Assembly (NCBI GenBank): GCA_009838845.1
Contig: VXRD01000165.1
Coordinates: forward strand, 1 to 40,612
Source: Gemmatimonadota bacterium
Lineage (GTDB): Bacteria > Latescibacterota > UBA2968
Length of the DNA: 40,612 nt
Direction: 5' to 3'
The position numbers and the translations under genes are program-made. This document shows positions 1-40,612 of the stretch, piece by piece (within the stretch, counting starts at the first letter, position 1; each line of letters begins with the position of its first letter). The notes beneath the pieces were generated by a model, which did no database searches, was not told the origin of the DNA, and was given only the letters and a program-made list of their open reading frames with translations.

Positions 1-107
1 ATAAAGATTATTATCGAGAAAAAGACAGGCTGAATATCGAATTAAAATGTGAAAACAAGGTTCACTTTTCTCTTTTCAATTGAACATTATTTGCACTTTA
101 ATTCGCA

Positions 108-136
108 TTGACAATCGCGTTCCGGATTGTTATTTT
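108..136 (+). promoter_or_regulatory. candidate sigma70-type promoter in the 5' intergenic region
   Basis: TTGACA at 108-113 is followed after exactly 17 bases by TATTTT at 131-136. The -35 is perfect and the -10 matches four of six. The start would lie near 143, giving a leader of about 210 bases before the hydrolase gene. The region is AT-rich, so chance matches are likely. Confidence 0.3.
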
Positions 137-275
137 TTACATCCTTCTCAAGTTCTCAGCTTGAGATATTTACCTGCCGCTGACAGTTGACTTGCCCGGT
201 CTTGTCGGCGGCTTTTTCATACAACAATAATGATAATACCTATCTCTCTGTCGCTGCAACAAAAAAAGATTCCAC

Positions 276-306
276 TTATGTCTTATCTGACCTCTTTATG
301 TCTTAT
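276..306 (+). repeat. 11-base direct repeat, 20-base period, upstream of the hydrolase gene
   Basis: TTATGTCTTAT occurs at 276-286 and again at 296-306. The 20-base period is about two helical turns, the spacing expected for a dimeric regulator binding one face of the DNA. It lies 58 bases upstream of the preferred start. No other gene is visible in the first 351 bases. A chance origin in AT-rich DNA is possible. Confidence 0.35.
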
Positions 307-363
307 TTTTGGTATTTTTTTTCGAAATGTAGTTTTTTATTTAAGTTCTGAATGGGAAGCAAA

Positions 364-1338
364 ATGAATCAACTCGTCAATCAAAACGGTCAAATTATTC
401 CGCTCACTTCACTAACAGAGTGGGAAGAAAAGCGCGCGAAAATACTCCGAGCAACGCAGAAAATAATGGGTCCTTTACCGGAAGACGAGAAGCGATGTCC
501 CCTCGCTGTGGATATCGCAGAAGAAGTGGATTGCGGGACGTATATCAGGCGAATGATCACCTACGCCGCAGAACCCGGCGACCGTGCACGGGCGTATCTA
601 TTAATCCCAAAACAGGCGTTGGATGGTCATGAATGTCCAGCCGTCTTGTGTCCACACCCAACGCATGCGACATTGGGATACAAAACCGTCGTGGGACTGG
701 GCGACCGCCCCAATCGGGCTTATGCCAGCGAATTGGCCGAACGCGGCTTTGTCACCATCGCACCGTCCTATCCCATGCTCGCGGAATATTGGCCCGATAT
801 ATTCGGTCTGGGCTATGAAAGCGGAACCATGAAGGCGATATGGGACAATATCCGGGCGATTGATCTGCTGGAAACACTGCCGTATGTAAAGCGGGGACCC
901 GTCGGAGCAATCGGGCACTCTCTGGGCGGGCATAACTCGGTCTATACCGCTGTTTTTGAACCGCGCATCGGCGTTGTGGTATCGAGTTGTGGACTGGATT
1001 CTTACATAGACTACAAAGACGGAAATCTCGCTGGATGGACACAGGATCGGTATATGCCCAAATTGAAAAATTACGTCCATCGGCTGTGGGATATACCCTT
1101 TGATTTTCACGACTTAATCGCGGCATTGGCACCCCGACCCTGTTTTATTGCCGCGCCTTTGCGCGACAGCAATTTCAAATGGCAAAGTGTAGATGCCGTT
1201 GTCAACGCAGCCTCGCGCGTGTACGAACTTTACGATGCAACAGAAAATCTGATTGTCGAACACCCCGATTGCGAACACGATTTTCCCAACGCCATGCGCG
1301 AACAGGCGTATCAATTATTTGAAAAACACCTTGGATAA
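364..1338 (+). CDS. alpha/beta hydrolase, dienelactone hydrolase / acetyl-xylan-esterase-like
   Basis: This is probably a cytoplasmic serine esterase or hydrolase; no signal peptide is visible. The nucleophile elbow GHSLGG places the catalytic Ser at about residue 186, and a late EHDFP supplies the likely catalytic His near the C terminus. The acid is probably an Asp in the LAPRP...RDSN stretch, which is usual for peptidase S9/DLH-like hydrolases. An ATG at 352 is also in frame, but the ATG at 364 has GGGAAG just upstream, so a 324-residue product is preferred. It is followed after 12 bases by the DUF362 reading frame on the same strand. The substrate cannot be told from sequence; sugar-ester cleavage would suit the carbohydrate-related neighbours but is inference. 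Confidence 0.85.
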   Translation: MNQLVNQNGQIIPLTSLTEWEEKRAKILRATQKIMGPLPEDEKRCPLAVDIAEEVDCGTYIRRMITYAAEPGDRARAYLLIPKQALDGHECPAVLCPHPTHATLGYKTVVGLGDRPNRAYASELAERGFVTIAPSYPMLAEYWPDIFGLGYESGTMKAIWDNIRAIDLLETLPYVKRGPVGAIGHSLGGHNSVYTAVFEPRIGVVVSSCGLDSYIDYKDGNLAGWTQDRYMPKLKNYVHRLWDIPFDFHDLIAALAPRPCFIAAPLRDSNFKWQSVDAVVNAASRVYELYDATENLIVEHPDCEHDFPNAMREQAYQLFEKHLG

Positions 1339-1350
1339 CTCGAGAGACCC

Positions 1351-1548
1351 ATGCAAAGCAAAGTCGCTGTCCTCCGCACATCGCCGCGTACCGTTTTTGA
1401 AGACTACCAACGCCTGCTCAATCATGCGGATTAACAAAATATAAATGCCAAAGAGGTCGACAACTCGCTCAAAAACAATATTTCCAGGAACTTCTTTTTC
1501 ACCGGATGTTCCACAACACCGTGGCAACTCGACGGTGTTATTCGCGCC
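1351..1548 (+). pseudogene. 5' part of the DUF362 gene, separated by an in-frame TAA
   Basis: Reading from ATG 1351 gives 27 codons beginning MQSKVAVLRTSP, then TAA at 1432-1434. The same frame continues open with protein-like sequence (for example NFFFTGCSTTPWQLDGVIRA) straight into the ATG at 1549. No base has been gained or lost, so a single stop codon separates this stretch from the rest of a gene that would otherwise be 429 codons. No ATG, GTG or TTG lies in frame between 1435 and 1548. It could be a real nonsense mutation, a sequencing error, or less likely stop readthrough. Confidence 0.7.
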
Positions 1549-2640
1549 ATGAAACGGGATGGCTACGATCCCGACCTCATTCACGGCTGCCACAACCGAA
1601 CCGTGGTCATCGACGCGCGTTTGGGCGAAAAAGAAAACAAACACCTCCCCGTCATCGAAGCACACGGCTTGAAAAATATACATCTCTACGAAGGCGAAGA
1701 ATGGATCAACGTACGCGATGCAGTCGGCGACCTCACCGAAAAATTTCTCTGCCTGAACGAAGTCTATCCCAAAGGCTTTCACATTCCCAAACGCTTTATC
1801 AATGAAAACATCATCCATTTCCCCACCGTCAAAACCCACGTCTTTACCACCACCACAGGCGCCATGAAAAATGCCTTTGGCGGCCTGCTCAACGAACGTC
1901 GCCACTGGACGCATCCCGTCATACACGAAACCCTCGTCGATCTGCTCATGATTCAAAAGAAAATCCACCGCGGTGTCTTTGCAGTCATGGACGGCACCTT
2001 TGCAGGCGATGGCCCCGGTCCGCGCTGTATGATCCCCCACACCAAAAACGTCATCCTCGCCAGTGCCGACCAGGTCGCCATTGACGCAGTCGCCGCCAAA
2101 ATGATGGGCTTTGATCCACTTTCAATCAAATACATCCGCATGGCACACGACCTGGGCCTGGGATGCGGAGATCCTTCCCAAATCGAAATTGCGGGTGATT
2201 TGAACGCCGCAGAAGAGAATTGGGACTTTGTTGGCCCGTACAAAAAAATGACCTTTGCCTCTAAAATGCAGCACAAGATCTACTGGGGGAGCCTCAAAAA
2301 ACCCATCGAATGGTCGCTCAAAACCATCCTCGCACCCTGGGCTTATATGGCTTCGGTGCTCTACCACGACAGTTTCTGGTATCCTTTTCATGCTAAAAAT
2401 AAAATGCAAGATGTACTAAACAGCGACTGGGGCCGCCTCTTCCGCAACTGGGAACACCTCACCCCCAACGCACAGGGCTTTCCCGACGTAGGCGACACCT
2501 CTGCAAAACTCAAAAAAACGAACCTGCAAGCCCTGAGGGATTCATTCGGCATCTTGCGCGATTGTATTGTCGAAGCCCCCGAATTCATCCAGTCGCGCAA
2601 AAGAGAAAACACCCTGCACACCCATGACCGAAAACATTAA
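1549..2640 (+). CDS. DUF362 domain-containing protein, N-terminally interrupted
   Basis: The 363-residue frame matches the DUF362 family. It has the stretch around FPTVKTHVFTTTTGAMKN, followed by the MDGTFAGDGPGP and ASADQVAIDAVAAKMMG segments typical of that family. DUF362 proteins have no settled biochemical role; several occur with iron-sulfur or redox genes. No CxxC ferredoxin motif is visible here. The true gene very likely begins at 1351, because coding sequence continues upstream through one TAA at 1432. The ATG at 1549 has no convincing ribosome site and would remove about 66 residues. The 3' end overlaps the next gene by 17 bases, so the two were probably translated together. Confidence 0.75.
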   Translation: MKRDGYDPDLIHGCHNRTVVIDARLGEKENKHLPVIEAHGLKNIHLYEGEEWINVRDAVGDLTEKFLCLNEVYPKGFHIPKRFINENIIHFPTVKTHVFTTTTGAMKNAFGGLLNERRHWTHPVIHETLVDLLMIQKKIHRGVFAVMDGTFAGDGPGPRCMIPHTKNVILASADQVAIDAVAAKMMGFDPLSIKYIRMAHDLGLGCGDPSQIEIAGDLNAAEENWDFVGPYKKMTFASKMQHKIYWGSLKKPIEWSLKTILAPWAYMASVLYHDSFWYPFHAKNKMQDVLNSDWGRLFRNWEHLTPNAQGFPDVGDTSAKLKKTNLQALRDSFGILRDCIVEAPEFIQSRKRENTLHTHDRKH

Positions 2641-3601
2641 CCGCTTATTCCGCGACAAATTGCCGGAACAGCGCATTGCAAAAATCGAACCGCTCTCTGA
2701 AACTCGGGCGCACACAGTCTGGAAAGTCACGACTGACCACTCGGTATTTGCTGTAAAACACCACCTCTTTGCATCGCTCACCCGCGGCAAACCATATCAC
2801 TTGCTCGCCGTTGAACAAAAAGTCACGAACCATCTCCTCGCCAATGGCGCCCCGGTCCCCCGCATCATAGCGACCGACCACGACCTGGTCATCTACGAAT
2901 GGTGCGGCAATCACACCCTCGACGACATCTGCCAGACCACTGACCCCAGCCCATTCACGCACAGCGTCATCAATACCCTTTGCGCCCTTGAAAAAGCCTT
3001 TTGCAAACACAGCGCCAAATTCATCCCGCACATTGCGCCCGGATGTAGCGCGGATGAATTGCGAAAACAGTGGCATAGCACCACCCAATCACTCACAGAA
3101 ACGCTTCCATCACTCGTACGCGACCCAAATGCCTCAGATCTTCCATCAACCTGGGAAACCCTCGTAAACGAACTCATCCACGCACCGCCAGTAATCGGTC
3201 CCACCGACTACAACGCCCGCAACATCGCGTGTCCAAATCCAGAAACAGCAACAGTTCTCGAACTCGCCAAAATTGGCTATGACTGGCCCGAACGCCGCCT
3301 GGTACAATACACGACATCGCTCGGCGCGCACAATCCCCGCGGTCGCATCATTGCACTTCTCACACCATCGTTTGCGCAATACTACGCACATCTCGCATCA
3401 AAATTGTACTCGACCCCGATCAAAACCATCCTCCTGCGCCTCGATGCACATCACCTCATCTATCACCTGTTCGCAGCCCATATATGCCTGACAACGCCAC
3501 ACTGGCAAAATATCAAAACCCGCCTGGCACAACACAAAAGTCATATATCCCAGCCCCTGTCCGACCACCCCCTGGTGAACAAATTCCGCGCGTATTTTTA
3601 A
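2624..3601 (+). CDS. aminoglycoside-phosphotransferase / kinase-fold protein with altered catalytic loop
   Basis: This 325-residue protein has a protein-kinase-like layout: an N-lobe with VFAVKHH (probable ATP-binding Lys), a hinge around LVIYEW, and a C-lobe catalytic loop PTDYNARN with Asp195 and Asn200. In the usual family loop HxDxxxxN the first residue is His; here it is Pro. The following metal-binding DFG-like position reads LELAKIGYDWPERR, so the usual Asp is not obvious. The protein could be active with atypical residues or be a pseudokinase; its substrate is unknown. ATG 2624 is chosen because it starts the conserved part and overlaps the DUF362 gene; an in-frame ATG at 2567 would lie deep inside that gene. 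Confidence 0.7.
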   Translation: MTENINRLFRDKLPEQRIAKIEPLSETRAHTVWKVTTDHSVFAVKHHLFASLTRGKPYHLLAVEQKVTNHLLANGAPVPRIIATDHDLVIYEWCGNHTLDDICQTTDPSPFTHSVINTLCALEKAFCKHSAKFIPHIAPGCSADELRKQWHSTTQSLTETLPSLVRDPNASDLPSTWETLVNELIHAPPVIGPTDYNARNIACPNPETATVLELAKIGYDWPERRLVQYTTSLGAHNPRGRIIALLTPSFAQYYAHLASKLYSTPIKTILLRLDAHHLIYHLFAAHICLTTPHWQNIKTRLAQHKSHISQPLSDHPLVNKFRAYF

Positions 3602-3609
3602 AAAATAAA

Positions 3610-3634
3610 GGCGATCCCATTTCCTGGGACCGCC
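3610..3634 (-). terminator. intrinsic terminator of the glnB-glnE operon
   Basis: The strands GGCG-A-TCCCA and TGGGA-C-CGCC pair around a five-base loop with a single A/C mismatch. Read on the minus strand, the hairpin is followed by a run of T (the AAAAAATAAA at 3600-3609), the classic intrinsic terminator form. It lies 28 bases beyond the glnE stop. On the + strand there is no T run, so it serves the converging gene only weakly. Confidence 0.8.
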
Positions 3635-3662
3635 ATTCCTATCCGTACAACATACCCTGCAC

Positions 3663-6600
3663 CTACGCGATATCTATCACCCGCTCAAAAATTGCCCGCG
3701 TCTGTGCCATATCGTTCTTCAAAACATCTTCAAACACCTCAGCCGTATCAAACCCCATCGCCCGTGCCACTGCTGCCAACGCGCGGTCTTCGGTGGGCAA
3801 ATGGGTACGTGCCTGCTCGTCCTGGCGCCTGATCACTTTTTCTACAGTACGCAAAAACACATACGCTTGCTGGAGACGTTGTGCATCTTCTACCTCCAAA
3901 AATCCGCCCTCTACCAATCTTCTCAGTGCCTCAAGCGTATTGGCACTGCGCAACTCCGGATGATCTTTGGCGAACTTCAACTGCAAAATTTGTACAATAA
4001 ACTCAATATCTACAATCCCCCCCGCATCTGTTTTAATACTCACCACCTTACGGGATCTTTGCCCATTTTTGCGCTCCATCTTCTTGCGAATATCCAGCAT
4101 CGTGGCAACTTCCTCATCCGAAAACCGGCTACCCACAATAAAAGGCTCAAACAAATTCAGCAACTTTTCTCCCAAAACTGGATCGCCAGCGACGACCCGG
4201 CTGCGAGACAATGCCATGCGCTCCCACGTTGACGCGCGCGTCTCCAAATAGCGACTATAAGATTCCAGAGACAGTGCCAGAAGCCCGCTCGCCCCCTCGG
4301 GACGCAACCGCGGATCCACCGGATAGAGCTTACCCTGAGGGGTATTCTGCTCCAGCATCGCGATCATCTGCTGTGACAGATCGATAAAAAATTGCAAATT
4401 CCCCTGCGGCCTTGCGCCATCTGTTTCGCCATCTTCACCATATACAAATACGATATCCAGATCCGAACCGAAACTCAATTCGTCCCCACCCATCTTGCCC
4501 AGACCCAGCACCACAAACCCGACCTCCTCACCGCTGTGATTGCGCGGTACCCCGCGCTTTTCGACTAACCGCGCATAAACCACCTCATAAACCACCTGCA
4601 CAACCACATCGGCCAACATCGTCAGCGCCTCAAATGTTTCAAACGAATCGGTCAAGCCCACGAGATCGCGCGTACCAAAGCGCAGCAACTCGCGATGTTT
4701 TATCCTGTTTAGAACACTCACCAATTCGGACGTATCGCCATACTGCTCAACCTGTGCGCGAAACTGTTCTCGCAAAGCGTCCACACCCGGACTGAGATGC
4801 AAAACCTCTGCTTCCGGATCCAGATACAAAACCTCTGGGCGAACCAGCCAATCGAGCAATCCGGGATTGCGCCTTATCACCTGAACCAGAAATTGGCTGC
4901 CCACACACAGTGACAACATCAGTTGGCGAAACCCCTGATTGGATGCCAAAATGCGGAAAAACATATCGCCCGCGCCATAAGCAGACACCAGACTCTCCAG
5001 ATTGCTCAACCCCTGATCGGGATCGGCGGACTCCTGAAGTGCCTGCATCAATGCCGGTGCCAATTCTGTAAAGCTCTGACGCGCTCGCGTGCCCCGAATC
5101 CGCGGCACATGCCCAAAAGCCAGATAAATGAGATTGCGATGCGCCTCGCCCGGCCGATCAAACCCAATCTCTTCTAACAACCCGCTGGCTTCTGCATCGC
5201 CTATTTCCATATTTACCAGCGCGCCTATAGAACGACCCTCGCTCTCGTGCGCCTCCGTAAAGATCTGGGCATACACCTCCTGTACAGCCTTCAAATGGAC
5301 ATCCAGTATTTTGCGATACGCCCCAGCAGATTCCATATCCATTGTGCGCGCCAATATGCGCTGTTCATCCTCTCCTTCGGGCAGCGAATAATCACTGCGA
5401 TTGTGCATCATCTGCAAGCGGTGTTCCAAACGCCTGAAAAATACATAAGCATCCCTTAGCTGATCGGCTTCCTTACCCGACAGCGCAGATACACGCTGCA
5501 ACTGCCGGATAGCCTCGAGCGTATTATCCGACCTCGCATTCTCGTGTATGCGCCCCACCAGCAATTGCAAACACTGCACAATAAACTCGATATCCCTGAT
5601 ACCACCCGAGCGCAACTTCAAATGCGTCTCGCGCTGCCCCTTGCTTCCAATCTGATCTTCTATACGCGCCTTAACGCGGTTGATCTCCGTTGCCGGGCTG
5701 GTATCAAAATAGCGCGGATAAACAAAGGGCTGTACCATCTTCAAAAATCGCTGCCCCAGGGCTTCAGACCCGGCACAACAACGGGCTTTGATCAGCATCT
5801 GCCGCTCCCACAACTCGCCCCGCCGCATATAGTAGCCCTCATATCCGGCAAGGGGCATCACGAGCGCGCCAGCCGCGCCATCGGGACGCAGGCGCATATC
5901 CATGCGATACAAAAACCCCTCGGGCGTCACCTCTGTTGCCGCACGCACAATTTGCTCACACAATCGGGTGAAAAATTCCTGATTGGTCACAGACCGTTCA
6001 CCATCCGTATTGCCCTCGGCGCTATAGACAAACATCAAATCGATATCCGAACTAAAATTGAGTTCCATACCGCCCAACTTGCCCAACCCAAAAATCGCAA
6101 ACGCCACAGGCTGTCCATCGCCATTTCGCGGCATGCCATAACGCACTTGCAGGTCGGGCAACAAAATATCAATCAACTTTTGCAAACACACATCTGCCAA
6201 AATAGACAAATCAGCCGCAACATATTGAATGGCGCGCCCACCGGCCAGATCGCCTACGCCAATACGCAACAACTCGCGTCGCGCAACCCGCCGAACAGCA
6301 TTGAGCTTGTCTTCGCGCGTATCCACAGCCTCGACAGCCCGTTCAAAAGACGCCAGCAATTGTTCTTTATCACACGATTGTGCAATGCGATCCGGAGCAC
6401 CTGTCAACCAGTCAAAGGTATCGGGGTCGCGCACCAGCATATCAGCCATAAAAGGGCTACCACCCAAAACGCACAACAACATGCGCCACAACTCGGGCTG
6501 TTCTTTGAGCGTGTGCAAAAATGACGCGTGATGCGCGATGCGCACAAAATTATGCAGCGCCATATCGGGGTCGGGCGCATCGACCAACGCCTGAAAAAAA

Positions 6601-6734
6601 TCATCGGGAAGTTGACCATCAGCCTCTGAGCCAGCCAACTCTTCGAGATTTTGCAACGCGCGTTCAACATCTCGAAATCCCGCCTGTGCAAGCGCGTCTT
6701 TTGTGCCGGGTGTGTCAAAATCAAAAATATCCAT
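3663..6734 (-). CDS. glnE: bifunctional glutamine synthetase adenylyltransferase / adenylyl-removing enzyme
   Basis: GlnE adds AMP to, or removes it from, a tyrosine of glutamine synthetase in response to PII and so tunes ammonia assimilation in the cytoplasm. Both nucleotidyltransferase domains are present. The N-terminal adenylyl-removase motif GLGKLGGMELNFSSDIDL lies near residues 220-240 and the C-terminal adenylyltransferase motif GLGKMGGDELSFGSDLDI near 745-765. Each is followed by a helical domain. The length, 1023 residues, fits the family (about 950). The start at 6734 is chosen because GAGG sits six bases before that ATG; a 22-residue upstream extension would run into glnB. The gene follows glnB after 13 bases, so PII and its target enzyme are made together. 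Confidence 0.95.
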   Translation of the reverse strand: MDIFDFDTPGTKDALAQAGFRDVERALQNLEELAGSEADGQLPDDFFQALVDAPDPDMALHNFVRIAHHASFLHTLKEQPELWRMLLCVLGGSPFMADMLVRDPDTFDWLTGAPDRIAQSCDKEQLLASFERAVEAVDTREDKLNAVRRVARRELLRIGVGDLAGGRAIQYVAADLSILADVCLQKLIDILLPDLQVRYGMPRNGDGQPVAFAIFGLGKLGGMELNFSSDIDLMFVYSAEGNTDGERSVTNQEFFTRLCEQIVRAATEVTPEGFLYRMDMRLRPDGAAGALVMPLAGYEGYYMRRGELWERQMLIKARCCAGSEALGQRFLKMVQPFVYPRYFDTSPATEINRVKARIEDQIGSKGQRETHLKLRSGGIRDIEFIVQCLQLLVGRIHENARSDNTLEAIRQLQRVSALSGKEADQLRDAYVFFRRLEHRLQMMHNRSDYSLPEGEDEQRILARTMDMESAGAYRKILDVHLKAVQEVYAQIFTEAHESEGRSIGALVNMEIGDAEASGLLEEIGFDRPGEAHRNLIYLAFGHVPRIRGTRARQSFTELAPALMQALQESADPDQGLSNLESLVSAYGAGDMFFRILASNQGFRQLMLSLCVGSQFLVQVIRRNPGLLDWLVRPEVLYLDPEAEVLHLSPGVDALREQFRAQVEQYGDTSELVSVLNRIKHRELLRFGTRDLVGLTDSFETFEALTMLADVVVQVVYEVVYARLVEKRGVPRNHSGEEVGFVVLGLGKMGGDELSFGSDLDIVFVYGEDGETDGARPQGNLQFFIDLSQQMIAMLEQNTPQGKLYPVDPRLRPEGASGLLALSLESYSRYLETRASTWERMALSRSRVVAGDPVLGEKLLNLFEPFIVGSRFSDEEVATMLDIRKKMERKNGQRSRKVVSIKTDAGGIVDIEFIVQILQLKFAKDHPELRSANTLEALRRLVEGGFLEVEDAQRLQQAYVFLRTVEKVIRRQDEQARTHLPTEDRALAAVARAMGFDTAEVFEDVLKNDMAQTRAIFERVIDIA

Positions 6735-6747
6735 AACGAACCTCAAG

Positions 6748-7179
<432 letters not shown>

Positions 7180-7181
7180 CT

Positions 7182-7535
7182 ATGCCTGTTACGAGACTAT
7201 CGGAAACCACAGCCGAAGAATTTCCCTGGGGCACCCTCAACTGGCTCATGGGCCAGGCCATTGACCCCGATGCCAAACAGACCTTTGGCATGGCCGTCAT
7301 TCAACCCGGACAGCAGAATCCACCGCATTACCATCCCAACTGCGAAGAAATCCTCTACGTCGTCTCCGGAACATGCGAACACACGTACGGCGACGACAGC
7401 TATCAGCTCAAACCGGGCGATAGCATTCGAGTTCCCGCTGGCGTGATCCACCACGCGATCAACAACGGCGACGAGCCGCTGCGCGCAATCATCTCCTTTT
7501 CATCGGGCGACCGTCAAACCGTATTTCTCGAATAG
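7182..7535 (+). CDS. single-domain cupin protein
   Basis: This small 117-residue beta-barrel protein has both cupin motifs. Motif 1 is PPHYHPNCEEILYVVSG, with metal ligands His49, His51 and Glu55 or Glu56. Motif 2 is GDSIRVPAGVIHHAIN, with His90 as the fourth ligand. Intact ligands point to a bound metal and either an enzyme (isomerase, dioxygenase) or small-molecule sensing role; the substrate is not readable. AAGGA lies seven bases before the ATG at 7182, so the upstream in-frame ATG at 7137 is rejected. It is followed after seven bases by a HAD phosphatase, with which it is probably cotranscribed. Confidence 0.85.
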   Translation: MPVTRLSETTAEEFPWGTLNWLMGQAIDPDAKQTFGMAVIQPGQQNPPHYHPNCEEILYVVSGTCEHTYGDDSYQLKPGDSIRVPAGVIHHAINNGDEPLRAIISFSSGDRQTVFLE

Positions 7536-7542
7536 GCGAACA

Positions 7543-8112
7543 ATGACTATTCGCGCCATCATCTTCGACATGGACGGTACGCTCACAGAATCGTACATCA
7601 ACTGGCCGGAATTGCGATCAAAAATCAATTGCCCCCCCGAAAAAACCATCATCCAACACATCGACAACTTACCCGCAAAACAACGCAAACAGGCCAATGA
7701 CATCCTTCTCGAAAAAGAATGGGAGGCAGCACAACACGCCGCCATTCGCGCTGGTGCAACAGAACTAATCGACGCACTACGAGCGCGCAAGTACAAACTC
7801 GGCCTGGTCACCAACAACCACGGCGCCGCCATGCACCGTGTGATCAATCGACTCAATCGCGTCTTTGACATCGCCCTCAGCCGAGACGACGGTCCCATAA
7901 AGCCCAGCCCTTACCTCATCCACAAAACACTCCAGGCCCTCGACACTTCCCCAAACGAAGCCATAAGTATTGGCGACAGCCGCTACGACCTAATGGCCAG
8001 TGCCGCCGCCCGCGTGCGCTGTATTCACTTCACCGATGGCGCATCCGACCTCACGCACGATCTCCAGGTCGCGTCACTACCTGCGATCATACCGCTCCTG
8101 GATCGGCTTTAA
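7543..8112 (+). CDS. HAD-superfamily hydrolase, phosphoglycolate-phosphatase-like
   Basis: All four HAD motifs are visible in 189 residues. They are DMDGTLT (nucleophile Asp9, acid/base Asp11), VTNN (motif II), the Lys in GPIKPSP (motif III) and GDSRYD (motif IV). A helical cap follows motif I, as in subfamily IA phosphatases such as phosphoglycolate phosphatase. The substrate is a guess; a sugar phosphate or phosphoglycolate is typical. The 3' end overlaps the convergent aminotransferase gene by 26 bases, and no terminator is visible in the overlap. Confidence 0.85.
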   Translation: MTIRAIIFDMDGTLTESYINWPELRSKINCPPEKTIIQHIDNLPAKQRKQANDILLEKEWEAAQHAAIRAGATELIDALRARKYKLGLVTNNHGAAMHRVINRLNRVFDIALSRDDGPIKPSPYLIHKTLQALDTSPNEAISIGDSRYDLMASAAARVRCIHFTDGASDLTHDLQVASLPAIIPLLDRL

Positions 8113-9283
8113 CAGACGCCAACCTTTCTGCACACAATCGGATGCGCGCCAGAGCCTTTTCGATATTTTCCACAGAATTCGCGTAAGAAAACCGCAAATA
8201 CCCCTCGCCGTATTCCCCAAAGTCCGACCCCGCCAGACACGCTACGTGTCCCTCATTCAAAATCATATCCGCGACATCCGCAGACGACTTGCCCAATCCC
8301 ATAATATTTGGAAACGCGTAAAAAGCCCCCTCGGGCATCGGGCATGTAATCCCCTCAATCGCATTCAAACCCTCAACAATAATCGCACGCCGTTTGCGAA
8401 ACGCATCCATCATATCCCCAACTGCATCCTGCGGACCCTTCAACGCAGCCACAGCCGCCATTTGCGTAAACGCAGCCGTACACGAATTGCTATTAACCAT
8501 CAGCCTGTCAAAATGCGGCACGAGATTTATCGGCATCACCCCATAACCAATGCGCCAGCCCGTCATCGCATACGTCTTGGAAAACCCATCGAGAATAATC
8601 AACAAATCGGCAATACCCTCACACGCCGAAATGCTGTGAAACGCATCGCCATAGACCATCCGGGAATAAATCTCATCGGACAACACGGGAATCTGGTGCT
8701 CGACCGCCACCTCGGCAATCGCCTTCAAATCGCCTTCTGGAATCACGCCGCCCGTGGGATTTTGCGGTGAATTTAGAATAATCAGCTTTGTGCGCTCCGT
8801 CACCAGATCGCGCAATTGATCCGCATCCAGGCTAAACCCGCGATCCTCCGTCAAAGGCACAGGCACGGGTTGCGCACCTGCAAAGCGAATCACCGACTCG
8901 TAAATCGGAAAACCCGGATTCGGATAAATCACCTCATCACCCTGCTCTGCCAATGCGAGAATAGAATAAAACATAATCGGCTTGGCACCGGGTGTCACCA
9001 CCACCTGGTCGGGATGCACGTCAATCTGCCGCGTTGTCGAAATCTCTTCCGCTATTGCCTCGCGCAACTCGGGCAATCCCACGGGCGGACCGTAATGCGT
9101 AAACCCATCTGACAGCGCTCTTTGCCCCGCCTCGACAATATGCGCGGGCGTATCAAAATCCGGCTCGCCAATTTCCAAATGCACCACATCGTGCCCCATC
9201 GCCTCCAGCGCGCGCGCCTTTACCAGCACCTCAAAAGCAGACTCTGTACCCAACAGCGACATGCGATTTGCAATATTCATCAT
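8087..9283 (-). CDS. class I/II PLP-dependent aminotransferase
   Basis: This fold-type I aminotransferase of the aspartate/alanine aminotransferase family transfers an amino group between an amino acid and a 2-oxo acid. Seen in the sequence are SPQNPTGG (Asn175), LSDEIY (Asp203, contacts the PLP ring nitrogen), the Schiff-base lysine Lys236 in GFSKTYAMTGWR, and a C-terminal LRFSYA with the substrate-carboxylate Arg. The length of 398 residues is normal. Two consecutive ATG codons start the gene; GAGGTGAG upstream is better placed for the second (9280). It sits 13 bases after the LutC-like gene, so the two form an operon. Substrate specificity is not readable. Confidence 0.92.
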   Translation of the reverse strand: MMNIANRMSLLGTESAFEVLVKARALEAMGHDVVHLEIGEPDFDTPAHIVEAGQRALSDGFTHYGPPVGLPELREAIAEEISTTRQIDVHPDQVVVTPGAKPIMFYSILALAEQGDEVIYPNPGFPIYESVIRFAGAQPVPVPLTEDRGFSLDADQLRDLVTERTKLIILNSPQNPTGGVIPEGDLKAIAEVAVEHQIPVLSDEIYSRMVYGDAFHSISACEGIADLLIILDGFSKTYAMTGWRIGYGVMPINLVPHFDRLMVNSNSCTAAFTQMAAVAALKGPQDAVGDMMDAFRKRRAIIVEGLNAIEGITCPMPEGAFYAFPNIMGLGKSSADVADMILNEGHVACLAGSDFGEYGEGYLRFSYANSVENIEKALARIRLCAERLASVKADPGAV

Positions 9284-9296
9284 CTCACCTCACGCC

Positions 9297-9860
9297 TTAC
9301 TTGATAACAATTGCGTGTGCAACTTCGGGACCGTGAACCCCCAGCGTCAGCCGCATTTCAATATCTGCAGTTCGGCTCGGTCCAGAAATAAAAGTCGCCG
9401 TTGCATTTTCGGGATGATCCAGATAAAACTGGCGCAACGGCTCAGCCGCATCCCTCAAATTCTCCAGCAACGTACTCGCCCTAAAAATACCGATATGTAC
9501 GCGGGGCAAAGTCGAAACAAGACGCACGGCATCATCCAGAGCAAACTCGACGAGACTTCCCGACTCAGCCACAGCAAAAACCGCCCAGGACACTCCCGCC
9601 TCGACAGCGTCAATCGCGTGGGGCAATTCAGAACTGTCAAAAGGCGGCACGCGCACATCAATCCCCGCATCCACACACGCGCGTTCAACAGCATCGTCCA
9701 ACCCATCGGGCAACTCGGCAAACACAACCCGCTCACAACCCACCTCCCTGAGCACACTGACCACAATGGGCGCAACCGCATCAGCATCCTCAGCCACATG
9801 CGCCACCCCGGACAAAGACGCGTACTTCTCAACAAAAGCATCAATCAATTCATCACTCAT
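9297..9860 (-). CDS. LUD-domain protein, LutC/YkgG family
   Basis: This 187-residue protein ends with the family hallmark FISGPSRTADIEM followed by LGVHGP. In Bacillus the LutABC complex oxidises L-lactate using iron-sulfur subunits LutA and LutB, with LutC as the third subunit. Neither lutA nor lutB is in this window, so this is an orphan LutC whose partner, if any, lies elsewhere. AGGTGG precedes the ATG. It is the first gene of a two-gene minus-strand operon with the aminotransferase. A role in lactate or glycolate oxidation is inference from the family only. Confidence 0.85.
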   Translation of the reverse strand: MSDELIDAFVEKYASLSGVAHVAEDADAVAPIVVSVLREVGCERVVFAELPDGLDDAVERACVDAGIDVRVPPFDSSELPHAIDAVEAGVSWAVFAVAESGSLVEFALDDAVRLVSTLPRVHIGIFRASTLLENLRDAAEPLRQFYLDHPENATATFISGPSRTADIEMRLTLGVHGPEVAHAIVIK

Positions 9861-10105
9861 AATCCACCTATCAATTGAGAATTAAAAATTGTCCCCGCCC
9901 CCAATTCGCGTTTTAATTTTCATTCAGGGGACATTTATTGCAACGCTTTATCGAAGTATCAAAGAGCACTCAAATTAATGTGAAATACCTTTCCACGCAA
10001 GTACACATACGGAGTACACCACTACTTTACCCTTTACCCTTTGAACTCTCCACTTTATCTTTACTCCATTCCGCACTTACTATCCATTGTTCACTGGAAA
10101 CTACC
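9861..10105. other. intergenic region with low-complexity pyrimidine-rich tract
   Basis: The 245 bases between the divergent LUD and dehydrogenase genes hold no gene that I can support. TGTCCCC at 9890-9896 and GGGGACA at 9927-9933 form a seven-base inverted repeat with a 30-base loop. From about 10020 to 10080 the + strand is pyrimidine-rich with heptamer-like copies of TTTACCC. An upstream in-frame ATG at 9938 would translate this tract but looks non-coding. Confidence 0.5.
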
Positions 10106-11104
10106 ATGCACTCTCCAATACGCATCGCACAAATCGGCCTTGGGCCACTCGGCCAGATGCTCACCCCTTATCTGGTAAAACGATCGGGCATTGAAATCGT
10201 CAGTGCCATTGACATTGACCCATCCAAAACAAATCGCGACTTGGGCGAAGTGAGCCAATGCGCCCGCCCCCTCGGCATAGCCATCACCGATGATCTCGAC
10301 AGGGGATTGGCCGACGCAGACCTCGCCGTAGTGACAACCGTATCAGAACTCCAGCGCATCGCCCCCACATTAAAAGAAATTATCGACCAGGGTGTCAACA
10401 TCGTCTCAACCTGCGAAGAACTGTCTTATCCCTGGACAACACAACCCGAATTATCCGCAACCATCGACACCTGGGCAAAAGAACGCGACGTCTCAGTCCT
10501 CGGAACCGGCATCAACCCCGGCTTTCTCATGGACTTCTTGCCCACAGCGGCCACCGGCGTGTGTCACACCGTGCAATCCATTCGCATAGAACGCACCCAG
10601 GACGCCTCTGCGCGCCGCCTCCCCTTTCAGCAAAAAATAGGAGCGGGACTCACCGTTGAAGAATTTCAAAACCTCGTCGCCCAACAAAAAATCCGACACG
10701 TCGGCCTCACCGAATCCATGCACATGATCGCGGCGCGATTGGGATGGCAACTCGACCACACCGAAGACATCGTAGAACCCGTTCTCGCAGAACCGGGACA
10801 TTGTGCAGGCGTACTGCAAACGGGACGGGGATACCACAACGGACGGGAAGTCCTCACCCTCATCTTCAAAGCCGCCGTCGGACAACTAATACACAATGGC
10901 GAATCCATCGAATCCCAGGAGCACATCCAGATCAATGGCACGCCCGCTTACGACCTCATCATACCCGGCGGCATCAACGGCGACATCGCCACCTGTGCAG
11001 TCATCGCCAATGCTATCCCAATAGTCGCATCTGCCGCACCCGGACTGCGCACCATGATCGACATCCCCCCACTCTCCTGCGCCCAGGAAATCCCCGAGGG
11101 ATAA
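10106..11104 (+). CDS. dihydrodipicolinate-reductase-like NAD(P)-dependent dehydrogenase
   Basis: The 332-residue product starts with a Rossmann fold: beta strand IRIAQIGLGPLGQ with GxGxxG at residues 11-16, then AIDIDPSK. A DapB-type C-terminal domain contains LGTGINPGFLMDFLP. This arrangement matches the 2,4-diaminopentanoate dehydrogenase / DapB-like family, which acts on amino- or imino-acid substrates, rather than lysine-pathway DapB itself. The substrate is unknown. The start at 10106 is chosen because the upstream 168 bases in frame are low-complexity; the ribosome site there is weak. The stop codon directly abuts the glgB start (TAAATG), indicating translational coupling. Confidence 0.8.
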   Translation: MHSPIRIAQIGLGPLGQMLTPYLVKRSGIEIVSAIDIDPSKTNRDLGEVSQCARPLGIAITDDLDRGLADADLAVVTTVSELQRIAPTLKEIIDQGVNIVSTCEELSYPWTTQPELSATIDTWAKERDVSVLGTGINPGFLMDFLPTAATGVCHTVQSIRIERTQDASARRLPFQQKIGAGLTVEEFQNLVAQQKIRHVGLTESMHMIAARLGWQLDHTEDIVEPVLAEPGHCAGVLQTGRGYHNGREVLTLIFKAAVGQLIHNGESIESQEHIQINGTPAYDLIIPGGINGDIATCAVIANAIPIVASAAPGLRTMIDIPPLSCAQEIPEG

Positions 11105-12985
11105 ATGCCACCTGTTCTAAGCGACTTTGACCTGCACCTGCACAGCGAAGGCAATCACCATCACATCTACGATTGCCTCGGCGCACACCCCACAGAAAAA
11201 GGCGTACATTTTGCCGTGTGGGCGCCCAATGCTCAGCGCGTAAGCGTGGTTGGCGACTTCAACGCCTGGAATGGATGCCAGCACCCCATGCAAAACAGAG
11301 GCAGCACGGGTATATGGGAACTACTCATCCCCGACCTGACGCCCGGCACCCTCTACAAATACGAAATCAAAACCCAAAACGGCGATATCTTCACCAAAAG
11401 CGACCCCTATGCCTTCTGTATGGAACACCGCCCGCGCACAGCCTCTGTCGTGTACCAGCCCGACGACGCCCTGTGGACCGATGCCGAATGGCTACAAACC
11501 CGCCAGCAAAGAGACCCATACACAGACCCAATCGCCATATACGAAGTACACCTCGGATCATGGCGGCGCAACCCGCACGAAAACAACCGACCGCTCACCT
11601 ATCGCGAACTCGCGCATGAACTCGTCGAATACGTCCTCGAAATGGGCTACACCCACATCGAACTCCTCCCCATCATGGAACACCCCTTAGACGAATCCTG
11701 GGGATATCAGATCACGGGCTATTACGCGCCAACCAGCCGTTTTGGCACGCCAGACGATTTCAAATACCTCGTCAACCATTGCCACATCCACGACATAGGC
11801 GTCATCCTCGACTGGGTACCCGCACACTTCCCAACAGACGCACATGGACTCGCACAATTCGACGGCTCAGCCCTGTACGAACACGCCGATCCCCGGCAAG
11901 GCACACACCCCGATTGGGACACCTTAATCTTCAACTACGGACGCAATGAAGTACGCAATTTTCTGATCGCCAATGCCCTCTTCTGGATCGAAAAATATCA
12001 CATCGATGGCTTGCGCGTCGATGCCGTTGCATCCATGCTCTACCTCGATTACTCGCGCAAAGAACGCGAATGGATCCCCAACCAATATGGCGGCAGAGAA
12101 AATTTAGACGCCATCGCCTTTATGCACCAGCTCAACACCCTCATCCACGAAAAATTCCCGGGCGTCTTGATGATCGCCGAAGAATCGACCTCCTGGCCCG
12201 GCGTCTCTCGCCCCGTTTATCTGGGTGGCCTCGGATTTGGATTCAAATGGAACATGGGCTGGATGAACGACACCCTGTCCTACATCTCCAAAGAACCCAT
12301 CCACCGCAAATACCATCACGACAACCTCACCTTTGGCCTCGTCTATGCCTTCCACGAAAACTTTATCCTCGTACTCTCCCACGACGAAGTAGTTCACGGC
12401 AAACGCGCCCTCATCGACAAAATGCCCGGCGACCGCTGGCAAAAATTTGCCAATCTGCGCGCCTTTTATGCTTTTCAATACGCCCATCCCGGCAAAAAGT
12501 TGCTCTTTATGGGCAGCGAACTCGGCCAATGGCAAGAGTGGAACTCACAGGAAAGCGTCCACTGGCACCTCCTCGCAGAACCCGACCACGCGGACCTGAA
12601 GCGCTTTGTAAGAGACCTCAACACCCTCTACCGGGGAGAACCAGCACTCTACGAACGGGATTTTGAACCCGAAGGCTTTGAATGGATCTCGCTCCACGAC
12701 GCCTCCAACAGCGTCCTATCCTTCCTGCGCCGCGCGCGATCACACGATACCCCTCTGATCTTTGCCTGCAACTTTACCCCCGTCCCAAGGGAAAACTACC
12801 GCATAGGCGTACCCACCCCGGGCACCTACCGCGAACTCATCAACAGCGACTCAGAACGCTACGGCGGCAGCAACATGGGCAACCTCGGCACCGTCCACAC
12901 CGAACCCATCGCAAGTCACGGACATCCGCAATCCCTGCAAATCACCCTCCCCCCACTCGCCGCTGTCATGTTCAAACCCGAGTAA
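11105..12985 (+). CDS. glgB: 1,4-alpha-glucan branching enzyme
   Basis: GlgB cuts alpha-1,4 glucan chains and re-attaches them as alpha-1,6 branches during glycogen synthesis (GH13). The 626-residue protein lacks the extra N-terminal module of the E. coli enzyme (728 residues) and so is the short form. It has the CBM48-like segment [20 protein letters not shown], the nucleophile Asp306 in [11 protein letters not shown], the acid/base Glu359 in IAEEST, and the third carboxylate in LSHDEV. GAGGG in the end of the previous gene serves as ribosome site. No other glg gene is in the window; pairing with a dehydrogenase of another pathway is unusual and may only reflect compact packing. Confidence 0.95.
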
Positions 12986-12997
12986 AAAGCAAAAAAA

Positions 12998-13027
12998 TGG
13001 GACCTGACCTTCAAAGATCAAGTCCCA
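12998..13027 (-). terminator. intrinsic terminator of the ABC permease gene, possibly bidirectional
   Basis: TGGGAC-C-TGA pairs with TCA-A-GTCCCA around a 10-base loop, with one mismatch. On the minus strand it is followed by seven T (the A run at 12991-12997), 22 bases after the permease stop. On the + strand it follows glgB by 12 bases but has only a weak T tract (ATTTTAT), so its main job is probably on the minus strand. Confidence 0.75.
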
Positions 13028-13049
13028 AACATTTTATATCGCCCTGTTT

Positions 13050-15476
13050 TTACTCACTCCGCAGGGAATCCACGAGATTAGCACCCGCAGTTCTAACTGC
13101 CTGCCAACCCACCGTCAGCAGAGCAATGATTAGCGTCAGCATCCCACTCAAAATGAAAAACCCGATACTCAGGTCAATGCGATAGGCGAAGTTGTGGAGC
13201 CAACCGCTCATCGCGTAATAAGCGACAGGCCAGGCAAGGAGATTTGCCAGAATAACGGGCTTTACAAAATCCTTTGTAAACAGCAGCACAATATTCGCGA
13301 CTGATGCCCCCAACACCTTCCGAATCCCCACCTCTTTCGTGCGCTGTTCCGCTATATAAGAGGCCAGACCAAACAGACCAAGACACGCGATACAAATAGC
13401 CAGCGCCGTCAAACCGCCAAGCATCTTGCCGCGCTGTTCATCTGCGCGATACTGGCGTTCAAAATAATCGTCTAAAAAAGCGTATTCAAATGGAGAATAC
13501 GGAACATAAGTCTCCCACTTCTCCTTCAAAAAATTCAGCGCATCCGAACTCCGATTGGGACGGACCCTGACCAAAAGATAATTACCGCCACTCGGCAAAA
13601 TATGCAAAAACATCGGTTCAATCTGCTGATAAAGAGATTGAACGTGAAAATCCTTCACCACGCCTATGACAGTACGAGGTCGGCTATCCCGAAATATCAG
13701 CACCAATTCCTTACCAATAGCCTCTTTGGGCGAACTCCAGCCAAAATGCACAACCGCTGTTTCGTTTACAACAACCGCTTCAGATTCGTCGGTCGTGAAA
13801 TCTTTAGAAAAATCCCTTCCCTCAATTATCTCGATTCCAAGAGTTTTTATAAAATCGTGATCAACCGCATAGCCCGGCACCTGCATTTCACCCTGGACAC
13901 CTTCCGGATGCACCGACCGTCTGATAAGTGGAAATACCGTTGATCGCGTTGGCACAGGTACATGAGATGATAGCGTGCAACTCAGGAGATCGGGACTCTG
14001 TAAAAAGTCGGCCTTAATTGACTCGTATTTTGCACGGAGACCTCGCTGTCTGCTGAAAAGCGGCATAGAAATAACGTTCGCCCTTTCAAACCCCAGATCC
14101 TTATCTTTCACATACGCCATTTGCGCGTAAATAACGCTTGTCCCTGTGATCAGCGCGATTGAAATAGCAAATTGGACAACCACGAGCAGTTGCCTGATAC
14201 GCGAAGTCTGCAAACCCGCATGCCGCGCCCCCTTTAACACCGTCACAGGTTGAAATGCAGAGAGAAAAAACGCCGGATAACTCCCGGCAACAATACCCGT
14301 AACAAGCGCGACACCAGCCAAACCCAGTATCGCAGAGATACTGGTGTATTCAACGACCAATTGTTGACCGATCAAACGATTAAAAAAAGGCAGAGAAAGT
14401 TCGACAAGAGAGACCGCAAACAAAAGCGCAATAAATGCCAGCAGTGCAGACTCACCTATAAATTGCCGAATCAATTGCAAGCGATAGGCTCCTACAACCT
14501 TTCTTATACCCACCTCCTTCGCACGCGCGGCAGAGCGCGCCGTCGAAAGATTCATAAAATTGATACAGGCGATCAAAAGCACGAAACAGGCGAGTGCGGC
14601 GAAGATATAGACGTGAACAATATCGCTATTCGGCTCGATCTCGTGACTCAAATGCGAGTAGAGATGGATTCTCGTAATAGGCTGCAAGAAAAATCTCACA
14701 CCCATTCCGCGCGCTGCCAGTGCCTCCCCCATGTATTTTTTCACAAACGCGGGGAACTTATCCTCAAGCTCTTGGGGCGAATATCCCTTCGGAAGAAGCA
14801 CATAGGTATAAAGCACCGGATTTGACAACCAATTCTTCAGAATAGCACCTGTCCCGCTCTCATGTAAACTCTCATATGAAGCCAGAATTTCGAATCTAAA
14901 ATGAGAATTGCGCGGAATTTCCCGTATAATCCCGGTCACTGTGTAATGCTGCTGCACGACCGGCGTTACAAATGTGAGAACCTGACCCATAGGATCTTTT
15001 GTACCGAAATACTTGCGTGCCGCCTTCTCAGTAAGAACCACAGAATACGGCGCCTGAAGTGCCGTATGTCGGTCTCCCTCAATCATGGGAAAATCAAAAA
15101 CATCAAAAACCGATGCATCCCCAAAAAAGATCGGCTCTTGAAAGCGGTTATTCTCATGAAAGATCACAGATGACCCACGCCCGAACTTGACGGTCTGGAC
15201 AACCTCGGGAAATTCGACTCGTAAGGCAGGAGCCAATGGCTGCTGGGAAGTCGCCGTTGGCATAGCCTGTCCATCTGCAGCTATTCGCTCATGTGCAACC
15301 CTGTAAATCCGATCTGCCTTTTCATGATACGTATCATAACTGAGTTCAAACCTGACAAAACTCAAAATCAAGACACAAGTCGCTATACCAATCGCCAATC
15401 CCGCTATATTGACAAATGAGTAAACCTTTTGCCGAAACAGATTGCGCAAAGCGACGGTCAGATAATTTCTTAACAT
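13050..15476 (-). CDS. large FtsX/MacB-type ABC transporter permease (orphan)
   Basis: This 808-residue inner-membrane protein has two repeats of the MacB-like layout. A TM helix near residues 20-42 is followed by a periplasmic MacB_PCD domain to about 270, then FtsX TM helices to about 400. A second half follows with a TM helix near 425-445, a periplasmic domain to about 670, and three TM helices to the end. The hallmark AKEVGIRKVVGA (about 320) and TKEVGIRKVLGA (about 695) occurs twice. Such proteins export or act mechanically with a separate MacB-type ATPase, which is absent here. GGGGAGG lies very close (two bases) to the ATG. Substrates are unknown; related proteins are common in Acidobacteria and Bacteroidetes. 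Confidence 0.9.
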   Translation of the reverse strand: MLRNYLTVALRNLFRQKVYSFVNIAGLAIGIATCVLILSFVRFELSYDTYHEKADRIYRVAHERIAADGQAMPTATSQQPLAPALRVEFPEVVQTVKFGRGSSVIFHENNRFQEPIFFGDASVFDVFDFPMIEGDRHTALQAPYSVVLTEKAARKYFGTKDPMGQVLTFVTPVVQQHYTVTGIIREIPRNSHFRFEILASYESLHESGTGAILKNWLSNPVLYTYVLLPKGYSPQELEDKFPAFVKKYMGEALAARGMGVRFFLQPITRIHLYSHLSHEIEPNSDIVHVYIFAALACFVLLIACINFMNLSTARSAARAKEVGIRKVVGAYRLQLIRQFIGESALLAFIALLFAVSLVELSLPFFNRLIGQQLVVEYTSISAILGLAGVALVTGIVAGSYPAFFLSAFQPVTVLKGARHAGLQTSRIRQLLVVVQFAISIALITGTSVIYAQMAYVKDKDLGFERANVISMPLFSRQRGLRAKYESIKADFLQSPDLLSCTLSSHVPVPTRSTVFPLIRRSVHPEGVQGEMQVPGYAVDHDFIKTLGIEIIEGRDFSKDFTTDESEAVVVNETAVVHFGWSSPKEAIGKELVLIFRDSRPRTVIGVVKDFHVQSLYQQIEPMFLHILPSGGNYLLVRVRPNRSSDALNFLKEKWETYVPYSPFEYAFLDDYFERQYRADEQRGKMLGGLTALAICIACLGLFGLASYIAEQRTKEVGIRKVLGASVANIVLLFTKDFVKPVILANLLAWPVAYYAMSGWLHNFAYRIDLSIGFFILSGMLTLIIALLTVGWQAVRTAGANLVDSLRSE

Positions 15477-15610
15477 GGCCTCCCCTTTTTAAAATTGAAT
15501 CAGCCTCTTCAACATAGACTTAGACAAGATGTTTTTTCTAAGGTTTCTAAAAAATCTTCTCATCCAGACCAATCTCGGGCTGCAATCCAACTTTTTTTAC
15601 CGCAAAGTCC

Positions 15611-15639
15611 TTGTGTACTCAAAGGCTGTGTTTTATACT
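15611..15639 (+). promoter_or_regulatory. candidate promoter of the LarA-like gene
   Basis: TTGTGT at 15611-15616 and TATACT at 15634-15639 are 17 bases apart; the -10 matches five of six. A start near 15646 gives a leader of about 49 bases before ATG 15695. The rest of the 218-base divergent gap (15477-15694) shows no gene. Confidence 0.45.
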
Positions 15640-15694
15640 GTGCTTCAACCTGACGAGACTCCAATCTAACCGCACAAAAACAAAAGAGGCCGCG

Positions 15695-16939
15695 ATGAAC
15701 AACACCGCCACAATACACACCCGTGCATGGGCGGGTGATGAAGCCCTCACCCTCACCTTTCCCGAAGGCTGGACAGTCGAAACCTTTGGTCCACAGGAAT
15801 GTCCTCAAGTCACCGCAGACCAGATCCAGACCGCCTTTGACAACCCCATCGGCACACCACGGATATCAGAACTCGCCAGAGGAAAAAACAGCGCCGCAAT
15901 CATCGTAGATGACCTGAGCCGTCCCACACCCGCTGCCGAACTCATCCCCTATGTCCTCAAAGAACTCGAAACAGCCAGCATCCCTAAAAACCAAATCCGC
16001 TTTGTCGTAGGTGGGGGATCTCACCGTCCAATCGACGCGGAAGAAATCGACAAAAAAGTGGGCGCTGATATCGCCCGCGCATATCAAGTCACGAATCACT
16101 ATTTCATGGGCGGAGACCTGCGCGCCCTGGGCAGCCTGGACAGCGGCCTACCCATTTACATCGACAGAGTTGTCGCAGATGCCGACCTCAAGCTCTGCGT
16201 TGGCGGCATCTATCCCCACGCCAACGTGGGATTTGGCGGCGGTGCCAAACTCATCTTGCCAGGCGTCTCGGGCTTTGCCACCATGTTCTACTTTCACACC
16301 TTTTACGCAAATCGGGGACACGCCAATATTGAACGACAGGGCGACGAACCCGACCATCGAGACGCCGCCGAAGCAGTCGCCAAAGTCCTGGGCCTCGATG
16401 CCGTCGTCAACGTAACACTCAACCGCAAACGCCAGATCACCGGTGTATTTGTGGGCGACTTCATCCAGGCGCAACGCACCGGCGCCCGATTCGCACTAAA
16501 AACCTACGCAACCCGGACACCCGAAACAGAACCTGACCTCGTCATAGCCAACGCCTATCCGCTCGACTACGACCCCGTACAAACCGCCAAAGCACTCTGG
16601 CCGCTTCGGCTCTTCAAAAACGCGTACAAAGTCGCCATCAATCCCGCCACCGATGGAATATGCCATCACGGACTGTACGACGAAATAGACTACGCGCGGT
16701 TTTGCAAACAGCAATCCCAACAGCCCCAGCAAGAACTCCCCGAACCCAAAATTGAAGGCCCGCACCAGACCCTGATGTGGTCTGAAAACTTCCCGGTTGA
16801 CGAATTTTACAAACGCAATCCCGACGGCATTCTCTTCCGCGATTGGGACACACTCCGCAACCAACTCATTGAAAAATTGCCCGATAATGCCCGCGTCGCC
16901 GTTTTTCCAAATGCGGCCATTCAAATTTCCGAAAAATAA
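15695..16939 (+). CDS. LarA-like protein (DUF2088 / nickel-pincer racemase family)
   Basis: The 414-residue protein aligns with lactate racemase LarA, which uses a nickel-pincer nucleotide. The key positions are present: DDLSRPTP (Asp72, Asp73, Arg76), His110 in GGSHRP, His175 in YPHANVGF, Lys185 in GGGAKLILPG, and His201. These fall within two residues of His108, His174, Lys184 and His200 of the Lactobacillus enzyme. The pincer cofactor is therefore probably bound, but LarA homologues act on several 2-hydroxy acids, so lactate is not assured. The cofactor genes larB, larC and larE are not in the window. GAGG precedes ATG 15695 by five bases, better supported than the in-frame ATG at 15611. 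Confidence 0.85.
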   Translation: MNNTATIHTRAWAGDEALTLTFPEGWTVETFGPQECPQVTADQIQTAFDNPIGTPRISELARGKNSAAIIVDDLSRPTPAAELIPYVLKELETASIPKNQIRFVVGGGSHRPIDAEEIDKKVGADIARAYQVTNHYFMGGDLRALGSLDSGLPIYIDRVVADADLKLCVGGIYPHANVGFGGGAKLILPGVSGFATMFYFHTFYANRGHANIERQGDEPDHRDAAEAVAKVLGLDAVVNVTLNRKRQITGVFVGDFIQAQRTGARFALKTYATRTPETEPDLVIANAYPLDYDPVQTAKALWPLRLFKNAYKVAINPATDGICHHGLYDEIDYARFCKQQSQQPQQELPEPKIEGPHQTLMWSENFPVDEFYKRNPDGILFRDWDTLRNQLIEKLPDNARVAVFPNAAIQISEK

Positions 16940-16982
16940 GGATCAAAAACGCAGAATTTTACTTTTTTTAACGCGCCTATCA

Positions 16983-16991
16983 TGCTATATT
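16983..16991 (+). promoter_or_regulatory. candidate extended -10 promoter before the structured leader
   Basis: TGCTATATT combines an extended TGn with TATATT (five of six). No good -35 hexamer is seen 17 bases upstream, only a T run, which extended -10 promoters can tolerate. A start near 16998 would transcribe the hairpin at 17018-17082 into the phyH leader. Confidence 0.45.
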
Positions 16992-17005
16992 GAGCCGATG
17001 CAATT

Positions 17006-17041
17006 ATGAAAAAAATCACGCAAGAGAACGGGGTGACGTAG
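17006..17041 (+). other. possible 11-codon leader ORF
   Basis: ATG 17006 to TAG 17039-17041 encodes MKKITQENGVT. It begins just downstream of the candidate start site and runs through the left arm of the 12-base-pair stem, the geometry of a leader peptide that could affect folding. No clear ribosome site precedes it, so it may be chance. Confidence 0.2.
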
Positions 17042-17082
17042 GGACCGGGGGAGATCCTTGCCAATCCCTTGTTCTCTTGCGT
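17018..17082 (+). promoter_or_regulatory. long inverted repeat / structured leader upstream of phyH
   Basis: ACGCAAGAGAAC (17018-17029) pairs perfectly with GTTCTCTTGCGT (17071-17082). Four further pairs inside (two G-U, two G-C) give about 16 pairs around a 33-base G-rich loop. It ends 8 bases before the GGAGG ribosome site of phyH. It matches no riboswitch that I recognise. It may be a cis-regulatory RNA element or a small palindromic repeat; no target-site duplication is evident and no T run follows, so it is not a standard terminator. Confidence 0.6.
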
Positions 17083-17101
17083 TATTATATTGGAGGACGC
17101 C

Positions 17102-17902
17102 ATGCTGACACAGGAACAAATCGACTTCTACCACGAAAACGGATACCTCAAATGCGAAGCGCTATTTACCCCAGAAGAAACCGCCGAACTCGGCTCGGAA
17201 ATGGTGCGCATCATCGAAAATTGGGGCAATGAAACCATTGGCTGGCGGGGACCGTGGCGCGACCGATACCTGCCCGAAGACGAACGCCTCAACACCAAAG
17301 CCGTCTTCATGCACAATCCCCAATTCTACTCCGCAACCTGGGGGCGCGCCATCTTTAACGAACGACTCGTCGGCTGCGTGGAAGACCTGATCCGCGACAC
17401 AGTACAGTGGCACCACACCGTCCTCCATGCCAAACCGCCAGAACTCGGCACGCCTTTTCCCATGCACCAGGACTATCCCTTTTATCCGCACGACGGCCCC
17501 GACTTTGTCGATTGCTTGCTTCACCTGGACGACACCCCAATAGAAAGCGGGTGCTTGCGCGTGGTACCCGGCAGCCATAAAAAAGGTCCGCTCGTCCACG
17601 TCCTGGGTCCAGACACCTCTCCTCATCTGCCGCCAGACGATTACCACCCCGACAAAATCGACTCCATCCTGATCCCGGCAAAAGCCGGAGACGTCATCTT
17701 CTTTAGCTATCAGATCATTCACTGGTCCGATTGCAACCGCACCGACGAATGGCGAAAATCCGTTCGCTTCGGCTACCACAGCACCCAAATGCAACCCGTG
17801 GGCCGCGCAGAAGACGACCCCTATCGCATCGACCCCAACAACATTTTGGAACGCAAAGACAGCACCATTGTGTCCGGCTTTAGAATGAATGACGTGAATT
17901 AA
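17102..17902 (+). CDS. phytanoyl-CoA dioxygenase (PhyH) family protein
   Basis: This 266-residue Fe(II)/2-oxoglutarate-dependent oxygenase hydroxylates a small organic substrate in the cytoplasm. The iron triad is complete: His122 and Asp124 in MHQDYPF and His207 in IIHWSD. Arg218 lies 11 residues later, the usual 2-oxoglutarate carboxylate ligand, and the family segment VPGSHK is present. The ATG at 17102 has GGAGG six bases upstream; the longer frame from 17069 reads into the hairpin. It sits three bases before the sulfatase gene, so the two are cotranscribed. The substrate is unknown; family members act on lipids, hydroxylated amino acids and secondary metabolites. Confidence 0.9.
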   Translation: MLTQEQIDFYHENGYLKCEALFTPEETAELGSEMVRIIENWGNETIGWRGPWRDRYLPEDERLNTKAVFMHNPQFYSATWGRAIFNERLVGCVEDLIRDTVQWHHTVLHAKPPELGTPFPMHQDYPFYPHDGPDFVDCLLHLDDTPIESGCLRVVPGSHKKGPLVHVLGPDTSPHLPPDDYHPDKIDSILIPAKAGDVIFFSYQIIHWSDCNRTDEWRKSVRFGYHSTQMQPVGRAEDDPYRIDPNNILERKDSTIVSGFRMNDVN

Positions 17903-17905
17903 AGT

Positions 17906-19165
17906 ATGAACAAACCCAACATCATCATCGTACTCGCCGACGACATGGGCTATGGTGATTCCAGTGCGTACGGGGGCTGGATCCACACGCCCGCAATGGA
18001 AAAAATGGCCCGCGAAGGGCTTAAATTCACCGACTTTCACTCCAGCGGCGCGGTTTGCAGCCCCACGCGCGCCGGACTACTCACCGGACGCTATCAACAG
18101 CGCGCAGGCGTGCCCAAAGTGATCGGTGCCGATCCCAACAGCGCCGACCACTATGTGGGATTGTACCCCTCTGAAATCACCTTTCCCAAACTACTCAAAC
18201 AAGCTGGCTACACCTCTGCCATCTTTGGCAAATGGCACCTCGGGTACGACAAAAAATTCAATCCCATACACCACGACTTTGATCGCTTTCGCGGATATGT
18301 AAGCGGCAACATCGACTACATCTCGCACTACGACCGCATGGAAGTGTACGACTGGTGGGAGGGCCTCGAACACATCGAAGAAGAAGGCTATACCACACAC
18401 CTCATCACCCAGCATTCCGTACAATTCATCAAAGACCACAAAGACACGCCCTTTTGCCTCTACGTTGCACACGAAGCCGTACACACCCCATTGCAGGGAC
18501 CTGACGACCCCGCCATTCGCGGCCCTGAAAAAGCGGACTTTCATCCCGACGACCCCCGAGAAACCTATTGCCAGATGATGAAAGCCATGGACGATAGCCT
18601 GGCCGAAATCATGGGCACAGTCCGAGAACTCGGCATTGAGGAAAACACCCTCGTCTTCTTCTTTTCCGACAACGGCGGCACCCGTCAAAACCCCGAATCC
18701 AACGCTCCGTTGCGCGGGAACAAAGGCACCGTATGGGAAGGCGGCCACCGCGTCCCCGCCATTGCATGGTGGCCCGGAACAATTGCCCCCAACAGCGTCA
18801 CCGACCAACTCGCCATCAGCATCGACCTCTTTCCCACCATGTGCGACCTCGCTCAAACATCCGCGCCCGACAATCACTTTGATGGCATCAGCCTCAAATC
18901 CACCCTCCTGGGCGAAAATGAACCGGATGCCCGACAATTATTCTGGAATGGTCTTGCCATGCGCGACGACAAGTACAAACTCGTAATCGACAAAGGCACG
19001 CCGCATCTCTTCGACCTATCCCAGGACATATCGGAAAGCAACGACCTCGCATCGCAACAACCCGACCGCGTCCAGCAAATGTGCCATGCAATCGATGCCT
19101 GGAAACGAGACGTAGCCGATGGCGCAACGCCTCAACCTGAACACGATGCAAAAGCGATACAGTGA
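17906..19165 (+). CDS. type I sulfatase (arylsulfatase family)
   Basis: This 419-residue enzyme hydrolyses sulfate esters. The N terminus NIIIVLADDMGYGD carries the calcium-binding Asp pair (residues 12-13). CSPTRAG at Cys51-Arg55 is the CxPxR sequence whose Cys is converted to formylglycine, and FSDNGG supplies the later metal ligand. There is no signal peptide: the conserved core starts at residue 5, and only three bases separate the start from the phyH stop. The enzyme should therefore act inside the cell on an imported sulfated compound. A formylglycine-generating enzyme is needed but is not encoded here. Natural substrates would be sulfated sugars or aryl/alkyl sulfates. Confidence 0.93.
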   Translation: MNKPNIIIVLADDMGYGDSSAYGGWIHTPAMEKMAREGLKFTDFHSSGAVCSPTRAGLLTGRYQQRAGVPKVIGADPNSADHYVGLYPSEITFPKLLKQAGYTSAIFGKWHLGYDKKFNPIHHDFDRFRGYVSGNIDYISHYDRMEVYDWWEGLEHIEEEGYTTHLITQHSVQFIKDHKDTPFCLYVAHEAVHTPLQGPDDPAIRGPEKADFHPDDPRETYCQMMKAMDDSLAEIMGTVRELGIEENTLVFFFSDNGGTRQNPESNAPLRGNKGTVWEGGHRVPAIAWWPGTIAPNSVTDQLAISIDLFPTMCDLAQTSAPDNHFDGISLKSTLLGENEPDARQLFWNGLAMRDDKYKLVIDKGTPHLFDLSQDISESNDLASQQPDRVQQMCHAIDAWKRDVADGATPQPEHDAKAIQ

Positions 19166-19190
19166 CAGTGGTCGCGGTGTAGATGGCGTA

Positions 19191-19220
19191 TTGACTTATT
19201 GCGAGAGTCAGCGTTATATT
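19191..19220 (+). promoter_or_regulatory. promoter of the ATPase/TOPRIM module
   Basis: TTGACT at 19191-19196 and TATATT at 19215-19220 are 18 bases apart, each matching five of six consensus positions. The start would be near 19227, about 40 bases before the ATPase ATG. Its presence in the 100-base gap after the sulfatase suggests the pair is expressed independently of the upstream operon. Confidence 0.6.
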
Positions 19221-19265
19221 TCACTATCTCAAAATTTTCGCCCTGCAAAAAGAGGTAATAACGCT

Positions 19266-20444
19266 ATGTCCCAAGAACGACTCGGCAACCGGCTGCGCCT
19301 TCCGAGCCTATCGATAAAGGGATTTCGGGGGATTGACGAGCTTACCATTGATCGGTTGGGCCGCGTAACCCTGATCGCCGGAAAGAATAGCGTCGGCAAA
19401 ACGACCGTCTTAGATGCCATCCAGATTTATGCGGCACGTGGTCATTATGATATTCTGTCTCAACTATTAACAAGCTGCCAAGAAGTCTCTATCGCTACCC
19501 TCTCGGATGTCAACGATCAAAGAAGATTTGTACCCGATTTTCCTGCCCTATTTCACGGACGCGATGTGTCGGAATGTGCCCGCATCGAAATTGGCCCGAA
19601 AAACGACACAGACCAACTCAGGATAGAGGAGAGTTTGCCGATCGAAAGGCAGGCTTATCAAATCGAAAAATATCTATCTCGGTCTGTTGCAAGAGGCTAC
19701 ACGCAAGTATTCCGTGTCGTCTTTCAAGACACAGAACAGATACTTCCCTGGATACTACCTATCCAGGGATCGGATGCGGCCAGAACCGTAGAACGTTATA
19801 GCGTTAGCGCGTGCTTATACTTAGAGAGGTTATTGGACGAAGCTAAATGGTCGTCTCCAATAGGATGTCAATTTTTGGGACCGGGCCTGTTGAGCGACGA
19901 AGAAATTGTACGATCCTGGAATGCCATTGCGCTAACAGAAGATGAGGACCGAGCGGTGCAAGCCCTGAGACTGATCTTCGGCAACGATCTGGAGCGCGTC
20001 GCGGTGCGCCGAGATGAAATATCATCTGGAAAAGAATATGTCCAGCGGGTGGTAGCAAGACTCCGAGGTCAAGCCCGTCCAGTCCCTTTGCAAAGTCTTG
20101 GCGATGGGGCACTGCACCTATCTGGCGTCGCTCTGGCACTGACCAATAGCCGCGACGGTTTCTTGCTCATCGATGAAGCGGAAAATGGCATTCACCATTC
20201 CGTACAGCGCGATTACTGGCGCATGGTATTCGAGACCGCAGAGGCAAACAACGTACAGGTTTTGGCGACAACGCACAGCTTTGACTGTCTGCGCGGCTTT
20301 GCACAAGCGATGACCGACTGCGAGGATATTGATGGTGCGCTCGTGCGCCTTGAGCGAGAGAATGGAACCCTTCGTGCGGTTGAGTATTCGGAACGCAATA
20401 TCAAAGCCGCTGCAAAGCAACGCATTGATATTGAGATGAGGTAG
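19266..20444 (+). CDS. AAA/ABC-type ATPase of the OLD/AAA_15-21 group, first gene of a two-gene module
   Basis: The 392-residue protein begins SIKGFRGIDELTIDRLGRVTLIAGKNSVGKTT, shown here only to locate the Walker A Gly39-Thr46. It has a signature-like SLGDGALHLSG, Walker B LLIDEAENG (Asp303, Glu304) and a switch His near 336 in TTHSFD. This is the SMC/RecF-like ATPase of OLD nucleases and of the AriA subunit of PARIS, without a fused TOPRIM domain. The next gene, four bases on, encodes a separate DUF3226/TOPRIM-like protein. Codon choice (more T- and A-ending, AGA, CGT) differs by eye from flanking genes, suggesting transfer. ATG 19266 follows AGAGGT; the longer frame reads back into the sulfatase gene. 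Confidence 0.85.
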   Translation: MSQERLGNRLRLPSLSIKGFRGIDELTIDRLGRVTLIAGKNSVGKTTVLDAIQIYAARGHYDILSQLLTSCQEVSIATLSDVNDQRRFVPDFPALFHGRDVSECARIEIGPKNDTDQLRIEESLPIERQAYQIEKYLSRSVARGYTQVFRVVFQDTEQILPWILPIQGSDAARTVERYSVSACLYLERLLDEAKWSSPIGCQFLGPGLLSDEEIVRSWNAIALTEDEDRAVQALRLIFGNDLERVAVRRDEISSGKEYVQRVVARLRGQARPVPLQSLGDGALHLSGVALALTNSRDGFLLIDEAENGIHHSVQRDYWRMVFETAEANNVQVLATTHSFDCLRGFAQAMTDCEDIDGALVRLERENGTLRAVEYSERNIKAAAKQRIDIEMR

Positions 20445-20448
20445 GTGG

Positions 20449-21054
20449 ATGGAGAATAATGACCGCGTTCTTCTCGTTGAAGGGACAGATGACGAGCATG
20501 TCGTCAGACATCTTCGCCTTAGACATCAAGCAATGCCACAATTCAGTATTCAGAACAAAGAAGGCATAGAAAAACTTCTCGACGACATTGGTCTGGAAAT
20601 TTTAGCTCCTGGGCGCAAAGCCATCGGCATCATTGTAGATGCGAATGACGATTTGGACGCCCGCTGGAATGCTGTAGCAAATAGGCTTCGAAAAGAGAGC
20701 ATTGAAGTGCCCAGCAGTCCAGAACCAACCGGCACGATTATATCCAGTACCCCTCGCGTCGGCTTATGGTTCATGCCCGACAACACATCGCCCGGCGAAC
20801 TCGAAAATTTTGTCTCCGAAATGATTCCCGACGACGATCCGATATGGCCGCGGTCCCAGCACTACATTGACGACATTCCAGAGACGGACCGAAAATTTAC
20901 CGAAAAAAAGATATTGCGAGCCAAGGTCCACGCATGGTTAGCGACCCGAGAGGACCCCAGGCCGATGGGCACCGCCATTCGCGCAGGTGATTTGCAAATA
21001 GATGGCACACTCAGCACAACATTCGCAAAGTGGCTACAGCAGCTATTCGAATGA
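20449..21054 (+). CDS. DUF3226 protein, TOPRIM-like, partner of the adjacent ATPase
   Basis: This 201-residue protein opens with RVLLVEGTDDEHVV (Glu11), followed by IIVDANDDLDARW (Asp64, Asp67, Asp68). That is the Glu-then-acidic-cluster pattern of TOPRIM nucleases. The family stretch GLWFMPDNTSPGELENF is the DUF3226 hallmark. In OLD enzymes the TOPRIM domain is fused to the ATPase and cleaves nucleic acid; in PARIS it is a separate DUF4435 subunit. A nuclease or effector role here is therefore inference from the fold and pairing. GAGGTAGG overlaps the ATPase stop and serves as its ribosome site, so the two genes are tightly coupled. Confidence 0.8.
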   Translation: MENNDRVLLVEGTDDEHVVRHLRLRHQAMPQFSIQNKEGIEKLLDDIGLEILAPGRKAIGIIVDANDDLDARWNAVANRLRKESIEVPSSPEPTGTIISSTPRVGLWFMPDNTSPGELENFVSEMIPDDDPIWPRSQHYIDDIPETDRKFTEKKILRAKVHAWLATREDPRPMGTAIRAGDLQIDGTLSTTFAKWLQQLFE

Positions 21055-21115
21055 ACAAATTTTCGCTTTGCGTCTTCTTTTTTGTGATTTGATTTTTTAA
21101 ACAAAAGGTGGATTA

Positions 21116-22657
21116 ATGCTTGGACTACACCTGCTGGACTTTGCCACGCTCGCCATTTATTTAATCGGCATCATGATTGCCGGCCTATGGGTCGCCCGCA
21201 AAATCAAAAATACGGGCGACTATTTTATGGGTGGGCGCAGCTTTGGCAAAACATTTATGATCATGCACGCCTTTGGCACCGGCACCCACACCGACCAGGC
21301 CGTAACTGTAGCAGGTGCCTCCTACAAATTGGGCATGGCGGGGATATGGTATCAATGGCTCTACTTATTCGCCACCCCCTTCTACTGGCTCATCGCGCCA
21401 ATATGGCGAAGGCTGCGCTACCTCACCATAGCGGACTTCTTTGAAGATCGGTTCAGCAACTCGCTCGGTTATTTCTACGCCCTCTATGGCCTGCTCTACT
21501 TTGCCATACAAATAGGCATCATGCTCCTGGGCACCGGCAAAACAGCCAGTGCCATGACCGGCGGCGCGATCTCTCCTGAAATCGCCATCGGTGTGATGAC
21601 CGTCCTCTTCCTCTCCTACGGTCTATTAGGCGGCCTGCCCGCAGCCATCATCACCGACTTTATCCAGGGCATCTTCATCATCGTCCTCTCCTTTCTCCTC
21701 GTCCCCTTTGTCATCGACGGCGTCGGCGGCTTCACCGGCCTTCACCAGCAAGTACCCATTGAAAAATTCAGCCTCGAAGCCCCCGGCGATCCCCCGGCCG
21801 GATACGACCGCATCACGCCCTTCTTCATCGTCATGGTCGTCATCAACGCCCTCGTCGGCATCATTGCCCAACCCCACCACATGGAAATTGGCGGTGCGGG
21901 CAAAACCGAACGCGAAGCCCGCGTGGGATTCACATACGGCAACATGATCAAACGCCTCTGCACCGTAGCCTGGGCATTTACCGGCGTAGCCTGCATTGCC
22001 CTTTATCCCAACATCGACGACCCCGAACACGCTTTTGGGCTCGCCTCGCGCGACCTCTTGCCCATCGGCCTCGTCGGCATCATGCTCGCCTCGATGATCG
22101 CCGCAGTAATGTCCACCTGCGACTCATTCATGGTCGATGGCGCCGCTCTCTTTGTCGAAAACTTTTACAAACCCCTCTTCAAGCCCGAAGCCGACGACAA
22201 ACACTACCTCACCACAGGTCGTATCGTCGCCCTCATACTCGTCATATTCGGCATAATCATCGCGCTCTATTTCACCTCTGTCGTCGCAATTATTCGCCTC
22301 TCCTGGTCGCTCGTGGCATTCTTTGGAATTGCATTCTGGGGAGGAATTCTCTGGCGCAGATGCAATGCGCCCGGCGCCTGGGCGGGCCTGGTCGTCTCGG
22401 CATTTTTATTCGCCATATCCGGTCAAACAATCATCAATTTGGAAAGCCTGGGCATCTACATTGGCGGCCTCGACTGGGAATTGCCCTATCGCTACGTACT
22501 CTACATCGCCGGCGGTTTTGCCGCACTCATCATCGTCAGCAAACTCACCAAACCGCAAGACAAAGAGCGACTCGACCGCTTTTACACCTTGCTCCACACG
22601 CCTGTGGGACAAGAGCACAAATTGCGCGAAGCCGGCATAAAAGTTGTTATGGAGTAA
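21116..22657 (+). CDS. sodium:solute symporter, SSS family
   Basis: This 513-residue inner-membrane transporter has about 13 predicted TM helices. The SSS signature regions are visible: GDYFMGGRS after TM1, followed by GTGTHTDQAVTVAGASYKLG, and the GLLGGLPAAIITDFIQG stretch around TM5-6. Sodium-coupled uptake of sugars, amino acids or organic acids is the family role; the solute is unknown. AGGTGG lies six bases before the ATG. The following GH51-like gene starts nine bases after the stop, so the symporter may import the sugar that this secreted enzyme releases, which is inference from gene order. Confidence 0.93.
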   Translation: MLGLHLLDFATLAIYLIGIMIAGLWVARKIKNTGDYFMGGRSFGKTFMIMHAFGTGTHTDQAVTVAGASYKLGMAGIWYQWLYLFATPFYWLIAPIWRRLRYLTIADFFEDRFSNSLGYFYALYGLLYFAIQIGIMLLGTGKTASAMTGGAISPEIAIGVMTVLFLSYGLLGGLPAAIITDFIQGIFIIVLSFLLVPFVIDGVGGFTGLHQQVPIEKFSLEAPGDPPAGYDRITPFFIVMVVINALVGIIAQPHHMEIGGAGKTEREARVGFTYGNMIKRLCTVAWAFTGVACIALYPNIDDPEHAFGLASRDLLPIGLVGIMLASMIAAVMSTCDSFMVDGAALFVENFYKPLFKPEADDKHYLTTGRIVALILVIFGIIIALYFTSVVAIIRLSWSLVAFFGIAFWGGILWRRCNAPGAWAGLVVSAFLFAISGQTIINLESLGIYIGGLDWELPYRYVLYIAGGFAALIIVSKLTKPQDKERLDRFYTLLHTPVGQEHKLREAGIKVVME

Positions 22658-22666
22658 GGAGTCGTC

Positions 22667-24202
22667 ATGCGCCTCATAGCCATATTGCTTATCGCCGCAC
22701 TCTATACGAGTTTGGGAGCTACAGACCCTGCACTGCATATAGAAATCGACCGCAGCGAAACGCAAACCCTCCCCAAAAGCCTCTATGGCTTCAACACGAA
22801 CATGATGAGCGGTGACTACGGTTATCTCGACTCTAACTTCGTCGCGCTCACAAAAGACCTGCAACCCCAGATACTGCGTTTTCCCGGAGGCACAATCGGC
22901 AATTTTTACCACTGGAAAATAGCTGGGTTTATCCAGAGTGAAATGAGTTCAACCGGCAGCGAGCAACTCAACAGACGAAACAGAGGCAATTTTGTCAGAC
23001 TGAGAAAAAGGAGAAATGGGAGACTCGCATTTGACGACTTCATGCAAATGTGCAACGCGCTAAAAATAACGCCCATCGTAGTCGTCAACCTGTGGACGGG
23101 AAGCCCGGAAGAAAGTGCCGGATGGGTCCAATACGCAAAAAACAAGGAATACGAGATCGCGTATTGGGAACTCGGCAATGAGCATTATCTACCGTGGTAC
23201 GCGGAAAAATATCCCTCTGCGGAAACCTATATCGCACAAGCCAAAAAACATGCACAGGCGATGAAAGCCGTTGACCCAACCATAAAAGTCTCGGTCTGTG
23301 CAAGCCCGGTAGCCTTCCACAAGAACGGCTTTGAAAAAAACGTGGATCAACGCAAATGGGACAGTGCATTGGCGGCTGCAGATCAATTTTACGACGCCTA
23401 TACCGTTCACGTCTATGCTTATCGGACCGCTCGAAAAAAAGAAATTGAGGAATATCGGGGCTATCTCTTTGGTTGGATCCACTGCGATATCGATGACGCC
23501 ATGGACTACTATGAAAAATTATTCCCCAACGTGGAAATGTGGATAACAGAATGGAATATCGCCAATCCCGCAAACCGGGTCGCCAACACACAATTGCACG
23601 CCATGTACACGGGCGACTTCTTCCTAAAAATGCTCACATACCCGCGCATTACCCATGCAAATTTTCACGTACTTGCCGGTCCCGGCAAAGGATTCCCCAC
23701 ATTCTCCCCAATCGCACCCCCATCGCCGAGAACCAATTGGAAATACGGAGGTGAACCAGAGGCGGACTTTGGAAAAACAATCCGGCGCGCCACCTACTAT
23801 CCCCTTCAGTTAATCGGAGAAGCATTCGCGGAATCGGACACAAAATTCTCCCTCGCCATCCAAAATCCACCCATCCTCAATGGACAGCTCGAATACGAGG
23901 GAAAACAAATACCGGGTATCCAGGCACAGGCAGTCGGAAGTGCCGCGCACCTTTTTGTACTCATTAGCAACCGCACAGCAGACGACCTATCGCCGGACCT
24001 CACCATCGACGGCAAAAAATATGAAGGCACGCTCACATATCGCTACGTAGCCCATGAAAGACTCAATGCATCAAATGGCGGAAATGCGGAAATGGAAGGC
24101 GCGGGCAAAATAGAAGTCGCAATCCGCGAATGGTCTGGTGCTTGCAATAATCTCTTGATTCCCAAAAACAGTTTTGGCATTTTAGTGTTATCGCTCAACT
24201 AA
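22667..24202 (+). CDS. secreted GH-A clan glycosidase, alpha-L-arabinofuranosidase (GH51)-like
   Basis: The 511-residue protein has a signal peptide (MRLIAILLIAALYTSLGA, likely cut before about residue 19). A TIM barrel with GH-A clan catalytic acids follows: the acid/base Glu172 in ELGNEHY and nucleophile Glu295 in WITEWN. RFPGGT near residue 71 and the C-terminal beta-sandwich (about 410-511) match GH51 and related families (GH39, GH79). It probably trims arabinose or a similar sugar from polysaccharides outside the cytoplasmic membrane. AAGGAG precedes the start. It is cotranscribed with the upstream symporter and the small membrane protein downstream. The exact GH family needs a profile search. 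Confidence 0.8.
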   Translation: MRLIAILLIAALYTSLGATDPALHIEIDRSETQTLPKSLYGFNTNMMSGDYGYLDSNFVALTKDLQPQILRFPGGTIGNFYHWKIAGFIQSEMSSTGSEQLNRRNRGNFVRLRKRRNGRLAFDDFMQMCNALKITPIVVVNLWTGSPEESAGWVQYAKNKEYEIAYWELGNEHYLPWYAEKYPSAETYIAQAKKHAQAMKAVDPTIKVSVCASPVAFHKNGFEKNVDQRKWDSALAAADQFYDAYTVHVYAYRTARKKEIEEYRGYLFGWIHCDIDDAMDYYEKLFPNVEMWITEWNIANPANRVANTQLHAMYTGDFFLKMLTYPRITHANFHVLAGPGKGFPTFSPIAPPSPRTNWKYGGEPEADFGKTIRRATYYPLQLIGEAFAESDTKFSLAIQNPPILNGQLEYEGKQIPGIQAQAVGSAAHLFVLISNRTADDLSPDLTIDGKKYEGTLTYRYVAHERLNASNGGNAEMEGAGKIEVAIREWSGACNNLLIPKNSFGILVLSLN

Positions 24203-24218
24203 TTCCGAGGAGGCTATC

Positions 24219-24338
24219 GTGTTTGGCCTTGAAATTCGCAAACCATCCAGAGAAACAGTCATAGGATTCATCGTCACCTGGATCTGTGTAATCGGCATCA
24301 TCTTTCTCACACTTGCCCTCGTCCGCATCGGTGCGTAA
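24219..24338 (+). CDS. 39-residue single-span membrane protein
   Basis: A GTG start at 24219 is preceded by GAGGAGG with a six-base spacer, the strongest ribosome site in this stretch. The 39 residues begin MFGLEIRKPSRETV and continue as one hydrophobic helix (about residues 15-35) ending RIGA, with the positive charges on the N-terminal side and one Arg at the end. Small proteins of this type are known as accessory subunits of symporters (for example MetS-like peptides). An SSS symporter lies two genes upstream, so a subunit role is plausible but unproved. It starts 16 bases after the glycosidase stop and 12 bases before the GNAT gene. Confidence 0.6.
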   Translation: MFGLEIRKPSRETVIGFIVTWICVIGIIFLTLALVRIGA

Positions 24339-24350
24339 AGGACTTATCCC

Positions 24351-24830
24351 ATGATCAGAAAATACCGCCCTGAAGACCTCGACGCCCTCAAAGAAATCAC
24401 CGTTATCTGTTTTGATGGGGTATCAATCGACCAGAACATCGAAAAAAACTTCGGTCAATTTGCCGACACAGATTGGAAAGCACGCAAAGCCAAACACATA
24501 GACGCGGACGTCGCAGCCAATGCCGATGGCATCTTCGTTTGGGAAGAAGAAGGCAAAGTCGCGGCCTACATCACCACGCGCATCGACCATGAAAGCAAAA
24601 TAGGCGGCATACCCAACCTCGCCGTCTTGCCCGAATACCAGGGCAAAGGAATCGGCAAAGCATTGATGACAGCCGCCTTTGACTATTTTGAAGAACAGGG
24701 CATGGCCGTGGCAAAAATCGAAACCCTCGACCAAAACCCCGTTGGACAGAACTTTTATCCGCGCTCGGGCTTTACCGCAGTCGCCCAACAAATCCACTAC
24801 GCAATGCCAATGAAAGACCGCAAAGTGTAG
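24351..24830 (+). CDS. GNAT-family N-acetyltransferase
   Basis: This 159-residue GNAT protein transfers an acetyl group from acetyl-CoA to an amine. The acetyl-CoA-binding loop is LAVLPEYQGKGIGKALM, with the Q/RxxGxG/A pattern QGKGIG, and a C-terminal NFYPRSGF is the usual family beta-bulge segment. The acceptor could be a protein N terminus, a small metabolite or an antibiotic. AAAGGA lies eight bases before the ATG. The gene ends four bases from the convergent phyH gene without a visible terminator. Confidence 0.9.
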   Translation: MIRKYRPEDLDALKEITVICFDGVSIDQNIEKNFGQFADTDWKARKAKHIDADVAANADGIFVWEEEGKVAAYITTRIDHESKIGGIPNLAVLPEYQGKGIGKALMTAAFDYFEEQGMAVAKIETLDQNPVGQNFYPRSGFTAVAQQIHYAMPMKDRKV

Positions 24831-24834
24831 CTCT

Positions 24835-25623
24835 TTACTCATCCCTCCACACCGTTGGAAAGTGTTCCCCCCGCAAAATTGCGCCATCTTCCACAGTTAC
24901 AAATTCCTTCATCACGTGATTGCCACTCGCATCGTAATACGTATCCTGCGTCATATAGTGAATCGCAATCGCGCGCCGAGGTCGCTTGCTGCGATTATCG
25001 TGCGAACCGTGCCAGGTCAGAGCGTGGTGATAATGCACCTCGCCCTTTTTCACCGGTCGGCGCACCACCGATATGGACTGGCCTTCAAACTCTGACGGCA
25101 TCGCGTCAAAATCCTTTACCTCCCGCACAAACGCAATCTGATTGCCCCATTTGTGCGAACCCGGCACCATACTCATACACCCATTTTTCACATCCACATC
25201 GTCCAATGCCACCCACGCGCTCACCTCGGTCATCGGCCGAATAATCGGCCACAGCGGCGCGTCCTGATGCCAACCGGTCGTCCCCCCAATTTCAGCGGGC
25301 TTGTACTGAATCTGATCGTGCCAGATACGCAACTCCGTCGCCCCGGTCAACTGCGCCATTTCTTCCACGATCTTCTCTGAATACATCAAATTCCTGAACG
25401 CCTCACTTGCCTCCCAGATATTCACAATCTGCCAGACCGGCGCCGAATCATTACCGCCCAAATTGCGCAACAAAACCGGTTGCGACACATCATCGCGATC
25501 TTTATTCTCAATCACCCGGTACAATTCCTCGCGCAACACCTCGACCTGTGCGTCGTCCAGCACCGGACCCCCATTCAAAAACCCATTCTCGTGAAACTCC
25601 GCCACTTGCACTTCTGTTAGCAT
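24835..25623 (-). CDS. phytanoyl-CoA dioxygenase (PhyH) family protein
   Basis: This is the second PhyH-type Fe(II)/2-oxoglutarate oxygenase of the window, 262 residues. Ligands His119 and Asp121 lie in WHQDAPLW and His205 in TWHGSHDN, with Arg216 eleven residues later; VPGSHKWGN is shared with the family. Overall it is only distantly similar to the protein at 17102, so they are not a recent duplication. AGGAG precedes the ATG. It is the last gene of the long minus-strand operon, 13 bases after the beta-helix gene. The substrate is unknown; its place beside sugar-acid enzymes suggests oxidation of a plant- or alga-derived compound. Confidence 0.9.
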   Translation of the reverse strand: MLTEVQVAEFHENGFLNGGPVLDDAQVEVLREELYRVIENKDRDDVSQPVLLRNLGGNDSAPVWQIVNIWEASEAFRNLMYSEKIVEEMAQLTGATELRIWHDQIQYKPAEIGGTTGWHQDAPLWPIIRPMTEVSAWVALDDVDVKNGCMSMVPGSHKWGNQIAFVREVKDFDAMPSEFEGQSISVVRRPVKKGEVHYHHALTWHGSHDNRSKRPRRAIAIHYMTQDTYYDASGNHVMKEFVTVEDGAILRGEHFPTVWRDE

Positions 25624-25636
25624 GTCTCATCTCCTG

Positions 25637-26869
25637 TCAAACCAAATTCCCCTCTGCCCGGCTATTCCTTCCCACAACAGTAATAGCCTTGTCCATCCCC
25701 ACACACAAATTACCGCTAATCAAATTATAGTCGCTCTCGCCACTCTCCTCAATACCCTTCAACTGCGTCGGCTTCTCTTGATCGTCTGCACACCGATTGC
25801 CCTGCATAATCGAATGGGTCAAATCGTACACGCGGATACCGGGATATTTCCCCTTTTCCGCCCGGGAATTGCTCAGCAACAAATTCCCCGTAATCACCTG
25901 CTCATCCCCTCTATTGGCATCTATCCCACACATCCCATTGTACGAACACACATTATTACTCACAATATTGTGGTGATCCCCGCCATTTGCCACACCGCCA
26001 ATCCCGTGTTGTCCATTTTCGGAAAACACGCTATCGCTACACACCGAATGATGCACCCGCGCGCAAAAATAATACCCATCGCCCCCATTTCCCTTCCCGA
26101 TATTGTGCGACCATACACTGCGCGCCAATCCCGTTCCCGGATGAAACCCATGCCCGCGACACCCGTGAGCCTGACAATGCGCCACCTGGGCATCGCAACC
26201 GCGCTGAATCCCAAACCCATCGCTGGGCCACCCAAACACCGAACAATTCAGAACGCGCACGCGCTCACAACCCACAATATGCACCGCAGAATACGTAAAA
26301 TCCCACCAATCACCCGCGTAATCCTCGGGCCCCTTAATCGTCAAATCTCGTATTTCAATATCCGTCTCACCCTCTGCCCATATACAGGGAAACAGATTCA
26401 CCACCCGGGCATTGTCACGCACCAACAACCGCCGATTAAACGGCACACTCATCCACACGCGATTGCCCACAACCCGCTCGACCTCCCCATGCGTACCCCA
26501 CCATCCCCTGTGCTTATCGTCGCAAACCCCAATCCCCTCACCCACGCGAAAAGGCGAACTGGTCTTACAGTTCAACACCCGACCACCTTTGCGAATATCT
26601 TTTGAGAGATACGCCACCTGCAAAGGCCGAATCTTTAACACCGTCGCTGGCCCATCGCCGACCAGACTCACCCGACTCGGCACGTACAGCGTCTTGCGCA
26701 AAAGATACGTACCCGCCGGAATACGCACCCTGCCACCGCTCTCTGGCAAGGATGCAACCGCATCCTCCAGACCACATGTCATCGACTCCCGATCAAAAAA
26801 ATCCCCTGCATTCACCTCATCTCGCGGCGCATCGGGCAACGGAATCTCTCTCGCTGGCATAGCAGGCAT
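25637..26869 (-). CDS. right-handed parallel beta-helix protein (NosD / pectate-lyase-like)
   Basis: After an N-terminal GRVRIPAGTYLLRKTLYVPSRVSL segment, the 410-residue protein carries repeated coils rich in N, G, H and V. Examples are VHIVGCERVRVLNC, NIVSNNVCSYNGMCGID and VITGNLLLSNS. This is the PbH1 repeat pattern of polysaccharide lyases, NosD and C5-epimerases. No signal peptide is apparent, so it may act on imported oligosaccharides or be a non-catalytic carbohydrate-binding protein. The start at 26869 has AGGAGGAGG upstream; a longer frame to 27001 would overlap the aldolase gene. It belongs to the minus-strand operon with hpaI-like and phyH. No catalytic residues can be assigned. 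Confidence 0.8.
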   Translation of the reverse strand: MPAMPAREIPLPDAPRDEVNAGDFFDRESMTCGLEDAVASLPESGGRVRIPAGTYLLRKTLYVPSRVSLVGDGPATVLKIRPLQVAYLSKDIRKGGRVLNCKTSSPFRVGEGIGVCDDKHRGWWGTHGEVERVVGNRVWMSVPFNRRLLVRDNARVVNLFPCIWAEGETDIEIRDLTIKGPEDYAGDWWDFTYSAVHIVGCERVRVLNCSVFGWPSDGFGIQRGCDAQVAHCQAHGCRGHGFHPGTGLARSVWSHNIGKGNGGDGYYFCARVHHSVCSDSVFSENGQHGIGGVANGGDHHNIVSNNVCSYNGMCGIDANRGDEQVITGNLLLSNSRAEKGKYPGIRVYDLTHSIMQGNRCADDQEKPTQLKGIEESGESDYNLISGNLCVGMDKAITVVGRNSRAEGNLV

Positions 26870-26889
26870 AACATCCTCCTCCTGATTTT

Positions 26890-27609
26890 TTAAGCACTCT
26901 CCAAAAACACCGTCACCCCCATATCGGCGTATTTCTCGCGCGTATCCGGCGTGCCGTTGCGATGACAGACCGCCACGCCAGTCCCTTCCAAAGACCTGCA
27001 CAAATACGCGATCGTATCATCCACGGACTTCAACCAATGTTGCGGATGTGCCTTAATGCTCATAGACAAATCCGTCGGACCCATCGACAGACAATCCACC
27101 CCCGCCTTCGCGAGCAAATGCCCGCGCGTTGCGGCCTCTACCGACTCAATTTGCAACCACAAAATCCCAAAGCTATTCCACCAATCGGCGTACTCCTCCG
27201 TAGTTTTATCTTCCGTGCCTCGCCGATGTCTCCCGCCAAAACTGCGCCCACCAGCTGGCGGATAATAAAAATAATGCAACGCATCATCAACCGTCTCTTC
27301 CAACTCGGTCTGCGGAATCTCGATCCCACACGGGCCCAAATCGAGATAATTGCCAATCAAATAGGCATTGCGCGTGTGTTTGATCCGAAACTGCACGAAC
27401 ACATCGCGCTCGGCAGCCATATCGCAAAACGCCGCAATGCGCTCCTCGCTCAACGGCGTATGCTGGCTATCAATAGACACGAAATCGTAATCATCTTTAT
27501 CCATAATCTGATCGAACCGATCCGGCGGCGTATTCGGCGCCATAGACACGCCAATAATGCGTTCGCCATTGCGGTATTTCTGTTTCAGTCCAATTACGTT
27601 TTCAAACAT
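26890..27609 (-). CDS. HpcH/HpaI-family aldolase
   Basis: This class II pyruvate aldolase-type TIM barrel has 239 residues. The expected active-site residues are present at the usual spacing: His50 (IDSQHTPL), Arg75 (FVQFRIK), Glu155 (QIESVEA) and Asp180 (GPTDLS). The last two are the divalent-metal ligands. Members cleave 2-keto-3-deoxy acids or 4-hydroxy-2-oxo acids to pyruvate and an aldehyde. The mannonate-dehydratase-like gene at the head of the operon could feed such an aldolase with a 2-keto-3-deoxy sugar acid, which is inference. AAAGGAGA supports ATG 27609; a longer frame to 27681 would overlap degT. Confidence 0.9.
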   Translation of the reverse strand: MFENVIGLKQKYRNGERIIGVSMAPNTPPDRFDQIMDKDDYDFVSIDSQHTPLSEERIAAFCDMAAERDVFVQFRIKHTRNAYLIGNYLDLGPCGIEIPQTELEETVDDALHYFYYPPAGGRSFGGRHRRGTEDKTTEEYADWWNSFGILWLQIESVEAATRGHLLAKAGVDCLSMGPTDLSMSIKAHPQHWLKSVDDTIAYLCRSLEGTGVAVCHRNGTPDTREKYADMGVTVFLESA

Positions 27610-27619
27610 ACTGTCTCCT

Positions 27620-28873
27620 TTAACTGTGGTTACTTCTCTCCCATTCTCGAAGCTTATCTGCATTCTCGCGCACCTTGACAAATGCGCGCGACATATCCCG
27701 CATCCGCGTTTCAGAAGTCAGCAAAGCCCTCTGGCTTATCGACAGCCGTTCCCTGCAATACTGCTCGACCTTTGGCAAGTGCAACGAGCGATAATCCTGT
27801 GCCGCATCTGTCCACGCAAAAGGCGTGTAATCACGCGCTTTCCAATCCGTTTGAAAAACCGGATGTTTGTAAACTGGCGTCTCGTATCCCGTACTCACCG
27901 GCACCCCTTCAGCGCGCATCGCCCTGATAAATGCATCGCGAGAAACGCCCTCAAACGCCTCGGATAAATACCGCGCACCATACACATGCCAGTTGACGCG
28001 GGTCGCATCTTCCAATCGGTGAATCGGATCAATACCCTCGACCTCCGACAACGTGCGCGTCAACATCGCCCCATTTTGTTCACGGATCTCCGTATGCTCG
28101 GGAATGCGCTTCAACTGGCACAATAAAACCGCAGCGACAAATTCCGTCATCCGATGATTGCCGCCCCATTGTCGAGATTCCTCCGTACGACCATACCGCG
28201 ACCGCCCGACATTGACCGCACAGCCAATCGCATCGGCAACGGCCTCGTCATTGGTCAGGGCAATACCCCCATCTCCGCCCGTCATATTTTTGCTCTGCTG
28301 AAAAGAAAACCCCGAAGCCAGTCCCCAGCTACCCAGTCCACGATCCCTATAGGCCGATCCCCACCCGTGCGCCGCATCTTCTAAAATCGCGAGATTGTGT
28401 CGCTCGGCAATATCCAGCAACCGCTGGAGATCACACGCCAACCCGCCAAAATGCACCGGCATAATCCCCTTCGTACGATCTGTAATAAGACTCTCGACCT
28501 CCGCCACATCGAGATTATTGGTATCCGGGTCTATATCGCAAAAAACAACCGTAGCACCGGCTTTTAGAATCCCCGAACACGTACCGATAAATGTATAGGC
28601 ACTCGTAATCACCTCATCGCCTACACCAATACCCGCCCCGCGGCAAATCATTTCCAGAGCCACAGTGCCACCAGTACACGCGATCCCGTATTTCGCATCT
28701 TGAAATGCCGCAAATGTCTCTTCAAACTCCTGGCACTTCGAGGAATTGTACCACGCCCGACTCTCCAGCACCTCGATAAGAGCATCTCTTTCGGCCGCAT
28801 CGTACATCGGCCATAAAATATCATCCTTCTCTTTAACCTCACGCTCGCCACCCAACAGCGCTAACTCTGCCAT
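27620..28873 (-). CDS. DegT/DnrJ/EryC1/StrS-family PLP aminotransferase
   Basis: Members of this family are mostly sugar aminotransferases that make amino or deoxyamino sugars for polysaccharides and antibiotics. The 417-residue protein shows ACTGGTVALEM (phosphate-binding), ILEDAAHGWGS (Asp166 pairs with the PLP nitrogen) and SFQQSKNMTGGDGG, with Lys195 the likely Schiff-base lysine. It is a little longer than a typical 370-residue member and has an N-terminal segment ending LALLGGERE. AAGGAGGG precedes ATG 28873; a longer in-frame start at 29023 would run through pncC. In this operon it may aminate a ketosugar, but a keto-inositol or other cyclic ketone is equally possible. Confidence 0.92.
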   Translation of the reverse strand: MAELALLGGEREVKEKDDILWPMYDAAERDALIEVLESRAWYNSSKCQEFEETFAAFQDAKYGIACTGGTVALEMICRGAGIGVGDEVITSAYTFIGTCSGILKAGATVVFCDIDPDTNNLDVAEVESLITDRTKGIMPVHFGGLACDLQRLLDIAERHNLAILEDAAHGWGSAYRDRGLGSWGLASGFSFQQSKNMTGGDGGIALTNDEAVADAIGCAVNVGRSRYGRTEESRQWGGNHRMTEFVAAVLLCQLKRIPEHTEIREQNGAMLTRTLSEVEGIDPIHRLEDATRVNWHVYGARYLSEAFEGVSRDAFIRAMRAEGVPVSTGYETPVYKHPVFQTDWKARDYTPFAWTDAAQDYRSLHLPKVEQYCRERLSISQRALLTSETRMRDMSRAFVKVRENADKLREWERSNHS

Positions 28874-28887
28874 ATTTCCCTCCTTGA

Positions 28888-29376
28888 TCAATCCCTCTGC
28901 AAACATTCGACCAGCAGGTCCAATGCTTCGCGGGCGAACACTTCCATATTCTCTCCCCGGTTCTCGCTGCCCGTTGCGATCGCAATCGCCTGCTCGGCAT
29001 CTGGTCCCACAACGCCGATACACGTATGACCGGGCGGATCGCCATACCGATTTCCCGTCGGACCAGCCGCGCCCGTCTCGCCGATACCCCAGTCCGCCCC
29101 CAAACGTTCGCGCGCAGCGCGAGCCAGATGCAGGGCATGCGTTTTTGTCGCAGCCCTCGCCTCGCCCATTGCCGCATCGGAAACAGCCATCAATATCTGC
29201 TTTGAGTCACCCGTATAACACACCCCACCGCCCTTGAAATAAGCCGAAGCCCCCGGCACAGCCAAAAGCGCTGCAGAAATAATTCCCCCCGACGACGACT
29301 CGGCCACCGCCACGGTCTGCCCCTTGTCTTTTAGCAATGCACCCATATCTGTGGCCATTGTCTTAAAATCCGCCAT
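28888..29376 (-). CDS. pncC: CinA C-terminal domain protein, NMN amidohydrolase type
   Basis: The 162-residue protein is the stand-alone CinA C-terminal domain. In E. coli and other bacteria this deamidates nicotinamide mononucleotide to nicotinate mononucleotide in pyridine nucleotide salvage. Seen here are VAESSSGGIISAALLAVPGAS (family form ESCTGG, with Cys-Thr replaced by Ser-Ser), the segment FKGGGVCYTGDSK, and IGETGAAGPTG. The PGA/GxYGPxG pattern of the family is retained as GDPPG. AGAGG precedes ATG 29376. The neighbours are catabolic rather than NAD-related, so the enzyme may act on another amide here. Confidence 0.85.
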   Translation of the reverse strand: MADFKTMATDMGALLKDKGQTVAVAESSSGGIISAALLAVPGASAYFKGGGVCYTGDSKQILMAVSDAAMGEARAATKTHALHLARAARERLGADWGIGETGAAGPTGNRYGDPPGHTCIGVVGPDAEQAIAIATGSENRGENMEVFAREALDLLVECLQRD

Positions 29377-29398
29377 ATTAACCTCTACATTAAAGCGC

Positions 29399-29543
29399 GA
29401 ATAGACGAATAGACGAATAGACGCCCCCCGCCCAACCACTCAAGGTCAGCAAGAACTCCATTCGTTGATTCGCTAATTCGCTGATTCGTTGATGAACTGC
29501 TAACGCAGTTGTACCCCGTTCCGTTGATTCGTTGATTCGTCTT
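29399..29543. repeat. patch of octamer tandem repeats around a small hairpin
   Basis: Three clusters share an eight-base period. GAATAGAC occurs three times at 29399-29422 (TTCGTCTA on the other strand). TTCGYTRA occurs four times at 29461-29492. TTCGTTGA-type copies lie at 29520-29543. Between the last two is a perfect hairpin AACTGC-TAAC-GCAGTT (29495-29510). The right-hand end lies inside the permease gene and encodes its last residues. Array units are far too short for CRISPR. Confidence 0.75.
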
Positions 29544-31305
29544 CTTCTTTTCTTCTATCCCCCACCGGAGCTTCAACGCGAACCGTTACAATATCCGCAT
29601 CGTGATATTGCTGGTGGCGCACAGACGAAGTGAAATGCTGAAGCAAACGCAGCGAGATTTCATGCTCGACCGGCATCTCGTCTGTATGTTCTCTGAGATA
29701 GGCCATTCGGTCCTCAATATTTTCCTCACCAGTCGAAGCGATAAACTCGAGTTCTGCGCCATTGCTTCCATCGCTACGTATAATTAAAAGCAGGCGTTTC
29801 TCCGCTTGTTCGCCCTCCCCTTGCTGAATGAGAATCAGAAGGGTTTCTTCGGCAGACAGACAGAGACGATTCGTCATCTCGGCATCCCAGCCTCTGCGCG
29901 AGGCGAACTTTTCGAGAAATGACACAATCTCTGGCAAAGCCTCGACAGTAAGCGCCGTCTCAATGCGCTGCCGGCGCGGTGCTGTCAACTCCATAAACAG
30001 CGTCAGGAAAATCGCCGTGAGACCGCCAGCCGTCATCCCATTGCCGAGCAGTGCCCCCCACCACTCTCCGAGATATTCCGCAAAAATGGCCTGATCCTGA
30101 AACCCCACACCAATCCAGAATGCGACGCCCGCGATCATCGCCTTGCGATAATCTACCCCATCCTGGACGATAATCCGCATACCCACAACAAAGAGAAGTG
30201 CCAGCAGCACCGTCACATAGGCTCCAACCACGGGATTGGGGATTGCCAGCAGGAGTGCCGACACCTTGGGAATAAAGGACGCCACCACAAATACGATGCC
30301 AATACACACGCCGACGCCGCGTGCGGCAACGCCGGTGAGTTCTGTGATTGAAACACTTGACGAGTAGGTCGTATTTGGAACTGTCCCCGCAATACCTGAA
30401 AGCAAGTTGCCCACGCCATCTGCGGTAACTGCGCCCTGCACCGCTCGAAAATCGGGCGCGCGAGGCGTACGCCACGAAACCTTCTGGATCGCGATAGAAT
30501 CCCCTATTGTTTCTATAGCACCGACCAGAGTCACAAATATGAAAGCGGGAAGAAGCGACCAGAAAACAGGACCAAAGCTGAGGTCAAAACCCGGCCAGCC
30601 ACCACCTGCGGGAAGCCCTATCCATGGAGCGTCGATAACGCGCTGGATGTCGTACAGCCCAAAAAACGAAGCGACAATACACCCCACGACAATCCCTATA
30701 ATCGGCACCCAAAGACGCCACATACCCGAAACCCGCAACGCGAGCACGACCACGACGAACAGGGTTGCAATAGTACATGTGGGCGCGGCAGCCGAGGGCG
30801 TTCCTTCGGGCACATCCGCCAACATATCAAATACAATCGGCATAACGGTCACCGCGATCAACATGATCACCGTTCCCGCCACGGTTGGCGTAATGATTCG
30901 CCGCAGCAACGAGAGCCGCGTCGAGAGCGCGAATTGGAACAACGATGAAATGATGACCAGGATTGCGAGCATCGCCGGACCGCCCTGGGCAAGTGCCGTC
31001 ACGCAAACCGCGATAAAAGCGCCAGAAGTGCCCATAAGGAGGATGTAGCCAGCACCAATGCGTCCAACGCGCACAGCCTGCATCACTGTGGTCAACCCGC
31101 TGACCAAAAGCGCGGCAAAAACCGCCCATGACAGATAAGGCTCGCCCCCACCCGCGGCCCTCACCACGATGACCGGCGTAATTACAATGCCCGCAATACA
31201 GAGCATGGCAGCCTGAAAACCGAGTGCGAAAGCAATGGTATTTGGAGGCCGCTCATTGGGTTCGTAAAGCACACTCTGGTCGCGGCGGTCAGTCTCAGAT
31301 TGCAT
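29500..31305 (-). CDS. nucleobase:cation symporter-2 (xanthine/uracil permease) fused to an RsbW-like domain
   Basis: The 601-residue protein has an NCS2/SLC23-type permease of about 450 residues (roughly 12-14 TM helices). The family segment with AIETIGDSIA lies in the middle, with GTVPNTTYSSSVSI after it. A soluble C-terminal domain of about 130 residues follows. Its pattern LPEIVSFLEKFASRRG...LCLSAEETLLILIQ...EISLRLLQHFTSSVRHQQYHDADIVTVRV fits the histidine-kinase-like fold of anti-sigma kinase RsbW/SpoIIAB. The N-box Asn is replaced and the glycine boxes (DxGxG, GxGL) are missing, so it probably does not bind ATP. The last 13 residues come from the octamer repeat. It probably imports purines or pyrimidines under control by the tail. 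Confidence 0.82.
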   Translation of the reverse strand: MQSETDRRDQSVLYEPNERPPNTIAFALGFQAAMLCIAGIVITPVIVVRAAGGGEPYLSWAVFAALLVSGLTTVMQAVRVGRIGAGYILLMGTSGAFIAVCVTALAQGGPAMLAILVIISSLFQFALSTRLSLLRRIITPTVAGTVIMLIAVTVMPIVFDMLADVPEGTPSAAAPTCTIATLFVVVVLALRVSGMWRLWVPIIGIVVGCIVASFFGLYDIQRVIDAPWIGLPAGGGWPGFDLSFGPVFWSLLPAFIFVTLVGAIETIGDSIAIQKVSWRTPRAPDFRAVQGAVTADGVGNLLSGIAGTVPNTTYSSSVSITELTGVAARGVGVCIGIVFVVASFIPKVSALLLAIPNPVVGAYVTVLLALLFVVGMRIIVQDGVDYRKAMIAGVAFWIGVGFQDQAIFAEYLGEWWGALLGNGMTAGGLTAIFLTLFMELTAPRRQRIETALTVEALPEIVSFLEKFASRRGWDAEMTNRLCLSAEETLLILIQQGEGEQAEKRLLLIIRSDGSNGAELEFIASTGEENIEDRMAYLREHTDEMPVEHEISLRLLQHFTSSVRHQQYHDADIVTVRVEAPVGDRRKEEDESTNQRNGVQLR

Positions 31306-31308
31306 CGT

Positions 31309-32325
31309 TCAAATCCTTTCCTTAAGCAACTCATCGCCATAAGCAAATAGCGCAGGTGTCCCACCGGTATGCACAAACACAACTGTTTGATCCCTGCGAT
31401 ACCATCCCTCGCGGATATGCTCAATCATTGCACCATAGGTTTTGCCCGCATAAACGGGGTCCAGCAACAACCCTTCGGTTTGCGCGGCCAATAATACGGC
31501 CTCTTGCGCCCCGGGCGTCAGTACACCATACGCCGGTCCCGCGTATTTGCCATAACTCTCAAAATCATCTGCCGTAAAACTCAGATCCAAATCCAGAATT
31601 TTACACACCTCATTTGCCACCTCGGCGAGTTGCACATTCTTTTTGGCATCATCCTGTGGACTTGGACTTATGCCAATAATCCGCACATCAACACCCAGTG
31701 CTCTTGCCCCAACGACAAGCCCGGTATGCGTATGCACACCCGCACACACATAGATGGCATCGGGTATCACATCCATTGCCTGCACCTGCTCCCACAATTC
31801 CAAAAACCCATCCACATAAGACACGCTGCGATAATAATACCCATCCGAACTCGTATTATAGACCCTGTGTCCATCGGTCTCTAACTTTTCAATGACGGCT
31901 ACCTTCTCCTGCTCGCTCTCAATCAAATGCACCTCTGCGCCAAACAGATGCGTGAGCAACAAATTGCCATTCACGGGATCTGCATGGTCATCCTTGCGCC
32001 CCACCATCACCGCCTTCAGACCCAGCCTCGCCGCAACCGCTGCGGTCAACCGCGACTGATTCGACTGCGACGCCGCGCCGTGAAGCAACACATCATATCC
32101 TTCATCCACAGCGGGTGCTACGGAATATTCAAACTCGCGCACCTTATTCCCCCCAAACGCCAGCCCCGTCTGATCCTCGCGCTTGACCAGAATGCGCGGT
32201 CCGCCCAGCTTTGCCGCCAACCTCGGGCAATCCATCAACGGCGTGGGCAAATCGGCAAGCGACAATCGGCTGCACGTCCCCAACGCCTCTCGAACCTCTC
32301 GAATCGAATAGCTCAAGGGTATCAC
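31309..32325 (-). CDS. D-cysteine desulfhydrase / ACC-deaminase-family PLP enzyme
   Basis: Fold-type II PLP enzymes of this family release ammonia, and sulfide for D-cysteine, from small amino acids such as D-cysteine or 1-aminocyclopropane-1-carboxylate. The 338-residue protein has PTPL near residue 27, the PLP lysine Lys61 in AFGGNKVREFE, ASQSNQSR for cofactor carboxylate contacts, and HTGGTPALFAY near the end for the phosphate. The frame starts with GTG 32325, but AGAGGAG touches it; a TTG at 32316 sits eight bases after the same site and may be the true start. It follows the uxuA-like gene by eight bases and precedes the permease by three. The amino-acid substrate is not certain. Confidence 0.85.
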   Translation of the reverse strand: MIPLSYSIREVREALGTCSRLSLADLPTPLMDCPRLAAKLGGPRILVKREDQTGLAFGGNKVREFEYSVAPAVDEGYDVLLHGAASQSNQSRLTAAVAARLGLKAVMVGRKDDHADPVNGNLLLTHLFGAEVHLIESEQEKVAVIEKLETDGHRVYNTSSDGYYYRSVSYVDGFLELWEQVQAMDVIPDAIYVCAGVHTHTGLVVGARALGVDVRIIGISPSPQDDAKKNVQLAEVANEVCKILDLDLSFTADDFESYGKYAGPAYGVLTPGAQEAVLLAAQTEGLLLDPVYAGKTYGAMIEHIREGWYRRDQTVVFVHTGGTPALFAYGDELLKERI

Positions 32326-32333
32326 TCCTCTTT

Positions 32334-33380
32334 TTAATTTTCTAATTCAACCGCCTGAAGCAGGGCCTGGATAAAGCCAAATTGAAAGGCAAATGCCTGT
32401 TCGAAATGCCCTTGCGCAGTGTGGCCTGGCGCGTGATCGGGAACAATCATGTGCGGATAGCCCACTTCCTTGAGCGCTTTCATCAGGACAAACATATTCA
32501 TATCGCCCTCATCCGGATAAACCTCCTGAAACTTGTTGCGCCCACCCGTTATATTGCGGAAGTGGATGAGGTTAATTTTTTTTCGCTTCCCAAAATAGCG
32601 AATAATATCGGCCACCTCATTGCGCGGATCCACAACGCTCTCCGCCATGCAACCGAGGCACAGATTGAGACCGTGATAAGGACTTGGGCAAATATCTATA
32701 AAACTCTTGAACCCATCGTATCCACCCAGCACGCGATCAACACCTTTGTAACCCGACGGCAACCAGGGATCGCACGGGTGACAGGCCATACGCACTTTGC
32801 ATTCGGTGGCAACGGGAATAACGCGCTCCAAAAAAAACGTAATATTTCCCCAGTTCTGTTCCGCTGTAACCGGTTCATCATACCGCGACGTATCCGCATC
32901 GGCCTTAGACAAATCCCACGTGGAATAGCGCACATCCCCTCGCCCGAGCGGAACGCTTTCCGTACGTTGATTTTCCATTTCGCAGAGAAAATACTTCAGC
33001 GCGGGAATACCCGCATCTGCGGCAGCCCGCACCATATCGCATGCGATCTCAATTTCCTTTTCGCCGTCCTTCATATTCCCGCGCATAAACTCGGGCACAA
33101 AACTGCCATCGACATTCAGGTGTTGCACCGGCAATGCCACCATCTCCACGGTAATGCCGTGTTTTGCGGCCTTTTCTTTTTTTTCTACAATTTCTTCCAC
33201 TGTCCAGCCTCGACTCGGATCTGACGTAATTTCTCTGGCGTCATTGAGCGCCATATTTGTAACACCACATCGCGCGAGAAATTCGAGATGCTCATCCGAC
33301 GTGGAAAAACGCTGGGTACCAATGTGCATGCGCGGATTCTCCGGATCCCATTCTGCGCCTGCATACATTTCGGCTGCCAT
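32334..33380 (-). CDS. mannonate dehydratase (UxuA-like) / sugar-acid TIM barrel
   Basis: UxuA removes water from D-mannonate to form 2-keto-3-deoxygluconate in hexuronate breakdown. The 348-residue protein has a xylose-isomerase-like TIM barrel with metal and catalytic residues typical of the family. They are visible in MACHPCDPWLP, NLCLGCMAE, LIHFRNITGG and the C-terminal VPDHAPG. E. coli UxuA is longer (394 residues), and several motifs are mutated (for example HPCDP in place of HPDDP), so a related dehydratase or epimerase on another sugar acid is possible. The start at 33380 has GGAG eight bases upstream; an in-frame TTG at 33386 is too close. It heads the minus-strand operon and could supply the aldolase. 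Confidence 0.8.
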   Translation of the reverse strand: MAAEMYAGAEWDPENPRMHIGTQRFSTSDEHLEFLARCGVTNMALNDAREITSDPSRGWTVEEIVEKKEKAAKHGITVEMVALPVQHLNVDGSFVPEFMRGNMKDGEKEIEIACDMVRAAADAGIPALKYFLCEMENQRTESVPLGRGDVRYSTWDLSKADADTSRYDEPVTAEQNWGNITFFLERVIPVATECKVRMACHPCDPWLPSGYKGVDRVLGGYDGFKSFIDICPSPYHGLNLCLGCMAESVVDPRNEVADIIRYFGKRKKINLIHFRNITGGRNKFQEVYPDEGDMNMFVLMKALKEVGYPHMIVPDHAPGHTAQGHFEQAFAFQFGFIQALLQAVELEN

Positions 33381-33414
33381 GGTCAAATCTCCTCAATCTT
33401 CACACTTCTTGTAT

Positions 33415-33441
33415 CTTTGTGTCCTTGTGTCTCTGTGTGAG
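33415..33441. repeat. degenerate nine-base repeat CTTTGTGTC-like
   Basis: Units CTTTGTGTC, CTTGTGTCT and CTGTGTGAG follow each other directly in the uxuA leader. It is a low-complexity tract, possibly one of a dispersed family. No coding sense is seen in it. Confidence 0.4.
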
Positions 33442-33456
33442 GCCCTCTCACGCCTT

Positions 33457-33485
33457 ATGATAATGCAAGAAATTCTGGATAGCAA
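33457..33485 (-). promoter_or_regulatory. promoter of the uxuA-phyH minus-strand operon
   Basis: On the minus strand TTGCTA (33480-33485) and TATCAT (33457-33462) are 17 bases apart; the -10 matches five of six. The start near 33450 gives a leader of about 70 bases before ATG 33380. Confidence 0.5.
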
Positions 33486-33497
33486 CATGATTGGGGA

Positions 33498-33526
33498 TTG
33501 TGAGAGGTCTGAAATTTTTGTATCTT
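33498..33526 (+). promoter_or_regulatory. divergent promoter of the + strand pair
   Basis: TTGTGA at 33498-33503 and TATCTT at 33521-33526 are 17 bases apart (four of six each). The start near 33533 lies about 33 bases before ATG 33566. GTGAGAGG (33500-33507) overlapping this -35 is the inverted copy of CCTCTCAC (33444-33451) at the minus-strand start, so both promoters could be touched by one regulator. Confidence 0.4.
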
Positions 33527-33565
33527 CTCACTCCTCAAGCCCACCCCTATAAACTGGAGTGTTTT

Positions 33566-34804
33566 ATGCGAGTCGAAATCAACAAACACGCCCTGGATCG
33601 CGTGCCGATCTCGATCATTTTTGATGACTCGACTGTACTGGTAAATCTGAACTATTTTTTCATGCGAGACCGCCAGGCTGTAGATGGCACAGATTATCGC
33701 TGGGAAGATGTACCTGTGGTACATCCGGAATCGTTCACGCGCGAATTTGCCGAGTTCTGCTTGGAAAACGATGTAAAAGGCAAATTCAGTGTGGTCCCAT
33801 GCCCCGCTGCGATTGGGCGAATAGACCATGGACTCCCCCTGTTCTCCAAAGCGCAGCAAGAAAGCTGGTTGGCGATGTGTCGTGAACTGATTATGCCCAA
33901 CTACGACATCACCCCGGAAATGATCACACACACCTTTGTGGTAGATCTGGAAACATTGCAACCTGTTGATCCAAACTTGTGGGAACAATGGGGATGGAAC
34001 AATCTGCCAACCGACGAAGAAGAGCGGGTAACAAATTATATCGCGCTGGCGTGTGAGATCTTGCACAATGTGGGCCTGACACCTGCAGGTGTCACAAGCC
34101 CGGGAGGATTTGGCAATCCAATAGACTTTTATGCAAAATGTGCAGAAAACGCCGTGCGAAGCGTAACGGGCAATCCAACACCGTATCTATTTAAGCGCGT
34201 ATCGTCCAGTGGTCCGGTAGATTGCCCGGTGTGGTATCCCAAACCCGAACGCGGCGAAGCAATGGGTGAAGTAATCGCAGCGACGGGTGACCGCACGGGA
34301 TCGTGGACCGGATATGGCGAAGTAGATGTAGATTATTACATCTCATCGGATCTTCAAGGTGGGCGTTTGCCCGAAGTCATCGACGCGGGCGACCCTGCCG
34401 TGATGATCAGCCACTGGCAGGGATTTTACGGAATTCACAATGAAGACCGCCGCGGGTTTCGGGCATTTCAGACCATTGTGCGGCGGCTCAAAGAACGCGA
34501 CCCCAATGGCGAGCAATCGCAATGGCGCAAATGCAGTGAAATTACCAATTATGCAATCGCGCGCGAAATGGCTGATGTAAAGGTAGAAGAACAAATAATA
34601 ACACTCGATTTGCCCGTACAGGTGCCCGAATTCACATTGCGATTGCGCGATATAACAGTTGCAGGCGTAAAAATAAACGACAAACCCCTGACACCCGCGC
34701 TGACGAAAGCGGCCTTTCGAAATGGCACATTTTATCGAGATGGCGATATAACACTGGTAGCTTTCACGCCCGAAGACCGAAATGTCAGGATTGAAATAGA
34801 ATAA
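33566..34804 (+). CDS. uncharacterised protein, possibly polysaccharide-deacetylase-like
   Basis: I do not recognise a named family with certainty. The 412-residue product has VPISIIFDDSTVLVN near residue 15, which resembles the metal-binding FDD motif of NodB-type deacetylases. A barrel-like N-terminal region with conserved-looking ITHTFVVD, LTPAGVTSPGGFGNP and MISHWQGFYGIHN stretches follows, the last suggestive of His metal ligands. A small C-terminal beta domain (about 340-412) ends it. No signal peptide is visible. TGGAG lies seven bases before ATG 33566, so the longer frame from 33491 is rejected. It is 12 bases from the transporter gene and so cotranscribed. A hydrolase or deacetylase acting on an imported saccharide is a guess. 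Confidence 0.55.
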   Translation: MRVEINKHALDRVPISIIFDDSTVLVNLNYFFMRDRQAVDGTDYRWEDVPVVHPESFTREFAEFCLENDVKGKFSVVPCPAAIGRIDHGLPLFSKAQQESWLAMCRELIMPNYDITPEMITHTFVVDLETLQPVDPNLWEQWGWNNLPTDEEERVTNYIALACEILHNVGLTPAGVTSPGGFGNPIDFYAKCAENAVRSVTGNPTPYLFKRVSSSGPVDCPVWYPKPERGEAMGEVIAATGDRTGSWTGYGEVDVDYYISSDLQGGRLPEVIDAGDPAVMISHWQGFYGIHNEDRRGFRAFQTIVRRLKERDPNGEQSQWRKCSEITNYAIAREMADVKVEEQIITLDLPVQVPEFTLRLRDITVAGVKINDKPLTPALTKAAFRNGTFYRDGDITLVAFTPEDRNVRIEIE

Positions 34805-34816
34805 CGGAAAAAAAGA

Positions 34817-36892
34817 ATGACAAACGCAAAACTCAAACGGGAAATCGGCTTACTCGGCGTCTATGCCATAGCAACGGGCACGACCTTGAGCGCGGGATTC
34901 TTTTTATTGCCAGGACTGGCTGCCGAACAGGCGGGTGCGGCCATCGTACTGGCCTATATCGTCGCCGCTACGCCACTCGTACCCGCGATGTTCAGCATTA
35001 TTGAACTGGCAACCGCCATGCCCCGCGCGGGTGGCGTGTATTATTTTTTGGACCGATCACTCGGACCGTGGATGGGCACGCTTGGAGGCATTGGCACCTG
35101 GCTGGCACTCGTATTAAAAGTATCATTCGCACTCGTGGGCATGGGAGCGTACATTGCGCTTTATATACCCGAGTTGCCAATGACCCCCGTGGCTGTCGCA
35201 ATTGCGGTTGGACTGGGCATACTGAATCTATTGGGCGCGCAGAAAAGCGGTGGATTTCAGATGGCACTGGTACTGGGTTTGTTGATGATCCTGGGGATAT
35301 TTATCGGAGGAGGCGTACCCAATATTGAACAGGCGCGATTGACCGCCATATTCGAGGCAGATGTCCAGACGATTTTATCCACAGCGGGCCTGGTCTATAT
35401 CAGTTATGTCGGCGTGACAACCGTAGCGAGTTTATCAGAAGAAGTAAAACATCCCGAGCGCAATTTGCCTCTGGGCCTCATCTTCTCATTGATCACAGCC
35501 GTTCTGGTCTATGCTCTCGGCACGGGCGTCATGGTCGGTGTATTGCCGCTCGAGCAACTGGTGGGAGATTTAACGCCCGCTGCCTCAGCAGCCAAAGCCG
35601 TATTTGGCGATTGGGGCGCGATGATCATCTCCCTGGCAGCCCTCCTCGCCTTTACATCGGTTGCCAATGCCGGAATGCTTTCGGCTTCTCGCTTTCCTCT
35701 GGCAATGAGCCGAGACCACATGATGCCGAGACTTTTTCAGCATTTAAATACAAGAGGCGCACCCGTTCAAGGGGTATTGGTTACCATGGGCGTAATTGTT
35801 TTAATCCTCATCTTTCTCGACCCAACCAAAATTGCCAAATTGGCCAGTGCGTTTCAATTATTGATGTTCGCGCTGGTATGCCTGGCGGTAATTGTCATGC
35901 GCGAAAGCGGATTGGCTTCCTACGACTCGGGATATCACTCACCACTGTACCCGTGGATGCAGTTATTCGGCATGTTAGCGTCGTGTACCTTGATTGTCCA
36001 GATGGGCTGGTTACCATCCCTATTTTCTGTCGCGCTGATCCTGCTGGGAACGATTTGGTACTTTAAATTTGCCCGGGACAAGGTCAACCGAGACGGCGCA
36101 ATTTACCACATGTTTGAACGCTGGGGACAAAGGCGACACACCGGCCTGGATGTCGAACTGCGGAGTATCCTGAAGGAAAAGGGATTGCGCGACGAAGATC
36201 CCTTCGAAGAGATCGCAGCGCGAAGTCTGGTCATCGATCTGGATCGCCCGGCCGAATTTGAGGATATAGTCCGACAGGTATCGAAATGGTTATCGGATCG
36301 CGTACCACACACCGTAGATGAAATCGAGAAACAATTGCTGGACCGCACGCATATTGGATCGACACCCGTGACACACGGCGTGGGATTGCCACATTTGAGA
36401 ATTGATGGCATTGAACACTGCGAAATGGTCCTCGTGCGATCACTGCCGGGTATTCACATCCAATTTACAGATCCACTGACCGAGCACGAAGTAGAAGCGC
36501 AGCTAACCGCGCTCTTTTTCTTATTCAGCCCAGAACACGACCCGTCACAGCACCTGCGTATCCTGGCACAAATCGCGCGGCGCGCAGACGATGAAAACTT
36601 CTTGCGCGAATGGCACTCTGCCAGCGATGAAGTCGAGTTAAAAGAAGTCCTGTTGCGCGACGAAGCCTTTTTATTATTGACATTGCGCCGCGATCGCGCA
36701 ACCGCCGACCTCATTGGCCGCGCCCTGATCGAGACAGATTTTCCAGAAGGCTGTCTCGTGGCAATGTTGCGGCGTGGCGGGCGCATGGTGATTCCCCGCG
36801 GCAATACCGTACTGCAAGAAAATGATCGATTGACAATTTTGGGAAATAATGAAGGCTTGCGCAACCTTGAAGCGCGATTTGGCGGGCGGTGA
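34817..36892 (+). CDS. APC-family permease with C-terminal PTS EIIA and TrkA_C domains
   Basis: The 691-residue protein joins three parts. Residues 1 to about 430 form an amino acid-polyamine-organocation permease of about 12 TM helices, with GVYAIATGTTLSAGFFLLPGL near the start and MPRAGGVYYF in TM2-3. Residues about 465-610 form a PTS EIIA type 2 domain with candidate phosphohistidine His526 in GVGLPHLR. Residues about 615-691 resemble TrkA_C (RCK_C), with LIGRALIETDFPEGCLVAMLRRGGRMVIP. The cytoplasmic part suggests transport of an amino acid or similar solute tuned by PTS phosphorylation and a bound ligand. The start follows the upstream stop by 12 bases with GGAAAAAAAG ahead of it, a weak ribosome site. 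Confidence 0.85.
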   Translation: MTNAKLKREIGLLGVYAIATGTTLSAGFFLLPGLAAEQAGAAIVLAYIVAATPLVPAMFSIIELATAMPRAGGVYYFLDRSLGPWMGTLGGIGTWLALVLKVSFALVGMGAYIALYIPELPMTPVAVAIAVGLGILNLLGAQKSGGFQMALVLGLLMILGIFIGGGVPNIEQARLTAIFEADVQTILSTAGLVYISYVGVTTVASLSEEVKHPERNLPLGLIFSLITAVLVYALGTGVMVGVLPLEQLVGDLTPAASAAKAVFGDWGAMIISLAALLAFTSVANAGMLSASRFPLAMSRDHMMPRLFQHLNTRGAPVQGVLVTMGVIVLILIFLDPTKIAKLASAFQLLMFALVCLAVIVMRESGLASYDSGYHSPLYPWMQLFGMLASCTLIVQMGWLPSLFSVALILLGTIWYFKFARDKVNRDGAIYHMFERWGQRRHTGLDVELRSILKEKGLRDEDPFEEIAARSLVIDLDRPAEFEDIVRQVSKWLSDRVPHTVDEIEKQLLDRTHIGSTPVTHGVGLPHLRIDGIEHCEMVLVRSLPGIHIQFTDPLTEHEVEAQLTALFFLFSPEHDPSQHLRILAQIARRADDENFLREWHSASDEVELKEVLLRDEAFLLLTLRRDRATADLIGRALIETDFPEGCLVAMLRRGGRMVIPRGNTVLQENDRLTILGNNEGLRNLEARFGGR

Positions 36893-36907
36893 GTCCCTGC
36901 AACGAGA

Positions 36908-38452
36908 TCACCCGTAGAGACGACCAACAGTCTCTGGGTGTTTGCGAGCCTCGCGCATGAGGCGATTGCCCCATGTTGTGGGATATTTGCCCGTGACGCA
37001 CCCCAGACACAGGGTATCTGTTTCACACCCAATACTGGAACCCAGATCGGGAACATCGAGGTACCTCAGGCTATCGACATCAAGATCGATAGCCATTTTT
37101 TTTAGCGTTTGTGTGCTGGGCAAACCGCGGTATCGCACCGGAACGTGTTCGGGGGCAAAGAGTTCGTCCAAGGTCGTCATATCAATGCCGTAAAAACACG
37201 GCGCAACAATGGGCGGACAGGCCACGCGCACGTGCACTTCGGTCGCGCCGCCGATATCGCGCACCTGATGGGCAAGGGTGCGAAGCGTGAGGGAGCGCAC
37301 AATAGAATCTTCCACGAGGAAAACGCGCTTGCCCGATAAAACAGAAGCCAATGACGTGTATTTGCTCTTGGCACTCTGCGAGCGAGTGGTTTTGGGCTGG
37401 ATAAAAGTGCGCCCCACATAGCGATTGCGAATCACACCTTCCATACAGGGCATATTCAGGTGGTGGGCATAGGCATCGGCTGCTGCTTTGGCCGTATCGG
37501 GAACGGGCACAACCACACATGAATCGTCAATTTTCTGGCTTTCTTTCTCGGCCAAAATACGACCGGCCTCAGCGCGAGAAGTATAGACGCTGAGGCCATC
37601 AATTTCACTGGCAACATTGGAAAAATAGACCCATTCAAAAAAGCAACGAGCTGTTTTTTTCGGTTCCGTATAGCGCGCAACGCGCAAGTCACCATTTTCG
37701 ACAATCACCATTTCGCCGGGTTCGAGCCATTTTATATCGTTAAAACCGAGGTTAGAAAGAGCCGTTGATTCATTGGCTGCGGCAAAGAGATGGCCTTTCA
37801 CCCCCCAGCACATGGGATGCAAACCGAGCGGATCGCGCGAGACGAACATGCGCCCCGAGGCATCGAGAAAAGCGATATTATAAGCACCGTCAAAATCGCG
37901 GGAAAGCGAGCGCATCACATCGGCCAGATCGGGTGGGTTTTCACCTTTCAATCGATACGCCAGGGTGTGCATGATAATTTCGGTATCGATATTGAGGGTA
38001 AAGTGATACCCCTGCTTGGACAACAGGCGTTCGCGCAACAGCGTGTAATTGGCCAGATTGCCATTAAAAGCCAGACTAAACCATTTCCAAATACGCCCGT
38101 GCTGCCGTTCAAAGGGCTGTGCATAGCCCACATCGTCTTCGCCACTGGTGGCATAGCGCGTATGTCCAATCGCAGCAATCCCTGCATATTGGTTGATAAT
38201 AGACTGGAATTTACCGGGATGCGACATGCGGAAGGCTTCGGTAACACCACCCAGATCTTTAAACGTGCGCAACAGGTGATCGCGATTGGGGTGATAGGCG
38301 CAATACCCCGCGGCGAGTTGTCCCCTGTTTTGGAGGTCGAGCAACATACTCGGCATAAGTGCTGCAACATTTTCAAAATCATCGGCACCGCTGTTTCTCT
38401 TGAGCCAGTAAAGGGCTGCCACGCCGCATTCGTGGCCAATATCTTCGCTCAT
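36908..38452 (-). CDS. purF: amidophosphoribosyltransferase (PurF) family, divergent PRPP loop
   Basis: PurF makes phosphoribosylamine from PRPP and glutamine, the first step of purine synthesis. The 514-residue protein has Cys9 after a short propeptide (MSEDIGHE-CGVAALY), the usual N-terminal nucleophile, then GHTRYATSG and NGNLAN. Four iron-sulfur cysteines of the Bacillus type are visible: ARCFFEW, APCFYGID and CLGC. The PRPP loop reads VEDSIVRSLTLR where the family normally has VDDSIVRGTT, so the first Asp and the GTT are altered. It may still be the true PurF or a paralogue with another role. GGAGA precedes the ATG. It follows aroB by nine bases. Confidence 0.85.
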   Translation of the reverse strand: MSEDIGHECGVAALYWLKRNSGADDFENVAALMPSMLLDLQNRGQLAAGYCAYHPNRDHLLRTFKDLGGVTEAFRMSHPGKFQSIINQYAGIAAIGHTRYATSGEDDVGYAQPFERQHGRIWKWFSLAFNGNLANYTLLRERLLSKQGYHFTLNIDTEIIMHTLAYRLKGENPPDLADVMRSLSRDFDGAYNIAFLDASGRMFVSRDPLGLHPMCWGVKGHLFAAANESTALSNLGFNDIKWLEPGEMVIVENGDLRVARYTEPKKTARCFFEWVYFSNVASEIDGLSVYTSRAEAGRILAEKESQKIDDSCVVVPVPDTAKAAADAYAHHLNMPCMEGVIRNRYVGRTFIQPKTTRSQSAKSKYTSLASVLSGKRVFLVEDSIVRSLTLRTLAHQVRDIGGATEVHVRVACPPIVAPCFYGIDMTTLDELFAPEHVPVRYRGLPSTQTLKKMAIDLDVDSLRYLDVPDLGSSIGCETDTLCLGCVTGKYPTTWGNRLMREARKHPETVGRLYG

Positions 38453-38461
38453 AAAAATCTC

Positions 38462-39565
38462 CTATCCCAATGCCTGATTCTGCATATAATGAATCCCAGC
38501 AACGATTTCTTCGCGCGTCACATCATCTCGTGGCACAATTTTCCCAATCCGCTCGGGCAATACAAAGCGGATGACACCGTCCCGCGCTTTCTTATCGCTT
38601 GCCATTCGCGCCAACACCTCATCGACCTTCAAATCGGGCACACCCCTGGGAATGCCCAAACGGGCAATAAGTGCATTTTGTCGCTCAAACGCATCTTGCG
38701 ACCACATCCCCTTTTGCACAGCAATATACCCTGCAGCCAGCATCCCCAAACACACCGCCTCGCCGTGTTTGTAATAATCGTAATGCGTCACCACTTCCAG
38801 GGCGTGTCCCACCGTATGGCCGTAATTCAAAATTTCGCGCAAGCCCTTCTCGGTTTCATCGGCGGCCACAACACCCGCCTTGATGCGACACTGTTGGGCA
38901 ACGAGCCAATTGATCTGATCCGCAGGCAGGCTTAAATTTACCGCACCCTCAATACAATCTTCCAAAAACGCCACCAGACCGAGATCGCGTATAATCCCGT
39001 GCTTGACCACCTCTGCCATACCTGCTCGCACTTCGCGTTTGGGCAAAGTATCAAGTGTAGCCGTATCGATCAACACCAACTTTGGCTGGTGAAAAGCACC
39101 GATCATGTTCTTTCCCAAAACGTGATCAACAGCTGTTTTGCCTCCCACACTGGCATCGACCTGCGCTTCCAGTGTCGTGGGCACCTGCACAAAATCGACC
39201 CCCCTTAAATACGTCGCAGCGACAAAACCAGCCATATCGCCGACCACACCACCGCCCAATGTCACAATACAGGATTTCCGATCCATTCCCGCCGCGATCA
39301 AATCGCCATAGATCTGCGAGGCCGTCTCGAGCGTCTTGTATTGCTCCCCATCGGGCACAGTTACGACCACAACCTTCACACCGGCACGCACGAGACTCTG
39401 CTGAACCGTATCGAGATAGAGCGCGGCAACCGTCGGATTGGTCACAATTGCCGCTGTTTCTCCCAACCCGCGTTCCGCATACAAATCCCCCAAATCGCGC
39501 AAACAATTGCGACCGATTAAAATATCGTAACTTCGATCAGCTAAATCAACCGTCACTATTTCCAT
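38462..39565 (-). CDS. aroB: 3-dehydroquinate synthase
   Basis: AroB converts DAHP to 3-dehydroquinate, the second step of the shikimate pathway, using NAD and a divalent metal. The 367-residue protein has DGEQYKTLETA, the NAD-binding GGGVVGDMAGF, the segment QVPTTLEAQVDASVGGKTAV (the family form has LLAQ, here LEAQ), AEVVKHG and the zinc-site NYGHTVGHALE followed by HGEAVCLGM. Two starts overlap the aroK stop: TTG at 39571 and ATG at 39565; the ATG is two bases after the TGA and is preferred. It lies in the argS-aroK-aroB-purF operon, giving aromatic and purine enzymes a common transcript. Confidence 0.95.
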   Translation of the reverse strand: MEIVTVDLADRSYDILIGRNCLRDLGDLYAERGLGETAAIVTNPTVAALYLDTVQQSLVRAGVKVVVVTVPDGEQYKTLETASQIYGDLIAAGMDRKSCIVTLGGGVVGDMAGFVAATYLRGVDFVQVPTTLEAQVDASVGGKTAVDHVLGKNMIGAFHQPKLVLIDTATLDTLPKREVRAGMAEVVKHGIIRDLGLVAFLEDCIEGAVNLSLPADQINWLVAQQCRIKAGVVAADETEKGLREILNYGHTVGHALEVVTHYDYYKHGEAVCLGMLAAGYIAVQKGMWSQDAFERQNALIARLGIPRGVPDLKVDEVLARMASDKKARDGVIRFVLPERIGKIVPRDDVTREEIVAGIHYMQNQALG

Positions 39566-39567
39566 TG

Positions 39568-40116
39568 TCAATCCCGATCCAGAACGCGCTGTAATTCAAT
39601 AAGAGCTGTCTCTGCTGTGTCTTCGGGCGTGTGATCATTTGTCGAGGTTGCAAACGCATCTGCACGCGCATAAAAACGCTCTCGCTCTGCCATCATCACC
39701 TCAATTTTATTTTTCAAACCCTCGTCATCCAGCCCGGCCAGCAAGGGCCTTTCATCGCGCTTGCGACTGACCCGTTCAAAAATCGTATCGACAGAAGCGC
39801 GGAAACAAAGACATACACCTGTCTCGCGAATAACCGCCCAATTCCGCTCCTGCGTAATGGCACCACCCCCGAGCGACACGACCACATTGCTCATCTTCGA
39901 TGCCACGACAACCGCCTGGTGTTCCAACTGGCGAAATGCGGTCTCACCGTCTTGTTCAAAAATCTCGGGAATAGTTTTCCCAGCAGCATCGACCAGCAAT
40001 TCATCTGTATCGACAAAGGTCCGCTTCAACCACCCGGCCAAAATGCGCCCAACTCTGGTTTTCCCAGTAGCCATAAAACCGGTGAGAAATATGGGTTTAT
40101 CAGGTAGATCAAACAC
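39568..40116 (-). CDS. aroK: shikimate kinase
   Basis: AroK phosphorylates shikimate at the 3-OH using ATP. The 182-residue protein shows the Walker A GFMATGKT (residues 13-20), the shikimate-binding DTDELL and FRQLE, GGGA before the lid, and the lid arginine in DERPLLAG. Length fits the family (about 170-180). It overlaps or abuts aroB, with which it is translationally coupled, and starts 22 bases after the argS stop. In many bacteria aroK and aroB are likewise neighbours. Confidence 0.95.
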   Translation of the reverse strand: MFDLPDKPIFLTGFMATGKTRVGRILAGWLKRTFVDTDELLVDAAGKTIPEIFEQDGETAFRQLEHQAVVVASKMSNVVVSLGGGAITQERNWAVIRETGVCLCFRASVDTIFERVSRKRDERPLLAGLDDEGLKNKIEVMMAERERFYARADAFATSTNDHTPEDTAETALIELQRVLDRD

Positions 40117-40138
40117 AGCGCTCTTCCACTATACGGTA

Positions 40139-40612
40139 TCACATCTGTTCTGGCGTTTTCATCCCCAGCAAAGTTAGGCCCGATGCCAGCACCGTCTTAA
40201 TCGCATAGACCAGTGCAACGCGGGCAGCCGTCAAATCCGCTTGTTCAGAAATAACCTGATGGGCATTGTAAAACCGATTGGCGACCGTACACAATTCAAT
40301 CATAAGCGTTGTCACGACAGAAGGTTCGTATTCGTCCGCAGCCTTTTGAATCTGCCCTGGAAATCGCGCAAGACACTTGACGACCTCAATGGCTTCTGGC
40401 TCATTTAACAATGCGAAGTCGATATCCCGCGGCGGCAAAGTGCCGTCATAACGCCGCAACACACTGCAATATCGCGCGTGGGTATATTGCAGATAGGGAC
40501 CGGTCTCGCCGTTGAAATTCAGAACCTCGTCCCAATCAAACACAATATCGCGCGTCCGTTTGGAATCCAGATCCGCAAAAATAATCGCACCAATGCCCAC
40601 ATCTCTGTATAT
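40139..40612 (-). CDS. argS: arginyl-tRNA synthetase, C-terminal part (truncated by window edge)
   Basis: Only the last 157 codons lie in the window; the gene continues past 40612. The visible part begins IYRDVGIG and has FADLDSKRTRDIVFDW, ETGPYLQYTHAR (end of the catalytic domain) and a helical anticodon-binding (DALR) domain with YNAHQV and ending LLGMKTPEQM. This is characteristic of class I ArgS, which charges tRNA-Arg. It is the most upstream visible gene of the argS-aroK-aroB-purF operon. Confidence 0.93.
   Translation of the reverse strand: MYRDVGIGAIIFADLDSKRTRDIVFDWDEVLNFNGETGPYLQYTHARYCSVLRRYDGTLPPRDIDFALLNEPEAIEVVKCLARFPGQIQKAADEYEPSVVTTLMIELCTVANRFYNAHQVISEQADLTAARVALVYAIKTVLASGLTLLGMKTPEQM

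Follow-up and report, generated by a model that had tools for sequence, protein, structure and literature searches.

A two-gene insertion encoding an OLD/RecF-type ATPase and a DUF3226 protein as a candidate anti-phage system of the PDC-M38 type

The window analysed in this study, a stretch of 40,612 nucleotides, is contig 165 of a genome of 5.75 Mb and 97.8% completeness, whose genus is presumably sponge-associated, judging from the sets of metagenome-assembled genomes (MAGs) in which its relatives occur. On the plus strand, an open reading frame with its ATG at 19266 and its stop codon ending at 20444 encodes an OLD/RecF-type ABC ATPase of 392 amino acids (19266..20444; PDC-M38A, AbiLi/AriA-like), for which we propose the role of sensor and regulator; the longest open reading frame in that frame starts at 19119. 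Four bases after the ATPase stop codon and in a different frame, a second plus-strand gene with its ATG at 20449 and its stop ending at 21054 (20449..21054; PDC-M38B) encodes a DUF3226 protein of 201 amino acids, a predicted TOPRIM two-metal nuclease and the proposed effector. Pfam assigned LarA, PhyH and sulfatase genes upstream of the pair and an SSF symporter gene downstream, so that the pair is flanked by metabolic genes and not by a defence island.

A preliminary description of this DNA had stated that the pair interrupts a gene block between the sulfatase and the symporter, and comparison with relatives bears this out. When we sought the sulfatase and the symporter in ten other genomes of the genus, six genomes (G029, G030, G031, G032, G034 and G035) lacked the pair, and the end of the sulfatase gene lay about 20 bases from the start of the symporter gene. 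The sulfatase of G035 scored below the search threshold and looks shortened, with its last stretch and the junction present. The pair occupies the same site in two of the ten genomes, G033 and G037, and the nuclease gene of G037 contains an in-frame stop. An unrelated spacer of about 0.3 kb separates the sulfatase and the symporter in G038; it was rejected as a remnant of the pair, since the 340-base stretch holding it matches the insert at chance level only. The contigs of G036 end at the site, and this genome was counted as neither filled nor empty. Because homology between the window and the empty sites breaks off near 19135 and returns at 21103-21116, approximately 1.97 kb was inserted (19136..21102, strand not applicable, right edge 21102-21115) and the last sulfatase codons were replaced. 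The ATPase-DUF3226 pair is therefore an insertion that is polymorphic within the genus. The insert consists of the two genes only, with no recognisable mobile element that could have inserted it, and no clean target duplication was seen by eye at its edges.

Upstream of the ATPase gene lie a predicted sigma-70-type promoter (TTGACT-18-TATATT, 19191..19220, plus strand, 10 of 12 matches) and a probable ribosome-binding site read from the sequence (19250..19255, plus strand). The scan found six promoter-like sites against a shuffle mean of 2.6 (sd 1.8), and the promoter prediction by scan, taken alone, is weak. Both hexamers and the ribosome site are common to all three filled sites, the window and the two orthologous insertions, and this conservation, within the limit that the three are about 92% identical, supports a promoter belonging to the cassette itself. 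It also agrees with the earlier claim of an own promoter. The claim that the codon use of the pair differs from that of its C-rich neighbours was correct as an observation, with third-position C of 0.28 and 0.33 in the pair against 0.49-0.55 in LarA, PhyH, the sulfatase and the symporter, and with the pair ranking second and third worst among 25 genes in fit to the window codon use. However, g352 (0.29) and g34817 (0.31) are equally C-poor and the gene at 13050-15476 has a poorer codon fit than the pair. Since some native window genes score alike, codon use is weak evidence of foreign origin and was dropped as proof of it.

The ATPase matches AAA_15 (2.8e-16) and AAA_21 (1.9e-15) in Pfam. In PADLOC-DB its best match is PDC-M38A (1.4e-76, 256.5 bits), followed by AbiLi (6.5e-46, 155.4 bits), with AriA further down. 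Walker A, Walker B, the LGDG motif and the switch His were all found, as expected from the intact RecF/OLD-type ATPase first described, and L36, G39, N41, K45, G279, G281, D303, E304, H310, Q331 and H337 do not vary among 85 aligned sequences, that of the window included. The predicted structure of the ATPase (pLDDT 88.7) was compared by VIA-align, which served as a second look at candidates returned by Foldseek, and SMC heads, Septu/retron PtuA, GajA and AriA scored Z 16-18, mostly tied. AriA has a long coiled-coil arm, and such an arm is absent from the ATPase model.

The second gene product matches DUF3226 in Pfam (1.1e-53) and PDC-M38B in PADLOC-DB (2.9e-41, 139.6 bits, residues 5-201), with a marginal GajA stretch at E 0.043. 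Its AlphaFold2 model, built from a 90-sequence alignment, has a pLDDT of 96.6. When this model was searched against the PDB with Foldseek, C-terminal regions of OLD proteins ranked first at E 4e-3 to 8e-3 (best 4.3e-3), and nothing fell below E 0.001. In VIA-align the top structure was the archaeal protein PH0156 (2p62; Z 11.8, 182 residues, 3.3 Å), followed by OLD C-terminal regions at Z 9.1-10.5, namely 6nk8 (Z 10.5, 5.2 Å, 164 residues), 6njv (9.8, 5.5 Å, 172 residues), 6p74 (9.6, 3.3 Å, 128 residues), and 6njw and 6njx (both 9.1), while retron Eco2 and AriB reached Z 7.7 and 6.6, respectively. Unrelated proteins also scored near the OLD structures over about 110 residues, succinyl-CoA synthetase up to Z 8.9 and Piwi 8.6, and since they come so close behind OLD, the fold alone is not proof of a TOPRIM domain. 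Sequence searches of the PDB with the protein and its profiles found no significant relative (AriB at E 1.5 and 0.6, RNase M5 at 1.2). PH0156 was not among the profile-search matches at E 10 or below, and we therefore do not claim it as a DUF3226 protein. The case for TOPRIM is carried jointly by the models of Pfam and PADLOC, the comparison of folds and residue conservation.

In the Class 2 OLD protein Bp OLD, metal A is bound by E400, D455 and D457 and metal B by E404, T506 and E508, with K562 in addition, according to the available passages of PMC6755086. Counterparts in the DUF3226 family, assigned by order, spacing and secondary structure and not by superposition, are E11 (89 of 90 sequences), an acid at position 15 (D15 in the window; 87/90), D64 (90/90), E119 at the start of a helix (90/90) and R/K157 (basic in 87/90), and T506 was given no counterpart. 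Position 66, which corresponds to the second acid of the DxD motif, is Asn in 62 sequences, the window among them, Asp in 25 and Glu in 3 (n = 90). V10, D64, P110 and E119 are invariant across the 90 sequences, the window included. Based on sequence and model, the DUF3226 protein shows a predicted TOPRIM-like fold with most of an OLD-type two-metal nuclease site, and we predict it to be a nuclease; the Glu/Asp pattern had been noted in the preliminary description, although Asn mostly stands in place of the second DxD acid, and the predicted structure has the TOPRIM resemblance whose absence would have refuted that description. With a net charge of -11 (family mean -5.4), the protein is acidic, and nucleic-acid binding is for this reason not obvious.

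DUF3226 occurs in 15 of 64 genomes of the phylum, that of the window included, while RloB and DUF4435 each occur in 6/64, four of the DUF4435 genomes lying over the family cut-off. The genome of the window contains three DUF3226 genes, and an ATPase gene adjoins the other two as well. One of these sites lies adjacent to an HNH endonuclease (PADLOC HNH, 3.1e-120) and a Fic-like protein, and at the other a large E2/E1/JAB protein is encoded at a distance of about 2.5 kb. A homologous ATPase open reading frame was present at 30/30 loci listed by the phylum search and at all three loci of the genome itself. The phylum search returned 34 DUF3226 rows, which by our reading represent 32 gene places, and four look broken or cut; such copies look like those of dispensable genes.

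A profile scan of one genome per species across 84,980 species yielded 470 DUF3226 relatives, from which the best-scoring 80, mostly MAGs, were kept. An ATPase gene lies directly upstream in 78 of these best 80 of 470, the two exceptions being L048, at a contig edge, and L111. In 76 of the 77 loci that were readable, the distance from the ATPase stop to the closest DUF3226 start is between -20 and +40 nt; this count favours small spacings by choosing the nearest start, and it derives from 83 loci, of which three are from plasmids and six were not measurable. The ATPase and DUF3226 distance matrices are strongly correlated (Mantel r 0.92 for 77 loci and 0.86 for 70 core loci, against a maximum of 0.31 in 2000 permutations), and this shows that the two genes are inherited together. 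A quick tree of 73 sequences, 70 of them labelled by phylum, requires at least 25 phylum changes, compared with a shuffled mean of 45 (40-49, 200 shuffles) and a floor of 9 if each of ten phyla were one clade. This pattern suggests that inheritance was combined with repeated transfer, subject to possible errors in the labels of MAGs and in a tree built quickly. For the alignments, 13 DUF3226 and 14 ATPase loci with less than 85% profile coverage were dropped, four duplicate loci were skipped and the ATPase of L002 was restored. Left out, for the most part as near-copies of included rows and along with plasmid rows, were L035-L041, L093, L114 and L115 from the DUF3226 alignment used for folding and residue counts, and L026, L027, L034-L040, L093 and L114-L116 from the ATPase alignment.

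The pair is also found on viral contigs and plasmids. One short pattern used against IMG/VR gave five viral-contig loci, and the ATPase was present in all five. Their neighbours include tail proteins (L158 and L159), integrases (L156 and L159) and a filamentous-phage Zot-family protein (L155), and the neighbours tested at L157 match only families of unknown function. Two different queries found no match in an annotated phage collection. A second query matched 138 plasmid records, 124 of them from Klebsiella, and 13 of the 20 matches listed are smaller than 5 kb. In all six plasmid records that were opened, the ATPase gene lies beside DUF3226. By the gene table of the plasmid collection, which is incomplete, a 4,119-base plasmid has four annotated genes (an HTH protein, Rop, the ATPase and DUF3226), a 4,693-base plasmid has five, and on two ColRNAI plasmids of about 4 kb the pair is nearly the sole annotated cargo. 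A Citrobacter plasmid with the pair carries mobilisation genes in addition, an Acinetobacter plasmid has a tetracycline efflux gene nearby, and on a Plesiomonas plasmid DUF3226 comes after a run of phage tail genes. The Klebsiella plasmid DUF3226 protein matches PDC-M38B at only 5e-11 and its ATPase scores higher with AbiLi (196.9 bits, 1.6e-58) than with PDC-M38A (148.7 bits, 8.1e-44), so that this branch is a distant cousin. With the pair of Klebsiella plasmid pKpnB4_4 as query, matches were found in 9 of 5426 E. coli genomes, and all 13 places were on plasmids and none on chromosomes; blastn with two other plasmid queries found nothing in the E. coli genomes. These placements indicate a cassette that moves between sites and hosts.

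The genomic neighbourhood was compared for 20 of the 80 loci, namely those whose contigs were long and whose own genome offered a matched control stretch. Test genes lay within about 5 kb of the pair, which itself was removed (downstream only for L048, whose contig begins at the pair), and the control genes came from 10 kb of sequence lying roughly half a contig from the locus. The sets held 164 test and 171 control proteins, or 60,628 and 60,625 residues. At 1e-10, 104 and 179 PADLOC families were matched in the two test sets, compared with 9 and 28 in the two control sets; these counts overstate the difference because one gene can match many families. Among the 25 families listed for each test set were HmaB/HmaC, type I/II/III methyltransferases, HEC-01A/B, bSEFIR, Argonaute and AbiEii, and those listed for the controls included PDC-S01, S02, PDC-M72A, IetA, mad3, mREase_IV and methylase models, HmaB (8.5e-26) among the latter. 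At five of the 80 loci (L044, L052, L053, L074 and L104, from Rhodothermales, Caldilineaceae and Pseudomonadales) the pair lies between HmaB and HmaC, with two extra genes separating it from HmaC at L104, and at L041 HmaB lies upstream only. HmaB/HmaC were assigned by PADLOC for L053, L074 and L104 and by similarity for L044, L052 and L041. HEC systems inside Hma operons have been confirmed to give phage resistance, and the ATPase-DUF3226 pair is not among the Hma-operon systems named in the available passages of PMC12111858. The survey of contexts proposed in the preliminary description thus found no fixed context: the pair occurs as a polymorphic insertion, near defence genes, on viral contigs and on plasmids.

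Based on this context, we suggest that the cassette very probably serves in phage defence. As a whole, the two genes are likely to form an anti-phage (or anti-mobile-element) system of the PDC-M38 type, in which the ATPase would license a predicted TOPRIM nuclease. The ATPase would bind the DUF3226 nuclease and keep it inactive, would sense a product of infection, and would then license the nuclease, which would cut an essential nucleic acid and so stop the infected cell, much as AriA and AriB act on tRNA in PARIS. Candidate substrates are tRNA, other RNA or DNA. The interpretation given in the preliminary description is thereby supported and its reading of the sequence confirmed; beyond it, the pair is listed in PADLOC-DB as PDC-M38A/B, and the ATPase scores nearer to AbiLi than to AriA.

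Within this explanation, the nuclease may cut invading or host DNA, as P2 OLD and GajA do, with no RNA cleavage, a variant that we hold at somewhat less than even confidence. The conserved residues correspond to those of the Class 2 OLD nucleases, for which DNA cleavage in vitro is described (PMC6755086, available passages), and OLD C-terminal regions are structurally closer to the DUF3226 model than AriB is (Z 9.1-10.5 against 6.6). On the other hand, RNase M5 has the same site geometry (PMC6755086), PARIS, which has a tRNA-cleaving effector (PMC12409363), resembles the pair in its split layout and TOPRIM core, and the gene after the window pair is a symporter and not a GajB-like helicase. 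The small plasmids also invite the reading of an addiction module, in which DUF3226 would be the toxin and the ATPase the antitoxin and the benefit would be maintenance of the element and not immunity. The Klebsiella-dominated plasmid records, with the pair as nearly the only annotated cargo of two 4-kb ColRNAI plasmids, and the behaviour of AbiL-related AAA/TOPRIM_OLD pairs as toxin-antitoxin in neutralisation assays (PMC10440598, available passages) are consistent with it, but the copy in the window and the loci examined in genomes are on chromosomal or metagenome contigs, polymorphic and sometimes broken, and addiction alone predicts neither closeness to defence genes nor places inside Hma operons, so that we judge this reading improbable. 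A housekeeping role in DNA repair or the cell cycle, as for RecF or the archaeal OLD protein Cran1, is very unlikely: the ATPase fold is equally close to SMC/Rad50 heads and to PtuA, GajA and AriA, and an essential, apparently non-defence OLD protein is described for archaea in the available part of PMC12796447, but the patchy distribution, the empty sites, the broken copies and the carriage by plasmids and viral contigs argue against it.

For the licensed-nuclease system, the simplest reading is a logic like that of PARIS and AbiL with a third TOPRIM family. We tentatively suggest, with some doubt, that DUF3226 represents a distinct TOPRIM lineage among immune effectors, with an ATPase partner of its own, as a further split OLD-type class beside PARIS and AbiL that spans ten phyla in our sample. 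The usual Asp-x-Asn metal site may point to a substrate differing from those of AriB and GajA. Effectors of the TOPRIM type are a recurrent element of bacterial immune systems, but their function was described as largely unknown in a discussion from 2025 (PMC12409363, available passages). Because the pair is about 1.8 kb long, occurs naturally on small enterobacterial plasmids and has a near-complete OLD-type site, cleavage of tRNA, other RNA or DNA is directly testable in E. coli. The value of the pair is that of a tractable, widespread candidate TOPRIM effector, and a defined role would also assign a function to DUF3226, so far a Pfam domain without one.

Among known systems, the pair resembles OLD classes 1-3 and Gabija in its TOPRIM-like fold, most of the two-metal site and a related ABC ATPase. 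However, OLD combines ATPase and TOPRIM in one polypeptide whereas the window has two proteins, and Gabija was rejected as the identity of the pair since no UvrD-like GajB helicase gene lies beside it in the window, where the next gene is the SSF symporter. AbiL shares a two-gene abortive-infection layout (PMC10440598, available passages), and AbiLi is the second-best family for the window ATPase and the best for the Klebsiella plasmid ATPase. AbiLii, however, is an RloB-like TOPRIM protein, and the window DUF3226 protein has neither an RloB match in Pfam nor an AbiLii match in PADLOC; RloB was excluded as the partner family, as hhalign of DUF3226 with seven RloB proteins also gave no alignment.

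The parallel with PARIS drawn in the preliminary description is a fair one, including its remark that the partner is DUF3226 and not DUF4435. In PARIS, the ATPase holds the TOPRIM effector until a phage protein is sensed, and its release leads to tRNA cutting (PMC12409363, available passages); AriB is activated by a trigger protein such as Ocr and cleaves tRNA. Both systems have separate genes for an ABC ATPase and a TOPRIM protein, and the TOPRIM cores align: the DUF3226 profile aligned with a small profile of four DUF4435 proteins of the phylum (three above the family cut-off) over 69 columns at 95% probability, within the first 78 residues of DUF3226 and at a pairwise E of 3e-8. The detection rule for PARIS is an AAA_15/AAA_21 ATPase next to a DUF4435 protein (PMC9122126). 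The profile searches that had been proposed matched AAA_15, AAA_21 and DUF3226 in the window pair but not DUF4435 at E 1 or below, and PARIS was rejected as the identity of the pair on account of its partner. The partner, at about 200 amino acids, is also shorter than the solved AriB chains (305-316), and the AriA model scores far below M38A on the window ATPase (5.8e-21 against 1.4e-76).

We found no paper naming DUF3226 or PDC-M38 and no phage or nuclease assay of the DUF3226 family in the open-access literature, with most subscription papers and all bioRxiv preprints outside this search, and the available passages of PMC12137116 and PMC10568477 do not describe the pair. PDC-M38, a candidate in PADLOC-DB 2.0.0, is the closest known system by best family match: both window proteins match best there, over nearly their full length, and no difference was found. 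Since these are the best PADLOC-DB matches for both proteins, the pair is already catalogued as the defence candidate PDC-M38A/B, and the window locus belongs to this candidate family and is not a new kind of system.

In G035, a congener whose empty site (L118) lies at the insertion point of the cassette, the sulfatase adjoining this site seems to be without an internal stretch. Since the sulfatase is apparently shortened at a site that is free of the cassette, decay of the carbohydrate gene block appears to be independent of the cassette. On the other side of the insertion, downstream of the symporter, the window encodes a 511-aa protein (22667-24199), for which a Pfam search at 1e-5 returned no match. 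Third-position base use in the window ORFs (352-39571, both strands) varies with strand: the third codon position is C-rich in many plus-strand genes, and C-poor and T-rich in most minus-strand genes.

The second copy of the pair in the own genome, on contig 108 (L160), is immediately adjoined by an HNH endonuclease (3594-4367) with a PADLOC HNH match of 3.1e-120, and a Fic-like protein (2633-3514) adjoins this endonuclease. Contig 138 (L161) carries the third copy and, at a distance of about 2.5 kb, a gene (13373-16831) for a 1153-aa protein. By Pfam search, this single chain combines a prokaryotic E2 (family A), a ThiF/E1, a JAB and a patatin-like phospholipase domain. The protein joins parts of a ubiquitin-like conjugation machinery with a possible membrane effector.

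When the plasmid collection was searched, 138 plasmid records gave a match, and 124 of them were from Klebsiella. On some tiny ColRNAI plasmids, including a Klebsiella plasmid of 4,119 bases (L183), the ATPase and DUF3226 genes are nearly the sole annotated cargo.
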